Positions 1 to 64,000 of a DNA stretch of 64,000 bases are shown here, piece by piece. Both the position numbers and the translations under genes were made by a program. The first letter of the stretch is position 1. The number at the start of each line of letters is the position of its first letter. A model generated the notes under the pieces. That model had not been told where the DNA came from and did no database searches. It saw nothing but the letters and a program-made list of their open reading frames with translations. This DNA comes from Lachnospiraceae bacterium (GTDB taxonomy: Bacteria; Bacillota; Clostridia; Lachnospirales; Lachnospiraceae). The stretch spans positions 89,511-153,510 of the forward strand of contig JAAUZC010000009.1 in assembly GCA_014804795.1 (NCBI GenBank), given 5' to 3'.

Positions 1-67
1 TTCCTATAGTATGAAAATGCAGACACACAGCAAAGCTGCCGCATGCCTGCATGATAAGCAAAGATTG

Positions 68-1363
68 TTATAAAGTTTCTTCCACGATCACCGGGCACAT
101 CTTCAGATCGACTTTCCCGTCCTGAACCTGTATTTCTTTCCCGTCCGCCAGATTGCGGTATGTCCCGTCTTTCAGGCCGATCTTGACCTGACCGCTTTTT
201 CCCTCAAAGCTGAACGCACCGACAAGTCTGCCGCTTCCCTGAATCTCCTTATGTTCCCCTACGACAGCCCCCAACTCCTCACAGGCTGTTAAGTAGTAGC
301 TGCTGTTTGCCATAACAGGCAGTTTTTTTACCCGGTAGAGCTGTTCAAGCTGCCCGGATATATCACGGCTGCCATCCAGACTGATCACGTCTTTGTCAAA
401 CAGATCCGGTCTTTCCTCATTCTGATTCTCCTGTCCTGCGTAGAGCAGTGTAGCCCCCTTCTGGAAATAGATAAAGGCTGTCCAGTTTCGAAGGGCTTCT
501 TCGCCCGTGATGATCTTTTTCGCCCGCTCCTGATCGTGATTCTCCAGATACCGCATCTTCACATAATTCGCCGGATAGATTGTCTCCTGTCTGTTGATCT
601 CTTTGATATAGTCGCAAAGTGTGCCTTCCCCGCTCAAATACTGCCGGAACGCTTTATAAATATCATAGTCGTAACAAAGATCAAAAGCCTGAAATATCTC
701 GGAATCTGACAGGGCTGTCATTCCTCTTCCCCGCATCTCCTGTATAAACTCCGGCTCCACCGATTCGCTGAGCCAGATACAGTCAGGGTTTACTTTCGCC
801 ACTTCCTCTCTCGCTTCCAGCCAGAATTCCAGTGGAACAAGAGGCGCCACGTCGCAGCGGAAACCGTCTGCCAGCCCGGCCCACATTTTTAACGTTTCGA
901 TCTGGTATGCCCAGAGTTCTTTATTACTATAATCCAGATCGACAATATCTCCCCAGTCGCCTACCCGGTTTCCCATCTCTCCATCCGGTGTTTTATAAAA
1001 ATATTCCGGATGATTCTCTACAAGCCAGGAATCCGGCGAAGTATGGTTGTATACAATATCCAACATGCATTTCATTCCCCTTGCATGAATCTCCTCTACC
1101 AGCCGCTTAAAATCATCCATTGTTCCCAGTTCCGGATTTACTTTCCGGTAGTCTGCAATAGCGTAGGGAGATCCGAGAGTGCCTTTGCGCTTCTCTTTCC
1201 CGATCGGATAAATCGGCAAAAACCATATGATGTCAACACCGAGTCCCTTGATTCTGTCCAAATCTCTCTCCACCGCCGCGAAAGTTCCCTCTTCGCTGTA
1301 ATTCCTGACATAAACGGAATAAATCACCTGATTTCTCAAATCTGTTTTTGTCTGATAAGCCAT
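68..1363 (-). CDS. GH13 alpha-amylase family glycosidase
   Basis: Likely hydrolyses or transfers alpha-glucosidic bonds in maltodextrins in the cytoplasm, since no signal peptide is visible. The 431-residue protein shows the four GH13 blocks: DIVYNH near residue 103, GFRCD with the nucleophile Asp near 171, WLSE with the acid/base Glu near 200, and ENHD near 275. I chose the ATG at 1363 (MAYQTK) because AGGAGG lies about 6 nt upstream; the open frame extends 28 codons further, but that stretch is the hairpin element at 1388-1476. It is the last gene of a pdaA - GTPase/RNase - amylase run. Exact substrate specificity cannot be read from the sequence. Confidence 0.9.
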   Translation of the reverse strand: MAYQTKTDLRNQVIYSVYVRNYSEEGTFAAVERDLDRIKGLGVDIIWFLPIYPIGKEKRKGTLGSPYAIADYRKVNPELGTMDDFKRLVEEIHARGMKCMLDIVYNHTSPDSWLVENHPEYFYKTPDGEMGNRVGDWGDIVDLDYSNKELWAYQIETLKMWAGLADGFRCDVAPLVPLEFWLEAREEVAKVNPDCIWLSESVEPEFIQEMRGRGMTALSDSEIFQAFDLCYDYDIYKAFRQYLSGEGTLCDYIKEINRQETIYPANYVKMRYLENHDQERAKKIITGEEALRNWTAFIYFQKGATLLYAGQENQNEERPDLFDKDVISLDGSRDISGQLEQLYRVKKLPVMANSSYYLTACEELGAVVGEHKEIQGSGRLVGAFSFEGKSGQVKIGLKDGTYRNLADGKEIQVQDGKVDLKMCPVIVEETL

Positions 1364-1387
1364 ATCTTTTCCTCCTATTCCAGTTCC

Positions 1388-1476
1388 GCATAGACTCCTG
1401 CAGTACACTTTATCCGAAGACAATTTTCCGCCGCTTTGCGTCTGCAAATCGTCTTGTGCACTTCCGGAGTCTATGC
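1388..1476 (-). repeat. Hairpin element, copy 1 (before the amylase)
   Basis: Full-length member of the dispersed hairpin family. Outer arms GCATAGACTCC (1388-1398) and GGAGTCTATGC (1466-1476) are perfectly complementary over 11 bp. Read on the minus strand, a second stem follows (AGTGCAC with GTGTACT, one G-U pair), then a third (AAGACGATTT with AAATTGTCTT, one G-U pair), and a CGC-AAA-GCG tip. The 3' arm ends 24 bases before the amylase start codon, next to its AGGAGG. Confidence 0.85.
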
Positions 1477-1481
1477 TGTTT

Positions 1482-4205
1482 TTACTTCAGTTCCGTAACT
1501 GCTTCCCGCAGTTTTTCCTCCAGCCCGTCCAACATATACCGCTTTCCCGAGGGCTGTTTCTCCAGATAATCCGCCTTCAAATTCTGACTGTAGTAGTCAA
1601 TCTCTTTTTTCAGCTCTCTGGCAGATAACAGACGGCATCCCTGTCCGCGTATGATGATCTGTTCCAACCCGTCGGAGGTAGCCACAGTAACATCATATTT
1701 CCTGCCGTTTTCATGGGAGAAACGCTCGATATATTGATCCGCCGTCTCCGCTTCTTTCGTATAGACCACATGGATATTGTGGTAATCCGCCATCTCCGTA
1801 TCATGCCCTTTTACCCGGTAGGCATCAAATACGGCAATCACTTCGCACTGCCGCATCCCCTGATAGTTGCAGAGAATGTCAAGAAGCCGCCCTCTCGCAC
1901 CGTCAATGTTCACCTCGGACAGTTCCTTTAACTCGTCCCACGCAAAAATAATATTGTAGCCGTCCACCAGCAGATATTCTTTCTTCGGCTCTGTCTTTTT
2001 TATCTTTTGTTCCGCGTCTTTGCCATATTCCAGCGTCTTTGCAGAAACAGTTCCCGATGCGCTTCTTTCTTTTGCCGCCGCAGTTTTTCTTTTTGCATTC
2101 CACTTCCGCCCTGCCCCTTCCGGACGGCTGTTGGCGTGGGATGCCCCCGCCAATATAGCGTCAATCTCCTCGGTGCCGATGGCGTTTGAGGAGCGGGCAG
2201 CACTCCGCTCTTTCGCCTGTCTGATAAACTTCTCCACGGCCGCTTCCTTCTCTTTCATGCCGCTTTCCACATGCATATGGTCCGGCGCTTCATACCAGGG
2301 CACCAGAAATCCGGCCCCGTGGGCACAAAATACAGAAGAAGACGGGTTATGGATATCCGCTTCGGGATCATACCCAATCCGTTCTATGACTTCCTCCGCA
2401 TTATGGCACGGTGCATAACCGGCCGGCAGACAGGTCAGATGACCTTGTCCTTTTGTGTAAGCCGTCACTTCTATCTGATAGTCCTGTAAACAGGAAACCG
2501 GAGCCTGTCCGCGCAAAACGGCTGTTTCACCCGCTATCTCCGGCGCTGATATCTTTCCCTGCATACGCTCCAGATCCGTCATCGCCCTGCCGGTCATCTT
2601 TGCGGGAATTTCCAGCGTAAATTCATAATACGGCTCAAGCAGCACCGACTCGGCCTGCATCAGCCCCTGCCGCACCGCCCGGTACACTGCCTGTCTGAAA
2701 TCTCCGCCTTCGGTATGTTTCAGATGCGCTTTTCCGCCGGTCAGTGTGATTCTGATATCTGTTATAACCGATCCGGTCAGCACCCCCTTATGCTCCCGCT
2801 CTTCCAGATGCGTCAGCACCAGTCTCTGCCAGTTTTTGTCCAGAATATCTTCACTGCAATCCGCCGCTGTCTGAAATCCGCTGCCCTGCTCACCCGGCTC
2901 CAGCAAAAGCTGCACTTCCGCATAGTGCCGCAGCGGTTCAAAATGTCCCACGCCCTCCACCGTATTCGCAATCGTTTCTTTATAGACAATATTGCCCGGC
3001 CCGAAAGTAACGCCCATCTGAAACCGCTCCGCTATCATGCTCTGCAGCACCTCAAGCTGTACCGGCCCCATAAGCTGTACGTGAATCTCCTGCAGACTCT
3101 CCTCCCACAAAATATGAAGCTGCGGTTCCTCCTCCTCAAGCTGCTTAAGCTTCGGCAGCGCTGCTGCCGCCTGCACATCATCAGGCAGATAGACCCGATA
3201 GGTCAACACCGGTTCCAATATGGGCTGTATCACAGAGTTTTCTGCCCCCAGTCCATCCCCCGGCATGGTATATGACAGACCCGTCACCGCATAAATACCG
3301 CCTGTGTCAGCCACATCGACAGTGTCGTACTTTTCCCCGGAATAACTGCGTATCTGTGTCACCTTTTCCTGCCACATACCACCCTCATCCCCGGGCATTT
3401 TCCCGGTCAATTCCTCTCTGACTTTCAGGCTTCCTGCCTTTACTTTCAAAAAGGTCAGCCGGTTTCCCTGCTTATCTCTGGAAATCTTATATACTCTTGC
3501 GGCAAACTCACCGTCTCTCTGACAGGGCGGTTTTGCCGTATAATCATACAATCCACGAAGCAGCTCTTCCACACCGTCCTGATGCAGCGCAGAGCCGAAG
3601 AAACAGGGAAATAACTTTCTCTCCGCAATCAGCCTGGCGATCTCGTCCTGTATGATGCTCCCTGTTTCCAGAAACTGCTCTAACAGCTTTTCTTCACACA
3701 CAGCTATATTTTCATAAAACTCTTCCGTGTTTTGACTGGAAAAGTCAACTATCCCTTCCCCCAGTTTTTCCCTGCACTCTCTTAACAGTTTTTCTTTGTC
3801 CGTCCCCGGCTGATCCATCTTGTTAAAAAACAGGAAAACAGGAATCTCGTACTTTTTTAACAGACGCCACAGTGTCTTTGTATGTCCCTGCACTCCATCC
3901 GCACCGCTCACTAACAATACTGCATAGTCGAGCACCTGCAGCGTCCGCTCCGTTTCCGCCGAAAAGTCCACATGCCCCGGCGTATCAAGCAGGGTGATCG
4001 CCATATCTTCATACTGCAGAAGAGCCTGCTTGGAAAATATGGTGATTCCCCGCTTTCTTTCCAGTTCATAAGTATCTAAAAAGGCATCCCGGTTATCCAC
4101 CCGTCCTAATCTGCGGATAGTACCGCAATGATACAAAAGTGCCTCAGACAGCGTGGTCTTGCCCGCGTCCACATGGGCCAAAATGCCTGTTACAAGTTTT
4201 TTCAT
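1482..4205 (-). CDS. Translational GTPase (EF-G/Tet(M)-like) fused to Rae1/YacP-like NYN ribonuclease
   Basis: A 907-residue protein starting MKKLVTG at 4205; its ATGA overlaps the pdaA stop. The N-terminal ~690 residues are an EF-G-like ribosome GTPase of the Tet(M)/Tet(O) type: AHVDAGKTT (G1), DTPGHVDF (G3), NKMDQ (G4), then EF-G-like domains. A Lys/Ala-rich linker follows. Residues ~743-870 match Rae1/YacP, the ribosome-associated NYN endoribonuclease: LLVDGYN at ~745, VFDA, YTKEAETAD, VATSD, GQG, SAREL. Acidic catalytic positions appear intact. Known tetracycline-resistance proteins are about 640 residues and lack this tail, so annotation as plain Tet resistance would mislead. Inference: a GTP-driven ribosome factor that delivers an RNase to stalled or drug-bound ribosomes. 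Confidence 0.9.
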   Translation of the reverse strand: MKKLVTGILAHVDAGKTTLSEALLYHCGTIRRLGRVDNRDAFLDTYELERKRGITIFSKQALLQYEDMAITLLDTPGHVDFSAETERTLQVLDYAVLLVSGADGVQGHTKTLWRLLKKYEIPVFLFFNKMDQPGTDKEKLLRECREKLGEGIVDFSSQNTEEFYENIAVCEEKLLEQFLETGSIIQDEIARLIAERKLFPCFFGSALHQDGVEELLRGLYDYTAKPPCQRDGEFAARVYKISRDKQGNRLTFLKVKAGSLKVREELTGKMPGDEGGMWQEKVTQIRSYSGEKYDTVDVADTGGIYAVTGLSYTMPGDGLGAENSVIQPILEPVLTYRVYLPDDVQAAAALPKLKQLEEEEPQLHILWEESLQEIHVQLMGPVQLEVLQSMIAERFQMGVTFGPGNIVYKETIANTVEGVGHFEPLRHYAEVQLLLEPGEQGSGFQTAADCSEDILDKNWQRLVLTHLEEREHKGVLTGSVITDIRITLTGGKAHLKHTEGGDFRQAVYRAVRQGLMQAESVLLEPYYEFTLEIPAKMTGRAMTDLERMQGKISAPEIAGETAVLRGQAPVSCLQDYQIEVTAYTKGQGHLTCLPAGYAPCHNAEEVIERIGYDPEADIHNPSSSVFCAHGAGFLVPWYEAPDHMHVESGMKEKEAAVEKFIRQAKERSAARSSNAIGTEEIDAILAGASHANSRPEGAGRKWNAKRKTAAAKERSASGTVSAKTLEYGKDAEQKIKKTEPKKEYLLVDGYNIIFAWDELKELSEVNIDGARGRLLDILCNYQGMRQCEVIAVFDAYRVKGHDTEMADYHNIHVVYTKEAETADQYIERFSHENGRKYDVTVATSDGLEQIIIRGQGCRLLSARELKKEIDYYSQNLKADYLEKQPSGKRYMLDGLEEKLREAVTELK

Positions 4206-5140
4206 GAAGTCAGATCCTCTAAAGTACCGAAATGATACCCCATTCCCTCCCATTTTGTTAACAGTTCATCTAAAATTTCACCGTTGGTCTTTGACGTATT
4301 ATGCAGCAGCACAATAGCTCCCGGATGAACCCTTCCGGTCAATTTTGAGAGTGCCTCCTCTTTTGACGGCTGGGCATCCACGTTCCAGTCTACATAGGCA
4401 AGGCTCCAAAAACAAGTCTTATAGCCCAGTTTCTGTGCCATCGCCAGATTGTTCAGATTATATTTTCCCTGGGGCGGCCTGTAGAAATGATTCAGTTCCT
4501 GTCCGGTGATCTCTTTATATTTATCCGCCACAGTGTCAAGCTCTTCTTTGAATTTGGCTTCCTCCGCGATCGTATCCATGTCATAATGGTGCCATGTATG
4601 GTTTCCCACCATATGCCCTTCTTCCTGCATCCGCTTCACAAGCTCCGGTGCGCTCTCCAGAAAATGTCCAACCACAAAGAATGTCGCCTTTACATTGTGC
4701 TTTTGTAACGCATTCAAAATATTTTCCGTGTTGCCGTTTTCATACCCGCAGTCAAACGTCAGATAGAGCACTTTTTCCGTACTATCCCCCAGATACCAGG
4801 CATCGTACTTTGCCAGTTCTTCTTTGGAAAGGCTTCCGGTCGGCTGCATTTCACTGCCGTCCGCCCCGAAGCCAAGTCCCCAGCTTCCGGAAGAAGCCGT
4901 TTCCACATAGTGGTCTGTACCATGCGTGACAACCGTCACTTCCCTTTGTATCTCGTCGCCGTCATTTTCCCGATAGCCTGTCACATTCCCGTCATCGGAT
5001 GCATCGTTTCCGTTTTCGCCGCCCATGTCATCGTCTGGCAGCATTTTTTTCCCGAAGAACAATACCAACACTAAGATTGCCGCCCAGAAAACCGTCTTCA
5101 TCAGTTTTCCTACATTTATTTTTCCCTGCTTCTTTTCCAT
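4202..5140 (-). CDS. pdaA: PdaA-type polysaccharide deacetylase (muramic-delta-lactam, spore cortex)
   Basis: 312 residues. One N-terminal membrane segment (about residues 11-28, AAILVLVLFFG) anchors it outside the membrane, followed by a low-complexity Asp/Gly linker. The NodB fold has TFDCGYENGNT in the PdaA pattern (TFDNG rather than TFDDG), HTWHH, RPPQGKYN and LLHN. FWSLAYVDW is also PdaA-like. In the family this enzyme removes the N-acetyl group from muramic acid so that cortex muramic-delta-lactam can form, which is needed for germination. It overlaps the GTPase/RNase gene by 4 nt. A minus-strand AGCATA-N17-CATGTAA resembles a forespore promoter but lies too close to the ATG to be convincing. 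Confidence 0.85.
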   Translation of the reverse strand: MEKKQGKINVGKLMKTVFWAAILVLVLFFGKKMLPDDDMGGENGNDASDDGNVTGYRENDGDEIQREVTVVTHGTDHYVETASSGSWGLGFGADGSEMQPTGSLSKEELAKYDAWYLGDSTEKVLYLTFDCGYENGNTENILNALQKHNVKATFFVVGHFLESAPELVKRMQEEGHMVGNHTWHHYDMDTIAEEAKFKEELDTVADKYKEITGQELNHFYRPPQGKYNLNNLAMAQKLGYKTCFWSLAYVDWNVDAQPSKEEALSKLTGRVHPGAIVLLHNTSKTNGEILDELLTKWEGMGYHFGTLEDLTS

Positions 5141-5150
5141 AAATTACCCC

Positions 5151-5191
5151 GCTTACATGCACATGACCTCTTTCTATATGCTTATGTAAGC
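5151..5191 (-). other. Hairpin just upstream of pdaA
   Basis: GCTTACAT (5151-5158) and ATGTAAGC (5184-5191) form a perfect 8 bp inverted repeat with further C/G pairing outside. It lies between the epimerase stop and the pdaA start and would place the weak pdaA ribosome binding site at the foot of a stem. It does not share the sequence of the 90 bp hairpin family. Confidence 0.5.
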
Positions 5192-5216
5192 AGGGTACGT
5201 CCTTATAACATAATTG

Positions 5217-6098
5217 TTATTTCACTATAATCGTATAGGCGGTCTCAAATACCTTCCCCGGCTCCAGTTCATTTTCCCACGCCTTTTGGGGCAGTTCTCC
5301 CGCAAAATCCGCATCATCACATCTGCCGCACCACGGCTCGATGCAGATAAAGGGCGCATTCTTCTGGATTGCTGTCCAGATGGCAACTATCGGCATCGGA
5401 AAACTCATACGCACATATTCTTTTCCGTCAGGATCATAGAGAGATATCGTATCTGCCTGTCCATCCTCCAAAACGATCGTATCCGTATCAAACAGTTCCG
5501 GTGTGATCGGCAGATAACCGTCCTCCAGGCCAAATTCCAGTTTTTCTCCCGTGACAAATCCGCCCTCTCCTATCACTTCAGAGATGATCTCCTCCATCGG
5601 CCTGCCGTCTTTCATAAACCGAAGCATGTAATCACTCTGCTTTCCTTTTCCGTCTATCGGACAGTTAAAACCCGGATGTCCGCCGATCGAAAAATACATC
5701 TTTTTCTCACCTTTATTTGCAACACTCCAGCCCACAACAAGACCGTCTTCTTTCAATTCATAGGAAAGTTCCAACAGAAAGCAGAACGGATAATTCTTCA
5801 TGGTCTCCTCCGTTTCGGAGAGAGCCATCACCAGTTTTGTATCTGTCCGGGAAACCGGTGTAAACTCCATATCCCGTGCAAAACCATGCGTTCCCATCTC
5901 ATAAGTCTTTCCCTCGTAGCGATACTGTTTCCCCCTGAGATTCCCCACGAACGGAAACAGGATCGGCGCATGTCTGTTCCAATATGCAGGTTCTGCCCCC
6001 CACAAATATTCTTTCCCATCTTTCTTCAGTGAAACAAGCTCCGCTCCTGTTGAGCAAATTGCCGCCTCCATATTTCCATTTCTTAAAGTAAAATCCAT
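5217..6098 (-). CDS. Aldose 1-epimerase family protein, LacX type
   Basis: 293 residues, start supported by AAGGAGTGGGAAT upstream. Galactose-mutarotase superfamily, which interconverts alpha and beta anomers of aldoses or hexose phosphates. Seen: an N-terminal RNGNMEA segment typical of LacX, WNRHAPILFPFVGNL, HGFARD with a conserved His, and GGHPGF with the second His. No signal peptide, so cytoplasmic. It is followed by pdaA 76 nt downstream, with the pdaA hairpin between, so cotranscription is uncertain. A TATACT on the minus strand (6184-6189) could be a -10 box, but no good -35 is spaced with it. Confidence 0.85.
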   Translation of the reverse strand: MDFTLRNGNMEAAICSTGAELVSLKKDGKEYLWGAEPAYWNRHAPILFPFVGNLRGKQYRYEGKTYEMGTHGFARDMEFTPVSRTDTKLVMALSETEETMKNYPFCFLLELSYELKEDGLVVGWSVANKGEKKMYFSIGGHPGFNCPIDGKGKQSDYMLRFMKDGRPMEEIISEVIGEGGFVTGEKLEFGLEDGYLPITPELFDTDTIVLEDGQADTISLYDPDGKEYVRMSFPMPIVAIWTAIQKNAPFICIEPWCGRCDDADFAGELPQKAWENELEPGKVFETAYTIIVK

Positions 6099-6371
6099 AT
6101 TCCCACTCCTTCTCTATATAATTATTTATTACTGTGCACAGGCCGATCAGTATACCAATGCACAAATCACAACTGTTGTTTAAAGTATAACACAAAATTT
6201 TTCCATATACTATTGCAATATAATATTTCTTATGTTATTATCATGTAGTAATAAAAACCAGATGACAAAGTTTTCGTTAAAAAGCTGTGCGGACTCACTT
6301 ATAAGATTACTTTTTAACAGATATAACATCAACCGCTTTTCAAAACACCAAAACAGAAACGGAGTGGATAA

Positions 6372-7211
6372 ATGAGTTATAAAATCATAGTTGACAGTTG
6401 CTGTGAGCTTCCTGAAGAATACAAAAATGATTCCCGATTTGAACGCGTTCCCCTGACACTGGAAGTCGGGAAACATCAGATTCTGGATGATGAAACTTTT
6501 AATCAGCAAAATTTTCTGAAGGAAGTGGCTGCTTATCCAAAATGTCCAAAATCTGCCTGTCCCTCGCCGGAACGCTATAAGGCCGCCTACGAAACGGATG
6601 CGGAACACATTTACTGTGTGACATTATCTTCCCATTTAAGCGGCAGCTATAACAGCGCTGTTCTCGGAAAGAGTCTTTATGAGGAGGAATTTGGAAAAAA
6701 AGATATCTATATCTGTGATTCTGAATCCGCCAGCATCGGCGAGACTCAGCTTGCAATGAAGATCATGGAATGGGAGGAAGAGGGCACCATGACTTTCGCC
6801 CAGATTGTGGAAAGATTAGAAGCCTTTCGCAATGCCATGAGTACCTATTTTGTACTCGATAATCTGGAAACGCTTCGGAAAAACGGCAGGCTCTCCGCTG
6901 TGAAAGCTCTTATTGCCTCCACGCTGAACATCAAGCCCGTGATGGGCGCGATCAAAGGCGTTATTATTCAGAAAGGCCAGGCCGTAGGCATCAAAAAAGC
7001 CCTCACCAAAATGGCGGATACCATTATCGGGGAGGGGAAAGATCTGGACAAAAAAGTGCTTTATATCTCACACTGCAACTGTCCGGACCGGGCCGAACTG
7101 GTAAAAAAACTGCTTCTCGCACGTTCGAAATTTGAAAATGTAAAAATACTTGATACTGCAGGCGTCAGCTCCATGTATGCCAACGATGGCGGCGTGATCG
7201 TTGCCGTCTGA
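6372..7211 (+). CDS. DegV family fatty-acid-binding protein
   Basis: 279 residues on the plus strand, preceded by GGAG. DegV (FakB-like) proteins bind a fatty acid for phosphorylation by a FakA kinase. Seen: an N-terminal VDSCCELP segment, SSHLSGSYNSA with the lipid-head-group Ser pattern, and RLSAVKALIASTLNIKPVM in the C-terminal half. No fakA is in the window, so its role in phospholipid supply is from family knowledge. The 273 bases upstream hold AT-rich sequence with a TATAAG that could be a -10 and nothing else I can name. It converges on the DUF1294 gene across the tandem repeat at 7220-7309. Confidence 0.88.
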   Translation: MSYKIIVDSCCELPEEYKNDSRFERVPLTLEVGKHQILDDETFNQQNFLKEVAAYPKCPKSACPSPERYKAAYETDAEHIYCVTLSSHLSGSYNSAVLGKSLYEEEFGKKDIYICDSESASIGETQLAMKIMEWEEEGTMTFAQIVERLEAFRNAMSTYFVLDNLETLRKNGRLSAVKALIASTLNIKPVMGAIKGVIIQKGQAVGIKKALTKMADTIIGEGKDLDKKVLYISHCNCPDRAELVKKLLLARSKFENVKILDTAGVSSMYANDGGVIVAV

Positions 7212-7219
7212 TCGGCTTG

Positions 7220-7309
7220 CGAGCCATTCTGAGTTCGCGCAGCGGATCTCTTAAGACGAGCAACTTACGAGCCATTCCGAGTTCGCGTAGCGAATCTCTT
7301 AAGGCGAGC
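7220..7309. repeat. Tandem pair of 42 bp repeats
   Basis: Two direct units, 7220-7261 and 7268-7309, differ at 4 of 42 positions (about 90% identical). Each begins CGAGCCATTC and ends CGAGC. Each holds a small hairpin (TTCGC-GTA-GCGAA in unit 2). They lie between the convergent degV and DUF1294 genes. There are only two units and no cas genes, so this is not a CRISPR array. Confidence 0.8.
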
Positions 7310-7322
7310 GGCAGCTCGCCAT

Positions 7323-7616
7323 TCACAACAGTATAAACTGTACCGGTCCTTTCCATATGAAAAAGAACAGTAAAATATGTAAGGCCAGCATGACAGGAAT
7401 GCCATACAGAAAATACCAGTGCCTCGTCTTATGATGGAACAGATGCATTCCAAGCATGGAACCTGCAGCGCCTCCGATCGCTGCGATCAGTAAAAGCGTT
7501 GCCTCCGGAATTCTCCAGGCGCGCTTTTTTGCTTTCCATTTGTCAATCCCCATAAACAAAAATCCCGCCAAATTCATTGCGATCAAATAATATATGATAA
7601 TCTTAAGTACTGACAT
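7323..7616 (-). CDS. DUF1294 small membrane protein
   Basis: About 97 residues from ATG 7616 (MSVLKII); a GTG at 7640 would add eight residues. GGGAG sits 9-10 nt before the ATG. Three hydrophobic stretches (an N-terminal IIYYLIAMNLAGFLFMG, a middle ATLLLIAAIGGAAGSMLG and a C-terminal YGIPVMLALHILLFFF) with DKWKAKKRAWRIPE between the first two are the DUF1294 pattern. Function unknown for the family. It follows the GH25 muramidase gene by about 40 nt and may be cotranscribed with it. Confidence 0.8.
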   Translation of the reverse strand: MSVLKIIIYYLIAMNLAGFLFMGIDKWKAKKRAWRIPEATLLLIAAIGGAAGSMLGMHLFHHKTRHWYFLYGIPVMLALHILLFFFIWKGPVQFILL

Positions 7617-7655
7617 CTCTAAAACTCTCCCGTAGCTCACTCCGCATAAACGGCT

Positions 7656-8801
7656 TTACTCCTGTCCTGTATAATCCTTAAAACAAATATTCACATCCAC
7701 CTGTCCGGATACTCCTGCAACTCTCCCCTTCTCAGAATATTGCAGCATCTTGTACTCATAAGGGTAATAGATCGGCAGTGTATACCCGGCAAACCACTTA
7801 TCGTACTCTTCTAACGCAGACAGATCAAGCATCAGCAGATACGATTTCATATTGCCGTATAAAGCCGGTTCATATCCCGCAGCTTTGATTGCCTCCAGAA
7901 ATACTTTTGCATTATCTGTACGCTCTTCCGCAGTCAGATTGTTAGTGCGGCAGCTATCTTTTCTCACGTCCTCTATATCCAGATAGACCGGATAAGTCAA
8001 CGAATATCCCTGCAGCATTTCAATCACAAACTGCGCCTCCTCAAGCGCCTCCTCCTCATTCAGCGCCTGTGTGAAAAAATAGACGCCCACAGGAATTTCA
8101 TTTGCAATCGCACCCTCTATGTTCTGACGGAAAAATTCATCTTCCATAATGCCGCCTTCACTGTAGCCCCGGATGCCTACCCGGATGATCGCGTAGTCTA
8201 TCCCGTCATCCTTTACTGCAGCCCAGTCTATTTCCCCCTGATACTTTGACACATCGATTCCCTTTTGAGTGAGCACCTCACCGTCTTTCTGATAGGATAC
8301 GAGGCCGTTTTCCTCTGCAATGAAATTTTCCTCTATATATGTATTAAACGCCAGATCTTCCTGCAGCGGCAGAAAATAATACTGGCCGGAATCCAGCATC
8401 ACCACATGTTCCGGATACAGATCCCGCAGGATAGACATTGTCGTGTCCCCGTTTACCAACCGTCCCTGCAGAATCTGCAGCACTTCGGAGTCGGCATTAT
8501 TAACGGCATTTGTGACCGCCTCGGTCAACATAGTGTCCACCTGTTCCTGCGTGTAGATCACTTCACCGGAAACAGCTTCCACTGCCTGACCATCGCCCGT
8601 CCCATTTTCCGACAGCGTCTGTTCGGCAAAAGCTTCCAGTTCATCAGCCTGTCTCTTAAAATGCAGGCATACGCCAATGCTGATCAATATAGTCGTAAAT
8701 GTTATAATGACGGAAAGGCTTGTGATCACCGCAAAAATACGCACACGCCTGCGCATCGCGCTTTTCGTGCCTTTCCGTATTGTTTTTTCTTTATTCTCCA
8801 T
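7656..8801 (-). CDS. Membrane-anchored GH25 muramidase (lysozyme)
   Basis: 381 residues. A basic N-terminus is followed by one membrane segment (about residues 24-48, FAVITSLSVIITFTTILIS), a Glu/Thr-rich extracellular stretch, then the GH25 domain from about residue 180 (GIDVSKYQGEIDW) to the end. Catalytic-type acids are visible in GIDVSKYQG and YLDIED. The family hydrolyses the MurNAc-GlcNAc bond of peptidoglycan. A possible sigma-A promoter, TTGCAG-N17-TATCGT, lies upstream. It is separate from spoVAE and could act in wall turnover or germination; the sequence does not decide. Confidence 0.88.
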   Translation of the reverse strand: MENKEKTIRKGTKSAMRRRVRIFAVITSLSVIITFTTILISIGVCLHFKRQADELEAFAEQTLSENGTGDGQAVEAVSGEVIYTQEQVDTMLTEAVTNAVNNADSEVLQILQGRLVNGDTTMSILRDLYPEHVVMLDSGQYYFLPLQEDLAFNTYIEENFIAEENGLVSYQKDGEVLTQKGIDVSKYQGEIDWAAVKDDGIDYAIIRVGIRGYSEGGIMEDEFFRQNIEGAIANEIPVGVYFFTQALNEEEALEEAQFVIEMLQGYSLTYPVYLDIEDVRKDSCRTNNLTAEERTDNAKVFLEAIKAAGYEPALYGNMKSYLLMLDLSALEEYDKWFAGYTLPIYYPYEYKMLQYSEKGRVAGVSGQVDVNICFKDYTGQE

Positions 8802-8915
8802 AGGTATCCTTACAGTTTTCTCTCTATCAATATACGTCTGTTTTTACGATACCATTCCTTTTCTTTTCCTGCAATAGTTTTCACAAAAACTTAATTATTG
8901 TATTTTATTCCAGTT

Positions 8916-9272
8916 CTACTCCTTCATCTTTGGTTTGAATATCAGGCTCGCCAGATACCCGAAAATAAGCGCTGCGCCCGTGCCCACGGCTGCCGCTTTG
9001 AAGCCGCCCATAAACAGACCGATAAAACCGTTTTCATCCACCGCTTCTTTGACACCCTTCATTAAATTATGACCAAAGCCCATTAACGGCACAGTCACGC
9101 CTGCTCCCGCAAACTCTGCAAGCGGATCATAGAGTCCGACAAAACTGAGTACCGCACCGAGACAGACAAGCAGCACCATGATTCTGCCCGGCAGCATTTT
9201 TGTTCTTTCCAACAAAATCTGCGCCAACGCACAGATCAGTCCCCCAACCCAAAACGCATGAAAATATTCCAT
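8916..9272 (-). CDS. spoVAE: Spore membrane protein SpoVAE (SpoVAEb type)
   Basis: 118 residues from ATG 9272 (MEYFHAF), preceded by GGAGG. It has four hydrophobic segments and the conserved GVTVPLMGFGHNLMKGV block of SpoVAC/SpoVAE paralogues. SpoVA proteins form the inner spore membrane channel for Ca-dipicolinic acid. In the usual order it follows spoVAD directly; here aroK, ridA and a 76-codon ORF lie between. A promoter of sigma-G type (9305-9334) sits immediately upstream, overlapping the end of aroK, so it need not depend on upstream transcription. Confidence 0.9.
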   Translation of the reverse strand: MEYFHAFWVGGLICALAQILLERTKMLPGRIMVLLVCLGAVLSFVGLYDPLAEFAGAGVTVPLMGFGHNLMKGVKEAVDENGFIGLFMGGFKAAAVGTGAALIFGYLASLIFKPKMKE

Positions 9273-9304
9273 AAAAAAACCTCCACAACCTTTTCCTTCG
9301 AATT

Positions 9305-9334
9305 TAGTATGTGGAAGTTTCCCTTTATTATACC
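9305..9334 (-). promoter_or_regulatory. Sigma-G/sigma-F type promoter of spoVAE
   Basis: On the minus strand GGTATA (9329-9334), 17 nt, then CATACTA (9305-9311). The -10 fits the forespore consensus CATNNTA and the -35 contains GTATA. The -35 overlaps the aroK stop codon. The -10 is 32 nt from the spoVAE start codon. Confidence 0.7.
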
Positions 9335-9825
9335 TGACAAAGCTCAGAAACAATCTCCCGGATGCTCTTTTTCTCACAGTCTATCATCACATCCGCATAT
9401 TTTTCATAGAGCGGTATCCGCTCCCTGTATAGTTCTTCAAGTGTCTGCCCTTTTTGCAGTGCAACACCCCGTTCGTTTAAATCGCCAAGCCGCTCTCCGA
9501 TTGTTTCACAGGACAGCTTTAAATAAATGATCGTCCCGATTTCTTTAAAATGCTTCATGGCTTCCGCGCCGTAAACCACGCTGCCGCCGGTAGCTATGAC
9601 CGTCCGTCTTGTCCGGATCGAGGCATTTACCTCCTCCTCGATCTTCTTAAAACCCTCTGTTCCATATTCTGCGATCAGTTCATACAACAGTGCATCATAT
9701 TTTTCCTGTATCACAAGATCGCTGTCCAGAAAGCGATACCCTTTCTTTTTCGCAAGCACGACGCCCACCGTACTTTTCCCTGCCCCCGGCATACCGATCA
9801 GAATAATATTACTTTTCTCCGCCAT
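9328..9825 (-). CDS. aroK: Shikimate kinase
   Basis: 165 residues. ATP-dependent phosphorylation of shikimate to shikimate 3-phosphate in aromatic amino acid synthesis. Seen: Walker A GMPGAGKST near the N-terminus, LDSD (metal/shikimate Asp), GGSVVYG (shikimate-binding GGG-type loop, here GGS), and RIPLYEKYADVMID at the C-terminus typical of the family. Starts 4 nt after the ridA stop, so the two are translationally close. It lies inside the broken spoVA locus but probably uses the vegetative promoter at 10773-10802. Confidence 0.9.
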   Translation of the reverse strand: MAEKSNIILIGMPGAGKSTVGVVLAKKKGYRFLDSDLVIQEKYDALLYELIAEYGTEGFKKIEEEVNASIRTRRTVIATGGSVVYGAEAMKHFKEIGTIIYLKLSCETIGERLGDLNERGVALQKGQTLEELYRERIPLYEKYADVMIDCEKKSIREIVSELCQV

Positions 9826-9828
9826 TTC

Positions 9829-10200
9829 TTACACCAGACTGATGACTTCCACTTCACAGAGCACATTTTTCGGCAGTTCCCGCACCGCTACACAGCTCCT
9901 GGCAGGTTTTCCGGTAAAATATTTTTCATAGACAGCATTGAATGCCCCAAAATCAGCCATATCGGCAAGAAAACAGGTCGTCTTTACCACGTTTTCATAA
10001 GTCGTGCCTGCCTCTTTCAATATCTCACCGATATTTTTCATAACAAGCTCCGCCTGCTGCGTGATATCTGCTCCTTTGATCTCTCCGGTTGCCGGATCAA
10101 TAGGAATCTGTCCGGAAGCAAATAAAAATCCGTTTGCGATAATTCCCTGTGAATACGGCCCGATTGCTGCCGGTGCCTTATCTGTTGTGATTTTTTTCAT
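9829..10200 (-). CDS. ridA: RidA/YjgF family enamine-imine deaminase
   Basis: 123 residues, the family's usual length. RidA hydrolyses reactive 2-aminoacrylate and other imines released by PLP enzymes. Seen: AIGPYSQG near the N-terminus, FASGQIPIDPATGE, the catalytic-type Arg in PARSCVAVRELPK, and CEVEVISL at the end. AGGAGG is upstream, directly after the 3' arm of hairpin copy 2. It forms a short operon with the 76-codon ORF and aroK. Confidence 0.93.
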   Translation of the reverse strand: MKKITTDKAPAAIGPYSQGIIANGFLFASGQIPIDPATGEIKGADITQQAELVMKNIGEILKEAGTTYENVVKTTCFLADMADFGAFNAVYEKYFTGKPARSCVAVRELPKNVLCEVEVISLV

Positions 10201-10230
10201 ACTGATACCTTGTCCTCCTATTTAAGTTCC

Positions 10231-10320
10231 GCATAATCCCTTCCAGCACACCTTACCGGAGGACAAATTTCCAGCTGCTTCGCATTTGTAAATTGTCCTG
10301 TGCGCTGTCCGGGTTTATGC
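10231..10320 (-). repeat. Hairpin element, copy 2 (before ridA)
   Basis: Outer arms GCATAATCC (10231-10239) and GGGTTTATGC (10311-10320) pair with a small mismatch. The inner stems pair GTGCGC with CACAC and AATTGTCC with GGACAAAT. Read on the minus strand it ends GCGGAACTTAAA just before the ridA AGGAGG. It is the first of three tandem units. Confidence 0.85.
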
Positions 10321-10333
10321 TGTTTTAAGTTCC

Positions 10334-10423
10334 GCATAATCCCTTCCAGCACACCTTTGCAGAGGACAATTTTCCAGCTGCTTCACATCTGTAAATTGTC
10401 CTGTGCGCTGTCCGGAATTATGC
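10334..10423 (-). repeat. Hairpin element, copy 3 (tandem)
   Basis: 90 bp, outer arms GCATAATCC and GGAATTATGC. The inner part is nearly identical to copy 2 (GGACAATTTTCCAGCTGCTTC against GGACAAATTTCCAGCTGCTTC style differences), so the two probably arose by tandem duplication; 13 bp separate them. Confidence 0.83.
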
Positions 10424-10435
10424 TGTTTAAGTTCC

Positions 10436-10490
10436 GCATCTGTTCTTCCGGCATCATTAGCGTCAGAGCGATTTCCGTCCGAACAGATGC
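10436..10490 (-). repeat. Hairpin element, shortened copy (tandem)
   Basis: 55 bp. Outer arms GCATCTGTTC (10436-10445) and GAACAGATGC (10481-10490) are perfect over 10 bp and are the same arms as the spoVAC copy, but the middle is replaced by a shorter unrelated segment. It lies right after the stop of the 76-codon ORF. Confidence 0.75.
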
Positions 10491-10494
10491 TGTT

Positions 10495-10725
10495 TCATTC
10501 CTCAAACCCCGCCGTCACATAATATCCGGCGGAGCGTTCTTCCACACTGATCACAGTTCCCTCCCTTGCGAGCATCCGTTCCGAAAAAGGGAAATTGCCG
10601 GACATTGCCAGAGAAGGATCAATCGTATAATAGTAATTGCTGGGGAGCACTCCCTCCGTAACGGTAACTTTGTCACCCTCTTTCAGGAGTCCTTCGCGTT
10701 CCATTTTAAATTCCATTTTTCTCAT
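10495..10725 (-). CDS. Small hypothetical protein, 76 residues
   Basis: I do not recognise this family. It begins [10 protein letters not shown], has GAGG 8 nt upstream and a good sigma-A promoter at 10773-10802, so it is probably a real gene. The protein is soluble, with a mostly beta-like, Val/Gly/Tyr-rich pattern ([32 protein letters not shown]), compatible with a small SH3-like or preprotein-type barrel. It leads a transcript with ridA and aroK, separated from ridA by three tandem hairpin units. Confidence 0.65.
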
Positions 10726-10772
10726 GCTGCCGTCCTCAAAATACGCTTCCGTTTTCCGCCTGTGATGTTATC

Positions 10773-10802
10773 ATCATACGCACGATAAAGGCAACATGTC
10801 AA
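10773..10802 (-). promoter_or_regulatory. Sigma-A promoter for the 76-codon ORF / ridA / aroK
   Basis: Minus strand TTGACA (10797-10802), 18 nt, TATGAT (10773-10778). It gives the metabolic genes interleaved in the spoVA locus a vegetative promoter of their own. Confidence 0.72.
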
Positions 10803-10856
10803 CTACTTTTTGAGGTTTCCTTCTACGGGCAGGGCAATACAACGTACGGCAAAACA

Positions 10857-11912
10857 TTATGACGAGATACTCTCCAGCACGACCCCGTGAGCAACACCGG
10901 GTACCGACATTCCCTCGTTGAAACTGGTTTTGGATAACAGCGCTCCCGTCGGCACAAAGAGAACTCTTTTCCAGACGCCTTCCTCCAGCATCTTCAATAT
11001 ATAAGCGGAAAGTGTTACCGCGCTGCACCCGCAGCCGGATCCGCCGCTTCCCACATCCTGTGTATTACAGTCATAAATTTCAATGCCGCAGTCCATATGC
11101 TGTGCTTCTATATCTATATTTTTCTCTTTCAGCAGATCGAGCAATGCTCTCTGCCCCACAAGTCCCAGATCTCCGGTGATGATCTTATCATAGTCCTCCG
11201 GTTTTCTCTTAAAATCTCTTAAATTCGCAGCGATCAGATCACAGGCCGCAGGCGCCATACAAACACCCATATTCAGAGAGTCCTTCACCCCGTAATCCAC
11301 GATCTTTCCGCTCGTCACTCCGGTAATTTCCGCCCGGTTTCTCTTGCTTGCCACAGACGTCAGTATAAAAGCCGCGGCGCCCGTGACAGTCCAGGTTGCT
11401 GAGGGAGGTCTTTGATTGCCATAGGCCAACGGATAGCGGAACTCTTTCTCCGCGCTGGCAAAATGACTGGATGTGACACAAACAACATCCTCCGCCATTC
11501 CCCCCGAAATTGCCATTGTCCCAAGCCCTATCGTCTCTCCGCAGGTAGAGCAGGCACCATACACTCCCATATAAGGAATGCCGAAAGATGCCACACCAAA
11601 GGAGGATGCCATCGATTGACCAAGCAGGTCGCCCGCAAACAGATAGCGCATTTCTTCCGCCTGCATCCCTGCTTTCCCAAGCGCCAATGTCACCGCCTCT
11701 TTCTGCAGTGTACTCTCCGCCTCCTCCCATGTCTTTGCACCAAAAAGATCATCCTCCGCCGTCATATCAATCAGCCCGCTAAACGGCCCCTTGCTTTCCT
11801 TTGTTCCCGCTATGCAGGCGCTCTGTCTGATATAGACAGGCCTTCCCGGCGTATAACTCTGACCGCCTGTTGCAATGCTCTTTGCTGCTGCTTTTTTATT
11901 TTGTTCTGCCAT
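10857..11912 (-). CDS. spoVAD: Stage V sporulation protein SpoVAD
   Basis: 351 residues from ATG 11912 (MAEQNKK) with GAGGAGGG upstream; the open frame continues upstream without a ribosome binding site. Thiolase/ketosynthase-like fold used to bind dipicolinic acid. Seen: AGTKESKGP, the Cys-containing GACSTCGETIGLG, GNQRPPSATWTVTGA, and a C-terminal VPGVAHGVV. Length is close to the usual ~340. It is separated from spoVAC by about 6 kb of unrelated genes but carries its own forespore-type promoter at 11956-11986. Confidence 0.95.
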   Translation of the reverse strand: MAEQNKKAAAKSIATGGQSYTPGRPVYIRQSACIAGTKESKGPFSGLIDMTAEDDLFGAKTWEEAESTLQKEAVTLALGKAGMQAEEMRYLFAGDLLGQSMASSFGVASFGIPYMGVYGACSTCGETIGLGTMAISGGMAEDVVCVTSSHFASAEKEFRYPLAYGNQRPPSATWTVTGAAAFILTSVASKRNRAEITGVTSGKIVDYGVKDSLNMGVCMAPAACDLIAANLRDFKRKPEDYDKIITGDLGLVGQRALLDLLKEKNIDIEAQHMDCGIEIYDCNTQDVGSGGSGCGCSAVTLSAYILKMLEEGVWKRVLFVPTGALLSKTSFNEGMSVPGVAHGVVLESISS

Positions 11913-11955
11913 AAAACCCTCCTCTTTGCGCTTTTTTAACTCCGCATATTTTTTA

Positions 11956-11986
11956 TAAAATGCGCAAAAAAGGCGGATTTTATACC
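11956..11986 (-). promoter_or_regulatory. Sigma-G/sigma-F type promoter of spoVAD
   Basis: Minus strand GGTATA (11981-11986), 18 nt, CATTTTA (11956-11962), matching GTATA and CATNNTA. It fits wholly in the 79 bp gap after the glycosyltransferase stop at 11992. A TCCGC/GCGGA inverted repeat (11941-11977) overlaps it and may be a remnant of a hairpin element. Confidence 0.6.
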
Positions 11987-11991
11987 TGTTT

Positions 11992-13788
11992 TTATCTGTC
12001 TTTCCTGTAAACTCTGATGTAGCGTCCCTCTTCCTTCGTCGTATAACCAAACTCATTTTCCGCATACTGTATCAGCCATCCGTCAGGGTCTGTCATTAAT
12101 TGACCATACCAGTCATCTACAATAATGACATTCGGCACTTTTTCCGGAAACATCTCCCAGTACTGCAGCAGTCTTTCATCGTAAGCCGTGGGATTTACGA
12201 TCGAATAGTGGGAAATCTCCACATCCTTAAACAGATACTGTATCGTTCCAAGATTCATAACCTGCTCCACCATGATCAGCACACGATCCCCGTCCTGCAC
12301 CATGCTCTGCCAGTCCTCATAGTCACAATTATAAACATAAGAACACATATAATCGGAAATCGTGCCCACCGCGGGTCCGTATTTCAAAATACCGGCACTT
12401 TGCAGCACATTGTTATACCCTGTCCCGGAGCGCAGTGTATATCCTTTCCCGAAAACAGCGGTAAAGCACCAGATAAAAAGCACTATAGAAAGCCCTGTTG
12501 TCCGGTACTTCCCTTTTGATACATCCTTACCTGCTGTCTCCTTCTCTACATCCGAAGCGTTCTCTTCCCAACATATGATAACGAGCGTTATTCCAAAAAT
12601 GGCTCCGCTCATGGCATGAGGAATGGAATCCATCACTCCCAGATCTGTCAGATATATGACAGCAAGCATTGCTGCACCCGCCAAAACAATACTGTCAAAC
12701 AAAATCCCGATCCGCGTCCGGTACCCCGCCTCTTTTGCCAGACGTTTATCTCTGGCAACAAAGGAAACGCCAAGCACTGCAAATACTGCCAGATGTACCT
12801 GCATACGCTCATAACCGGCATTGAAAACTACCCAGTAAAGCAGCTCCAACAGACAGGAAAATACGGTCACCCATATGCTCCACAGAAAAAACTGATCTTT
12901 CTTTTCTGTTTCCAGACCCTTTTTTCTCCGCCCGTATACGGTAAACGCTGTTCCCGCTTTCGCCAAAAGAAAAATCCCCAGACAGAAAAGCAGAATCTCC
13001 AACATACTTTTCCCAAAAGTAAACAGCTTATCCGTGACAGAAAGCGAGTGCGTGATGTCGCTGTTTACAATGCAGGAAAGCGTATAAAGCAGCCCTTCTA
13101 TTGTATTATACCGCAAAAGCGACGCGAGATATGCGATACCGCACAATGCACAGATTCCGGTCAATATCCCGACATCCACAAGCCATTGTTTTCCTGAGCG
13201 TTTCCGGATGATCCATATCACCACAAAATATAATATCAGGCAGGACGGATAGGAAAGCACTTCCAAAACAAGCGCAAATGCCGCAAATATCAGATATTTC
13301 CTGTTTCTGACACTATTGTCATAATATTGTATCAGGAAAAGTGACAACAATGTAAGGAACCAGACCTGCATGATCCCAAACTCCGGCAGCATGATCTGTT
13401 TCGGAATCGTATTAAAATAGATCATTCCCACTAAAAATGCGCTGTCTTTTTTCATCATTCCACGCAGCACATGATACAGATAAATACTTATCCCCAGATG
13501 AATCAATGTGCCGCAAAAACGCAGCCAGAGCACAATCCCCGTTTCCCCGACAAGCGCCAGATAAGGGCGCATCAGCAGACTGCACAGAAACGCGGAGGAC
13601 TGATGTGGTTCCCACATATCAAGAAACAGCCGATCCCCCTTTACATTGCGGTAGGCCACCACCAACTGGTATTCTTCATCCAGTCCAAATGCAAAAAAAA
13701 GCATTTTCACAGCCGCAAAAATGCTTAAAATAATCAGTATGCCTTTCAGCTTTCCGTAATAATCCGTTATCGTTTTTTTATTTTTCAC
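11992..13788 (-). CDS. GT-C type membrane glycosyltransferase (putative)
   Basis: 598 residues, GTG start at 13788, overlapping the GtrB-like gene by 11 nt. About ten hydrophobic segments across residues 15-440, with an early loop (GDRLFLDMWEPHQSS) of the kind that holds the acidic residues of GT-C enzymes, and a ~150-residue soluble C-terminal part. GT-C enzymes move a sugar from a polyprenyl-phosphate carrier to an acceptor outside the membrane. With the preceding GtrB-like enzyme this gives a two-step system for decorating a wall polymer. Exact family not recognised. Confidence 0.6.
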   Translation of the reverse strand: MKNKKTITDYYGKLKGILIILSIFAAVKMLFFAFGLDEEYQLVVAYRNVKGDRLFLDMWEPHQSSAFLCSLLMRPYLALVGETGIVLWLRFCGTLIHLGISIYLYHVLRGMMKKDSAFLVGMIYFNTIPKQIMLPEFGIMQVWFLTLLSLFLIQYYDNSVRNRKYLIFAAFALVLEVLSYPSCLILYFVVIWIIRKRSGKQWLVDVGILTGICALCGIAYLASLLRYNTIEGLLYTLSCIVNSDITHSLSVTDKLFTFGKSMLEILLFCLGIFLLAKAGTAFTVYGRRKKGLETEKKDQFFLWSIWVTVFSCLLELLYWVVFNAGYERMQVHLAVFAVLGVSFVARDKRLAKEAGYRTRIGILFDSIVLAGAAMLAVIYLTDLGVMDSIPHAMSGAIFGITLVIICWEENASDVEKETAGKDVSKGKYRTTGLSIVLFIWCFTAVFGKGYTLRSGTGYNNVLQSAGILKYGPAVGTISDYMCSYVYNCDYEDWQSMVQDGDRVLIMVEQVMNLGTIQYLFKDVEISHYSIVNPTAYDERLLQYWEMFPEKVPNVIIVDDWYGQLMTDPDGWLIQYAENEFGYTTKEEGRYIRVYRKDR

Positions 13789-14725
13789 TGTTTTCTTCTT
13801 CCCTTACTTCCTTTACTTCATCCACAATATAAGGCGGGCGCGTCCTTGCCGCATCGAGCGTGCGCCATATATATTCGCCCAGTATTCCCATCATCAGCAT
13901 CAGCAGTCCCGAAGCGCAGAGCATCACGCACATCAGAGATGCCCAACCGGCTATCGGCGTTCCTTTCGTAAACTTCTCCACAAAGATACTGATCAACAAT
14001 ATAACCGCAATGATATTAAACGCAATCCCAAGCCCTGACATAAAACGCAGGGGAAAATACGAAAAACTCATAACGGAATCAAATACCAGCTTCACTTTCT
14101 TCGACAGCGTCCAACGGGATTTTCCAACCTCTCTGTCCTGTCTTACAAAATAGATCATGTCCGTTTTAAAACCTACCCACATCACCTGCAGCGTCAGGGA
14201 AGAATTCTTTTCATCCAGCCGCTCCAGTACCTCAATAACCTTTCTGTCCACCAGATAACAGTCGCAGCCTCCCGCCGGCATATTTTTATTGACCATGCCG
14301 CGGATGATCTTGTAATAGAGGTTTGCAAAAAATACCTTTACGGGATTTTCCTTCCGTTCTTTCCTGACCGCAAGCACAACTTTATTGCCTCTCTTCCAAC
14401 TCTCATACATTTCCAGTATCAGTGTGGAATCTTCCTGTAAGTCAGCCTGCTTCGTCACGGCGCAGTCGCCCGTACTGGCGGATAAGCCTGCAAGCAGCGC
14501 CGCATGCTCTCCAAAATTACGGGAAAGCTTCACACACTTGATGTGCGTATCTCTATCCCGCAGCCTGTTCATCACTTCCCAGGAATCATCGCCGGAGCCG
14601 TCGTCCACAAAAACAATCTCATACTCTTCCAACTTGTGAAGAATCTTTTTTTGCATGTCCTCATACAACAGTTCCAATGTATCCGCATTATAATAAACCG
14701 GTATTACGATAGATAATTTACTCAC
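13778..14725 (-). CDS. GtrB-like polyprenyl-phosphate glycosyltransferase (GT2)
   Basis: 315 residues, GTG start forming a GTGA overlap with the fdtA-like stop. GT2 domain: SIVIPVYYN, VDDGSGDDSW, KLSRNFGEHAAL, and QADLQE where the family often has DLQDPPE. Two C-terminal membrane segments (about residues 228-290) place it in the GtrB/DPM1-like group that loads a sugar onto undecaprenyl phosphate at the inner face of the membrane. The likely partner is the downstream GT-C protein. Confidence 0.85.
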   Translation of the reverse strand: MSKLSIVIPVYYNADTLELLYEDMQKKILHKLEEYEIVFVDDGSGDDSWEVMNRLRDRDTHIKCVKLSRNFGEHAALLAGLSASTGDCAVTKQADLQEDSTLILEMYESWKRGNKVVLAVRKERKENPVKVFFANLYYKIIRGMVNKNMPAGGCDCYLVDRKVIEVLERLDEKNSSLTLQVMWVGFKTDMIYFVRQDREVGKSRWTLSKKVKLVFDSVMSFSYFPLRFMSGLGIAFNIIAVILLISIFVEKFTKGTPIAGWASLMCVMLCASGLLMLMMGILGEYIWRTLDAARTRPPYIVDEVKEVREEENSEK

Positions 14726-15153
14726 TTTGCCGTTTCCTTCATGCTTTTCATATAGTTTAAATATTCCTGATAATCTCTGATATATTCCGCGTTGTCATAA
14801 TGCTCACTGGAAAGCACAAGCAGAATGGAATCCGGAGAAAAATCATACATGTCTTTCCAGACATTGTTTTTCAGATAAAGCCCCATCCTCGGCCTGTTCA
14901 ACTCAATAGTGCGGCTCTCCTCCCCATTGTCTACTTTCACCCTGCTTGTCCCGCACACATTGATCATCACAAATTCTGACCGCATATTTGCATGCTGTCC
15001 TCTGACAACAGTATCATCCGAACCGTAAATATAAAAAACCCGTTTGATCTCAAAAGGAATATCCATATTTCCTTCAACCACCACGAGATTTCCCCGCTCA
15101 TCTCCCAAATCTTCCCATTCCAACAATTTAATCTGCTCGTCCAGTTTACTCAT
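14722..15153 (-). CDS. FdtA/QdtA-like dTDP-sugar 3,4-ketoisomerase
   Basis: 143 residues, cupin fold of the WxcM/FdtA family: GDERGNLVVVEG, IPFEIKRVFYIYG, the metal- or substrate-region His in RGQHANMRSEFVMINVCG, and NRPRMGLYLKNNVWKDMYDFSPDSILLVLSSEHYD. The family converts dTDP-4-keto-6-deoxyglucose to the 3-keto isomer, the step before 3-transamination, and the aminotransferase gene is next door. A good promoter sits directly upstream at 15197-15225. Confidence 0.85.
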   Translation of the reverse strand: MSKLDEQIKLLEWEDLGDERGNLVVVEGNMDIPFEIKRVFYIYGSDDTVVRGQHANMRSEFVMINVCGTSRVKVDNGEESRTIELNRPRMGLYLKNNVWKDMYDFSPDSILLVLSSEHYDNAEYIRDYQEYLNYMKSMKETAK

Positions 15154-15196
15154 AATTCTCTGCTGCTACACGCAGTCCTTTCTTTTTCACTCTACT

Positions 15197-15225
15197 ATTA
15201 TGTATAGTATTGCTTATTGTGTCAA
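15197..15225 (-). promoter_or_regulatory. Sigma-A promoter for fdtA-like / gtrB-like / GT-C genes
   Basis: Minus strand TTGACA (15220-15225), 17 nt, CATAAT (15197-15202). It lies in the 115 bp gap after the aminotransferase stop. Confidence 0.6.
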
Positions 15226-15268
15226 GTTTTTCCTGCCGATCACTGCCATTACATCCAAAAGAGCAATC

Positions 15269-16363
15269 TTATGCAAACGCATTGATCGCTTCCATCACAT
15301 AATCCTGTTCTTTCCTTGTCATACCGGTATACATCGGAATGGATAGCACTGTATCCGCATAGTGTTCTGTAATCGGAAACTCACCTTTCTTATGCCCCAG
15401 ATACGCGTAAGCTTCCGCTAAATGCGGCGGAATCGGATAGTGGATGATCGTCCCGATTCCTTTTTGACTCAAATAGTCAATCAACTCTTCACGCCTGTCA
15501 CAGCGGATCACATACTGATGCCAGACTGTTTCCGTTTCTTCCCTCTCCGCCGGAAGCGTAATAAGTTCCGCCCTGAGATTTTCACCATACCGCTTTGCAA
15601 GTTCCTGACGTTCCTTTGTAATCTCTTCCATATGGGATAACCGTACATTCAAAAGCCCTGCCTGCATCTCATCCAACCGGGAATTCATACCCACCACTTT
15701 ATTATAATAGCGTTTTTCACTTCCGTAATTTCTGTAAATCTTTGCCTCTTTCGCTATCTCTTCATCGTCTGTGACAATAGCGCCGCCATCGCCGAAAGCT
15801 CCCAGATTTTTGGAGGGATAAAAGGAAAAACAGCCTATATCCCCGAATGTTCCCGTCATTTTCCCTTTATACTTTGCCCCGTGGGACTGGGCGCAGTCCT
15901 CAATCAGCCTCAGATCATGTTTTTTGCAGACAGAAACAATCTTATCCATGTCCGCCACAAGACCATAAAGATGTACCACCATAACCGCTTTTGTTTTTCC
16001 CGTGATGCACGCTTCTATCTTATCCGCATCGATCTGGTAATACGCATCAGGCTCCACAAACACAGGCGTTGCCCCATTCATTGTAATGCCCATCACGCTG
16101 GCGATATAAGTATTTCCCTGCACGATAACCTCATCACCCGGTTCTATTCCCAGAATCTTTACGGCAATCTGCAGTGCCTCCAGTCCGTTTGCCAGGGAGA
16201 CACAGTATTTCGCCCCTGTATAGGCGGCAAAGTTCTCCTCGAAAGCGTTTACTTCTTTCCCCAGCACATACCAGCCGGAGCGCAGCACTTCCAACGCTTT
16301 TTCTTCAAATTCCTGTTGATATTTAAAAAAACCGTAATCCATACGATTTGGTTTAATTTCCAT
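15269..16363 (-). CDS. DegT/DnrJ/EryC1 sugar aminotransferase (FdtB/QdtB-like)
   Basis: 364 residues. PLP-dependent transfer of an amino group to a keto-sugar nucleotide. Seen: NGLEALQIA, VIVQGNTYIAS, EDCAQSHGA, and the PLP-lysine block FYPSKNLGAFGDGG, then RNYGSEKRY and NSRLDEMQAGLL. Paired with the ketoisomerase it should make dTDP-3-amino-3,6-dideoxyhexose. No FdtC-type N-acyltransferase and no dTDP-glucose dehydratase are nearby, so the pathway is incomplete within the window. Confidence 0.88.
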   Translation of the reverse strand: MEIKPNRMDYGFFKYQQEFEEKALEVLRSGWYVLGKEVNAFEENFAAYTGAKYCVSLANGLEALQIAVKILGIEPGDEVIVQGNTYIASVMGITMNGATPVFVEPDAYYQIDADKIEACITGKTKAVMVVHLYGLVADMDKIVSVCKKHDLRLIEDCAQSHGAKYKGKMTGTFGDIGCFSFYPSKNLGAFGDGGAIVTDDEEIAKEAKIYRNYGSEKRYYNKVVGMNSRLDEMQAGLLNVRLSHMEEITKERQELAKRYGENLRAELITLPAEREETETVWHQYVIRCDRREELIDYLSQKGIGTIIHYPIPPHLAEAYAYLGHKKGEFPITEHYADTVLSIPMYTGMTRKEQDYVMEAINAFA

Positions 16364-16401
16364 AATTACCTCTCTTCACAATACTCTGTATAATTTTTTA
16401 C

Positions 16402-16430
16402 AGTTTAGCATAATTGCAATGTTTCTACAA
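16402..16430 (-). promoter_or_regulatory. Possible promoter of the aminotransferase gene
   Basis: Minus strand TTGTAG (16425-16430), 17 nt, TAAACT (16402-16407), 39 nt upstream of the start codon. Two to three mismatches overall. Confidence 0.4.
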
Positions 16431-16456
16431 GTTATGAAGAAAATAGTTTGTGACGA

Positions 16457-16506
16457 TTGATATCGGGAAAACAAACAGGTATAATTATTCCTGACATTCC
16501 ATGTCA
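16457..16506 (+). promoter_or_regulatory. Promoter and operator of the WYL regulator gene
   Basis: TTGATA (16457-16462), 17 nt, TATAAT (16480-16485). Just downstream lies the inverted repeat TGACAT-N3-ATGTCA (16492-16506), positioned over the expected transcription start. The same repeat occurs before the ClbS-like gene (17441-17455), so the regulator probably controls itself and its neighbour. Confidence 0.72.
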
Positions 16507-16546
16507 ATATTTACGTGCTATTCTATTACAAAAAGAGGAAACGCCA

Positions 16547-17443
16547 ATGCAGGAAAGCAGATTATTTAAGATCGTATATCACTTACTGGATAAGGGACAG
16601 GCCACAGCTCCTGAATTAGCGGAGAAGTTTGAGGTATCGGTCAGAACAATTTACAGAGATATTGACGCTTTAAGCGAGGCAGGCATCCCCGTTTATACAG
16701 AGACGGGCCGAAACGGCGGTATCCGCCTGATGGATGATTTTGTTTTGGATAAAGCTGTACTGTCAGAAAAAGAAAAACAGGAAATTCTTACTGCCCTGCA
16801 GAGCATCAATATTACGCAGAACACTGACAGCAGCCGGACACTGCAAAAACTTTCCGCAATATTTCATCTCGATTCGGAGAATTGGCTTGAAGTGGATTTT
16901 TCCAGATGGGGAAATAAGGAATCTGATAATAAAAAATTTGAATTGTTGAAGTCGGCAGTAATCCACCGTAAAAAGGTCAAAATGCATTACGCAAGTTCTT
17001 ACGAGATCATAAGTGAAAGAATCATACAGCCCTTTAAGCTTGTCTACAAAGCAAGCGCATGGTACTTGAAAGCGTTCTGCACAGAAAAGCAGGATTGGCG
17101 AATATTCAAACTGACCCGTATTTTGGATTTAGAGATTTTGAGTGAAACTTTTCCAAAACAGAATTTCCCGAAACAGATTGACGCTTCCGAGGGGGAGTAT
17201 CATCAAATTGTGCTTCGCTTTCCGAAAGAAATGGCCTATCGCATATATGATGAGTTTGATGAAACGCAGATACAAAAGCAGGAAAACGGAGAATTCATCG
17301 TATCAGCCAAAATGCCCGAAGACGCCTGGCTTACAGGTTTCCTGCTGTCATTCGGAACACAGGTGGAAATCCTCTCACCCGTCTATCTGAAAAATATTTT
17401 GGCAAAACAGGCAAAATTGATCTATGAAAAAAATAAATCCTGA
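16547..17443 (+). CDS. YafY-type HTH and WYL-domain transcriptional regulator
   Basis: 298 residues from ATG 16547 (MQESRLF), AGAGGA upstream. The N-terminal winged helix (about residues 5-60: LLDKGQATAPELAEKFEVSVRTIYRDIDAL) is followed by a WYL domain (about 140-215: HRKKVKMHYAS, WYLKAFCTEK) and a C-terminal WCX-like part. WYL domains are known in regulators that respond to single-stranded DNA or other ligands, including DNA-damage and phage-defence regulators. Its own operator and the one before the ClbS-like gene are identical in both arms. Confidence 0.88.
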   Translation: MQESRLFKIVYHLLDKGQATAPELAEKFEVSVRTIYRDIDALSEAGIPVYTETGRNGGIRLMDDFVLDKAVLSEKEKQEILTALQSINITQNTDSSRTLQKLSAIFHLDSENWLEVDFSRWGNKESDNKKFELLKSAVIHRKKVKMHYASSYEIISERIIQPFKLVYKASAWYLKAFCTEKQDWRIFKLTRILDLEILSETFPKQNFPKQIDASEGEYHQIVLRFPKEMAYRIYDEFDETQIQKQENGEFIVSAKMPEDAWLTGFLLSFGTQVEILSPVYLKNILAKQAKLIYEKNKS

Positions 17444-17455
17444 CATATGATGTCA
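17441..17455 (+). promoter_or_regulatory. Second operator TGACAT-N3-ATGTCA
   Basis: Perfect 6 bp arms at 17441-17446 and 17450-17455 with spacer ATG. It immediately follows the regulator coding region and precedes the ClbS-like gene by 65 bp. A weak GATAAT lies downstream, with no clear -35. Confidence 0.7.
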
Positions 17456-17519
17456 GCATTACTCTGATAAAGTGATAATTACAAGCTTTAAATTTTGTTA
17501 TGAAGAAAGGAACGCAGAC

Positions 17520-18062
17520 ATGGGCAGACCGACAACTAAAGCAGACTTATTAACCGCAGCAACGACAAACTATGAAAAGTTAAACGTTCTTATTTCGGGA
17601 TTGACCGAAAAAGAACTGATGACACCTTTGGATTTCTCGAATGATGAAAAAAAGAAGGAAGCACATTGGAACAGAGATAAAAATCTTCGTGATATTTTAA
17701 TTCATCTCTATGAATGGCATCAACTTTTGCTCGACTGGGTACGATCCAATCAAAACGGTGACGAAAAACCGTTCATTCCTCTGCCCTATAACTGGAAAAC
17801 CTATGGAAAGCTGAATGTGGTATTCTGGAATAAGCACCAAAATACATCCTTAGATGAAGCAAAGAATATGCTTCAAAAATCCCATACCGAAGTTTTGAAA
17901 TTGGCGGAAACCTTTTCTGATGAACAACTGTTTTCCAAAGGAATTTATAAATGGGTCGGCGGAAGCGTTTTGGGATCCTATTTTGTCAGCGTTACATCAA
18001 GCCATTATGATTGGGCTATCAAAAAACTGAAAGCACATAAGAAAAATTGTGCACAAAAATGA
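17520..18062 (+). CDS. ClbS/DfsB-family four-helix protein
   Basis: 180 residues from ATG 17520 (MGRPTTKADLL), AAAGGA upstream. Matches the ClbS/DfsB (DUF1706) family: GRPTTKADLL at the N-terminus, RNLxDILxHLYEWHxxLLxW with metal- or activity-related His/Trp, PLPYNWKTYGKLN, and a C-terminal TSSHYDWAIKKLK. ClbS itself protects colibactin producers by hydrolysing the genotoxin's cyclopropane warhead. Most family members have unknown substrates, and no colibactin genes are present here, so protection against an external compound is only a hypothesis. Confidence 0.82.
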   Translation: MGRPTTKADLLTAATTNYEKLNVLISGLTEKELMTPLDFSNDEKKKEAHWNRDKNLRDILIHLYEWHQLLLDWVRSNQNGDEKPFIPLPYNWKTYGKLNVVFWNKHQNTSLDEAKNMLQKSHTEVLKLAETFSDEQLFSKGIYKWVGGSVLGSYFVSVTSSHYDWAIKKLKAHKKNCAQK

Positions 18063-18096
18063 TAAAACGGGCAGCTCCTGCCCGCTTTATCATTTT
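18061..18096. terminator. Bidirectional terminator
   Basis: Stem GATAAAACGGGCA / TGCCCGCTTTATC with loop GCTCC-like, A-run on the left and T-run on the right. It serves the ClbS-like gene (plus) and spoVAC (minus), and marks the edge of the island. Confidence 0.85.
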
Positions 18097-18101
18097 TGCT
18101 C

Positions 18102-18563
18102 CTATAAAATACCCATCATAGAGCCTGCCCAGTAAATAAGTCCCAATACCCAGCTTACAAAAATGCCATACAAAATAACCGGTCCCGCGATCGTAAAAAT
18201 CTTACACCCGATACCATAAACCTGTCCCTCTTTCTGGTATTCTATTGCTGCCGAAGAAACCGAATTGGCAAAACCGGTAATCGGCACCAATGCGCCGGCT
18301 CCGCCAAATTTTACAAGCTTCTGATACAGGTTAAAACCTGTCAAAACAGCGCTGGCAAGCACCAGCAGCATCGCACACCAGCTTCCTGCCGTGTCCTTGT
18401 CCAACCCGTATTTTTGCTGCCCTACATTTAAAATAACCTGTCCGATCACACAGATGATACCTCCCACCAAAAAGGCTTTTGCCATCTGGAGTGCCAGATT
18501 ATTTTTCGGTGTGACCGTCTTCACATATTCCGCATATTCCTGCTTTTTTTGCTCTGTTACCAT
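18102..18563 (-). CDS. spoVAC: Stage V sporulation protein SpoVAC
   Basis: 153 residues, start at 18563 (MVTEQKK) with GGAGG upstream. Four hydrophobic segments and the conserved GGAGALVPITGFANSVSSAA block. SpoVAC forms the mechanosensitive-type channel part of the Ca-DPA transporter in the inner spore membrane. A hairpin element lies immediately before its ribosome binding site, and a strong terminator follows, so the spoVAABC transcript ends here. Confidence 0.94.
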   Translation of the reverse strand: MVTEQKKQEYAEYVKTVTPKNNLALQMAKAFLVGGIICVIGQVILNVGQQKYGLDKDTAGSWCAMLLVLASAVLTGFNLYQKLVKFGGAGALVPITGFANSVSSAAIEYQKEGQVYGIGCKIFTIAGPVILYGIFVSWVLGLIYWAGSMMGIL

Positions 18564-18583
18564 AAATCCTCCAATTTAGTTCC

Positions 18584-18672
18584 GCATCTGTTCTTCCAGT
18601 ACACTTTAGCGGAAAACGATTTCCTGCTTCTTCGCATCAGTAAATCGTTTTGTGCACTGTTCGAACAGATGC
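18584..18672 (-). repeat. Hairpin element, copy 4 (before spoVAC)
   Basis: Outer arms GCATCTGTTC (18584-18593) and GAACAGATGC (18663-18672), perfect 10 bp. Second stem CAGTGCAC with GTGTACTG, third stem AAAACGATTT with AAATCGTTTT, perfect 10 bp. The clearest full-length copy; it lies in the spoVAB-spoVAC intercistronic gap. Confidence 0.88.
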
Positions 18673-18680
18673 TGTTTTCC

Positions 18681-18760
18681 AGTTCCACTTTCGCGTCTGT
18701 AAATCGTCTTGTGCACCGGCCGGGCTCATGCTGTTTTTTTGATTCCAGTTCCGCATTTAC
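18681..18760 (-). repeat. Hairpin element fragments after spoVAB
   Basis: A partial copy keeps the CGTCTGTAAATCGTCTTGTGC core and one outer arm (CCGGGCTCATGC, ending 18731) but has lost the opposite arm. Then comes a GTTCCGCAT boundary fragment that overlaps the spoVAB stop codon (18757). The remains suggest repeated insertion or recombination at this gap. Confidence 0.65.
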
Positions 18761-19272
18761 CCGGGATATATTCCCCCCTGCCAGAAATAGTATAAGCTTC
18801 CAAGCAACTTCCCTATCGCTACTGCAAGCACCGCAATGCCAAGCCCATGCCGATAGGATATCCTTCTGGCAAAAATCGGAATGCTGTTCAACATCTCCGC
18901 AATGGCGAGTGCAAGACAGCCCACAAACATTCCTATAAACAGACCTGCAACGGCAAGAAATATTTCTCCCCCGATATCAATCACCTGCAGAAAAGAAAGC
19001 CCGCCCTCTATACCACTTTGGGAAATCCACTGCCGTATCAGCACTCCCGTATGGCTGAGCACCGGAACGATCCCAAAAAACGTCCCCAAGACAGCACCGG
19101 CCGTAATACATCCTTCATATAAAAATATCTTTTTTGCCGTATGGGTTTTCCCCACAAACCGCGGTGTCAGCCCCACTGCCAACAGCACCGTAAAAATGCC
19201 CGCCGAAACCAAAAAACCTGACGAAACACCATAGACTGCCAGAAATACTTTAGCCCCACTACTTTGTATCAC
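18757..19272 (-). CDS. spoVAB: Stage V sporulation protein SpoVAB
   Basis: 171 residues, GTG start at 19272 overlapping the spoVAA stop by 14 nt. Membrane protein with about five hydrophobic segments (FLVSAGIFTVLLAVGL, GAVLGTFFGIVPVL, IFLAVAGLFIGMFVGCLALAIAEMLN, GLGIAVLAVAIGKLLGSLYYF). The ALAIAEMLNSIPIFARR block is typical. Longer than the ~140 residues of the Bacillus protein. Part of the spoVA channel complex in the inner spore membrane. Confidence 0.9.
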   Translation of the reverse strand: MIQSSGAKVFLAVYGVSSGFLVSAGIFTVLLAVGLTPRFVGKTHTAKKIFLYEGCITAGAVLGTFFGIVPVLSHTGVLIRQWISQSGIEGGLSFLQVIDIGGEIFLAVAGLFIGMFVGCLALAIAEMLNSIPIFARRISYRHGLGIAVLAVAIGKLLGSLYYFWQGGIYPG

Positions 19273-19888
19273 TTTCCAGTTCCTCCCTGTTCGCAGTCTT
19301 GATCAATGCCTTCTCCACATCTTCCTCATAGATGGACATCTCCACTTCTATCGGTGTGGGATCTTTCGTTATGCGCCTTCCTCCGATGTGATTAAAGAAA
19401 ATAATGATTCCTGCCGCCAGCCCGATACTGTAACTGATCTCCAGAATCGTAAAACCGCTCGACGTCTCCCCCATCACAAGCTCATAATACTTTGCAAAGA
19501 CGTCCACAATGCCGATATCATTGTGAAAAGCCATAATGGTAAAAGAGGCTCCGAAAAAACAGACAAGGCTGACAAGCAGTATCTTGATCACCTCCACCGC
19601 CCCTTTCTTTTTCTCCACATAGACACGCTCTGCGATCATATCCGGTTCCCCGATGCTTTCCACCTCTACCCCTGAAACCGTCTCCTTGACCAGCTTGATC
19701 ACCTCTGTCATGCTGATAAAAAACCGCTTCCGCTCATTCTCATGAAATGTATGCAGTTTGATTGCTTTCACTTTGGCAAGAATCGTCTTATCCTCACAGT
19801 ACAGACTGGCAATATCTTTCAGAAAAACCTCGTCAACCTGCATCTCCGTATTTCTCTCCGCCTTAATATAAACCGTTGTCTGCGCCAT
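19259..19888 (-). CDS. spoVAA: Stage V sporulation protein SpoVAA
   Basis: 209 residues. Soluble N-terminal domain (VYIKAERNTEM, VFLKDIASLYC) and two hydrophobic segments near residues 100-120 and 150-170 (VIKILLVSLVCFFGASFTIMAF; GLAAGIIIFFNHIGG). FHNDIGIVDVF is characteristic. First gene of the spoVAABC transcript, with GGAG at the ribosome binding site and a sigma-G type promoter 23-52 bases upstream. Confidence 0.92.
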   Translation of the reverse strand: MAQTTVYIKAERNTEMQVDEVFLKDIASLYCEDKTILAKVKAIKLHTFHENERKRFFISMTEVIKLVKETVSGVEVESIGEPDMIAERVYVEKKKGAVEVIKILLVSLVCFFGASFTIMAFHNDIGIVDVFAKYYELVMGETSSGFTILEISYSIGLAAGIIIFFNHIGGRRITKDPTPIEVEMSIYEEDVEKALIKTANREELESDTK

Positions 19889-19910
19889 AACCCCAACTCC
19901 TTTTCCCGCT

Positions 19911-19940
19911 TATTATGCGCAGGCTATCCATTTTTATACA
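19911..19940 (-). promoter_or_regulatory. Sigma-G/sigma-F type promoter of spoVAABC
   Basis: Minus strand TGTATA (19935-19940), 17 nt, CATAATA (19911-19917), matching TGNATA and CATNNTA. It lies in the 93 bp gap between sigF and spoVAA. The spoVA operon is a known sigma-G target in Bacillus. Confidence 0.72.
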
Positions 19941-19981
19941 CTGTGAAAATTGCACACACTTTCTATGTTAAGACTATAAAT

Positions 19982-20701
19982 TTACAGCAGCGCTTTCTCC
20001 CGCATTCCGCGCAATATCCTCTTCTCCAACCTGCTCACCTGCACCTGACTGATGCCAAGCTTCGCCGCCACATCCGTCTGTGTCTTTCCCTGAAAATACC
20101 GCAGCATGATCAGCTCTTTTTCCTCACTGTCCAGTTCTGAGAGAAGCTGTCCGAGCAGCATATGATTTAACAGCTTCTCCTTCTCATTGCTCTTGCTCGC
20201 AATCTGATCCGCCAGATAGATCTCATTACCGTCGCTCTGATAGATGGATCGGTAAATAGATTCCACTTCCGCACCGGCATCCATCGCCATCACCACTTCC
20301 TCAACTGACAGTCCTGTCATTTTAGCGACGTCCTGCAGCGTCGGCTCTCTTCCGTTTTCATGCTGGAACTGCTCTCTTGCCCTCGTGATCTTCCATCCGT
20401 TTTCCTTCAGGCTCCTGCTCACTTTCACCATACCGTCATCCCGCAAAAAACGCTTGATCTCGCCCGATATCATTGGAACAGCGTAGGTGGAAAACTTCAC
20501 ATCATACTCAAGATCAAACTTGTCGATGGCCTTCATCAGCCCGATGCAGCCGATCTGAAACAGATCTTCCGTCTCCACCCCCCTGTTTAAAAAGCGCTTT
20601 ACGATATGGTGCACCAGTCCCAGATTTTTCTCTATCAGTACCTCTCTCGCTTCCTTATCTCCTGCATGGGATTTTTCGATCAGCACTGACATTTCTTCCA
20701 T
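19982..20701 (-). CDS. sigF: Forespore RNA polymerase sigma factor SigF
   Basis: 239 residues. Sigma-70 family, first forespore-specific sigma factor. Region 2 shows HHIVKRFLNRG, EDLFQIGCIGLMKAIDKFD and FSTYAVPMISGEIKRFLRDDG; the C-terminal region 4 helix-turn-helix ends TQTDVAAKLGISQVQVSRLEKRIL. Starts 2 nt after spoIIAB stops. It is held inactive by SpoIIAB and released by SpoIIAA. Confidence 0.97.
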   Translation of the reverse strand: MEEMSVLIEKSHAGDKEAREVLIEKNLGLVHHIVKRFLNRGVETEDLFQIGCIGLMKAIDKFDLEYDVKFSTYAVPMISGEIKRFLRDDGMVKVSRSLKENGWKITRAREQFQHENGREPTLQDVAKMTGLSVEEVVMAMDAGAEVESIYRSIYQSDGNEIYLADQIASKSNEKEKLLNHMLLGQLLSELDSEEKELIMLRYFQGKTQTDVAAKLGISQVQVSRLEKRILRGMREKALL

Positions 20702-20703
20702 GG

Positions 20704-21237
20704 CTACTCATCTTCCTTTAACCATGGTGCGCTGCCCAACTTCTTTTCCATCACGATCTTACATCCTCTGCCCGGCGCGGAAAGCACCTGCATATCATCC
20801 ATAAAGGCTTCCATAAAAGCAAATCCCATGCCGGAGCGCTCCAGTTCCGGTCTTGTTGTAAATAGCGGTTCCAACGCCTGTTCCACATTGTCTATCCCCC
20901 TACCGTCGTCCTCTATTTCCAGAAATAACACATCACCCACAATCCGGCAGTACATCCGCACCTTTCCGCTGTTTATGTGCCGCGGACACTGCATGTGTCC
21001 GGGCATATAGCCCTGCACATTGCCATATCCATGGATAATAGCGTTTGTCACCGCTTCCGATACCGCCGTTTTCACATCCGCCATCTCTTCCATCGTCGGG
21101 TTCAATGGCGCAATAAATGCGGAAACCGCCATTCTTGCAAACCCCTCGTTATAAGAAATGGCATCGAACTCCATTTGCAGTTCATTGTCATATCCCTTAC
21201 TTATCTTTTTCTCTTTCTGTTCCATTTTAGTGACCAT
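20704..21237 (-). CDS. spoIIAB: Anti-sigma-F factor SpoIIAB
   Basis: 177 residues if translated from ATG 21237, or 173 from the ATG at 21225; neither has a clearly better ribosome binding site. GHKL kinase fold: SEAVTNAIIHGYG (N box), EDDGRGIDN (G1), RSGMGFAFMEAFMD (G2). It binds SigF and phosphorylates SpoIIAA. A full hairpin element occupies the 113 bp gap after spoIIAA, which is unusual because these cistrons are normally tightly packed. Confidence 0.95.
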   Translation of the reverse strand: MVTKMEQKEKKISKGYDNELQMEFDAISYNEGFARMAVSAFIAPLNPTMEEMADVKTAVSEAVTNAIIHGYGNVQGYMPGHMQCPRHINSGKVRMYCRIVGDVLFLEIEDDGRGIDNVEQALEPLFTTRPELERSGMGFAFMEAFMDDMQVLSAPGRGCKIVMEKKLGSAPWLKEDE

Positions 21238-21259
21238 ACCCTTTCTTATTAATAATTCC

Positions 21260-21348
21260 GCATAAGCCTATCAGCGCACGATACCCAAAGACAGATTTCC
21301 AGCCGCATTGCGTCTGTAAATCGTCTTGTGCGCTTCTTAGGCTTATGC
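21260..21348 (-). repeat. Hairpin element, copy 5 (between spoIIAA and spoIIAB)
   Basis: Outer arms GCATAAGCCTA (21260-21270) and TAGGCTTATGC (21338-21348) are perfect over 11 bp. Second stem AGCGCAC with GTGCGCT is perfect over 7 bp. The right edge ends 3 bp from the spoIIAA stop codon. Confidence 0.87.
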
Positions 21349-21350
21349 TG

Positions 21351-21659
21351 TCATTCCATAATCTCCATAATTCTCGACAATCCCGATATGTAAAGTATTC
21401 TCTTAATCTGCCTGTCTGCATGGATTGCAAAAACACGCCCTCCCAGACAGGCAATCTTCTTATACCGTCCCATAATGATCCCTACTCCGGAACTGTCCAT
21501 GAACTTTGTGTCCTCAAAATCAAACACAATGCCCTGAATCCTGTCGCGCATCAGGAAGGAATCCGCCCTCCTGCTGATCGCGCCAGACTGATGATGATCG
21601 ACCTCCTCCGGCATTTTTACCATCAAATAATTGTCAATTACCTGAAAATCCGCCTCCAT
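21351..21659 (-). CDS. spoIIAA: Anti-anti-sigma factor SpoIIAA
   Basis: 102 residues, STAS domain. The phosphorylated Ser lies in FMDSSGVGIIMGRYK, as in Bacillus SpoIIAA. GGGG upstream of the ATG. First gene of the spoIIA operon; dephosphorylated SpoIIAA frees SigF from SpoIIAB. I looked for a sigma-H promoter between the TPR-gene terminator and this gene and found no properly spaced match. Confidence 0.95.
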   Translation of the reverse strand: MEADFQVIDNYLMVKMPEEVDHHQSGAISRRADSFLMRDRIQGIVFDFEDTKFMDSSGVGIIMGRYKKIACLGGRVFAIHADRQIKRILYISGLSRIMEIME

Positions 21660-21729
21660 AAATAAAATTCCCCTTTCTTAAACAACGGTCAGCACGTTCC
21701 CCGCACTTCCCTTATGTTAATATATTCAC

Positions 21730-21758
21730 AAAAAAAGGATACCTAAATAAAGGTATCC
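21730..21758 (-). terminator. Terminator before the TPR-gene operon end / spoIIA start
   Basis: GGATACCT / AGGTATCC (21737-21744, 21751-21758) with an eight-base-type A-run on the plus strand at 21730-21736, i.e. a U-run in minus-strand RNA. It ends transcription of the TPR gene just before spoIIAA. Confidence 0.85.
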
Positions 21759-21784
21759 TCTTTTGTATACTATAAAATATTCGC

Positions 21785-23212
21785 TTACTGCATACTGTTG
21801 ATCTCTTCTAAATAACTCGCACTGCGTCTGGCCTTCTCCGTCCCCGCATAATTATCGACCACAATCTGATAATAGACGGCCGCTTTTTCATACTCTTCAT
21901 TCCGATAATACGCATTGGCAAGATTATAAACAACATCCGCATTCTCCGGATTATAGATATAAGCCTTTTCCAGATTCCTGACCGCATCCGCATAAACTTC
22001 CTGCCTGTAGGCCGTCATACCATCATCATAATAAGTCTGTGCCACTCTCGGTCCCACTGCTGTAAGCAGACTCTGATACACCGCCTGAAACGATTCCGAA
22101 GTTTCCGCAAGCGTCACTTCATTCTGAATACTTTCCAGATACGCCGCAACCTGTTCCACATCCTCCGGATTTTGCAGATAGCCGTTCACCGCAGTCAACA
22201 TATTATCCATCGTCTGAATCGTGCCGTCCGTCCCTACATAGGCCTCCATCTCCGTATACAGATCGTTGTTTTCTCTTTTCAGCGTGTCAAGCTTCTGCTG
22301 CAGATCATTGGTCGTCGCCGACTCTGCCGCTAACTGCTCACTGACAGTTTTTAACTGCTCACTGACACTGTCTCTGACCGCCTGAATCCTTGCCGGCAAA
22401 ATTAAAAATACCGTCGCGGCCACACCGATCGCCAGTCCGATCAGCAGATAAAGAATCGCGGAAAAGCTGACGCCCTTCGGTTCTTTCATATCAATAGGCT
22501 GAATGATCGTCTCATTCCCGCTCTGATAACGTAAAACCTCCCCACGTGCTTCTTTTTTCTTCTTTTTCGGTGCCCTGGCCTCCTCCGCCTCCTCCGGATG
22601 CAGCATTGCGTTTACTTCTTTTAAGTAACGCTTTGTCGTCGTATTTCCCGTATCAATCTGCTCGCAGCGAAGAAGCTCTCTCTCAGCTCTCTGCCAGTCC
22701 TCCGCATCAATATAAAGAAGCGCTAAAAGCTGATGCGCCCTGACATATTTCGGATTCAGGGAAAGCACCTTTTTCAGCTGTATGATCGCCAGATCTTTGG
22801 AATCCTGATGGCAGTAAAGCAACGCCTGGTTATATTTTTTTATCGTCTTATTGATCGTATCAAGCCTGGTCGGATTGCTCTGCACCACATTGATATAATC
22901 ATCCGCAATATTCTTTTTGGGCCGCAGATTCTTACTGATGACCCACTCACTGAGTGCCGCCACCACTTCTCCCGTCTCAAAATAGACAAGCCCCAACAGG
23001 TTTCTGGCCTCCACATTATTTTTATTAAACTTAAGGCACTGGCGCAGACTCTGAATCGCACCCGTCAAATCTCTGACGCCCGCTCTCTCCAGACCTTCGT
23101 TATAAAAATTGTTGGATATTTTTAAGACTTTCTTATATACAGAAACGTCCACGCCGCAGTTTGTGCAGAAGTCATGTTCTGACAAAGTACAGCCGCAATT
23201 ATAACATATCAT
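21785..23212 (-). CDS. Zinc-ribbon, membrane-spanning TPR protein
   Basis: 475 residues. An N-terminal zinc ribbon (CYNCGCTLSEHDFCTNCG), TPR-like helices over about residues 35-205 (EARNLLGLVYFETGEVVAALSEW, VRAHQLLALLYIDAEDWQRAE), a Lys/Glu-rich stretch, one membrane segment near 250-272, a coiled coil near 275-325, and an extracellular C-terminal pair of TPRs. Probably a scaffold that links the cytoplasm to the cell surface. No catalytic motif. Last gene of the valS-folC-small ORF-TPR run. Confidence 0.8.
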   Translation of the reverse strand: MICYNCGCTLSEHDFCTNCGVDVSVYKKVLKISNNFYNEGLERAGVRDLTGAIQSLRQCLKFNKNNVEARNLLGLVYFETGEVVAALSEWVISKNLRPKKNIADDYINVVQSNPTRLDTINKTIKKYNQALLYCHQDSKDLAIIQLKKVLSLNPKYVRAHQLLALLYIDAEDWQRAERELLRCEQIDTGNTTTKRYLKEVNAMLHPEEAEEARAPKKKKKEARGEVLRYQSGNETIIQPIDMKEPKGVSFSAILYLLIGLAIGVAATVFLILPARIQAVRDSVSEQLKTVSEQLAAESATTNDLQQKLDTLKRENNDLYTEMEAYVGTDGTIQTMDNMLTAVNGYLQNPEDVEQVAAYLESIQNEVTLAETSESFQAVYQSLLTAVGPRVAQTYYDDGMTAYRQEVYADAVRNLEKAYIYNPENADVVYNLANAYYRNEEYEKAAVYYQIVVDNYAGTEKARRSASYLEEINSMQ

Positions 23213-23233
23213 CCGATAAGCTCCCGTTTGTTC

Positions 23234-23392
23234 TTATTCTTCCGCTTCCTCTTCAAACCCTCTGTACTCTTTTACCACTTTTACTACCAGATCCGCCATA
23301 TCCGTCATATCCTGATTATAGATTGCATCCTCTGCGTCCTCCACTTCCAGACTCGGATGAAATTTTTTCAATTCTTCTTCAAAATTGATCAT
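23234..23392 (-). CDS. Small acidic protein, 52 residues
   Basis: Starts [18 protein letters not shown] and overlaps the folC end by 14 nt; GGAG lies 8 nt before the ATG, and it ends 21 nt before the TPR gene. Very acidic (clusters of Glu/Asp), no membrane segment, no domain I recognise. Its tight fit between two coexpressed genes and its own ribosome binding site argue for a real gene. Confidence 0.6.
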   Translation of the reverse strand: MINFEEELKKFHPSLEVEDAEDAIYNQDMTDMADLVVKVVKEYRGFEEEAEE

Positions 23393-24683
23393 GTTCTTTA
23401 CTCCCTTGTTCTTCTGCCAGAGATTTTACCTGACCTGTTAAATACAAAGAGCCTGTTATATAAACTTTTTTACCTTCTGCCCGCTCCCGCAGGCAATATG
23501 CAAAAGCTTCTTTCACTTCTTTTATGACAAGTACATTCATCCCGCCGAAAAATGCCGTAAGTTCCTCCGCCTTTGCCGCTCTGTCACTTTCTATTTCCGT
23601 GACAACAATTTTCTCAAATAACCCGGCATCCGCGATCTGCTTTATCATCTCCTTTAAAGCCTTCTCCGCCAGAGAAGAATATAAAAGAACCCGGCCGCCT
23701 TCCGAACCATCCGCCCGAACACTCTCTAAAAATGCCGCTATCCCGTCTATATTATGGGCGCCGTCCGCAAAGACCCCCGGCAGCATCTCTTCCATCCGTC
23801 CTTCCCAGTGCATTTTCGAAAGCCCCGCATACAGTTCTTTTTCGGAAATTTTTACGATTCCGCACTCCTTAAGCACTGCAAGCGCTTTTATGCAAAGTGC
23901 CGCATTTTCCTGTTGGTAAAGGGCGGTTGTGGAAAGATGAAACATACTATATTTATAATACCCAGAGTAATAAGAAAAATCAATGCCTTTCTCATGATAA
24001 TTTTTCAGACATATTTCCTCCGGTTTTACCGAAAAAGCCCCAGTTTTCGCCTTTTTCGCACTTTTTTCCATCACTTCGGTGACTGTTTTATTGTTCGCAA
24101 AATAGACAAGAGGTATACCTTTTTTGACAATTCCCGCTTTTTGTCCTGCAATTTCCGCCAAAGTTTCCCCCAGATGTTCTGTATGGTCAAGTCCGATCTT
24201 TGTAATTACACTGATACACGGCGTTTCAAAAGAATTTGTGGCATCAAGTCTGCCGCCCAGCCCTGTTTCCAATATGATAAAATCCGGCTGCTTTTTCTCA
24301 AAATACAGCATCGCCATAAAATAAAGATATTCAAAGTAACTCGGGTGGTAATTTTTGCTGCACTCTGCCTTCACCCGCGCAAAGACTTCCGCAAAATCTT
24401 CCTCGGAGATCAGCTCCCGATTCAACCGGATCCTTTCCCGTATATCCACAAGATGCGGGGAGGTAAATAGTCCCACACTATAGCCTGCTTCCATAAGCAC
24501 AGACTGCAAATAGGCACAAACGGAACCTTTTCCGTTCGTACCTGCCACATGGATCACTTTGCTGTCCTTACAGGGATACGAAAACTTTTTGTAAAACGCT
24601 TTCGTATCCTGCATTGTATTTTTTTTCACAAACTTCGGAATACTGCCGATATATTGTTCCGCTTCCAGAAAGGCCTGCATCAT
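23379..24683 (-). CDS. folC: Folylpolyglutamate / dihydrofolate synthase
   Basis: 434 residues. Mur-ligase superfamily; adds glutamates to folates using ATP. Seen: [14 protein letters not shown] (P-loop), [42 protein letters not shown], and DGAHN in the C-terminal domain. ATGA overlap with the valS stop (4 nt) indicates cotranscription and coupled translation. Confidence 0.93.
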
Positions 24684-27358
24684 AACTGTGCAAGGCGCTC
24701 TTTCACCTGCTCCATCATCTGGGTATATTTTTCCAGCTTTGCTTTTTCCTCCGCTATCTTTGCTTCCGGAGCCTTCGCAAGGAACTTCTCATTTTTCAAC
24801 ATACCGTTTACTCTGGCAAGTTCACCGGCAAGGCGCTTTTCTTCTTTCTGAAGACGCTCCTTTTCCTGCTTCAGATCAACCAGTTCCGCAAACGGCATAT
24901 ATAACACTGCCCCGGGAATCACTACGGATACCGCATCATCGGCGATACCGGTTTTGTCATCCTGTATCATTACTTCGGAGGCATAGGCGAGGGAAGCAAA
25001 GAACAGCTTTCCTTCGGTAAACGCCTCTTTTATTTCTTCCTTCTCACTGACTACATAAACCGCCGCTTTTCGGGAAGGCGCTACATTCATGGAAGTACGC
25101 ACGTTACGGATACCCCGCACCGCTTCCTTGATTGTCTCAATATCACGCTCCTCTTTCGGGAAGTTTCTCTCCTCCTGATACTCCGGCCATTTGGAGATCA
25201 TAATGGATTCTTCTTCCGACTGCAGAGAACAGAAAATCTCCTCCGTGATAAACGGCATATAAGGATGCAGAAGCCTCAGCGCATCAAGGAGTACGTTTTT
25301 CAGCGTCCAGAGCGCCGCATTCTGGCTCGCCTCATCATCGGAATTATAGAGACGGGGCTTCACCATCTCAATATACCAGTCACAGAATTCATCCCAGATA
25401 AAGTCATATACTTTCTGAACCGCGATACCCAGCTCAAAACTGTCCATATTGTCGGTCACTTCTTTTACCAGATGATTCAGCTTGGAAATGATCCACTTAT
25501 CCACAGGCTCAAATGTCTCCGGCTTCGTGATGGTCTTTCCTCTCTCCGCAAATCCGTCTATATTCATCATAATGAACCGGGATGCATTCCACACTTTGTT
25601 CGCAAAATTCCTTGCAGCTTCCACTCTCTCATAGTAGAAACGCATATCATTCCCCGGCGCATTTCCGGTGATCAGCATCAGACGCAGCGCATCCGCACCA
25701 TACTGATCGATGATCTCCAACGGATCGATACCGTTTCCTAAAGATTTTGACATTTTTCGTCCCTGTGAATCCCGCACCAACCCGTGGAACAGTACGGTCT
25801 TAAAGGGTCTTTCGCCCATCTGCTCATAGCCTGAGAAGATCATACGGATTACCCAGAAGAAAATAATATCATAGCCTGTTACAAGCACATCCGTGGGATA
25901 GAAGTATTTCAGATCCTCCGTCATTTCCGGCCAGCCCAGCGTGGAGAACGGCCAGAGTGCCGAGGAAAACCAGGTATCTAACACATCCTCATCCTGTGTG
26001 AAATGCGTTTCGCCGCACTTCGGGCAAACCTGCGGCGCCTGCCTTGCCACTACCACTTCGCCGCACTTATCACAATAGTAAGCCGGAATCCGGTGCCCCC
26101 ACCAGAGCTGTCTGCTGATACACCAGTCGCGGATATTGTCTGTCCAGTTAAAATAGATCTTCTCCATTCTCTCCGGAATCAGTTTCACTTCCCCGTTTTT
26201 TACTGCCTCCACAGCAGGTTTGATCAGCTCCTCCATCTTGACAAACCACTGTTCTTTCACAAGCGGTTCGATGGTCGTATTACACCTGTCATGGGTACCC
26301 ACGTTATGACTGTAGTCCTCAATCTTTTCAAGCAGCCCTTCTGCCTTCAACTCCTCCAGAATCTGCTTTCTTGCCTCATAACGATCCAGCCCTGCATATT
26401 TGCCGCCGTTCTCATTGATCGTGGCGTCATCGTTCATGATATTCACGATGGGCAGGTTATGGCGTTTGCCCACCTCAAAGTCATTCGGGTCATGACCCGG
26501 TGTGATCTTTACAACACCTGTCCCGAATTCCATATCCACATATTCGTCTTCCACAACAGGAATCGCTTTATTTACGATCGGAAGCCATACATAGCGGCCT
26601 TTCAGATACGTATAGCGTTCATCCTTCGGATTGACAGCAACCGCTGTATCACCCAGCATAGTCTCCGGACGGGTTGTTGCAAATTCAAGGAACTCCGTCT
26701 TGCTGGGCTGTCCGTTTTCATCCACCAACGGATATTTGATATGCCAGAAATGACCTGCCTGCTCTTCATATTCTACTTCCGCATCGGAAATGGAAGTATT
26801 GCAGACCGGGCACCAGTTGATGATCTTGGCGCCTTTATAGATCCATCCCTTTTCATGCATTTTGCAGAACACTTCCGTAACTGCCTTATTACAGCCTTCG
26901 TCCATTGTAAATCTTTCTCTGTCCCAGTCGCAGGAAGAGCCGAGTTTTTTGAGCTGGGAAACGATCCGTCCGCCGTACTCTCTTCTCCAGTCCCAGGCAC
27001 GCTCCAGAAACTTCTCTCTGCCCAGATCATGCTTGTCAATGCCTTCCTTTTTCAGAGCCTCAATGATCTTTACTTCCGTGGAAATGCTGGCATGGTCCGT
27101 ACCGGGCTGCCACAACGCGTTATACCCCTGCATCCTCTTATAGCGGATCAGAATATCCTGCATCGTATTGTCCAGTGCATGTCCCATATGAAGCTGCCCT
27201 GTAATATTCGGGGGCGGAATCACGATCGTGAACGGTGTCTTTGTTTTATCTACTTCCGCATGAAAATATTTCTTTTCTAACCACTTTTGATAAATTCTGT
27301 CCTCAATCCCTTTCGGATCGTAGGTTTTTGCCAGCTCTTTTCCTGCCGTAGTACTCAT
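24680..27358 (-). CDS. valS: Valyl-tRNA synthetase
   Basis: 892 residues, class I aminoacyl-tRNA synthetase charging tRNA-Val. Seen: [18 protein letters not shown] (HIGH motif as HMGH), [14 protein letters not shown] near residue 540, and a C-terminal coiled coil ([26 protein letters not shown]). AGGAGG before the ATG. The leader contains a promoter, a terminator-like hairpin and a copy of the hairpin element, but no T-box consensus. Confidence 0.97.
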
Positions 27359-27383
27359 AATCTGCTCCTCCTATTTTAGTTCC

Positions 27384-27479
27384 GCACATACTCTTCCAGC
27401 ACACCTTTGTGGAGCTTACATTTACGGCTGTCAACAAACGCCATCCGTAAATGAAGCTGTGCGCTGTCCGCGTATGTGC
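27384..27479 (-). repeat. Hairpin element, copy 6 (before valS)
   Basis: Outer arms GCACATAC and GTATGTGC (8 bp perfect), second stem GCGCAC with GTGTGC, third stem CATTTACGG with CCGTAAATG (9 bp perfect). Inner sequence diverges strongly from the other copies yet still pairs. A left-boundary fragment (GTTCCGCACATACTC) repeats at 27487-27501. Confidence 0.85.
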
Positions 27480-27517
27480 TGTCCCAGTTCCGCACATACT
27501 CTTTGCGGTTCTCTAAA

Positions 27518-27552
27518 CACAAAAGCCCTCTGCCGTGTGTCGGCAAAGGGCT
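27518..27552 (-). terminator. Terminator-like hairpin in the valS leader
   Basis: AGCCCTCTGCCG (27524-27535) with CGGCAAAGGGCT (27541-27552); in minus-strand RNA the stem is followed by CUUUUGUGUUU. It lies about 35 nt after the expected start of the valS transcript and also after htrA, so it could end htrA or attenuate valS. A CAAAGG upstream could pair with CCTTTG in the stem as an alternative fold. Confidence 0.7.
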
Positions 27553-27593
27553 CAAACTGCACTATCACCTTTGTCCTCTTTTTCCTAAAGAGA

Positions 27594-27623
27594 ATCATAG
27601 TAGATATGGGCATGATTTGTCAA
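27594..27623 (-). promoter_or_regulatory. Sigma-A promoter of the valS operon
   Basis: Minus strand TTGACA (27618-27623), 18 nt, TATGAT (27594-27599). It begins 14 bp after the htrA stop codon. Confidence 0.7.
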
Positions 27624-27636
27624 GTGTTTCGTAGCT

Positions 27637-29118
27637 TTAGTAGTTGAAGAACGGGAAGAAATTGCCAAACGGGTTGTTCTGGTCATAGGGAGTGCTCTGG
27701 CTCTCCTGCGAAGAGTTTTCACTCTGCCCGCTTTCCTGTTTGATGCCCGCCTCTTTCGCTGTGTAAAGTGTTACCGCGATCTGTCTGTCCTCGTATCCGG
27801 CTTCGGTTCTGACTTCTACGGTAAGGGTTACTGTTTCTCCTGCCCTATAATAACTCAGATACTCTATCAACTCTTCTCTGGTTCGTATCATTCTTCCGTC
27901 AAGTTCCGTGATGACCATACCCCGCTGCAGTCCTGCTCTTTCTGCGGGAGAATCCTCTGCCACACTGCTGATGTGGGCACCGATGGGGATATCATAGGCC
28001 TGGTTGATCTCGTTTGTCACGTTGGATACGGTGATACCCAGATAGCCTCTCTCGGATTCCTCCACCAGAGTTCTGGTCTCCTGCTGCATCATACGTTCCA
28101 TGTCCTCTCTGATATCGGAAATCGGAATGGCGTAGCCGATGCCTTCCACAGTTGTATCCGCCACTTTAGCAGAGTTGATGCCTACCAGTTCTCCTTTCAT
28201 ATTGAACATGGCGCCGCCGCTGTTGCCCGGGTTGATCGCTGCATCCGTCTGGATATACTCATTAGCGCTGCCTGTCGTATCCGAAGAATCTTCTGTTGTC
28301 ACACTGCGTCCTACCGCACTGACAATGCCCGTCGTCACAGACTGTCCATAGCCCAATGCATTGCCGATTGCCACGACCTGATCTCCCATGGCAAGCTCAT
28401 CGGAATCTCCGAGCGTTGCTATTTTAATATTGTCCATCGTCTCCCGGGAAAGCTCTTCCAGATCCACTGCAACGACCGCCAGATCTTTTGCAGAACTGTA
28501 ATCCTTGATCTCACCTTTTACGATCTCCGCATCCGAGATGTTCTCGTTTCCTTCCTGATAGCTGAACAGAACACTCAATTCCTTACTGCCGGAAACCACA
28601 TGGTAATTGGTTACGATCAAAAGTTCACTGTCTGTTTTTCCGATGATAACACCCGAACCGGAGCCTTCCGTCTGCTGTATAAATGTTCCCCAGAAACTCT
28701 TTATTTCCGCTTCGCCTTTATTCGTAATCGCCACAACAGATGGCAGGCACATTTCTGTAATCTGCTTGACAGATAATCCCGCTGCTTCCGTCTGCGTCAT
28801 CTGTGTAACAGGCGCTGCTTCCGTCAATTCAGGCAAATCCTTTTCCATCTCGGTTTCCGGATCAGCTTCCTGCAGTGCTTCTTTCTTATTATACTGCTGC
28901 AGCATCAATCCGCTGCCCAGAGCGCCGCCTGCGGTTCCCATCACAAGCGACAGTACAAGACAAAGCGGAATAAGTCCGCGGCCGCTTTTTTTCTCTTTCT
29001 TTTTGCGCTCAGGCTCCGGCGGTATATTTCCGGCAGGCTGGCTATTGTAGTAAATATAGTCGTTGTTTCCCTGATAATTGTTATTTTCGTTGTTCTGCCC
29101 GTATTGATACTCCATCAT
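27637..29118 (-). CDS. HtrA/DegP-family membrane-anchored serine protease with PDZ domain
   Basis: 493 residues from the first of two ATGs after AAAGGAG (29118). Asn/Tyr-rich cytoplasmic tail, Lys-rich stretch, one membrane segment (LIPLCLVLSLVMGTAGGALG), then the trypsin-like domain with His in VTNYHVV, Asp in DLAVVAVD and Ser in NPGNSGGAMF, and a PDZ domain near residues 350-440. It degrades or refolds misfolded proteins outside the membrane. The open frame extends 29 codons upstream (with FCNDCGEKI, half of a zinc ribbon), but no ribosome binding site supports that start. Confidence 0.92.
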   Translation of the reverse strand: MMEYQYGQNNENNNYQGNNDYIYYNSQPAGNIPPEPERKKKEKKSGRGLIPLCLVLSLVMGTAGGALGSGLMLQQYNKKEALQEADPETEMEKDLPELTEAAPVTQMTQTEAAGLSVKQITEMCLPSVVAITNKGEAEIKSFWGTFIQQTEGSGSGVIIGKTDSELLIVTNYHVVSGSKELSVLFSYQEGNENISDAEIVKGEIKDYSSAKDLAVVAVDLEELSRETMDNIKIATLGDSDELAMGDQVVAIGNALGYGQSVTTGIVSAVGRSVTTEDSSDTTGSANEYIQTDAAINPGNSGGAMFNMKGELVGINSAKVADTTVEGIGYAIPISDIREDMERMMQQETRTLVEESERGYLGITVSNVTNEINQAYDIPIGAHISSVAEDSPAERAGLQRGMVITELDGRMIRTREELIEYLSYYRAGETVTLTVEVRTEAGYEDRQIAVTLYTAKEAGIKQESGQSENSSQESQSTPYDQNNPFGNFFPFFNY

Positions 29119-29235
29119 CGTCACTCCTTTGTCTTCTATTTTCTCCCCGCAGTCATTACAGAAAAGAGCTCTTTTCCCGTCCGCCGCATGGAACGTATAC
29201 TGCACCGTTTACTTTCCCGTTTCATCCCCGATTTA

Positions 29236-29277
29236 AAAAAGCACCTGACCAAGGTTCATTCCTCATCAGATGCTTTT
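29236..29277 (-). terminator. Terminator of the PTS / glycyl radical / nag operon
   Basis: Minus strand stem AAAGCATCTGA with TCAGGTGCTTT followed by a T-run (plus-strand A-run 29235-29240), 15 bp after the nagA stop. Confidence 0.8.
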
Positions 29278-29291
29278 ATCTTATTCTGTAT

Positions 29292-30455
29292 TTATGTTAA
29301 AATTGTGATATGATTGTGATTTTTTTGTGAAATTATCCTTCCTCCTATGATCACTTTCCTTACCCGGATATCCTCATCAAACAGGATCACATCCGCGTCA
29401 TATCCTTCGGCTATCCTTCCCTTATGATCCTCTATTCCACAGTAAACGGCAGGGTTCCAGGTTGCCATTTTCACCAGTTCATACAGAGGATATTCCGTAT
29501 TATTTTTCAGATTGCGAACCGCCTCATCCAATGTCAGGAGCGTTCCGGCAAAAGTACCATCCCGCAGCTTGGCCATACCATTTTGAATCCAGACTTCCTG
29601 CCCTCCCAAAAAATATTTTCCTTCCGGCATCGTACAGCCCATCATCGCATCTGTTACCAGGACAATCCTGTCTGTCCCTTTTTGTTTCAGTGCGATCCGC
29701 AAGGCCGGATATTCAATATGAATTCCATCCGCGATAAATTCTGTTGTAATATCGCTGTCAAAAACCGCCCCCACCACACCGGGCTCCCTGTGTTTTAAAG
29801 GCGTCATGGCATTATACAGATGTGTGACATGGGAAACACCTGCACTTATCGCCTGTTTTGCCGTTTCATAATCCGCACAGGTATGCCCCATAGAAGCATG
29901 AATTCCATGTGATTTCAGAAAAGTGATCAATTCTTTGCTGCCCGGCAGTTCCGGTGCAAAAGTCACGGTGATCACAGACGATTCATATCCTCTTATCATC
30001 TTTTCCAGTTCTTCTTTGGAAGGATTCTTCACATATTCCGGATTTTGCGCCCCCAGCATACTGCTGTTTACAAAAGGTCCCTCCAGATGAACACCAATCA
30101 CACCTGCTCCCTCTGACTGCTCTCCCCTCATCTCGGAAACGACTTTTACCACCCGGCGAATGGAAGCAGTGTCCATCGTCATCGTAGTCGGTACATAGGA
30201 CGTTGTGCCATGGACCGCGATCGCTCTCCCAATCCCGGCAAGAGCTTCCCTTGTCCCTTCCATCGTGTCATAGCCGCCTGCTCCGTGGATATGGATATCA
30301 ATAAAGCCCGGGGAAAGATACATTCCCTCTGCATCCATTACAGCTTCGCCCTCTTTTTCCCGTGGGTTTATTTCCGTAATTTTATCTCCTTCTATCCGAA
30401 CCGCACCTTCCTCTATCCTGTCCGGAAAAAGTATCCGCGCATTTTTGATCAACAT
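29292..30455 (-). CDS. nagA: N-acetylglucosamine-6-phosphate deacetylase
   Basis: 387 residues. Hydrolyses GlcNAc-6-P to GlcN-6-P and acetate. Amidohydrolase fold: PGFIDIHIHGAGGYD, HLEGPFVN (metal Glu), GHTCADY, HVTHLYNAM, and LVTDAMMG with the catalytic Asp. Last gene of the operon, 11 nt after nagB, followed by a terminator. Confidence 0.94.
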   Translation of the reverse strand: MLIKNARILFPDRIEEGAVRIEGDKITEINPREKEGEAVMDAEGMYLSPGFIDIHIHGAGGYDTMEGTREALAGIGRAIAVHGTTSYVPTTMTMDTASIRRVVKVVSEMRGEQSEGAGVIGVHLEGPFVNSSMLGAQNPEYVKNPSKEELEKMIRGYESSVITVTFAPELPGSKELITFLKSHGIHASMGHTCADYETAKQAISAGVSHVTHLYNAMTPLKHREPGVVGAVFDSDITTEFIADGIHIEYPALRIALKQKGTDRIVLVTDAMMGCTMPEGKYFLGGQEVWIQNGMAKLRDGTFAGTLLTLDEAVRNLKNNTEYPLYELVKMATWNPAVYCGIEDHKGRIAEGYDADVILFDEDIRVRKVIIGGRIISQKNHNHITILT

Positions 30456-30466
30456 AGTCTTTCCTC

Positions 30467-31210
30467 TTATCTATTCTGTTTTTCCAGCTTCGCAGCAGCA
30501 GCTTCATCCAGAATAACCGTAATATCTGCATGCAGTTTCAATATTGTTGCCGGAATCTTCGTATCCAGCGTCTCGCTGTTTATAAAGCGCTCCATAATCT
30601 CACTTTTATTGATACCTTCCGCTATCAGTACTACCTTTTTACTCTTAAAAATATTTTGAATGCCGATTGTCATCGCCTTTGTCGGCACTTGATCCATGCT
30701 GTCAAAAAATCTGGCATTGTCCCGAATGGTCAACTCTGAAAGTTCCTGCACATGAGTCGCAAAGTCAAGCTTCTCCGCAGGCATATTAAAAGCGATATGC
30801 CCGTCCCTTCCAATCCCCAGCAGAATTAGATCGATTCCCCCCTCCTGCTCTATCTTCTCATCGAATTTTCGGGCTTCCTCCTCCAGATTTCCCTCTGCTG
30901 CCTGTGGACCGAATGTATTTGCTTTGTCGATATTTACCTTCTGATATAACAAATGTTCCATAAAATAGTAATAACCCTGCGGGTGCATCCGGTTCAGTCC
31001 CACATACTCATCCATATTCAATGCTCTTATCCTGCTGAAATCCAGCCCCTCTTCCTGATGCAGTCTTATCAGTTCCTGATAAGTGCCGACGGGAGAAGAA
31101 CCCGTGGACAATGCCAGCAGAGCATCCGGTTTTCTTTTTATTTCCTCCGCAATGAGTGCTGCCGCTTTTTTGCCCATTTCCGCACTGTTTTTTACAATAA
31201 TCACTTCCAT
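30467..31210 (-). CDS. nagB: Glucosamine-6-phosphate deaminase
   Basis: 247 residues. Converts GlcN-6-P to fructose-6-P and ammonia. Seen: ALSTGSSPVGTYQELI, NMDEYVGL, LLGIGRDGHIAFNMPAE with the catalytic Asp/His region. The C-terminal part is the short Gram-positive type without the allosteric extension. With NagA it would feed an N-acetylamino sugar into glycolysis. Confidence 0.94.
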   Translation of the reverse strand: MEVIIVKNSAEMGKKAAALIAEEIKRKPDALLALSTGSSPVGTYQELIRLHQEEGLDFSRIRALNMDEYVGLNRMHPQGYYYFMEHLLYQKVNIDKANTFGPQAAEGNLEEEARKFDEKIEQEGGIDLILLGIGRDGHIAFNMPAEKLDFATHVQELSELTIRDNARFFDSMDQVPTKAMTIGIQNIFKSKKVVLIAEGINKSEIMERFINSETLDTKIPATILKLHADITVILDEAAAAKLEKQNR

Positions 31211-31225
31211 GATTTTTCTTCCCTT

Positions 31226-31906
31226 CTATAAATTCAGAAATGTCTTCCCATCTCCCGTCAAAGCCCTGAAATCGCTGTTGAATTTGCTGACCGCCATATC
31301 GACCACTTCATTTTTCAAAAATGATTCCCACACACCCACACTGATCGCGGCCGCTTCTATGCCGTATTTTGCCAGTTCTACCACCTGTCTTGTTGTCTTA
31401 AAACTGGCAGAGGAAATTCCTGTGGGAAGCTGATAAATATTTAAAATATCCTGAATATCTTTTGCCACCTGAAGCCCGTCTCCGCCCAGATTATCGATCC
31501 GGCTGATGTAAGGTGCTACCAGGTCCGCACCTGCCTGCGCCGCCAAAAGCCCTTGCCCCACCGTATAAACCGCTGTTGCACACACTTGATAACCTTCTTT
31601 TTTCATCAGCTTTACCGCCTTTATTCCCTGGGGGGTGGCAGGCACTTTCACATATGTATGTTCCCTCCCGACCGCATCAGTGATCACCTTCGCCTCCGCC
31701 AGCATATCCTCCGCTTTTTCTGAAATCACCTGTGTCATCAGAATCTTATCCGGTCCTATAAACGCCCTCACTTCTTTTAATACTTCCAGCGGATTCCCAC
31801 CTGTTCTTGCCAGAATAGTGGGATTACTCGTCACCCCATCTACAGGATATAAATCCCATAATTCTCTGACCTTTTCCAAATTCAAATCATCAATAAACAG
31901 CTTCAT
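31226..31906 (-). CDS. fsa: Fructose-6-phosphate aldolase (small transaldolase family)
   Basis: 226 residues. Class I aldolase; the Schiff-base Lys lies in YVKVPATPQG. Also TSNPTILAR, CATAVYTVGQGLLAAQAGA and ISVGVWE. The family (FSA/TalC) reversibly cleaves fructose-6-P or its 1-deoxy analogues into a C3 ketone plus glyceraldehyde-3-P. It lies directly downstream of a glycyl radical enzyme pair, the same arrangement as E. coli ybiW-ybiY-fsaA. Confidence 0.9.
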   Translation of the reverse strand: MKLFIDDLNLEKVRELWDLYPVDGVTSNPTILARTGGNPLEVLKEVRAFIGPDKILMTQVISEKAEDMLAEAKVITDAVGREHTYVKVPATPQGIKAVKLMKKEGYQVCATAVYTVGQGLLAAQAGADLVAPYISRIDNLGGDGLQVAKDIQDILNIYQLPTGISSASFKTTRQVVELAKYGIEAAAISVGVWESFLKNEVVDMAVSKFNSDFRALTGDGKTFLNL

Positions 31907-31930
31907 GTTCCTTCTCCTTCTTTCCTGATT

Positions 31931-32839
31931 TTATATTTTTGATTTTATTACAGTTTTTTGTGTATATTTCTGAATACCTGCCACCCACTCATCCACCTGC
32001 TCCGGTTTTGGTATCTCCTCCACACAATAAGACATTTTCAGATCCAGCAGCGCTGCTTTGGAAAGTCCTAACGGATGGTAGGGCAATACCTCCAGATGCA
32101 AAACATGTTCCAGCGTATCCGCAAACGCCCCGACTCTTTGAAAATGTGTTTCGTTATCATTGATTCCCGGGATAAGCGGAAGCCGAAGCACCGTTTCTTT
32201 CCCTGCATGATCTAACATCCTGAGATTGTGCAGGATCAACTCATTGGATACATTGGTAACTTCTTTATGTATCGCCGCATCCATCTGCTTGCAGTCATAG
32301 AGAAACAGATCCACATAAGGTGCAATGTCCATCAGAATTTCTGTTTTGGCAAAGCCTGTTGTCTCCACACAGGAAGATATCCCCGCCTCTTTTGCCGCCA
32401 TCAGCAGTTCCTTTGTAAAGTCCGGTTGATAAAATGCTTCTCCTCCCGATATCGTCATACCGCCGCCGGAAGCTCTGAAAAATGATCTATCCCGCAGAAC
32501 AGTCTTCATCACCTGTTCCACACTCATCTTTTCTCCCATCTGTGTCAGCGCATCCATATCGCATATCTGTGCACATTTTCCGCAGGCTCTACACTTTTCC
32601 CGATTAAAAATGTGATTTCCGTCCGAGAATTCGTGGCAATGCTCCGGACACACCGCCTCACAGGCTCTGCACCCGCTGCATTTCTTTACATCATATCCTA
32701 TCTGGATCATCGGCAGATTGGATTCCGGATTGTGGCACCAGAGGCACCTGAGCGGACATCCCTTCAAATATACAGTTGTACGGATTCCCGGCCCGTCATC
32801 CAGACAGTATCTTGCAATATCAAATACAATTCCTTCCAT
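31931..32839 (-). CDS. Glycyl radical enzyme activating enzyme (radical SAM)
   Basis: 302 residues. Radical SAM cluster motif CPLRCLWCHNP near residue 30, then two ferredoxin-type clusters (CSGCRACEAVCPEHC and CRACGKCAQICD, about residues 54-95), then GGGMTISGGEAFYQ. It generates the glycyl radical on the enzyme encoded just upstream. The two extra clusters mark the non-PFL activase subgroup. Confidence 0.93.
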   Translation of the reverse strand: MEGIVFDIARYCLDDGPGIRTTVYLKGCPLRCLWCHNPESNLPMIQIGYDVKKCSGCRACEAVCPEHCHEFSDGNHIFNREKCRACGKCAQICDMDALTQMGEKMSVEQVMKTVLRDRSFFRASGGGMTISGGEAFYQPDFTKELLMAAKEAGISSCVETTGFAKTEILMDIAPYVDLFLYDCKQMDAAIHKEVTNVSNELILHNLRMLDHAGKETVLRLPLIPGINDNETHFQRVGAFADTLEHVLHLEVLPYHPLGLSKAALLDLKMSYCVEEIPKPEQVDEWVAGIQKYTQKTVIKSKI

Positions 32840-32914
32840 TTATTTCACCGTTTCTCTATTTGTTAATCTTTTTATTTACCGGGCCCGGCTTCCTCCCGAC
32901 AGCCCGGTCATTTC

Positions 32915-34900
32915 TTATTCTTCGTGGAGAGTACGTTCCAGAATGACCCTTTTTAAATCCGGCGTCAGTCGGTTGAAATATTCCGAATAACCGCCCACAC
33001 GAACCACCAGATCCTCATGCTTCTCGGGATGGACCATCGCATCCATCAGATCTTCTTTCGATGTAATAGTAATCTGCACCATCGCTCCGCCTTCTTCCAT
33101 ATAGGCCCGCAATAACGCTTTTAACGAATTTTGAGCAAATTTCTTATTGATAGACAAATTCAGCGCGTTCATGCCGTAAATACTCTTCTGGTCGATCTTT
33201 GCGGCGCTCAGCATCATTGCCGTTGGTCCTTTCGTTGCCTTTCCGCTGAGGGCTCCGATGGAGTCATTCAAAGCCTCTCCCCTCAGGCGCCCGTCCGGTG
33301 TCGGCCCGACTTTCTTTCCCTCTTTCGGATGTCTGTTGTACTGATGGGAAGTCGGACAATATTTTCCGCCCCGATAGCACTTTTTATCCTTATACAGGCC
33401 ATAAAAATATACTGTAAAGTCATGTGCCAGTCTGTCGCATTCTTCATCGTCCACTCCGTAATGAGGACATTTTCTGAGCAGTTCATATAAGTGCTTATCC
33501 CCCAGATCCATCAGCCGGAACAGTTCATCCGGTGTAAATCTCTGTCTGTCAAAAACAAGTTCCTTGATCGCCAGTAATGAATCTATCACATTGATCATAC
33601 CCGTTTCACTGGTAATTGCCGCATTATACCTCGCACCACCGTTGTTATAGTCCAGACCTTTGTCGATGCAGTCATCTATCGTCAGAGAACGCATCGGATT
33701 AGGCAGATATTTTGCGCGCTGTTCATGATTCCGATCAATATCATAAGTAAACAGATCCACACCTCTTTTCACTTCTTCCAGAAAACCGGTGTAAAAGTCT
33801 TCGAAGGTTCCCGCCTCCGGAAGCTGTTTCAGCATATATTGTTCAAAGAGCATCGCCAGATTGATGTTGCCGTCTATTCCTCCCGCGTTTGTCATACCTG
33901 CTATACAAGTCTCCGTACAGCCCACAGGACAATATCGTTTTAAGTCTTCCGGCGTAATCCCCGGAAAGCCTTCCTTCAGCATCTCCTGAATCATCTCCTC
34001 ATGATAATAAGAGGGATTTCCACAGCCGCTGTAATTTGCCTCCAATGCAAGTTCCCATATTTCATCCGGCATATCCTTTGTCACCCGAAGATTCATCTGC
34101 GGCCGGCGCAGTCCCGCCCCCTGCCTGAGACATTCTTTTGTGATCTCATTATAGTCGGGTCCCAGACAGCAGTTCCACTTGCCATTGTCATTGACATTTT
34201 CAAACAACTCCCGTATTTCCCTGGAAATATCCTCTCCCTTATAGTAAGGTGCCAGACCGGAGTCGATCATTCCTACATTATCGACGCCTTCCAGATACAT
34301 TACATAATTCCAGCAGACAATCGCCTCATAAACAGTCCGCGCCGGTTTGAAAGGAACCTGTTTCAGCGCCTGAATCAGCTCCGGGTCCGCTCCTGCTTTT
34401 TCCAGCCAGGCAAGCCCTCTGGCATGATAGCTGCGAATTCCTTCCAGCAGATCTAACAGGCCATCCCGCATATCTTCGTCTTCTATCTTCTTTATCCGTT
34501 CTGCATAAGAGTCAAATCCTTCCCTGACGATTCTCTCATAATGGGGTGTCGAATGCGTATATCCGCTGACCGTGATATAGGGTGCGCTCGGCGTCACCGT
34601 AAAATTTGACTTATCCCGCACTTCTTTCATGATTTTTGCCGCTTCGGGGCTTTTTTCGGAAAGCGCCACATAATAATCCGGATTAAATGTTTTCGCGCAC
34701 TCCGGATATACCGCATATCCTCCCCGATTGATCTTCCCGCTGGGATAAAGCCGCCCGCCTCTGTACTCATCCACCGGACAGTTTTCCAGATAGCGTCTCT
34801 GTGCTCTGGAAAACCTGAAAAACAATCCCCTGTCTTCCCTCTCAAAAAAACCAGCGGCGTATGGTTCATCGATTTTTAAAAATAATTCTTCTTTTTTCAT
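32915..34900 (-). CDS. Glycyl radical enzyme of PFL-like family, substrate unknown
   Basis: 661 residues from ATG 34900 (MKKEELFLK) with AGGAG upstream; the open frame extends further but lacks a ribosome binding site. The C-terminal glycyl radical loop is VRVGGYSEYF. The active-site Cys is in YCPVGCTETC, followed by AGGIDGNINL. It is shorter than PFL (about 760) and YbiW/PflD (about 765-810). Context (PTS upstream, aldolase and Nag enzymes downstream) points to a phosphorylated sugar or amino-sugar derivative as substrate, not pyruvate. Confidence 0.9.
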   Translation of the reverse strand: MKKEELFLKIDEPYAAGFFEREDRGLFFRFSRAQRRYLENCPVDEYRGGRLYPSGKINRGGYAVYPECAKTFNPDYYVALSEKSPEAAKIMKEVRDKSNFTVTPSAPYITVSGYTHSTPHYERIVREGFDSYAERIKKIEDEDMRDGLLDLLEGIRSYHARGLAWLEKAGADPELIQALKQVPFKPARTVYEAIVCWNYVMYLEGVDNVGMIDSGLAPYYKGEDISREIRELFENVNDNGKWNCCLGPDYNEITKECLRQGAGLRRPQMNLRVTKDMPDEIWELALEANYSGCGNPSYYHEEMIQEMLKEGFPGITPEDLKRYCPVGCTETCIAGMTNAGGIDGNINLAMLFEQYMLKQLPEAGTFEDFYTGFLEEVKRGVDLFTYDIDRNHEQRAKYLPNPMRSLTIDDCIDKGLDYNNGGARYNAAITSETGMINVIDSLLAIKELVFDRQRFTPDELFRLMDLGDKHLYELLRKCPHYGVDDEECDRLAHDFTVYFYGLYKDKKCYRGGKYCPTSHQYNRHPKEGKKVGPTPDGRLRGEALNDSIGALSGKATKGPTAMMLSAAKIDQKSIYGMNALNLSINKKFAQNSLKALLRAYMEEGGAMVQITITSKEDLMDAMVHPEKHEDLVVRVGGYSEYFNRLTPDLKRVILERTLHEE

Positions 34901-34922
34901 TAAAAATCTCCTTTTATATTTT

Positions 34923-35363
34923 TCAAATTCCATTGCCTGGTTCCATCTCTTCATCGGCAGATTCTTTTACCGCTTCAAAATCAAATTGGACAACACTGTT
35001 CTTTGTATTCTCAATAATACCGTTTATCAGTTCCTGCATTTCCAGACTGTCTTTCATAAAGCAGGCTTCCAATATCGAAGCCGGATTACCTCCGGCTACG
35101 ACTTCCGTATCAATACGGCAGGCGGCACATTTTACCGCCTCGTTAAAAGGAGTTCCCCCCACAATGTCACAGAGAAAAAGGATTTTCTCTCCTCCATAGC
35201 ATTTCAGCATTTTCTGAAATTCCCCCTGCAGATCTTCAACAGTCAGATTTTCTGAAAAATCAATATATTCGACTCCCTTTATTTCACCCGCCACCATCCT
35301 GACAAAGCCCGATATCCCTGATGCATAACTTCCATGCCCTGAAATGATAATTACAGTTCCCAT
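34923..35363 (-). CDS. Mannose-family PTS EIIA component
   Basis: 146 residues. Phosphohistidine region IIISGHGSYASGI near residue 10, FLCDIVGGTPFNEA near 65, as in EIIA-Man. Receives phosphate from HPr and passes it to EIIB. The C-terminus is acidic and unusual but within the family range. 22 nt upstream of the glycyl radical gene. Confidence 0.9.
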   Translation of the reverse strand: MGTVIIISGHGSYASGISGFVRMVAGEIKGVEYIDFSENLTVEDLQGEFQKMLKCYGGEKILFLCDIVGGTPFNEAVKCAACRIDTEVVAGGNPASILEACFMKDSLEMQELINGIIENTKNSVVQFDFEAVKESADEEMEPGNGI

Positions 35364-35392
35364 ATTTTATCCTTTCCGCCCATACGGACTTC

Positions 35393-36190
35393 TTATAAAA
35401 TTCCAAAAAACGAACAAACGATTGCCAGGAAAAATGTAATCAGTATTAAGCACACCGGATTGATTTTTTTGTACTTTAACAGATAAAACATTAATAATGT
35501 ATATCCCAGAGGAAGGATATTCGGCAGTATATTATCAAAAAAGTCAGTCTGCAGACTTATCTCATAACCTTCACTCACAGGAATGGATGCAACAACATTG
35601 ATGCTGACAAAAGAAGCGATCAACCCGCCGATAACCGTAATTCCCAGTGTTGCTGCCGCTCTTGTGACAAGATTCGACAAATCTTTTATATGGCCTATCG
35701 TTTTAGTCCCCAGACTATATCCAAGTCTCGCTAAAGGAATTCGTGCCAGAAAAATACCCACATAGATCACAAAAAATAAAATGGGACCTAATACGTTTCC
35801 CTGTGACGCAAAAGAAGAACAGATACCTGCCACGATCGGTAAAACCGTAAACCACAACAGCGCATCGCCTATTCCGGCTAACGGCCCGAACAGTGCAAGT
35901 CTCAGATTATTGGGAATATCTCTATCCGTTTTATCTTCTTCTGCCGCGGCGATCAAACCGGCAAGAAATGCCGCAGCGGTTAAATTAGTGCTCATATAGG
36001 CCATATTATCTTCCAAAGCCTCCGCCAGCTTCTCTTCATCATCCTTATATATCTTTTTCAAACAGGATGACAGAACATATGTCCATCCTATCCCGAGCCC
36101 GCGCTCAAATGTAAAACATGCCTGTATCAGCGACGTCCGAAACGCCAGGCCGTCTATGTCTTTTTTTGTCAAAGTTTTATCATATGCCAT
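35393..36190 (-). CDS. Mannose-family PTS EIID component
   Basis: 265 residues. Integral membrane subunit: ACFTFERGLGIGWTYVLSSCLKKIY, GPLAGIGDALLWFTVLPIVAGI and a C-terminal pair of membrane segments (TLLMFYLLKYKKINPVCLILITFFLAIVCSFFGIL). Overlaps the EIIC stop by 11 nt. Confidence 0.93.
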   Translation of the reverse strand: MAYDKTLTKKDIDGLAFRTSLIQACFTFERGLGIGWTYVLSSCLKKIYKDDEEKLAEALEDNMAYMSTNLTAAAFLAGLIAAAEEDKTDRDIPNNLRLALFGPLAGIGDALLWFTVLPIVAGICSSFASQGNVLGPILFFVIYVGIFLARIPLARLGYSLGTKTIGHIKDLSNLVTRAAATLGITVIGGLIASFVSINVVASIPVSEGYEISLQTDFFDNILPNILPLGYTLLMFYLLKYKKINPVCLILITFFLAIVCSFFGIL

Positions 36191-36986
36191 TACTGTAATC
36201 CTCCTCTACATATTCCAAATTTGCCCTGCCAGAAGCCGGCGCTTTTATTTTTTTGTACTCCTCAAAAAACTGGTACATTGCAATAGCAGCACCTGCAAGT
36301 GCAACCGGCAATAAATTGCCAAACTGAAGGAACGAAGCCAAAAGAAATCCCAGGATCAGGTACGGTGTATACTCAATCTTAAACTGCATACGAAGAAGTA
36401 TTGCAAATCCTACCGCCGGCAATATGCCGCCTGCGACTTCAAATCCGTTTGTCAGCCATCCCGGCATGATATCTACCAAAATTCTCATTGGCTCCTGCGC
36501 CATATATGCACAGAGAAATACGATGATTGCATATGTAATTCCTACGATCATAACCGTCAGGCATGCCAGTCTTGTATACTTTTTTATTTCTCCCTTTTTG
36601 GCATATGCCGTCAATTTGGGAATAAATAAGGAAAAGGAAGAATAGTAAAATAATATAATATACTGCATGAGAAAACTAAACGGCAATGCCAGCCCCAATG
36701 CTCCATTTGCCCCTATCCCCGAAGTATGTGCTATAACCGGAGCCATAATCGCTGCCAACACAGGATTTGGCGGCTGCGTACCTCCTACCGGAGTCAGGCC
36801 GGCAAAAGACAGTTCTACCAATGCCCCTGTTATCAGGCCGATCCGCAGATCTCCCAAAATCAAACCGGTTAATGTGCTTACGATAATCGGCCTGAAAATG
36901 AACAGGAATTCCAAATACATATCTATTCCCACCACTAAGGCCATAATTGATAAAAGTATCGCCTGAACTAATGTAATCTGATTCAT
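36180..36986 (-). CDS. Mannose-family PTS EIIC component
   Basis: 268 residues, sugar-transporting membrane subunit: GLILGDLRIGLITGALVELSFAGLTPVGGTQPPNP is the EIIC-Man signature region. About seven hydrophobic segments. Mannose-family PTSs bring in hexoses and amino sugars as 6-phosphates. Confidence 0.93.
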   Translation of the reverse strand: MNQITLVQAILLSIMALVVGIDMYLEFLFIFRPIIVSTLTGLILGDLRIGLITGALVELSFAGLTPVGGTQPPNPVLAAIMAPVIAHTSGIGANGALGLALPFSFLMQYIILFYYSSFSLFIPKLTAYAKKGEIKKYTRLACLTVMIVGITYAIIVFLCAYMAQEPMRILVDIMPGWLTNGFEVAGGILPAVGFAILLRMQFKIEYTPYLILGFLLASFLQFGNLLPVALAGAAIAMYQFFEEYKKIKAPASGRANLEYVEEDYSNGI

Positions 36987-36998
36987 CTCTCTCCTCCT

Positions 36999-37469
36999 CT
37001 AAAACCCCGTAACTTTCTTATCATCCGGTGTATCCTGTGCCCATACCTCAATACCCTTTGACGCAATATATCTCAGATCCTCCGTATCTTTCTCATCAAG
37101 ATATACCTTGGAAGTAAACTGCCGTTTCCCTTCCGAAAAATGCATGTTTCCCACATTTACTTTCCTGATCGGAACATTTCCATCTACAAGTTTTCTGATA
37201 ACTTGCGGCGTTCTTGCCACCAGAAAGATTTTTTGGCTTTCTGCGGCCCGATCAATGACTGCAATTGTTTTCTCCACCGAAAAAAAACGAATTCCAATCC
37301 CCCTGCTGTCCGCTGTCATTGTCATGATCTGTTGCTGCAGCTTATCCTCCGCGGCCGCATCATCCACAACAACCAGCAGATTTGCTCCTATCGCAGTTGC
37401 CCATATGTTCCCAACCTGTCCGTGTACCAGTCGATTATCAATTCTGGTCAGTATGATATTCGCTGCCAT
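36999..37469 (-). CDS. Mannose-family PTS EIIB component
   Basis: 156 residues from ATG 37469 (MAANIIL), AAGGAG upstream. RIDNRLVHGQVG holds the phosphorylated His. Also VVDDAAAEDKLQQQIMTMTA and KVNVGNMHFSEGKRQF. First gene of the nine-gene operon; its promoter and a perfect operator lie 75-104 bp upstream. Confidence 0.93.
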   Translation of the reverse strand: MAANIILTRIDNRLVHGQVGNIWATAIGANLLVVVDDAAAEDKLQQQIMTMTADSRGIGIRFFSVEKTIAVIDRAAESQKIFLVARTPQVIRKLVDGNVPIRKVNVGNMHFSEGKRQFTSKVYLDEKDTEDLRYIASKGIEVWAQDTPDDKKVTGF

Positions 37470-37529
37470 AGTGTCTCCTTTCCCCAAACAAAATAATATT
37501 AGTTTTATTCTCGTTGCCAAGCGCTTATT

Positions 37530-37573
37530 AACAACATATCCCAATTATACATGTTGCGATATGTTGTTGTCAA
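37530..37573 (-). promoter_or_regulatory. Sigma-A promoter of the PTS operon with overlapping operator
   Basis: Minus strand TTGACA (37568-37573), 18 nt, TATAAT (37544-37549), both perfect hexamers. A perfect inverted repeat, AACAACATATC (37530-37540) and GATATGTTGTT (37558-37568), places one arm between -35 and -10 and the other just past the -10. The divergent DeoR-family gene is the obvious candidate regulator. An AAGCGCTT (37519-37526) resembles the centre of a cre site, but its flanks do not match. Confidence 0.8.
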
Positions 37574-37693
37574 TGGTGTTTTGCAATAAATAGCATTTTT
37601 TATGATTGCAATTGCTTGCGATTATTTTTTCTTTCATAAGAGGAGATTTTGTGATAAGATTAAAAAAACTACGGAAGGATACGGGACACCCAT

Positions 37694-38455
37694 ATGAATA
37701 AACAACTGACCGCCGAGCGCAGAAATCAGTTAGCTCAAATATTACTTTCTAAAGGCAGCATTAAAGTTGGAGAAATTTCCAGAGAATTCGGTGTTTCCAC
37801 CGAGACGATCCGAAAAGACATTATCTATCTTGAAAAAGAAGGCATTGCCCAAAAAAGTCACGGCGGAGCAACTATCACCACCTCCATGCTCGAACGGCCG
37901 GTGGATATGAAAAAAATGGAAAACACTGCCATCAAGACCAGAATCTCCACGGAAGCCCTATCACATATACCGGAAAACGGCACAGTGATTCTGGATGCCG
38001 GCTCCACCAACTATATTCTGGCAACACTTTTGTCATTGAAAACCGGACTGACTATTTTTACGAATTCTATTCTGGCTCTGGAAGTATTATTAAATTCCGA
38101 AAACAAGGTATTTGCTTTCGGCGGCCTGGTAAGATCCAGCAGCCGTGGTATTATAGGAAAATGGGCAAACGAAGAACTTCGCTCTATCCATGCAGACGTT
38201 TCTTTTATCGGAACAGACGGATTTTTGGGTTTGAACGGTCCGGCAACCGCTTCTTATGAAGAGGCCGAATTTAAAAAAAATATTATCGATGTCAGCCAGA
38301 ATTCCTATATCCTTACCGACAGTACCAAATTTCACAGCCGCACGCTGTTTGAATTTTGTCATTGGAAAGATATTACCTGTTTGATTACCGACGCAGACGC
38401 TCCTGCCGACGCGTTAGAAACCATCCGAAAATCCACTGAAATTATCACTGTATAA
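37694..38455 (+). CDS. DeoR-family transcriptional regulator
   Basis: 253 residues. N-terminal DeoR helix-turn-helix (about residues 6-56: RNQLAQILLSKGSIKVGEISREFGVSTETIRKDIIYLEKEG) and a C-terminal sugar-phosphate sensing DeoRC domain (VILDAGSTNYILA, FIGTDGF). Divergent from the PTS operon, with the operator at 37530-37568 between them. Inference: represses the operon until a sugar-phosphate intermediate binds. Confidence 0.92.
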   Translation: MNKQLTAERRNQLAQILLSKGSIKVGEISREFGVSTETIRKDIIYLEKEGIAQKSHGGATITTSMLERPVDMKKMENTAIKTRISTEALSHIPENGTVILDAGSTNYILATLLSLKTGLTIFTNSILALEVLLNSENKVFAFGGLVRSSSRGIIGKWANEELRSIHADVSFIGTDGFLGLNGPATASYEEAEFKKNIIDVSQNSYILTDSTKFHSRTLFEFCHWKDITCLITDADAPADALETIRKSTEIITV

Positions 38456-38514
38456 AGACAGTACCGCAGCAATCAGAGTATATCTCTCTGACCTCTGAAT
38501 TTCATGAGATCATC

Positions 38515-38552
38515 AAAAAAGGAACGGGGATCCCAAAATCCCCGTTCCTTTT
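38515..38552. terminator. Bidirectional terminator between deoR-like and GH13 genes
   Basis: GGAACGGGGAT with ATCCCCGTTCC (38521-38548), loop CCCAAA, A-run on the left and T-run on the right. Shared by the convergent DeoR and GH13 genes. Confidence 0.88.
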
Positions 38553-38579
38553 ATACTGAAACATATGAATCCTATTTTT

Positions 38580-39902
38580 CTACCGCTCCATCTTCCAAAA
38601 TGCCGCGCTGTAAGGAGGCAGTTCGCTTCCGCCGCCAAAGTCATGCATCTTTCCTGTCAGCAGATCTTCCGCCTGACCGCAGCCCGCATCAAAGTGCGCC
38701 GTATAGCTTTCCCCGTCCGCATTGATCGCTACAAGCACTCTTTCATTTTCAGATTTTCTCTCGAAGATACACTGCTTATTGGTCAGCACTACAGAACGAA
38801 ACGCGCCGTAATTCAGTGCTTCCGAATTTTTCTTCACTTCCGCCATGCGGCTGATCTGCTCTGTCAGTTCATTCCACTGCGGTGCATCAAAGCATGCTCT
38901 GAGTGCCGGATCTCCCTCGCTCTTATTCGCTTTTGTCCCCCACTCGCTTCCATAATATACGCAGGGAATGCCCGGCATGCCAAACACAAGCGCATAGATA
39001 AGCGGCAGATGCCGCTCATTTGTCAAAATGCTTGCCACCCGTGTCACATCATGGTTATCCACAAAAGAGAGCATATGTTTTCCCTTATATAAAGTCCAGT
39101 TCTCCGGTCCAAACTGCCGCATCAGGGAATGATTGATCTCAAACATATTCATGCTGTTAAAGCTGGAGTACAGTCCTTTATAACATTCATAATTCGTTGC
39201 GGAATGCAGCATCCCGTCATTGACCATCTGGTTGTAATCTCCATGCAGCATTTCACCAAGCAGATAAAAGTCCTGTTTTTTATTGTCGCAAAACTGTCTG
39301 AGTCTTCTCACAAAATTATGATTGAGACAGTAAGCCACGTCTAACCGCAGGCCGTCAATATCAAACGCATCAATCCAGTAACTTACCGCATCAAAAATAT
39401 GCTGAATCACCTCTTCGTTCTGCAGATTCAGTTTTACAAGATCATAATTGCCTTCCCAGCCCTCATACCAGAGTCCGTCATTATAATGGGAATTTCCTCC
39501 CAGATTGATATGAAACCAATGCAGATACGGCGAATGCTCCCTGTTCTTTAACACATCCTGAAACGCGAAGAAGCCTCTGCCCACATGATTGAACACACCA
39601 TCCAACACTACCCTGATATCTGCCTCATGAAGCTTTTTGCAGATTTCTATAAAATCCTCGTTTGTTCCGAGACGCCTATCGATCATCCTGTAATCTCTGG
39701 TGTTGTAACCGTGGGTGTCCGACTCAAAGACCGGCGAAAAATAGATTGCATTCGCACCCAGCTTTTTGATGTGGGGGATCCAGTCTTCTACCTTCTTAAT
39801 CCTGCCTGTCAGTATGCCGTCGTTTTCAAACGGGGCTCCGCAAAATCCCAACGGATAAATCTGATAAAAAACACTTTCATTGTACCATTTTCTGTTTTCC
39901 AT
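38580..39902 (-). CDS. GH13 maltodextrin-type glucosidase / neopullulanase-like
   Basis: 440 residues, cytoplasmic. All four GH13 blocks: VLDGVFNHVG, GLRLDVAYC (nucleophile Asp), LLGEMLHGD (acid/base Glu), FVDNHDVTR. HWFHINLGGNSHYNDG resembles the maltogenic amylase/cyclomaltodextrinase group, but the N-terminal domain typical of that group is missing, so it probably cuts small maltodextrins. The second GH13 enzyme of the window; not obviously related to the one at 68-1363. Confidence 0.9.
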   Translation of the reverse strand: MENRKWYNESVFYQIYPLGFCGAPFENDGILTGRIKKVEDWIPHIKKLGANAIYFSPVFESDTHGYNTRDYRMIDRRLGTNEDFIEICKKLHEADIRVVLDGVFNHVGRGFFAFQDVLKNREHSPYLHWFHINLGGNSHYNDGLWYEGWEGNYDLVKLNLQNEEVIQHIFDAVSYWIDAFDIDGLRLDVAYCLNHNFVRRLRQFCDNKKQDFYLLGEMLHGDYNQMVNDGMLHSATNYECYKGLYSSFNSMNMFEINHSLMRQFGPENWTLYKGKHMLSFVDNHDVTRVASILTNERHLPLIYALVFGMPGIPCVYYGSEWGTKANKSEGDPALRACFDAPQWNELTEQISRMAEVKKNSEALNYGAFRSVVLTNKQCIFERKSENERVLVAINADGESYTAHFDAGCGQAEDLLTGKMHDFGGGSELPPYSAAFWKMER

Positions 39903-39933
39903 AGTGTTCCTCTTTTCTTTTTTACTTCACAGT

Positions 39934-39955
39934 GCTCATTCGGAAAACCTGCGGT
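39934..39955. repeat. Short hairpin, sibling of the 43976-44102 element
   Basis: CAGTGCTCATTCG precedes the stem GGAAAACC-TGC-GGTTTTCC. The same CAGTG..CATTCG prefix and A-run/T-run stem occur at 43977-44008. Confidence 0.5.
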
Positions 39956-40137
39956 TTTCCTCCCGTGGACATTTTACCACATAGTTTCCGGTTTCGTCCA
40001 TGTAATATTTCTATATATTTTATATTAACAAAACGATTGTTTTTTTATCAGGCGCAAAAAGTCCTGTATTTCTCTTTCTTGTGTTTACATAACTATTATG
40101 CACACTTTATTGACCAATTCAGTTTTTATTTTAAGAG

Positions 40138-40228
40138 TAATCCACATTTTCCACATGCATTTTATGAAATCCCCGTCATTTTCGTCGTAAAATGCCCACT
40201 TTTCCACATGTTTATCCACATATACACA
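40138..40228 (+). other. Cluster of DnaA-box-like 9-mers in a 612 bp gene-free stretch
   Basis: The gap 39903-40514 is AT-rich and without a gene. Within it, one perfect DnaA box TTATCCACA (40212-40220) and near matches TAATCCACA (40138), TTTTCCACA (40147), TTTTCCACA (40200) and ATATACACA (40220) lie on the same strand inside 91 bp. dnaA and dnaN are not nearby, so this is not shown to be oriC. Elsewhere the gap holds only weak promoter-like AT-rich sequence, probably for nfo (TATACT at about 40480). Confidence 0.5.
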
Positions 40229-40514
40229 TCTGTCAGTTTCTATTTTACAAAAAATCACTCATGTCTTTTTCTAAAAATCAAGTCCTTTTTTCCATTTTTT
40301 ATTATGACTTTTCTTTTCCGGCAAGAGAATTTTTCTCATGATTTCAGAATACTTTCCGCTTTACTCTGGTACATTTTTATAAGGTATGATACAATATGTT
40401 GTGGTTATAAGTTATTGACTGCTACAGTACTGCCAGTTTATTTTTAGTTGTTTCATTTATTTTTTTAATGCATTTTCAGTATACTATTTTTTAGAGAAGA
40501 AAGGATGATCACAT

Positions 40515-41378
40515 ATGTTTTTAATAGGTTCCCATGTAGGGATGAGTGGAAAAGAAATGTTTTTAGGTTCCGTAAAAGAAGCGTTATCTTATGATGCCAA
40601 TACATTTATGGTTTACACGGGCGCACCGCAAAACACCAGACGAAAGGATCTCTCAGAGCTGAAAATTCCTGAAGCAAAAGCGTTGATGAAAGAATCAGGC
40701 ATAGAGCAGTTTATAGTACATGCCCCCTATATCATCAATCTCGGCAATGCCGTCAATCCGTCCACCTATGAACTTGCCGTATCTTTTCTGGAAAAAGAAA
40801 TCACACGAAGCGCGGGTATGGGAAGCCGGATTCTCGTGCTGCACCCTGGTTCTCATGTAGGCGAGGGTGCGCAGATCGGTATCAAAAAGATCGTGGAGGG
40901 CTTAAATCAGATTCTGAGCGCTGATACACCGGTCTATATCGCCCTTGAGACAATGGCCGGAAAAGGCTCAGAGATCGGAAGCCGTTTTGAAGAGCTGGCA
41001 GAAATCTATGATAAAACCGTACACTCTGAAAAGCTCAGAGTATGCATGGACACCTGCCATATGCATGACGCAGGATATGATGTGACGCACGACTTTGACG
41101 GTATTTTAACTGCCTTTGACAAGCTGCTTGGTATTTCTCAGATTGCCGCCGTCCATCTCAATGACAGTAAGAATCCGCAGGGAGCTCATAAGGACAGGCA
41201 TGCCAATCTGGGGGATGGCTGCATCGGCTTTGAGGCGCTCTCCTATGTTGCCCACCATCCGGCTCTTGAGACGGTTCCCAAGATTTTGGAGACGCCCTAT
41301 CTTCCGTCTCCGGAAGATCCTAAGAAAAAAGTGCCGCCCTATAAGGAAGAGATTCAGAGATTACGTGAAAAAGTATAA
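40515..41378 (+). CDS. nfo: Endonuclease IV (AP endonuclease family 2)
   Basis: 287 residues, preceded by AAAGGA. Cleaves 5' to abasic sites in base-excision repair using zinc. Seen: [80 protein letters not shown]: metal ligands all present. Converges on the nuclease-helicase gene with only 20 bp between the stops. Confidence 0.95.
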
Positions 41379-41398
41379 TTCCGGGTGACAGATTTGCC

Positions 41399-43924
41399 CT
41401 AGCTTTTTTCCCCGATCTGCAATCTCCACTTAGACCAGAATTCCCTGACATGAAAAGCGACATGATTGCAGGTCGTCACCTGATAGTTTGTCCATTCCCG
41501 GGGGAACATTCGCCTGTAGGAATGCTGCAGAAAGCGTTCATCCAGGAGGGCTACGATGCCGATATCGTCCACGGTTCGAATCACTCTGCCCGCCGCCTGC
41601 AGCACTTTATTCATACCCGGATATTGATAGGCGTAGTCAAAACCGTTTTCTGACTGCTCCTCAAAGTACTGCCTGATGATTTCCCGCTCATTGCAGACCT
41701 GGGGCAATCCCGTCCCGACAATGAGTGCACCGATCAGGCGGTCCTTTTTCAGGTCTATCCCCTCGCTGAAAATACCGCCCAGCACACAAAATCCCAACAG
41801 GGAACTGCTGCTATCTTCGGAGAAATTCTGCAAAAATTCCTCCCGCTCCTTTTCCCCCATATACTCTTCCTGCATAATACATCTCTCACTTGCCTGATCA
41901 AAAAAAGCTTCCTGATAGACTTCATACACCTGCTTCAAAAAGGCATGAGAAGGGAAGAAGATCAGATAATTTCCTTTCTTCTGAGCGGTTATTTCTTTGA
42001 TATAAGAAGCCGCCCGAAAATATTCTCCGGGTCCTCTTCTCGTGTATTTACTTGTAATATCGGAACCGATAAACAGCCCTCTCTTCCCCGGAGAAAAGAC
42101 AGAAGAAGCATACACCTCATAGTCCTCGTCACTTCCTCCGAGCAGACTCTTGTAATACTGAATCGGAAGAAGCGTTGCGGAAAAAAGAATACTGCTCCGT
42201 GCCCGCATCATACACTCCTCCAGGTTTCCGGACGGATCAACACAAAAAAGTTTCAGCATAAAACTACCGTCATTCTGCATTTCACTATATATGACATACT
42301 TGTCATTTAATTTGTCATATATAAGCAAAAAGTGCGATATTTCAAAGTAAAACTCAAGAACAGCCTTTCTGACAGGACTGTCATCATGTTCTTCCAGAAA
42401 CTTTTCCATCTGGCTGGCTAACTTGTTCACCGCCAGGATAAAAGGCTCAATACTCTCAAGTACCTGATAGTTTTCACATTCCTTTTTATAAATGAGAAGC
42501 TGCCTGTTGCATCGCTCTAACAGGGAAGCCATTTTTTTATCATAGATTTTGACCGTCTTTTTTAATTCCAGAAAGTCTTCCTTTTTCAGAACCGCGCTGT
42601 ACATCTCCCGTCCTCTGTCCACAAGATTATGTGTCTCGTCCACAAGAAAAATATAATCCCGCCTTGTACCCTCCGCAAAAAATCTCCTTAAATAAACATG
42701 CGGATCAAAGACATAGTTATAATCACAGATCACTCCGTCTGCAAACAGACTCATATCCAGACACATCTCAAAAGGGCAGACCTGATGCTTCTTCGCATAG
42801 CTCTCAATCAGCTCTCTCGTAAAACTGACTTCATGGGTCAACATATCATAAACCGCATCATTGATCCTGTCATAATGCCCTTTTGCATAAGGGCAGGCCA
42901 CCGGATTACACTCCGCCTCCTCTAAAAAACAGATTTTGTCCCGTGCGGTCAATATCACCGTCTTAAACAGCAGGCCCTTTTCACGCAAAATAGAAAACGC
43001 CTCTTCCGCCACAGTTCGCGTGATCGTTTTAGCCGTCAGATAAAACAGTTTTTCCGCCATCTGCTCTCCGATTGCTTTCACGGAAGGAAACACTGTAGAC
43101 AGCGTTTTCCCCGCCCCTGTAGGCGCCTCAATAAACAGTTTCTTTTTATGATAAAGTGTCTGATAGACGTAGGTGATCAGTTCTTTCTGCCCTTCTCTAT
43201 AAGAAAACGGAAAGGAAAGATCTTTGATGGACTGCTGCCTTTTTTCTTTCCAGTCAACCTCATAGTCCGCCCACTTCTGATAAGACTGTATCAACCATTC
43301 AAACCAATTCTCCAGATCCTGAAACCTGTAGTCCCGGAAAAAATATTGCAGTTCCTCCGTATCCATATTGCAGTAGGTCATGCACACTCTGATAAACGGC
43401 AGTTTATTTTGTTTCGCGTAAATATAAGCATAACACTTGGCCTGTGCCAAATGTACGGAAACAGGCTCTTTCATCCGGCTGACATCCGCGTAAGTCCCTT
43501 TGATCTCATCTATGACAACTGTGTCACTTATACTGTCAGGATAGTATTCCAGGGGTGTTTCTCCTCCTGTTACCGCCAAATCCGCACTTTGAAAGCAGAG
43601 CTGTCCTTCTATCATGGTCTCCTTCCTATTCTTCTCCGGAGTGCCAAAGCAAACCGGTACTTCCTTTAGGATACGCTTTGCCAGCTGCCCGTCAATAATG
43701 CCATCTGCCCTGCCCTCCACAACAATGTCATAGCGCGGCGTATGATAAGTATACCGCAGTGTCACTTCAGCATGATAATCTGCTCCCATGCGCTTTTGCA
43801 GCATGCGATGAATCCTGCCGCCCTCCTGCATCGCATTTTCGGGAGCAGCCGCTTTTCTGTTGTCTATATCTCCGTTTCGCAGAATGAATTCCACAAGATT
43901 GCGGACGGATGTTATCACTTCCAT
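41399..43924 (-). CDS. PD-(D/E)XK nuclease-like domain fused to XPD/DinG-type helicase
   Basis: 841 residues from ATG 43924 (MEVITSV). Residues ~1-200 resemble a Cas4/RecB-type nuclease: VEGRADGIIDG, IDEIKGTY (E-x-K) and HLAQAKCYAYIY. Then an XPD-like helicase: EAPTGAGKT (Walker A), four Cys of an Fe-S cluster (CFLEEAECNPVAC and CPFEMC), FLVDETHNL (DEAH), and a C-terminal GIDLKKDRLIGALIVGTGLPQ and QAAGRVIRT. Probably resects or unwinds damaged DNA; the substrate is unknown. Next to nfo, consistent with repair. Confidence 0.85.
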   Translation of the reverse strand: MEVITSVRNLVEFILRNGDIDNRKAAAPENAMQEGGRIHRMLQKRMGADYHAEVTLRYTYHTPRYDIVVEGRADGIIDGQLAKRILKEVPVCFGTPEKNRKETMIEGQLCFQSADLAVTGGETPLEYYPDSISDTVVIDEIKGTYADVSRMKEPVSVHLAQAKCYAYIYAKQNKLPFIRVCMTYCNMDTEELQYFFRDYRFQDLENWFEWLIQSYQKWADYEVDWKEKRQQSIKDLSFPFSYREGQKELITYVYQTLYHKKKLFIEAPTGAGKTLSTVFPSVKAIGEQMAEKLFYLTAKTITRTVAEEAFSILREKGLLFKTVILTARDKICFLEEAECNPVACPYAKGHYDRINDAVYDMLTHEVSFTRELIESYAKKHQVCPFEMCLDMSLFADGVICDYNYVFDPHVYLRRFFAEGTRRDYIFLVDETHNLVDRGREMYSAVLKKEDFLELKKTVKIYDKKMASLLERCNRQLLIYKKECENYQVLESIEPFILAVNKLASQMEKFLEEHDDSPVRKAVLEFYFEISHFLLIYDKLNDKYVIYSEMQNDGSFMLKLFCVDPSGNLEECMMRARSSILFSATLLPIQYYKSLLGGSDEDYEVYASSVFSPGKRGLFIGSDITSKYTRRGPGEYFRAASYIKEITAQKKGNYLIFFPSHAFLKQVYEVYQEAFFDQASERCIMQEEYMGEKEREEFLQNFSEDSSSSLLGFCVLGGIFSEGIDLKKDRLIGALIVGTGLPQVCNEREIIRQYFEEQSENGFDYAYQYPGMNKVLQAAGRVIRTVDDIGIVALLDERFLQHSYRRMFPREWTNYQVTTCNHVAFHVREFWSKWRLQIGEKS

Positions 43925-43975
43925 GAAAAAACCTTTATCTCCTGTGACATATTTTGTATTAGTAGCTGACGATGT

Positions 43976-44102
43976 CGCAGTGTGCATTCGAAAAACTTTC
44001 AGTTTTTCTCATTCGCGGGCTTCGCCCTATGAAAAAAGTCAAATATAAATTTTTTTACATGCAAGCATGACAAAATTTATATTTGCCCTTTTTCGCACTG
44101 CT
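43976..44102. repeat. Compound nested hairpin element
   Basis: Nested arms as described for the gap; a related shorter copy (CAGTG..CATTCG prefix, A-run/T-run stem) is at 39934. It lies upstream of the nuclease-helicase start, where its sibling lies upstream of the GH13 start. Confidence 0.55.
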
Positions 44103-44190
44103 CATTGCCATCGCGTACATTATACCATATCGCAACTGCCGGATACAATGAAACTTTATCCGCTCCCCATTTATTTTAAAAGTAGGACAT

Positions 44191-44235
44191 AAAAAAAGTG
44201 TAAAATCTATACTATTTTACAGAAATTACACTTTC
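44191..44235 (-). terminator. Terminator of the two-component operon
   Basis: AAAGTGTAA / TTACACTTT with a U-run in minus-strand RNA (plus-strand A-run 44191-44197), 50 bp after the kinase stop. Confidence 0.75.
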
Positions 44236-44284
44236 TTCATTCTATTCGGTTAATTCCTCATGCTGTCAAAATAACCGTTCATCT

Positions 44285-46840
44285 TCACTTCGGGAAATGC
44301 AGCACTACCTTGAACAGATCTCCATCCACCACGATTTCCAGCTTCCCATGCATCAGCTCCATCAGGCTGCCGGCTATGGAGAGTCCAAGTCCGCTTCCCT
44401 CGGTATGTCTTGAAGCATCTCCTCTGACAAACCGCTCCATCAATTCCTCTCCGGAAATATTCAGCTCATAGCGTGAAATATTCTTAAAGGAAATAACCGC
44501 TTCCTTTTCCTGATCATCCAGATCGATATATACCCTTGTCTGCGGCTGAGCATATTTGCAGATGTTCTGCACCAGATTTTCCACCACCCGCCACAGATGT
44601 TTTCCATCGGCATTTACAAAAATCTCCTGCTCCGGCTTATGCATCACAATGTGAAGGTCTGCTGCCGCCATCTTTTCCTCGAACTCACCCACTGTCTGCG
44701 TTAAGAACACGCCGAGTTCCAGCCTTTCCAACTGTACCGGCATACTGCCTGTGGATGCTTTGGATGCCTCCAGCAGATCCTCTGTCAGCTTCTTTAATCT
44801 CGCGCTCTGACGGCTTAATACTTCCAGATACTCCTTTACCTTCTCATTATCAGTTTCTTCCTTCTGTAATAAGTCCACATAATTGATAATGGAAGTGAGC
44901 GGCGTCTTGATATCGTGGGAAACATTGGTGATCAATTCTGTCCTGAAATGCTCGCTCTGCATCCGTTTCTCCACTGCAAGACTGATGCCGTCGTTAATGG
45001 AGTTTAATGTATCTCCATGTTTCTTAAACTCCCAGAACATTTTCTCCGTCTTCACTTTTTCCTGCAGATTTCCTTCCGCTAACTTCTTTGCCCCCTCTTT
45101 CAGCTTATGCATCTGCACAATGCCAAGCAGGATCAGTACCAGTGTGGCAGCTCTGTATATAAACCATAGGATCAGTTCTGCTTCCGGTGAAAATGCAGTA
45201 ATAAAAATGCCAAAGAATTCCAGTAAACTGATACCGCCTAAAATCAGGATTGCTTTCCACAGAAGAGAAATATTCTCCTGTAAAAACATAAAAATTCTCT
45301 TCATTTTCCGACCGATCCATCTCATAAACCTGTAGAGAAACATACTGCGCCACCATTTGCCGAGCTTTACGCGGATCACAAAATCCGCCAGCCAGATATA
45401 GCACAAAATGTAACAAAATGCAACACACACCGCGAGCACCGTAAAATTCCACAGGCTTGTTCTATAATATGTCATTTCCGACATAAACACGAGGGCCAGT
45501 ACTCCCAATGTCATGATCACGCATGTTTCGACATCTAACGGTATCTTCTGCCAGAACCCCGGCTTTATCGCATCCACAAAACGTCTTTCTGTTTTTATGG
45601 TATTCGATTCCTTAAACTGCCCATCCTCTTCTTCAGAATTCTCCGATGCCTCTAAAAATGCCGCATCTTGCCCCTGCATCTCCACGATCACATAACTTCC
45701 TTTATGCCCTGCCATAATCAGGACAAGAAGTGTAGACGCAATCCACAGGATCACAGATATCACCCAAACAGCAACTACCGGATAGCGCCATACATAAGCA
45801 TAATTCACAAGAAATGTAATCTGGTCGTACAAATCTCCTGTCTTCTGCAAAGGGTCAAGCACCTGGGAAACCACCCAGTAGCTTTCCCGTTTGTCACTTT
45901 TTTCTTCAACTGCATCCACATCACTGTCATTTTTTACTTTCACATTCAGTGTACGACTTCCAACTTCAAGTGAATAAAAACAATCGGCAATCGGCTTTCC
46001 GTTAAACTCTCCCGAATCAGTCGATTCGTCATTGACAAACCTGATCTCTGTATGATTAAAATTCAGTCCGTCCAGAATAATATATTCCCATGTCTCCCAG
46101 GAATTGTTTGTCGCATCATACCGGTCAAACGTCACATAATAATCTTTGATCACACCATCGCGGCTTGACTGGTAATAGGCTTTCTGCCCTGAATCATACA
46201 CAAACTCTATACTGTTGCCATTTACTCCCACCGGCAATTCCACCGTGTCCACCCGGTAATATTCATCATCTGTTTCATAATAGAAAATGCCGTCTGATAC
46301 ATTATAATAATATCCTGTGATTGACACCTGTTTTGTCTCTTCTAATGTTACATACTCTTCTGCAACAGCATATGCACGTTCATATACAGAACCATAGCCA
46401 TACAAACTGCAATCCCACGAGTACGCAGTATCAGGGCCAATCCAAAACTGATATGCTCTGGCCTTCCCATCACCGACTGCATTTCTTTTCGGCATTGTCT
46501 CAAAATTGCAGAACTCATAGTTTGCAGAGTCAGAAATATCTACTGCTTCTAAATCTTCCGCTTTGATAATACCATATCGGAAATTTGTTTTATCAAGGTC
46601 TTCCTGCATATATTTATTATCTCTATTTGCCACTGCCATGACCGAATAGATCTCGCTGTATCGTTCATATCCTTTCTCCAGGGTCTCTTCCTTTGACCGA
46701 TTATAGACGCCCAAGTCATCGAACACTATTATCGCAGCAATACTGCCGGCTATCGCTGCAGCCATCAGTATTGAGATTATCACTAAAGCCGCTTTTAATC
46801 CCTTGTTGCTCTTCCATTTATTATTCATGCCACTGCTCAT
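44285..46840 (-). CDS. Membrane sensor histidine kinase
   Basis: 851 residues. N-terminal membrane segment (about 18-40), a ~310-residue extracellular sensor region with no domain I recognise (Asp/Tyr-rich), membrane segment near 355, then several further membrane segments (about 445-590), a short HAMP-like stretch, HisKA with the phosphorylated His in NVSHDIKTPLTSI, and a HATPase domain (NLVQNICKYA, GSGLGLSIAG). Unusually large and multi-spanning. The response regulator gene lies 69 bp upstream. Confidence 0.93.
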   Translation of the reverse strand: MSSGMNNKWKSNKGLKAALVIISILMAAAIAGSIAAIIVFDDLGVYNRSKEETLEKGYERYSEIYSVMAVANRDNKYMQEDLDKTNFRYGIIKAEDLEAVDISDSANYEFCNFETMPKRNAVGDGKARAYQFWIGPDTAYSWDCSLYGYGSVYERAYAVAEEYVTLEETKQVSITGYYYNVSDGIFYYETDDEYYRVDTVELPVGVNGNSIEFVYDSGQKAYYQSSRDGVIKDYYVTFDRYDATNNSWETWEYIILDGLNFNHTEIRFVNDESTDSGEFNGKPIADCFYSLEVGSRTLNVKVKNDSDVDAVEEKSDKRESYWVVSQVLDPLQKTGDLYDQITFLVNYAYVWRYPVVAVWVISVILWIASTLLVLIMAGHKGSYVIVEMQGQDAAFLEASENSEEEDGQFKESNTIKTERRFVDAIKPGFWQKIPLDVETCVIMTLGVLALVFMSEMTYYRTSLWNFTVLAVCVAFCYILCYIWLADFVIRVKLGKWWRSMFLYRFMRWIGRKMKRIFMFLQENISLLWKAILILGGISLLEFFGIFITAFSPEAELILWFIYRAATLVLILLGIVQMHKLKEGAKKLAEGNLQEKVKTEKMFWEFKKHGDTLNSINDGISLAVEKRMQSEHFRTELITNVSHDIKTPLTSIINYVDLLQKEETDNEKVKEYLEVLSRQSARLKKLTEDLLEASKASTGSMPVQLERLELGVFLTQTVGEFEEKMAAADLHIVMHKPEQEIFVNADGKHLWRVVENLVQNICKYAQPQTRVYIDLDDQEKEAVISFKNISRYELNISGEELMERFVRGDASRHTEGSGLGLSIAGSLMELMHGKLEIVVDGDLFKVVLHFPK

Positions 46841-46909
46841 CCCCTTTCTACAGTCTTTGTCTCTTTTTCATAATCTTCCCTGCCATCTAAGATGTATGTC
46901 CTGTGTTTA

Positions 46910-47629
46910 TCACTGCCTGATCATACCGCTTTTTCCGCCCCCGGGCGCTTCCAGCTTATAACCGTGTCCCCAGACAACTTTCAGATAGCGCGGCTCCGCC
47001 GGATTGATCTCCAGCTTTTCTCTCAGATGCCTTATATGTACCGCCACCGTATTTTCTGTCCCGTAAGGATTGTCTTTCCAAACCTCACTGTATATCTTTG
47101 CCGGAGAAAAAACCTCCCCCGGATGCTGCATAAACAACTTCAAAATATCAAACTCTGTGGGCGTGAGGGGAACTTTCTCACCATCCAACGTCACTTCTTT
47201 TGCCTTGTCATCCAGTTCAATGCCTCCTATGGAAAGATTCTCCGCTTTCGGCACGCTGCCGCCAAGCATCATATATCTGCGAAGCTGGGACTTTACTCTG
47301 GCAAGCAGCTCCACCGGCTGGAAAGGCTTGGTGACATAATCGTCAGCGCCTACAGTAAGCCCCAATACCTTATCCGCATCTTCTCCTTTTGCCGTCAGCA
47401 TAATGATCGGCACGTTGGATATTTCCCTGATCTTCGCCATGGCTGTAATACCGTCCATCTCCGGCATCATAATATCAAGCAAAACAAGATGCACTTCTTC
47501 CTTTTCTACAACAGAAACCGCTTCTCTGCCGTTTTCCGCTGTCAGAACATGATAACCTTCGCCGCCCAAATAAATCTGCAGCGCTGAAACAATATCTTTT
47601 TCATCATCACATACCAGTATGTTTGCCAT
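46910..47629 (-). CDS. OmpR-family response regulator
   Basis: 239 residues. Receiver domain with VCDDEKDIV, phosphorylated Asp in LLDIMMPEMDG, and VGADDYVTKPF; C-terminal winged helix (LTPTEFDILKLFMQHPGEVFS, RHLREKLE). Partner of the kinase; the two are likely one operon. No clear promoter in the gap above it; a large hairpin lies at 47681-47754. Confidence 0.95.
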   Translation of the reverse strand: MANILVCDDEKDIVSALQIYLGGEGYHVLTAENGREAVSVVEKEEVHLVLLDIMMPEMDGITAMAKIREISNVPIIMLTAKGEDADKVLGLTVGADDYVTKPFQPVELLARVKSQLRRYMMLGGSVPKAENLSIGGIELDDKAKEVTLDGEKVPLTPTEFDILKLFMQHPGEVFSPAKIYSEVWKDNPYGTENTVAVHIRHLREKLEINPAEPRYLKVVWGHGYKLEAPGGGKSGMIRQ

Positions 47630-47674
47630 ATAGATCCCCTCACTCTATTTTGTTTTTTCCCGGGACAAGCCGCC

Positions 47675-47754
47675 CAAAATAAAAAGCCCCGCTGCCTGTG
47701 TGATATCAATTATCGGTACAATTAATTGTATATACACATTGTAGCGGAACTTTT
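47675..47754 (-). terminator. Large hairpin closing the glycan cluster
   Basis: Minus strand: AAAAG..CCGCT..TGTGT, then a perfect palindrome TACAATTAATTGTA (47717-47730), then ACACA..AGCGG..CTTTTTATTTT. It forms a ~75 nt stem followed by a U-run, between the end of the glycan cluster and the response regulator. Confidence 0.55.
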
Positions 47755-47807
47755 ATGAATAATAAACCATGTAAATTATTAAAAATTGTTTAAGATGAAA
47801 TTTTTCT

Positions 47808-48746
47808 TCATTTTTCTATCTCTCCTGCAAAATACTCCCCGATTTTCGCAATAAATGCCAGTGCATCCCGTTTCATCACATCCGGAAATGCCGACAAAGC
47901 AGGCGCTGTCTCAAAATTCAGCACTCCCTCATAATGTATATTCCTCAAGCCTCTGATAAAGCCGTCCCAGTCCGTTGAAGCCTTATTTTCCCTTGTCTTT
48001 GTAAAGGTAAAAGGAATCTGATGCAGATCCATCACGCCGTCATTATCGTGGATATGCAGCACCTTTAATCGATGCCCAAGTTTTGTCATAAACTTCTCCA
48101 TATCCAGCCCCACCAGATTGGCATGTCCTGTATCAAAGCAGAACCCGAGCACCTCCGCATGATACTTTTCATTGATGCGGTCGATGCGTTCCATCGCCTT
48201 CACTGCATCACAGCAAGGTCCCTCCACAAGATGTCCCCCCACACTGTCATACAGATTCTCTATACAAATCGTTATTCCCATCTCTTTTGCATAAGGTGCA
48301 ATAGAGTCGATAAATTTCTCTGTCTGTTCCCACTCTCTGTCTTCCGAGCCAAGAAACTTCGCAAGCTTAAAACCATGTATCACAATATAGGAACACTCCA
48401 AAAATGCACACAATTCCATGCTCTTAGGCGCCACCTGATGCCACAGATAATCATTTAATTCCTTATTCCCCTTTGGCACATAGATCGGGTAAGGCATGTG
48501 CATCTGATGTATCCTGACACCTGCCGTCTGAGCTCCCTTTTTATGAGGCGTAAAAAATTGTTCCAACTCATCAATAGACACATCAAAAAACGTATTCCGC
48601 CTGTTTCGGTAAATATCATTATTGAGCAAATAGCCGTTCAGCGAAAAATCAACACAGGAAAATCCCGCCTGTGCCAACATCGAAAGCCCCTCTTCCGGAT
48701 GTATATCACTTACTACATTTTTAGTCTGTACGCCTGATTGAAGCAT
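47808..48746 (-). CDS. Sugar phosphate isomerase/epimerase-like TIM barrel (xylose isomerase-like)
   Basis: 312 residues from ATG 48746 (MLQSGVQ), AGGAGAG upstream. Metal-binding pattern of the family is complete: Glu in CIENLYD, Asp and His in FCFDTGHAN, His/Asp in LHIHDNDG, Glu in LNFET. Probably an epimerase or isomerase acting on a sugar or sugar phosphate. The last gene of the glycan cluster and paralogous to its upstream neighbour. Confidence 0.82.
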   Translation of the reverse strand: MLQSGVQTKNVVSDIHPEEGLSMLAQAGFSCVDFSLNGYLLNNDIYRNRRNTFFDVSIDELEQFFTPHKKGAQTAGVRIHQMHMPYPIYVPKGNKELNDYLWHQVAPKSMELCAFLECSYIVIHGFKLAKFLGSEDREWEQTEKFIDSIAPYAKEMGITICIENLYDSVGGHLVEGPCCDAVKAMERIDRINEKYHAEVLGFCFDTGHANLVGLDMEKFMTKLGHRLKVLHIHDNDGVMDLHQIPFTFTKTRENKASTDWDGFIRGLRNIHYEGVLNFETAPALSAFPDVMKRDALAFIAKIGEYFAGEIEK

Positions 48747-48762
48747 TTCTCTCTCCTGTTCC

Positions 48763-48790
48763 GATTCCGCATAAATCACCGGTCTTCCAG
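48763..48790 (-). repeat. Hairpin element remnant
   Basis: Minus strand CTGGAAGACCGG then TTTATGCGGAA, the same order and wording as the 3' half of the full element (CTGGAAGG..TTATGCGGAA). It overlaps the end of the upstream gene and sits before a ribosome binding site, as the full copies do. Confidence 0.45.
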
Positions 48791-50041
48791 CCTGTCAAAA
48801 TAAAATGTCGGCATATATTCATCATTAAAAAATTCTATCGGATTGGCAATCCCCATATTTCTGAGCTGCTCTTCTATCTCCCGGTAATAAATATTACAGA
48901 TAAAGATTACACAATCCTCCGGCAGATTCCTCAGACTTTCCGGATTTTTTACCTCAAGTCCGCAGAATTCATTCCCCCACAATGCCCTGTTGTTATCACA
49001 GGTAAATAGCGGCGGATATTCCTCCCCATAACACTTCATATAATTCCTGCACATATTCCCTGCCCCAAACAGCACTCTGACGGGATATTTCCGCAGGAGA
49101 TTTTCCATCTCAATCTGCCATTTAAAATAGTCCGCCACCGATTTTGCCATCCTGACCAGTTCCGGACGCAGGATTGGTGAAAATGCTGTCGCCGTATCAC
49201 GAAAGTCAATGATCAGCTCCCCGTCAAAACCTGTCCTTCGCAGTCCTCTGATCAGATTCAGCCAGTCCGTCTGTGACTGTCCCTTCCCTGCACAGGTAAA
49301 GGGCAGTAAAGCACTCTCATTCACACCGTCACAGTCCCGCAATATGACTGTTTTCAGCCTGTCCCCTATGTTCATAATAAAATCATACATATTCTGTCCG
49401 CAAAGATTGCAGGTCCCTGCATCCATACAGAAACCGAAGCGTTCTTCTCCGGCTTCTCTATTTAATGCATCTATCCAATCCGCTGCTTCTCTTCCATCCG
49501 AACAGATGCCGCGCACCAAATGACCGTTTATATCTTTACACTGATTTTCAAGAAGGATCCTCACATTATTTTTTCTTGCTTCATCTGCAAGCTCCAAATA
49601 ATATGTTCTGTTTACCTCCCATAACTCTTCCTCAGCTATTCCGGCAAAAAGCGGCCTGACAACCAGATATTTACAGTTACTCTTTCCACATATTTTTATA
49701 CTCTCTTTGGCCAGTCTTTTCAAAAGATCGTTCAGGTCGCTGCGTTTTGTATTTCTACTTAGACAGGGCATCATCGCCACAGAACAACCCAGTTTTTTCC
49801 GGGTACACTGCTCCAGCATCCCTTCCGCACGGCTATACAGCTCTTCCGGATGCTCCGATACCAAAGCCTTATTCTTAGATCGTTTTATATTGCTTTTTCC
49901 GATATTTTCCAGTTCCCTCGATGTGCAGAACAGTGCCATATCCAGTACAATATTTCGAAATCCCGCTCCTGCAATATCCGTGATTCCCTGCCCGGGACGT
50001 TCTGCCTCAACAATTCCGGATGGTTTACAACTGATTTCCAA
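48776..50041 (-). CDS. Degenerate TIM-barrel epimerase paralogue with C-terminal Rossmann-like tag
   Basis: 421 residues. Residues ~1-310 align block by block with the neighbouring epimerase (NGHLVRGICSD against GGHLVEGPCCD; FGFCMDAG against LGFCFDTG), but metal ligands are lost: DTGH has become DAGT, HIHDND has become LRDCDG, and NFET has become DFRD. Residues ~320-421 are the shared tag domain (VRVLFGAGN, CDNN, IFICN). Probably not a working epimerase; perhaps a binding or scaffold protein. Confidence 0.75.
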   Translation of the reverse strand: MEISCKPSGIVEAERPGQGITDIAGAGFRNIVLDMALFCTSRELENIGKSNIKRSKNKALVSEHPEELYSRAEGMLEQCTRKKLGCSVAMMPCLSRNTKRSDLNDLLKRLAKESIKICGKSNCKYLVVRPLFAGIAEEELWEVNRTYYLELADEARKNNVRILLENQCKDINGHLVRGICSDGREAADWIDALNREAGEERFGFCMDAGTCNLCGQNMYDFIMNIGDRLKTVILRDCDGVNESALLPFTCAGKGQSQTDWLNLIRGLRRTGFDGELIIDFRDTATAFSPILRPELVRMAKSVADYFKWQIEMENLLRKYPVRVLFGAGNMCRNYMKCYGEEYPPLFTCDNNRALWGNEFCGLEVKNPESLRNLPEDCVIFICNIYYREIEEQLRNMGIANPIEFFNDEYMPTFYFDRLEDR

Positions 50042-50043
50042 TA

Positions 50044-52314
50044 CTATATCCCCGCTTCCTGCTCCTGTATTTTTCTCTTATCCCTCTGCAGCGTCTCCCT
50101 TATCTTGCTGGAGCTTGTCTTCTCCGTGTAAGAAAAAAATACAATGTCCGCACCATTTTTCTCCAAAAATTCCCGATCCGCCAGCCATATCGGATTATCT
50201 CTGTGATCATCCCCCGTAAACTGACAGTCAAACTGATACATCTTATACGCATCCCTGATCCCTGCATAGTCCACAGGCAATGCCTCGGCCTGATCTACAT
50301 ACCTGCAGGCCCGGAGCACCTCCACCCGGTCCTCACATGGTATGATCGGATATTTTTTCTTCTGCCGATACACCGCTTCATCCGGGAGTACTCCCACAAT
50401 CAGATAATCACACTGCTCCTTCGCCCTGCGAAGCAGATTCACATGCCCTATGTGAAACATATCAAAGACACCTGCCACATAGCCGATATGATACTTTTTC
50501 GCTTTCCCTTCCTGTCCTGTTATTTGAACAGCAAAAGACGCCTGCTTGCGTGGGTATACTTTTCCGGAATCGTAAATACCATAATTTTTCACTCCCATGT
50601 CATCCAGCTGCTGAATAACAGAAAGATAATTCTTAATGCAAATAATCACCTTATACTCATCCGGCGCCATTTCTCCAAGAAAATCCGGCGAGACGATTTC
50701 GATTCCGTCCATGGTCTGTCCCCACCTGCTTTCATTATTATCGATGATAGCAGAAACCGGATAGTCCTTCCCGTACATTGCAAGAAAACGTTTTGCAAAA
50801 TTCCCCGAGCCGAATAAGATCAGTTTACGCCTCTCCGCCCCCTTAAAAATGTCCACAAATAATTTCTGATACACCGCCTCAGAATAATTCATACGCTGTC
50901 GGTTGGCATTTATCACTTCTATATTTCCCCGGCATTTTTCATGATAAACCCGCAGTTCTTCACTTTTCAGGAGATTTCTCAAAAAATCCCTCTCCCGCTT
51001 CTGCCACAGCGGCAGATAGCGATCCAGCCCGTACCGCTCATATAATTCTTTCACCGGAATGTGTTTCTGCAAATCCGCCGCCTGAGCATAAATCGTCCCC
51101 AGCATCCGGTATATCAAAAAATTAGCCGGACAATTTTCCTCACAAAATTCCTGATCATAAAACACAAATTCATCATTGATATAAAAACTATTCAAAGGTA
51201 CCAGATCCAAATAGCCTTTTTTCAGAACCGCCCCTTTTCCATCGCCCTTATCAGGCTCTGTCACTTCAGAAGACTGCAGGATCAAATCCCTGAAATGATC
51301 CAGTCTCTCCAAAAATTTCTCTTTGTCTGTCCGCAAAAGCCGCTTTAAATAAACATGCCCTGTCTCCGCATTTACATAAGGCATCCTGCAGACCCCATTC
51401 TCAATACCGGCATCTACCACAGATAAACCGTGCGCCTTCAGATCCTCCCCATTGCGCACTAACTGTTCCAGCCGTTCTCTGCTCCGGGGGGACACCGCCC
51501 TCTTTTCCACTATTCCGGATTTTCGTATGACAGTCAAAAGCGCATTTTCTTCCCCCCGCTCCAACGAGCAGGTGACATGACTGACATCCGACACTTCCCC
51601 GCACAGGGAACATTCAATCAGATATGCATTCGCCATCTGGTGAAACATTCCATTTTGAACCAGACTCTCATATAGAGCGTTTTCTTCCAGAAAAACAGTA
51701 TCCGGATGATGATATGTCGGAAATAATCGGTTGGTCAGATCTTCGTTCGGCAAATAGTCTTCCGCGTAGATCACAGCGGGATTCCGCAGATCCGTTAAAA
51801 CAGAAAAGAAACGGACATTCTCCTCTCTCCACCCTGCTTCCGATAACATTTTCTTTATTTCTGCACGGTCATACATGCGCCCCCGAAAAACATCCTCATT
51901 TTTAGCGTAAGCTCTCCTGTAGTTCTCAATGCCGTCAAAATTTCGCCCCGTATAGGAATCCCTGTCCCCGCAAAAATACTTGATTCCCAGACGGTTATTC
52001 ATTCCGAGAAGCATACGACCATCCGCTGTCAACAGCCCTTTCCACGAAAGAAGACACTTTTCAGGATGCTCTTCCTGCTCTGGTTTTTCAATCGCCACTA
52101 CATAATCAAAATATCCTTGATGCGCCGAATTCCAGTCCGGCTGCATCGTTTGTGCTGTCGATGTACATATGAGTTCTTCACTATGCTCTCCCAGGTACTC
52201 CGCCAGAGCGTCCTGCGGGTTTCCTATGTACAATATTTTTCTGTCTTCCCCGAAATCAAACCAGCAGAGCAGACCTTTTTGAATTTCCCATATAAGCTTC
52301 TCTGACATTTCCAT
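50044..52314 (-). CDS. Three-part protein: methyltransferase-like, Rossmann-like tag, cytidylyltransferase
   Basis: 756 residues. Residues ~1-250: class I SAM methyltransferase-like (ILYIGNP, a degenerate glycine motif). Residues ~280-470: a glycan-cluster region with [21 protein letters not shown]. Residues ~496-585: the tag domain ([21 protein letters not shown]). Residues ~608-745: a TagD/GCT-like nucleotidyltransferase ([40 protein letters not shown]). Likely makes a CDP-polyol or similar activated precursor. GGAG overlaps the end of the upstream gene. Confidence 0.8.
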
Positions 52315-52320
52315 TGTTCA

Positions 52321-53658
52321 TCACTCCATTATTTTCCATACAGCTTCATCTACCCGGAATACATGCCTGAAATTATATTGTAACAGATTCTGATACAATT
52401 CATACTGGCTGCGCTCCGCCACCGCAATGATTATTGCGCAGGTTTCCGCCAGTCCAGCCGTTTCCTGCAGTTCACAGACAGGAATCCCTTCCCACTCAGC
52501 CATTTCCGGGGACATTTTTGTCACAGCAAAACATATATTCGCCACTTCATATTTTTTCAGAGCCGCCGCCAGCTTCTGTCCCACCTTTCCGGCTCCATAG
52601 ACTACTACCTGCGGGAACATTTTCATATATTCTGCAAATGCCCGGCCATACAGTTTCATATTATCAAATTCACAAAACTTCACTCGCATATCCTGCATGT
52701 CCTTGGCCGTCTTCCGAAAGAAACCATTCCTGTCTTTTTGCACAGAACAGATCTGTTCCCATACAGGTCCGGAAAATGCCCTTTCCACCACTCTCCCGCT
52801 TCGCACATCCGCCTCCAGGGATTCCGAGAGCCGCAGCAATAACGCATATTGATACTGTACTGCCACCCTGCCGTAATGACTGAAATAATCACGGTATTTT
52901 GTAGCCACAAAATACTTTTCAATTTCCGGTTTGTGTTCCCATACTCCCGAAAAAATTTCCTCCAGCCATCCGTATTCTTCAAATACGCAGAATATCTTAT
53001 CGGGATTATGCATGGAAGAACCCGGATTATCCTTTCGATAATGCAGCACTGCATCGGAAATAAAGTAGGCACGTTCCACATTCATCCACACCTGCAGGGC
53101 AAACGAAATATCCTGAAAAGATGCTCCCGGCGTCTCATGAAAACGGATATTGTGTTCCACCAGAAAATCCCGCCTCATAAGACAGGTCCAGATCGTATCT
53201 GCCAGATTTAATATTTGGGGACAGACAGACGCATTGATGATCCGGTTTTTCGGATAATCTTTCAACCAGTCGCACAGCCAGTCTTTTCCATTTTGATAGA
53301 TGTAATGATTTGACTTCACGACTTCCGCATCATGATCCGCTGCCGCCCTGTACAGTCTCTGCAGCATATCCGGTTCCGCAAAATCGTCACTCTCTATAAT
53401 GGCAATATACTCACCCTCTGCATGATCCAGCGCTACATTCATCGTATTGCCATATCCGGTATTCTTCTTATGAATCACCTGTATGCGGCGGTCTGTCACT
53501 GCATATCTATCCAAAACAGCACCGCTTCCATCTGTAGAGCCGTCATCCACACAGATAATCTCTATATCTTCCATCGATTGTCCTGTCACGCTGTCCAGAC
53601 ATTGTTCCAGATATTTCTCAACATTGCAGACAGGGATAAGCACAGATACTTTTGCCAT
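52321..53658 (-). CDS. GT2 glycosyltransferase with C-terminal Rossmann-like tag
   Basis: 445 residues. GT2 domain: SVLIPVCNVEKYLEQCLDSV, VDDGSTDGS, IESDDFAEP (DxD-like). Residues ~348-445 are the tag domain: VVVYGAGKVGQKLA, a weaker acidic position (VTKMS) and IIIAVAERS. Adds a sugar to a surface glycan in the cytoplasm. GGAG before the start. Confidence 0.85.
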   Translation of the reverse strand: MAKVSVLIPVCNVEKYLEQCLDSVTGQSMEDIEIICVDDGSTDGSGAVLDRYAVTDRRIQVIHKKNTGYGNTMNVALDHAEGEYIAIIESDDFAEPDMLQRLYRAAADHDAEVVKSNHYIYQNGKDWLCDWLKDYPKNRIINASVCPQILNLADTIWTCLMRRDFLVEHNIRFHETPGASFQDISFALQVWMNVERAYFISDAVLHYRKDNPGSSMHNPDKIFCVFEEYGWLEEIFSGVWEHKPEIEKYFVATKYRDYFSHYGRVAVQYQYALLLRLSESLEADVRSGRVVERAFSGPVWEQICSVQKDRNGFFRKTAKDMQDMRVKFCEFDNMKLYGRAFAEYMKMFPQVVVYGAGKVGQKLAAALKKYEVANICFAVTKMSPEMAEWEGIPVCELQETAGLAETCAIIIAVAERSQYELYQNLLQYNFRHVFRVDEAVWKIME

Positions 53659-53681
53659 GTTCTATCACTCCGTTTCCAATC

Positions 53682-54875
53682 CTAAAAATATTCCTCAGGC
53701 GCCTGCCAATAAAGCTTTTCTGCGGATATACCCGCCTCCGCCAGAGAACCCCTTATTTTTTTAGCAAGACTGCTGTCTTTTACCGCAATGATAACCATAT
53801 CAAATGACAGCTCTGTCATTTTTTCCACGCCGATCACTTCCGCATATTCAAAATGATATTTCTGCCGGTTTGCATCGACCCATGCCACAATATCGCAGTC
53901 CTCATATCTGCAGATCTGAGAGTAATAATCCTGTCCAACACTCCCCGCACCATATATTACAATCCGCTTTCCCCTAATCTGTGATATATTTTTCAAAAAA
54001 TATCGTGGAATATGCAGCTGTCCTCTACTGATATATTCCACTGTCTGCAGTATGCGCCCCCGCAAAAAGCCTGTCGCATTCTCTTTTACAATTTCAAGGC
54101 ACTCATATTCCCTTATAGTATTTGCAACATGATACCACAATCCTATCTCCTGCAAGATGCGCTCATTCTTTTCCAGATGAGCTAATGACCGCTCTTTCAC
54201 AACATAATGATATAATGCCTTCCGTTTCAACGAAATACGTCTGCTCTCTAAAATACACCTGAGCAGACACAGCATATCTTCCCCATATTGCTGCTCATCT
54301 GGCAGAGACGCAAAACATTTTTTGACCAGCTCTGCCCTGAAAAGCTTGGACCAGATACTCGGAAAAATAAAATTTTTGCCGCCGTTCAGAAAATGATCGC
54401 ACAAAAATGCGATTTTACACGATATCTCACACACATCTGCGACAGCATCCTCAAAGTTTAAGATGATCCTTTCCTCTCCATCTTTCTCCTCAATAAAGCC
54501 AAAATGTACAAAGTCGGCCCCGCATTCCAGGATACTTTGCAATAACTCAGAAAACATATCCGGCTCAATGTAGTCATCTGCATCCACAAAACCGATATAT
54601 TCTCCGTCTGCCTTTTCCAGGCCGAGTTTTCTTGAGACGACGGAACCACCGTTTTCTGTATGGTATACTTCTATACGTTTGTCTTTCTGTGCATACCTGT
54701 CACAAATATCTCCTGAACTGTCCGTGGAACCGTCATCGATCAGTATGATCTGCAGATTGTGATAGGTCTGCCGCAAAATACTTCCGATGCACTGATCCAG
54801 ATATTCTTCTGCATTATATACCGGTACGATCACGCTGATCTTACTGTTGTCTGTCACTTCACCGATTTCCCCCAA
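53682..54875 (-). CDS. GT2 glycosyltransferase with C-terminal Rossmann-like tag
   Basis: 397 residues. SVIVPVYNAEEYLDQCIGSIL, IDDGSTDSSG, VDADDYIEPDM mark a GT2 enzyme. Tag domain at about residues 301-397: IVIYGAGSVGQDYY, WVDAN, VIIAVKDSS. Close relative in layout of the neighbour at 52321. Confidence 0.87.
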   Translation of the reverse strand: MGEIGEVTDNSKISVIVPVYNAEEYLDQCIGSILRQTYHNLQIILIDDGSTDSSGDICDRYAQKDKRIEVYHTENGGSVVSRKLGLEKADGEYIGFVDADDYIEPDMFSELLQSILECGADFVHFGFIEEKDGEERIILNFEDAVADVCEISCKIAFLCDHFLNGGKNFIFPSIWSKLFRAELVKKCFASLPDEQQYGEDMLCLLRCILESRRISLKRKALYHYVVKERSLAHLEKNERILQEIGLWYHVANTIREYECLEIVKENATGFLRGRILQTVEYISRGQLHIPRYFLKNISQIRGKRIVIYGAGSVGQDYYSQICRYEDCDIVAWVDANRQKYHFEYAEVIGVEKMTELSFDMVIIAVKDSSLAKKIRGSLAEAGISAEKLYWQAPEEYF

Positions 54876-54878
54876 CGA

Positions 54879-56411
54879 TCAAATATAAAGTAATTTTTCT
54901 TCAGCGATACAATAATTCTTTAATTCTTCTGTTATCTCCTGTCTCAACGTCTCTTTTTTTACAGCGAGAATAATGTAATCATAGTCTAATTTCTGAATCT
55001 CTTCGGGAGAAGTCACCTTCTCGCAAAACATAGCGGGAAGTTGTCTATACAGCTTATCCACCCATGCAGCAATCTCATTTTTCTCTGCCAGTTCCAGATA
55101 AGCAATTTTTCCTATATTTCCCGCACCATATATTATCACTTTACCATTTTCTATATTCGGTAAATCTATCTTTGCAGAACTCACATTGTTATCCCATCTC
55201 AGCCCGCACTCCAGAAAAAGCGGTATATACAGCTCCCGAAAAGTCTCTTTCCCCCACTTCAACAATTGGCTTCGTTCAAAAATAAAATCCTCCGCTTTTT
55301 TGAAACTGTCATAATGCCCATGCCATCCCCGCTCAGCATGCTCTTTCTGAAATCTGGGCAGACGATCCTGAAATACTTTCTTTTCCGCCTGTTCCATACT
55401 CCTCAAAGGATAATGCCTGTTCAAAAACTTCAACGGATATGCTTTAGGATTGGTTATGTGTACAAAATGCCCCGCCGCTGACTTCAAATCTACTTTCTGT
55501 GACTTCTTCCATGTTTTTAACTGATCAAACAATTTTCTATCATGGCGAAAATCAAAAAAGGTATCCTCCATAAAAATATTGCCGGAATCTCGCTTTGTAA
55601 ATCTGAAATCTATAACTGTATTTTCTATACAGTTATAACCCTGCCTGTCAATATGGTATATTGCTTCCCGCAAAGTCACATTTTCCCAGGGACTTACTCT
55701 CATCTCATCTGCATCATAGTGGATAAACCAATCATAATTTAATTCTTTACTGATTTTCTCAGTTTTCTCCAGTTGATTATACCATTCGTAATTTTCACTT
55801 TTTCCTGATAACGGGAACTGTTCCAAATATATTCTCTCAGGATAATCGTTTTGATACCTTTCCGCAATTTCATAGCTGCCATCATCTGACCAGTTATCCA
55901 ACAAATACAGGTCTATCTCCTGAGACAGAAGATACTGTATCGTTCTCTCAAGAATATCCGCCTCATTATAAAAATGAATGACTGCCAGCACTTTAAACTC
56001 GTCCGGTACTGCAAGTCCTCGGGGACTCTGAAAACTTACTCCCGTCAAAAATAAAACGCCCGTCAAACCTGAATATCTGTCAAGATAGTGAGGCGTTCCC
56101 AACATTTTCATGTCCTCATCGGATATATCCGTATCAGAAGAAATATAGATGATAAAATCCTTTGTTTCTTTTTCTTCCATGACCCAGGGAATGATCTGTT
56201 CAAGCTCTTCCCTGTCAATGATGTGTATGTATACGACTTCTCCTGTCATATCCTCCCTTGTATTTCCTTTGATAACATGAATCGCAGGATATAAACACTC
56301 CAACTCTTCGACAGATTCTCCAAATACATACAAATCTTTTATTTCACGGCAGTTTAATATCCGATTAATGATATCTGAAATAATAGTATTATCTTTGGAA
56401 AAAATATCCAT
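54879..56411 (-). CDS. GT2-type glycosyltransferase (GT2_4 like) with C-terminal tag
   Basis: 510 residues from ATG 56411 (MDIFSKD), AAAGGA upstream. An N-terminal ~110 residues of Rossmann-like character, then a glycosyltransferase core: FYNEADILERTIQYLL, LLDNWSDDGS, FIHYDADEMRVSP, NRHYPLRS. Tag domain at about 422-510: VIIYGAGNIGK, WVDK, IILAVKKET. Confidence 0.82.
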   Translation of the reverse strand: MDIFSKDNTIISDIINRILNCREIKDLYVFGESVEELECLYPAIHVIKGNTREDMTGEVVYIHIIDREELEQIIPWVMEEKETKDFIIYISSDTDISDEDMKMLGTPHYLDRYSGLTGVLFLTGVSFQSPRGLAVPDEFKVLAVIHFYNEADILERTIQYLLSQEIDLYLLDNWSDDGSYEIAERYQNDYPERIYLEQFPLSGKSENYEWYNQLEKTEKISKELNYDWFIHYDADEMRVSPWENVTLREAIYHIDRQGYNCIENTVIDFRFTKRDSGNIFMEDTFFDFRHDRKLFDQLKTWKKSQKVDLKSAAGHFVHITNPKAYPLKFLNRHYPLRSMEQAEKKVFQDRLPRFQKEHAERGWHGHYDSFKKAEDFIFERSQLLKWGKETFRELYIPLFLECGLRWDNNVSSAKIDLPNIENGKVIIYGAGNIGKIAYLELAEKNEIAAWVDKLYRQLPAMFCEKVTSPEEIQKLDYDYIILAVKKETLRQEITEELKNYCIAEEKLLYI

Positions 56412-56436
56412 ATACTTTTCCTTTCCCGTCTCCATG

Positions 56437-57657
56437 TTAATAAGCAATCTTCTCAAATTTCATCTCATCCAGCATGTCCTTTTCAATCCGGCCACCGGCT
56501 ACATAGAGCTCCAGCGTCTTATCATACAGAACACCCCTCAATTCGTAAAACTTTTGTCTCAGTATCCTCTGCTCCCTGCTATTCCAAAAAGCCCAAAAAT
56601 GGTGCCGATAAGTTTCAGTATTCTTTTCATTTGATTTTAAAATACTATTTTCATATACAAAAAACCGCAGTAAATTATTCTGACAAGCCGGATCCATTTT
56701 TGTATTATACATTTCCAGCCCTTTACCGGAAACCATCAATAAATACTGACCTTCTGTAACCGAATAAGCTTTATTAAAACTCTCCGCCCTGATTGGCTGT
56801 GCCGCATACTCATTCCTGGAAATTACATAATTGCGGTTTGGCAGATTTTCTATCGATTTACCACATAGTAAGGCAGTTATCATCTCCCTCAAATCGGAAG
56901 TCTGTATAAGCCTTTGATCATGCTCTGCTTCTGTCCTGTAAATCCCATCCCATATCATCAATGGCGTATGGATCAAAAGATTATTTGGTTCAATCGCGTG
57001 TGTCAAACCATTGTGCGCCCCATGTCCCCAGTAATCATCGCCGTGGTCACCATATAATACGATGATCGTATCATCCATTAGACTTTTTTCTCTCAAAAGC
57101 CTTAATAAATCCTCACAGCATTTATCCATACAGCGATAACCTGCTTCCCAATTATCTATATCCATACCATAACTATTGATATCCACATAACTATTCAAAC
57201 TCAGGTTACTGATATAATTACATGCCATCAATGCAAATGGTTGTCCGCTCATCTTTTGTTCAAAAGCATTTACATATTCAGAATACTCATATATCAATTC
57301 CATACGATTATGAAATCCTGCAAGATGTCTTTTTTCTGCACTTTCATGATCCGCGCCATCAAAATATATATATATTCCGGTATGATACCCCTGTTCCTTC
57401 AGATCATCAAAAAGTGAAGAAGAATAACAATATTCTTTCGGAATAAAGTCAAGAGAATCGCATACCTCATAAATCTTCATTCCTCCATACAGTAAATCCC
57501 CTATCGCCATAAGAGTAGACGTTGCAGTGGAATAATAATGATCAAATACCATACACTGCTTCTCAATTTCTCTCAAAGCCGGAAATAATTCAGGATTCAT
57601 TCTATAATTAAGGACATTAAGACTCTCCAAATGTACCAGCAATAAATTCTTCTTCAT
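56437..57657 (-). CDS. Sulfatase/phosphoglycerol-transferase family protein
   Basis: 406 residues from ATG 57657 (MKKNLLL), with GGAG 9 nt upstream, ATGA overlapping the upstream gene. Alkaline-phosphatase-superfamily features: LLLVHLESLN (metal Glu/Asp region), YYSTATSTLMA with a Thr/Ser nucleophile, VLYGDHGDDYWGHGAHNGL with metal His/Asp. No membrane segments are visible, unlike LtaS. Could transfer or remove a phospho- or sulfo-substituent of the glycan. It lacks the tag domain, but the stand-alone tag gene is fused to its start by overlap. Confidence 0.8.
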   Translation of the reverse strand: MKKNLLLVHLESLNVLNYRMNPELFPALREIEKQCMVFDHYYSTATSTLMAIGDLLYGGMKIYEVCDSLDFIPKEYCYSSSLFDDLKEQGYHTGIYIYFDGADHESAEKRHLAGFHNRMELIYEYSEYVNAFEQKMSGQPFALMACNYISNLSLNSYVDINSYGMDIDNWEAGYRCMDKCCEDLLRLLREKSLMDDTIIVLYGDHGDDYWGHGAHNGLTHAIEPNNLLIHTPLMIWDGIYRTEAEHDQRLIQTSDLREMITALLCGKSIENLPNRNYVISRNEYAAQPIRAESFNKAYSVTEGQYLLMVSGKGLEMYNTKMDPACQNNLLRFFVYENSILKSNEKNTETYRHHFWAFWNSREQRILRQKFYELRGVLYDKTLELYVAGGRIEKDMLDEMKFEKIAY

Positions 57658-58058
57658 GTCTGATTTCTCCATCCATAAATAGAATCAATCAATTCTTCAA
57701 CAGATATGATCTTTCCTGTCACAAATTTCAACAAATCGCTTTCCACTGTCTCTACATCCGCCAATGTCGTAATAATGGCCATATCGACATCCTCCAGCTT
57801 ATCCATCTCACCCGGTCTCACTAAATTGCAACAAGCCTCATCATTAGAAGCCGACCTGTCCACCACCCAGCTAATAGGAAAATCCTGCGCCTGGAGTTCT
57901 CTGACAAGATGCTTTCCCAATATGCCATACCCATAAACGCCTACCCGATGGATCTGATATATATTTAGATAGTCAGCAATCTGTTTATTCTTTTCATGAT
58001 TTGACAGCCATTTACTCAGACATCTCATTATTTTTCGAAATTTTTCTTCATTGTTCAT
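57654..58058 (-). CDS. Stand-alone Rossmann-like tag protein
   Basis: 134 residues: a ~30-residue helix (CLSKWLSNHEKNKQIADYL) then the tag domain alone from about residue 34 (VGVYGYGILGKHLVREL, WVVDRS, MAIITTLAD). Very similar to the C-terminal part of the next gene upstream (CLDSWMSLKEKG, GILGKHLLYEL), so a recent duplication is likely. Overlaps the sulfatase-like gene by 4 nt, as if a split version of the usual fusion. Confidence 0.75.
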   Translation of the reverse strand: MNNEEKFRKIMRCLSKWLSNHEKNKQIADYLNIYQIHRVGVYGYGILGKHLVRELQAQDFPISWVVDRSASNDEACCNLVRPGEMDKLEDVDMAIITTLADVETVESDLLKFVTGKIISVEELIDSIYGWRNQT

Positions 58059-58083
58059 CGCAAATACCTATCCTGTAAATACT

Positions 58084-59625
58084 TTATACCTCACTAATCA
58101 ATTCTGTTATAGAAAAAATAGGACAGCCCAATTTTTCTTTTAAGGTTTCATAAATATCATCAAAATCTGCCAGTGCCGTCACCACTACTGCATCCACTAT
58201 ATCCAATTCATCATTTACATTTCTTACTTCCGCCTGGGGGTAATGTAAATCTGCCCGCCGATCAATAATATACGCAATTTTTATTTCTGCCTGTTCCAAC
58301 TCATACAATAAATGCTTTCCTAAAATTCCGACCCCATATATGGCAATCACATTATAATGAAACCGTTTTAAGTAATTTGCGGGGTTTATTCCTTTTTCCT
58401 TCAACGACATCCAACTATCAAGACAATTTGCAATCAACATATGTTTATTTTTTACATTTAACATTTCTGCAGCGTCTTCGTTTTCACTTTTACCACATTT
58501 TTCAATATCAATATCTCCATTCTGCACTTCCCTTTCTACTTTATCCCTTGCATCACGAACTGCCTCAAGATATTGATAGCCATACTCCTCATCCGGCTCC
58601 AGATAGGCACCCTCGCCCCATTCGTTCCATGCATTTATAAACACAAATTCATTATCTGCCAAAATATTTTTCTTTACTAACTGATAAAAATAGTTTTGAA
58701 ATTTCTCTATAGAAAAGCCGCCCAATACAAAACCGTTCTTTCCATGTCTTGGCGTACCGTCAACATTTGCCAATCCTCCAAAAAAGGTTTTGCATCCTTT
58801 TACCGACTCTGCTGTCAAAATATTGTGCCATACATCATCATAGGAATATACTTTTACTCCCTTCATGTCATCTGGTACAATTTTTTTCCGACCATAGTTT
58901 ACATACATTGTAGGTGCATTAAACATTATTGCGTCCAATCCTTTTCTTGGAGCAGCAATATTCACTCCTATAAAATACATACCCGGAAAATTGTATTCAT
59001 CAGCCAATTTACGCCAATAATCCAGCATTTGATATAAACAATATATTTCATCCGGTTTATATATTAAAAATACGGGAGCTCCATCAATTTTTATATATCG
59101 CTCATCTCTGAAAAACGGAAGAAGATACTCAAAATGCTCTCTCCAGTCATCTTCCCTTCCATATTTTTGCTCTAATAAAATATCTTTCTCATTTGCTCTG
59201 CTGCTGTCTCTCTTTTCAAATTTTGCCATCCAGCTGTTTTTATTCCTGATATTGCTCCACGTTCTAGCCCAGCTTTCATTCGCCCAGCAAAAGCAATAGG
59301 GCATATCAATATCTTTCCAATTCAAAAGATTCTCGGCCGGTTTTTCAAGTATCTTTCTCCCATCTTTAAAATAATAATGATAGAAACACATGCCATCAAC
59401 TTTATATTCCTGCATTAATTTGCTTTGTTGCTGCATTGTTGATTTTTCTAACAAATTATAATAATTTTCATGCAATGGCGTTTTAGGCTGAGCATGTCCT
59501 TCAAATAAAGGGACTGCTGTTTTAGAAGCTACCCAGTCTGTAAACCCCTCCCCCCACCATTCATCATTTTCTTTTACTCTGTGAAACTGCGGAAGATACA
59601 TCGCCAGTATTTTTATTTTATCCAT
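58084..59625 (-). CDS. WbsX/GH99-like glycosyltransferase or hydrolase with C-terminal tag
   Basis: 513 residues from ATG 59625 (MDKIKIL), GGGG upstream. The WbsX family: MYLPQFHRVKENDEWWGEGFTDW, FCWANESWARTW, FVFINAWNEWGEGAYLEPD are its hallmark blocks. Role in O-antigen and capsule assembly is known by association; the activity is uncertain. Tag domain at about 422-513 (IAIYGVGILGKHLL, IIDRR, VVVTALADF). Confidence 0.85.
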   Translation of the reverse strand: MDKIKILAMYLPQFHRVKENDEWWGEGFTDWVASKTAVPLFEGHAQPKTPLHENYYNLLEKSTMQQQSKLMQEYKVDGMCFYHYYFKDGRKILEKPAENLLNWKDIDMPYCFCWANESWARTWSNIRNKNSWMAKFEKRDSSRANEKDILLEQKYGREDDWREHFEYLLPFFRDERYIKIDGAPVFLIYKPDEIYCLYQMLDYWRKLADEYNFPGMYFIGVNIAAPRKGLDAIMFNAPTMYVNYGRKKIVPDDMKGVKVYSYDDVWHNILTAESVKGCKTFFGGLANVDGTPRHGKNGFVLGGFSIEKFQNYFYQLVKKNILADNEFVFINAWNEWGEGAYLEPDEEYGYQYLEAVRDARDKVEREVQNGDIDIEKCGKSENEDAAEMLNVKNKHMLIANCLDSWMSLKEKGINPANYLKRFHYNVIAIYGVGILGKHLLYELEQAEIKIAYIIDRRADLHYPQAEVRNVNDELDIVDAVVVTALADFDDIYETLKEKLGCPIFSITELISEV

Positions 59626-59643
59626 ATATTTTCCCCACACTTC

Positions 59644-60819
59644 TTATACATACCAATATTCAGATGAGATATCTCTCCAATATACAACTGTTCCCATCTT
59701 TTCTTTCAGCTTCTTTTCAACTTCTGTATTATGATTCATCAAAGTAATAACAATAGCATCAACCTCTTCAAATTCATCCTGAGGATACACTACTTTCAAT
59801 GCATTCATATCCTTCTTTTGCTGATCTATGCCATATCTGACATTTATATGAACTTTAGGTGCAATTTCTAAAAAAGTGCTTCCAACATTCCCCAAGCCAT
59901 ATACTGCAACATTCTTTATATTATGGGCCGCAAAATATTCCTCTAACTCTTTTAGAAACAGCATATACTTTGTTTCCAATTCTTCTGTCAGTGAAGAGTC
60001 TATTTTCATTATTTCCTGCACTTTTTTCTTTTCATATCTATTGCGTAATACAAAATAGAATCTAAATTTACTCTTTTTTGCGTATTCTTCTCCATATAGT
60101 TGTTCTGACAAATTTATATATGCCATTGTACCGGCAGGATTGTTAATCCACTTAGCCCGGCCATTTTTAGTCAATCCGTCTTCCCGATAATCACAAATAT
60201 ATATTATTTCTTTATACCACCGAAGTTTATATCCATCTCTTGCAATCGCATTCCACACCACACCTTCAGTAATAAAATTTTCTCCGTCATATTCCGGGAA
60301 ACGATATTTCTTTAAAATACTTGTTTTATATACTTCTGCTTTATCCCTTAATAAACCATACTTTTCCCGTTCTAAATTCGTAATATCAATATAACTTGAA
60401 TCAAAATTTCCCCATCCTCCTATCGGATACTTTTCTGTCTTTCCTCTTAAACCACTTATTCCCGCAAAAGAATCATTTTTCCTGATAGTTTCAAACCAAT
60501 CAATCACCTTATCGATTGCTTTATCTAAAAGATAATCATCGCTGTCTACAATAAAAAACGCTTCTGCCGATGCCATATCCACAGCTTTGTTGATTGCTCT
60601 GTGTTTTCCGCCATTTTCCACCTTACAGTATTTTATTTCAAAGCCATTATCTTCAAGTAACCACTTTTGAAACAGCATTTCTGTATTATCGGCACTGCCA
60701 TCGTCAATTACAATCCACTCAAAATTCTTATTTGTTTGACTTCTTAACGATTCGTATAAATTTTGGATAATATACCCTCTGTTATAAGTTGGAGTGAATA
60801 CTGTTACACTTATAGACAT
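59644..60819 (-). CDS. GT2 glycosyltransferase with C-terminal tag
   Basis: 391 residues from ATG 60819 (MSISVTV), GAGGAG upstream. GT2: TVFTPTYNRGYIIQNLYESL, IDDGSADNTE, VDSDDYLLDKAID. Tag at about 299-391: VAVYGLGNVGSTFL, GIDQQ, IVITLMNHN. Confidence 0.87.
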   Translation of the reverse strand: MSISVTVFTPTYNRGYIIQNLYESLRSQTNKNFEWIVIDDGSADNTEMLFQKWLLEDNGFEIKYCKVENGGKHRAINKAVDMASAEAFFIVDSDDYLLDKAIDKVIDWFETIRKNDSFAGISGLRGKTEKYPIGGWGNFDSSYIDITNLEREKYGLLRDKAEVYKTSILKKYRFPEYDGENFITEGVVWNAIARDGYKLRWYKEIIYICDYREDGLTKNGRAKWINNPAGTMAYINLSEQLYGEEYAKKSKFRFYFVLRNRYEKKKVQEIMKIDSSLTEELETKYMLFLKELEEYFAAHNIKNVAVYGLGNVGSTFLEIAPKVHINVRYGIDQQKKDMNALKVVYPQDEFEEVDAIVITLMNHNTEVEKKLKEKMGTVVYWRDISSEYWYV

Positions 60820-60863
60820 GTTTTTAGTTACTCCTCTCATTCCGTCAACGCCTAATCCTGCAT

Positions 60864-61973
60864 TTACTGCTTATCATAAATTGTTTTATATAGATCATGC
60901 ATTTTTTTTACCCGATTTTTTTTCTCATCGGCCGCCCATGAACCATCATAATGATGAATCAAAAAAGTATCTTTTGTGGGGCTTATTTTTCCTGTATAAT
61001 TACATTTCCCTGACAATACCTTTTCTGGATATACCACAAGTTTATCAATTTTTTGATATTCGCCATTATTTATATATCCCAGATTGTTGAAAAAAGAAAT
61101 CTGCAAAGTCGGTGCTGCAGTTACATTCATACTGCCATCAGGATTGTAAAAAGAACGGCTGTCGTATTCATCCATCAATTCCTTTATAATACGAAAATGC
61201 GTTCTTGCTCCAAATCCCAGGCCCAAACTAATATTTTTCGAACCATCTATTCCCATAAAAGCATCCTCATATAATAACTCGTCCAGATTTTTGATTATTT
61301 CCACATCGGTATCCAGATAAATACCACCATAGTGATAAATAATATCCAGTTCCACATAATCCGAAACAAATCCCCATTTCCCTGCCTGATATGCTTCATA
61401 CATATACTTATTTTTTGAAACATCATAGTTGCTTTCATTCCATTCAATAATTTCATAATCAGGACAGTACCTCTTCCAGCTGGCCATCCACTCCTTATTT
61501 TGTGCAGGAATTTCTTTTCCTCCAAACCAGCAATAATGTATCACCTTTGGTATTACAGGATTATCATACACTCTCAGATTCTCAGGATAATATCTATTTC
61601 TTTCATCTGCCTCATTTGTCATGCCTCTCACAAATGGCAAAATGCAGCACTCTGCATCTTTTAAATTATCTATTAGCTGTAACTGCTCATATACCGATAT
61701 AGCATCAGCACATGATATCAACAAAATAAAATCTTTCAATGGATAATTTCTGCAGAATTTTTCTATTGAAATCACATTTATTTTCTGTCCTCTTATATTG
61801 ATTTGCGTGCCATCTTTCTCTGTATCATTATCTAAAATCAATACAATTTCTTTCTCTATTTCTAATTCCATGTAATCTCTTATAAAATTAAGGAGCATTT
61901 TACCGGCTCCGAAACAAACAATCTTTTTTTTTCTATTCATTAACTGATACAGGTCTATGTTCAATAATCTCAT
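60864..61973 (-). CDS. GT32-type capsular glycosyltransferase with N-terminal tag
   Basis: 369 residues. Here the tag domain is N-terminal (about residues 13-118: IVCFGAGKMLLNF, ILDNDTE, FILLISCAD). The C-terminal part is an Och1-like, DxD-containing transferase: IPKVIHYCWFGGKEIP, YEIIEWNESNYD, KWGFVSDYVELDIIYHYGGIYLDTDVE. The change of end argues that the tag is a mobile domain. Confidence 0.87.
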   Translation of the reverse strand: MRLLNIDLYQLMNRKKKIVCFGAGKMLLNFIRDYMELEIEKEIVLILDNDTEKDGTQINIRGQKINVISIEKFCRNYPLKDFILLISCADAISVYEQLQLIDNLKDAECCILPFVRGMTNEADERNRYYPENLRVYDNPVIPKVIHYCWFGGKEIPAQNKEWMASWKRYCPDYEIIEWNESNYDVSKNKYMYEAYQAGKWGFVSDYVELDIIYHYGGIYLDTDVEIIKNLDELLYEDAFMGIDGSKNISLGLGFGARTHFRIIKELMDEYDSRSFYNPDGSMNVTAAPTLQISFFNNLGYINNGEYQKIDKLVVYPEKVLSGKCNYTGKISPTKDTFLIHHYDGSWAADEKKNRVKKMHDLYKTIYDKQ

Positions 61974-62052
61974 CGATTTCTCTTCCTCTGCCTCGTATAA
62001 TTACAGATTTTTCCTTTCCCTGCGTCTCCATGTATCACACATCACTAAATTT

Positions 62053-63018
62053 CTAAATTACAATCCCCGCTTTCACGATCATCTGCCACGTCAATACTCC
62101 TACCACACGACCATCATCATCCACCACTGGATAATTGTTGATACTGCCTTCTCTCAAATTATGCAGTGCCTGTACCGCTAAAATGTCCTTTTTAATCGTT
62201 CGAGGAGAAGGGGTCATGATCGTATCAATAATATCACTATACATATCTACTCTTTTCTCAATAGCTCTCCGCAGATCGCCATCCGTCAACAAACCTGACA
62301 ATTTATCATTTTGATCTACAATGGCCACTACTCCTAACTGCTTCCGGCTCATTTCCATAATAGCTTCCGAAATTAAAGCTTTTTCTCTGACAATCGGCAT
62401 ATCCTCACCTGTCGCCATAATATCACACACACGCAGCAAAACCCTTTTTCCTAATGAACCTGCCGGATGAAACAAGGCAAAATTATCCTCACAGAAACCA
62501 TACTCTTCCGATGCAACTACTGCCAAAGCATCTCCATAGGCAAGCACAGCCGTGGTACTCGATGTCGGAGCAAGATTCAGATTACATGCTTCCTGAACAT
62601 TCGGCATTACCTGAACCAGTTCACTCTCCCTTGCCAGTGTAGAATTTTCATTTGATGTAATTGCAACAATCTTCGCACCAATAGCTTTAAGGGATGGAAT
62701 CAGATTCAAGATCTCCTGACTCTCCCCACTGTTGCTAATCAGTATTACAAGATCAGATTCTGTCACCATTCCCAAATCCCCGTGCATTGCCTCCGCAGGA
62801 TGCAGATAAAAAGAGGATGTTCCCAGACTGGACATGGTCGCTGATATTTTTTTTGCAATATGTCCCGATTTACCCATACCACATAAAACTACTTTACCCT
62901 TGCATTGTATTATTGCGTAGATAACTTCTGAGAAAGTATGATCCAACTTTTCTTTCGTTTTTATTAAAGCATTTATTTCTATGTCAAAGACTTTTCTTGC
63001 TTCCACTAAATAATCCAT
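62053..63018 (-). CDS. KdsD/KpsF/GutQ-type arabinose-5-phosphate isomerase
   Basis: 321 residues. SIS domain (GMGKSGHIAKKISATMSSLGT, HPAEAMHGDLGMV, ISNSGES) and two CBS domains after about residue 205 (MATGEDMPIV, LTDGDLRRAI, VLTWQM). In this family ribulose-5-P is converted to arabinose-5-P, the first step to Kdo. KdsA is the next gene upstream. Confidence 0.9.
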   Translation of the reverse strand: MDYLVEARKVFDIEINALIKTKEKLDHTFSEVIYAIIQCKGKVVLCGMGKSGHIAKKISATMSSLGTSSFYLHPAEAMHGDLGMVTESDLVILISNSGESQEILNLIPSLKAIGAKIVAITSNENSTLARESELVQVMPNVQEACNLNLAPTSSTTAVLAYGDALAVVASEEYGFCEDNFALFHPAGSLGKRVLLRVCDIMATGEDMPIVREKALISEAIMEMSRKQLGVVAIVDQNDKLSGLLTDGDLRRAIEKRVDMYSDIIDTIMTPSPRTIKKDILAVQALHNLREGSINNYPVVDDDGRVVGVLTWQMIVKAGIVI

Positions 63019-63024
63019 AATTAT

Positions 63025-63804
63025 TTATTTCACAATCTCTTTTATTTTTAAGCATTCCTCTATCAGTTTTTTTACATTGCCAATAGGTATCATATTAGGC
63101 CCATCTGACAAAGCCTCTGATGGATTAATATGTGTCTCCAAAAATAGACCATCCGCCCCTGCTGCAACTGCTGCTCTGGAGAGATATGGAACATATTCTC
63201 TGTTTCCGGAAGTGGAAGTGCCATTTCCTCCCGGTTTTTGCACACTGTGTGTTCCGTCAAAAATAACCGGATAACCTGTTTTTTTCATTTCTACAATAGA
63301 TGTCATATCCACAACTAAAGTGTTGTATCCAAAGCTTGTTCCTCTCTCACAGAGCATGATATTTTTATTGCCGGACTCCTCTATTTTATGTATTACATTC
63401 CGCATATCCCATGGTGCCAGAAATTGCGCTTTTTTGACATTGATAGTCTTACCAGTTCGTGCTGCTGCCACGAGCAGATCCGTTTGCCTGCATAAAAAAG
63501 CCGGAATCTGAATGATATCGCAGACCTCTGCAGCTTGCTTCGCCTGATATGGTTCATGGATATCCGTCACTATTCTTAACTGATATTTATCCTTTACCTT
63601 TTGCAAAATTTTAAGCCCCTGCTCTATTCCCGGTCCGCGAAAAGAATCTATGCTTGTCCTGTTTGCTTTATCAAAAGAAGCTTTAAAATAGAAATCAATA
63701 TTTAATTCGGAACTAATCTTTTTTAACTCTTCTGCCATCTGCAATGTAATTGTTTCATTCTCAATTACACATGGACCTGCGATAACAATAAATTTTTTTT
63801 GCAT
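63025..63804 (-). CDS. kdsA: 3-deoxy-8-phosphooctulonate (Kdo-8-P) synthase
   Basis: 259 residues. Condenses arabinose-5-P with phosphoenolpyruvate. Seen: [82 protein letters not shown]. Kdo is typical of Gram-negative LPS; here it presumably feeds a capsule-like polymer. No CMP-Kdo synthetase gene is visible in the window. Confidence 0.95.
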
Positions 63805-63826
63805 AATATTATCACCCGTCTACTGT

Positions 63827-64000
63827 TTACTTTATTACCACCAAAGTACCACTCTGATCTGCCAGAGGAATCTTTTTAAGAAAAACTTGATTATCCTCTT
63901 CATACCTTTCCACTGCCCTTTTTACCCCTGACAAATGAGATGAATTATAATCATGAATATACAAGTACCCTCCCACGACAAGTCTTGGATAAAAAAACTG
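63827..64000 (-). CDS. TylF-like methyltransferase, C-terminal part (cut by the window edge)
   Basis: The last 57 residues of a minus-strand gene that runs past the right edge. VVGGYLYIHDYNSS followed by SGVKRAVERY is the C-terminal pattern of the TylF/macrocin O-methyltransferase group (GG..ivDDY..GvrkAvdeF). Extends the glycan cluster beyond the window. Confidence 0.6.
   Translation of the reverse strand, partial: QFFYPRLVVGGYLYIHDYNSSHLSGVKRAVERYEEDNQVFLKKIPLADQSGTLVVIK

Follow-up and report, generated by a model that had tools for sequence, protein, structure and literature searches.

Rossmann-like accessory domains occur on several enzymes that handle sugar nucleotides. In KijD1 and TcaB9, such a domain helps to hold the nucleotide-sugar or the carrier for the protein's own catalytic domain. 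Rex uses its domain to sense NAD(H), whereas C2185-like_N (PF22674) and Clostridium acetobutylicum 2g6t, which we take to be the same protein, are known just as an uncharacterized N-terminal domain. In WbaP and the WbpM/FlaA1-type enzymes (3nkl), the domain sits on large membrane phosphoglycosyl transferases (WbaP) and at the N terminus of dehydratases. The published work considered here (PMC10942596, PMC13317340, PMC8040287, and PMC11339370) includes descriptions of the binding of a uridine nucleotide by the accessory domain of WbaP and of UDP by a PglD-family domain, and assigns the majority of the WbaP dimer contacts to the domain that is homologous to the module described below.

Here we analyzed a window of 64 kb from a Lachnospiraceae-type gut bacterium, meaning the whole stretch of DNA under study, in which nine proteins encoded on the minus strand share a homologous Rossmann module of ~95 residues (Table 1). 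Unlike in WbaP and WbpM, the module recurs within a single cluster on many enzymes that are unrelated to one another, in N-terminal, C-terminal, internal, and free-standing form. The locus resembles the Clostridium flagellin glycosylation island (FGI), as far as PMC13317340 describes it, in three respects: the run of genes adjoins flagellin, fliC has a GT2 gene beside it, and a Maf-family protein is encoded. It differs in that nonulosonic acid is named there whereas Kdo-pathway sugar-acid genes are present here, and in that many transferases carry the module, unlike in the FGI as described; the main text of PMC13317340 does not use the term "Rossmann".

Table 1. Genes and modules of the run in the 64-kb window
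Feature	Position	Strand	Evidence and remarks
Xylose-isomerase-like TIM-barrel protein, 421 aa, C-terminal module	48776..50041	-	PF01261 E 9.8e-13; module by profile
Module 1, FGAGNMC ... CDNN	48812..49096	-	Profile
756-aa protein	50044..52314	-	Internal module; C-terminal cytidylyltransferase-like domain, PF01467 E 4e-16 at 613-740
Module 2, internal, FGSGNFA ... IDNN	50554..50847	-	Profile; single-sequence match to 3nkl E 0.008
GT2 glycosyltransferase, C-terminal module	52321..53658	-	PF00535 E 7e-34
Module 3, YGAGKVG, Val replacing strand-2 Asp	52333..52632	-	Profile
GT2 glycosyltransferase, C-terminal module	53682..54875	-	PF00535 E 2.8e-36
Module 4, YGAGSVG ... VDAN	53691..53987	-	Profile; NeuD-type TIGR03570 E 9.8e-5, under cut-off
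GT2-like glycosyltransferase (Glyco_tranf_2_4), C-terminal module	54879..56411	-	PF13704 E 7.3e-9
Module 5, YGAGNIG ... VDKL	54885..55160	-	Profile
Sulfatase/alkaline-phosphatase-fold enzyme	56437..57672	-	PF00884 E 3.7e-14
Stand-alone module protein, 134 aa, subclass A5	57654..58058	-	Profile
Module 6, YGYGILG ... VDRS	57681..57968	-	AlphaFold pLDDT 91.3
WbsX glycosyltransferase, C-terminal module, subclass A5	58084..59625	-	PF14307 E 3.5e-114
Module 7, YGVGILG ... IDRR	58090..58371	-	Profile
GT2 glycosyltransferase, C-terminal module, subclass A5	59644..60819	-	PF00535 E 3.9e-23
Module 8, YGLGNVG ... IDQQ	59659..59934	-	Profile
GT32-like glycosyltransferase, N-terminal module	60864..61973	-	PF04488 E 3.3e-15
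Module 9, N-terminal, FGAGKML ... LDND	61629..61946	-	Leave-one-out E 1.6e-3; AlphaFold pLDDT 89.7
KpsF/GutQ-family (KdsD-like) sugar-phosphate isomerase, Kdo precursor, without module	62053..63018	-	TIGR00393 320.9 bits, cut-off 203.7
KdsA 3-deoxy-8-phosphooctulonate synthase, Kdo precursor, without module	63025..63804	-	TIGR01362 409.4 bits, cut-off 314

A first-pass annotation of this DNA had placed the module at nine genes, and every one of them was recovered by a leave-one-out profile built from the other eight modules. The E-values, obtained on ten window proteins with scaling to 5000 sequences and without a decoy set, were 1e-11, 1e-10, 1e-9, 7e-9, 1e-7, 2e-6, 2e-6, 5e-6, and 1.6e-3, the last belonging to the N-terminal copy of the GT32-like protein. 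The two sequence hallmarks attributed to all nine were less uniform. The YGAGxxG-like motif was matched by pattern in eight modules, the ninth (protein 60864-61973) reading FGAGKML, and the third Gly is absent from modules 1, 2, and 9; the acidic tip of strand 2 is an Asp in eight modules and a Val in the protein at 52321-53658. The internal copy (in the nucleotidyltransferase protein) and the N-terminal copy were confirmed, and the C-terminal count falls from seven to six, with the copy at 57654 standing alone. The catalytic parts do differ (GT2, GT32-like, WbsX, and nucleotidyltransferase), with the correction that 48776-50041 encodes a TIM barrel of the xylose-isomerase-like kind. The N-terminal ~480 residues of the 756-aa protein gave no Pfam match above cut-off.

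Modules 6 and 9, the two of the nine that were modelled, were predicted separately by AlphaFold, and their core strands and helices follow one another in the same order in both models, in agreement with the expectation that the modules align structurally. None of the nine reached any family cut-off in Pfam (ten proteins, matches to E ≤ 1), and no window module reached an NCBIfam cut-off among the matches listed (the best 25 for two of the proteins). We rejected the reading of the modules as separate known catalytic domains, because they fall below the cut-offs of all listed families and recover each other by profile. These data support the conclusion that the nine modules are one homologous domain and not nine unrelated catalytic domains.

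By profile and fold comparison, the module comes closest, among solved structures, to Rex and to the accessory domains of sugar-nucleotide enzymes. The 3nkl and WbaP chains match it by profile, and KijD1/TcaB9 and PglD-type acetyltransferases are among the nearest folds. Foldseek against the PDB with module 6 gave no match at E ≤ 0.001; a second structure comparison of this module put Rex at the top of the list, RCK domains and 3nkl following within ~1.5 Z. The likeness to NAD(H)-binding Rex appears to be one of sequence and fold; the window modules are instead fused to transferases, and the Pfam matches of the ten window proteins at E ≤ 1 include no Rex-type winged-helix DNA-binding domain. 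CoA_binding_3 (PF13727), the model of the WbaP domain, had no match listed for these ten proteins at E ≤ 1 and was likewise absent from the families that 77 modules hit at E ≤ 1e-3. The best window module scored 16.8 bits against PF17836 (PglD_N, cut-off 23.4), the N-terminal domain of PglD/NeuD/VioB/WeeI, and 16.1 bits against PF22674 (cut-off 27). Unlike the PglD group, the window proteins lack a following acetyltransferase domain; their Pfam matches (ten proteins, E ≤ 1) include none of the left-handed β-helix type.

Our preferred reading, to which we assign a probability of roughly one-half, is that the module is a nucleotide-binding association or regulatory tag common to glycan transferases. 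Like the accessory domains of WbpM-type dehydratases (3nkl), WbaP, PglD/VioB/WeeI, KijD1/TcaB9, and Rex, the module would be a mobile Rossmann domain. It tags many transferases of the probable flagellin glycosylation island, and of comparable glycan clusters in other Bacillota, through fusion at either end or inside the protein or through a small separate protein encoded next door. The module would bind a nucleotide or nucleotide-sugar through its conserved glycine loop and strand-2 Asp and would self-associate or contact neighbors, and the transferases of one glycan would thereby share a ligand-controlled association or feedback handle. We infer ligand binding from the relatives; association of the modules and any effect on catalysis are presumed. 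The shared module may let the enzymes share a ligand signal or assemble together. It is a tentative idea that the flagellin-glycan enzymes form a cytoplasmic assembly by sharing a nucleotide-gated Rossmann tag, in cis or, where an enzyme lacks it, through a small stand-alone partner (mostly subclass A5) from the adjacent gene; the set would assemble, or be switched as a unit, in response to the nucleotide that it releases. If true, the gain of a single domain could bring a new transferase into the pathway, in keeping with how variable these islands are.

The glycine loop and the strand-2 Asp are the most conserved residues of the module. Across modules overall, the third Gly is kept in 62-73%, and Val occupies the Asp position in 14-16%. 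These figures, like the loss of the third Gly in three window modules and of the Asp in one, count against the tag reading.

The run continues past the window edge, with five further module matches in the next 8.4 kb, four of them clear N-terminal modules and one partial. In a profile search, 24 kb on the fliC strand, downstream from fliC, holds 14 of the 15 module matches of the genome. The flagellin gene (C9:174001-175470, minus strand) is followed by a GT2 gene and then by the module run, all on the minus strand. In the first 606 residues scanned, the product of this GT2 gene matched GT2 (E 4.6e-11) and, under cut-off, TPR (E 0.0044). The island also encodes a Maf-family transferase with an N-terminal module (PF01973, 70.1 bits, cut-off 34.6), and its KdsA, KpsF-family isomerase, and KdsB are all untagged. 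The cluster is thus probably a flagellin glycosylation island, and flagellin is presumably the substrate of its enzymes.

Some tagged clusters lie on contigs without flagellin. Among 26 genomes chosen from module-bearing loci, 15 have no flagellin within 60 kb on the same contig, many contigs being short, and the expected linkage was calculated from an upper bound. The tagged nucleotidyltransferase protein is present in 24 of the 26, the exceptions being L112 and L115, the latter one of the 11 flagellin-linked cases. The dimer-joining hairpin of WbaP (residues 251-268) lies beyond the module-aligned part, which ends at 236-243. Both the missing flagellin and the position of this hairpin count against the tag reading.

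Modules cluster in other genomes too. At least two further modules were found in 29 of 32 loci with a tagged relative of the 756-aa protein vs. 5 of 46 loci whose relative is untagged; these loci are the best 80 of 342, are not independent, and exclude two without a nucleotidyltransferase frame. As many as 45 of 61 related genomes had no module match at E ≤ 1e-5, and the module is therefore dispensable for the lineage; its absence from most related genomes also counts against the tag reading. Of 196 genomes, 28 had matches. Sorting by eye gave 17 module-bearing genomes and 11 that have one match each, in a frame as long as Rex (213-240 aa, 44-59 bits); G080 (196 aa, 74 bits) and G218 (242 aa, 82 bits) were retained as modules.

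We compared the modules with one another in shuffle tests on 63 of the 77, after fourteen near-identical ones had been dropped. Similarity within clusters was 0.106 vs. 0.100, a difference matched by 63 of 1000 shuffles, and the nearest neighbor came from the same cluster for 12 of 63 modules (6.7 expected). This excess disappeared once pairs with homologous partners were excluded, when 254 of 1000 shuffles reached the observed value. The suggestion of a docking code specific to the pathway was rejected, because same-cluster modules are then no more alike than those of different clusters. Similarity instead tracked which enzyme is the partner and where the module is placed (0 of 1000 shuffles for each). 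The lack of any special likeness within a cluster counts against cognate pairing.

These results bear on a possible, though rather doubtful, alternative in which the module is a nucleotide sensor only, giving each enzyme its own feedback by UMP, UDP, CMP, or NAD(H) without assembly between proteins. The conserved loop, the greater likeness of modules with homologous partners, and the lack of cluster-specific similarity are all consistent with a sensor, and WbaP and the PglD family offer precedents in the published descriptions. However, internal, N-terminal, and C-terminal placements are all found, and stand-alone modules beside untagged enzymes are hard to explain without contact to another protein.

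An untagged neighbor was seen for 7 of 8 stand-alone modules vs. 88 of 250 tagged genes, in a test that has 8 cases only and was devised after seeing them. Solo frames L048, L052, and L115, cut by the stretch end, had been dropped beforehand, and solos L087 and L092, with no visible upstream neighbor, are outside the 8 cases. In the window, the sulfatase-fold gene lies within the run yet carries no module; it shares 19 nt with the gene of the stand-alone module. Because the stand-alone copies, mostly of subclass A5 (profile built from 10 of 26 A5 modules), tend to abut untagged enzymes, they suggest a tag that may act in trans.

Provision in trans would perhaps also suit a pure docking tag, in which the modules would serve as a scaffold, with the glycine loop no more than a remnant of the fold. 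Most genes of a cluster are tagged (207 of 276 in 35 loci selected for three or more modules), and the homologous WbaP domain holds most of the dimer contacts. We nevertheless consider this explanation unlikely, as the loop and the Asp are the very residues that are best conserved and no within-cluster code was seen.

GT2 enzymes make up a similar share of tagged (35 of 107) and untagged (14 of 53) proteins (p 0.47), the tagged set being 107 of 110 non-redundant proteins without fragment L101:1-666 and two over the length limit. Untagged glycosyltransferases in the same clusters and this equal GT2 share count against the tag reading. It is improbable that the module is part of the donor or acceptor site, helping its own catalytic domain to hold the nucleotide-sugar or carrier as in PglD: the untagged GT2 enzymes of the same clusters show that GT2 donor binding does not require it. 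The existence of stand-alone copies speaks against this view as well, although KijD1/TcaB9 and the PglD-type acetyltransferases are among the closest folds and UDP binding is described for the latter family. Neutral hitch-hiking, in which fusions spread a harmless, recombination-prone domain through a hypervariable island, would suit the strong differences between the module runs of different genomes and their variable placements, but it is very improbable, as loop residues are conserved despite 10-28% identity to the first sequence and 26 of 32 tagged nucleotidyltransferase proteins are at least 700 aa long and keep the module internal.

Epimerase-family matches occur in 4 of 53 untagged proteins and in none of the best 25 of 50 families listed for the tagged ones, and such matches are therefore present in at most one of the 107. 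This hints weakly that tags may avoid precursor enzymes, with GT2 enzymes occurring in both forms.

The locus had been put forward as an undescribed system. Several sugar-nucleotide enzymes already show this fold, and therefore it is not the domain but its cluster-wide use that is new; no description of such use was found in titles and the beginnings of abstracts, subscription journals being mostly outside this scope. If the nucleotide-binding tag reading is right, the module would be a general handle for regulating or gathering unrelated glycan enzymes and would help to explain how the flagellin glycosylation islands of gut bacteria swap enzymes yet keep working. It could also serve as a sequence marker for these islands and as a portable tag for glycoengineering. 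The question arises of what unites the Rossmann domains on FkbM, WbpM-type, WbaP, and 2g6t proteins. Outside the window, the N-terminal module of a TylF-like protein scored 25.1 bits against PF22674, whose cut-off is 27.

The first-pass annotation had proposed that nine proteins of the minus-strand glycan run carry one Rossmann-like module. We translated and searched the nine named genes and found the glycine motif in them. In a leave-one-out analysis, a profile of the other eight ~95-residue modules recovered every left-out protein (9/9), with E values, scaled to 5000 sequences, of 1.6e-3 for the weakest, the N-terminal copy of the GT32-like protein, and 5e-6 to 1e-11 for the remaining eight. 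AlphaFold models of module 6, the stand-alone copy (mean pLDDT 91.3; alignment of the nine modules), and module 9, the N-terminal copy (pLDDT 89.7; alignment of 98 modules), have an identical order of core strands and helices. Together, these data confirm that the module is one domain and rule out nine unrelated domains. No window module attained the cut-off among the Pfam and NCBIfam families listed. The domain itself is not new.

The fusion partners identified by Pfam comprise a sugar-isomerase-like TIM barrel, the 756-aa nucleotidyltransferase protein (cytidylyltransferase-like at its C terminus), four GT2-type proteins, a WbsX protein, and a GT32-like protein; one stand-alone module lies beside the fused copies. 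The internal and N-terminal placements proposed earlier held, and the supposed seven C-terminal copies proved to be six plus the one standing alone. The gene of the latter overlaps by 19 nt that of a sulfatase-fold enzyme, which carries no module. No Pfam family matches residues 1–480 of the 756-aa protein above its cut-off, and long relatives of this protein are found in many Lachnospiraceae. The tagged (module-carrying) TIM barrel adjoins an untagged gene whose product weakly resembles CbiR, below cut-off, and appears TIM barrel-like by eye.

Coordinates of features in the window (C9:89511-153510), elsewhere on its contig (C9), and in fetched loci (L handles)
Feature	Location	Coordinates
Untagged, weakly CbiR-like	window	47808-48779
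Tagged TIM barrel	window	48776-50041
756-aa protein	window	50044-52314
Module, Val subtype	window	52333-52632
Sulfatase-fold enzyme	window	56437-57672
Stand-alone module gene	window	57654-58058
Module 6	window	57681-57968
Module 9	window	61629-61946
KdsA and KpsF-family isomerase	window	62053-63804
KdsB	L016	1362-2087
FkbM methyltransferase frame	L016	7979-8587
116-aa frame, partial module	L016	8691-9041
PdxA-family gene	L016	11077-12129
844-aa protein	L016	16093-18627
Flagellin	C9	174001-175470
Module, Val subtype	L045	16169-16471
Module, Val subtype	L048	13505-13804
Near-identical tagged gene	L058	1-1310
Near-identical tagged gene	L059	10509-11818

We interpret the module as a putative nucleotide-binding association or regulatory tag, with a probability of about one half. 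Ligand binding is better supported than assembly. Among 77 modules, the most conserved columns (weighted) were the aromatic-Gly-Ala-Gly loop (Gly 98% and 92%; third Gly 73%) and the strand-2 Asp (82%; Val 16%). A second set of 98 modules, which combined the nine window copies with 89 taken from further loci, agreed (Gly 100% and 99%, third Gly 62%, Asp 85%). This conservation points to a ligand site kept in most copies, as judged from sequence. Valine replaces the Asp in 14 of the 77 modules, a subtype that may bind another ligand or none.

Assembly of the tagged enzymes is predicted from the stand-alone copies and, by analogy, from the precedent of WbaP, a characterised relative. The first-pass suggestion of docking tags fared poorly in its cognate form: modules of one cluster would be expected to resemble each other, and after excluding homologous partners they are not specially alike. 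Eight stand-alone copies had a visible gene on either side; seven of them directly adjoin (overlapping or ≤25 nt apart) an untagged gene of ≥250 aa. The corresponding figure for tagged genes was 88 of 250 (Fisher 0.0044, a small test devised after the pattern was seen). The five of these seven neighbours scanned were GT4, pyruvyl transferase, GT56-like, GT11, and sulfatase-fold enzymes. The most economical interpretation of the stand-alone copies is that certain enzymes are supplied with the module in trans. Subclass A5 accounts for 8 of 10 genuine stand-alone copies; the other A5 modules (18 of 26, ten of the 26 having built the profile) are only C-terminal tails, and none occurs among 106 N-terminal and 32 internal modules. 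All five WbsX-like proteins found carry an A5 module. The subclass is rare, with a match at E ≤ 1e-9 in 5/398 genomes of the phylum. Searches of an open-access library found no description of such a module being shared by many transferases within a single pathway, in cis and perhaps in trans.

The module also clusters in other genomes: 16 of 61, including its own, match the nine-module profile at E ≤ 1e-5, largely in runs, and 45 have no match at that threshold. Applied to 20 additional stretches as well as the window and the sequence that continues it, an iterated profile found 77 modules, up to eight of them per 20 kb. Within runs at 35 loci selected because they hold at least three modules, the tag was present on 207 of the 276 same-strand genes that encode ≥150 aa. 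As a control, we searched contigs with the 756-aa protein and kept the best 80 of 342 loci (from Dorea sp. 5-2, Pseudobutyrivibrio, and Paenibacillus, among others). At least two further modules occurred in 29/32 loci where this protein was tagged versus 5/46 where it was untagged (Fisher 5e-13, which is too small because the loci are related). Around tagged relatives in 27 of the first 32 loci, the gene upstream was tagged in 17 of 26 visible cases and that downstream in 23 of 26. Two contigs of genome G021 end in tagged genes (L058, L059) that are nearly identical over the first 60 module residues, probably one locus split or repeated.

Flagellin was present in 80/196 genomes of the class, comprising 15/17 module genomes versus 65/179 others (Fisher 3.7e-5). 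It shares a contig with the module, mostly a run, in genomes G000, G001, G005, G006, G007, G008, and G030, and in G086, G100, G141, G168, G191, and G239 from other genera and families. A relative of the 756-aa protein lay within 60 kb of flagellin on one contig in 11 of 26 genomes with module-bearing loci (expected at most 4.6); flagellin was present in all 26. Runs also occur on contigs without flagellin (e.g. G006:C9, G007:C10, G001:C52), where the untagged genes include ribulose-phosphate epimerase, IspD-type, and alcohol-dehydrogenase families (3/47 each).

At E ≤ 0.1 the nine-module profile gave 15 matches in the genome to which the window belongs. Nine are those of the window, five follow in the next 8.4 kb of the contig, and one lies elsewhere, in what appears, from its sequence, to be a TrkA-type protein. 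Four of the five neighbours are N-terminal modules, on TylF-like methyltransferase, Maf-family (MptE-like), TupA-like ATP-grasp, and TOD1/MUCI70-type enzymes. The fifth is a partial module ending a 116-aa frame, 103 nt upstream of an FkbM methyltransferase in a different frame; the pair represents separate genes or a fusion that has been disrupted. All genes picked from the run start to flagellin lie on the minus strand, with flagellin first and a GT2 gene next. The four initiating phosphoglycosyl transferase genes (PF02397) are all on other contigs, where the whole-genome profile search (E ≤ 0.1) found no module. The cluster is thus most plausibly interpreted as a flagellin glycosylation island, one of a known class of loci (PMC13317340), and we infer that flagellin is the substrate of its enzymes. 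Between run and flagellin lies an 844-aa protein matching no Pfam family at E ≤ 0.01, and the run contains a PdxA-family gene (E 1e-99), although the vitamin B6 pathway is not expected there.

The probable island of this Lachnospiraceae-type genome also holds three of the CMP-Kdo genes alongside its Maf-family protein; KdsA, the KpsF-family isomerase, and KdsB each exceed an NCBIfam cut-off. Because Maf enzymes from other species are able to use CMP-Kdo, as PMC11339370 describes, it is a fair guess by analogy that Kdo is attached to flagellin here.
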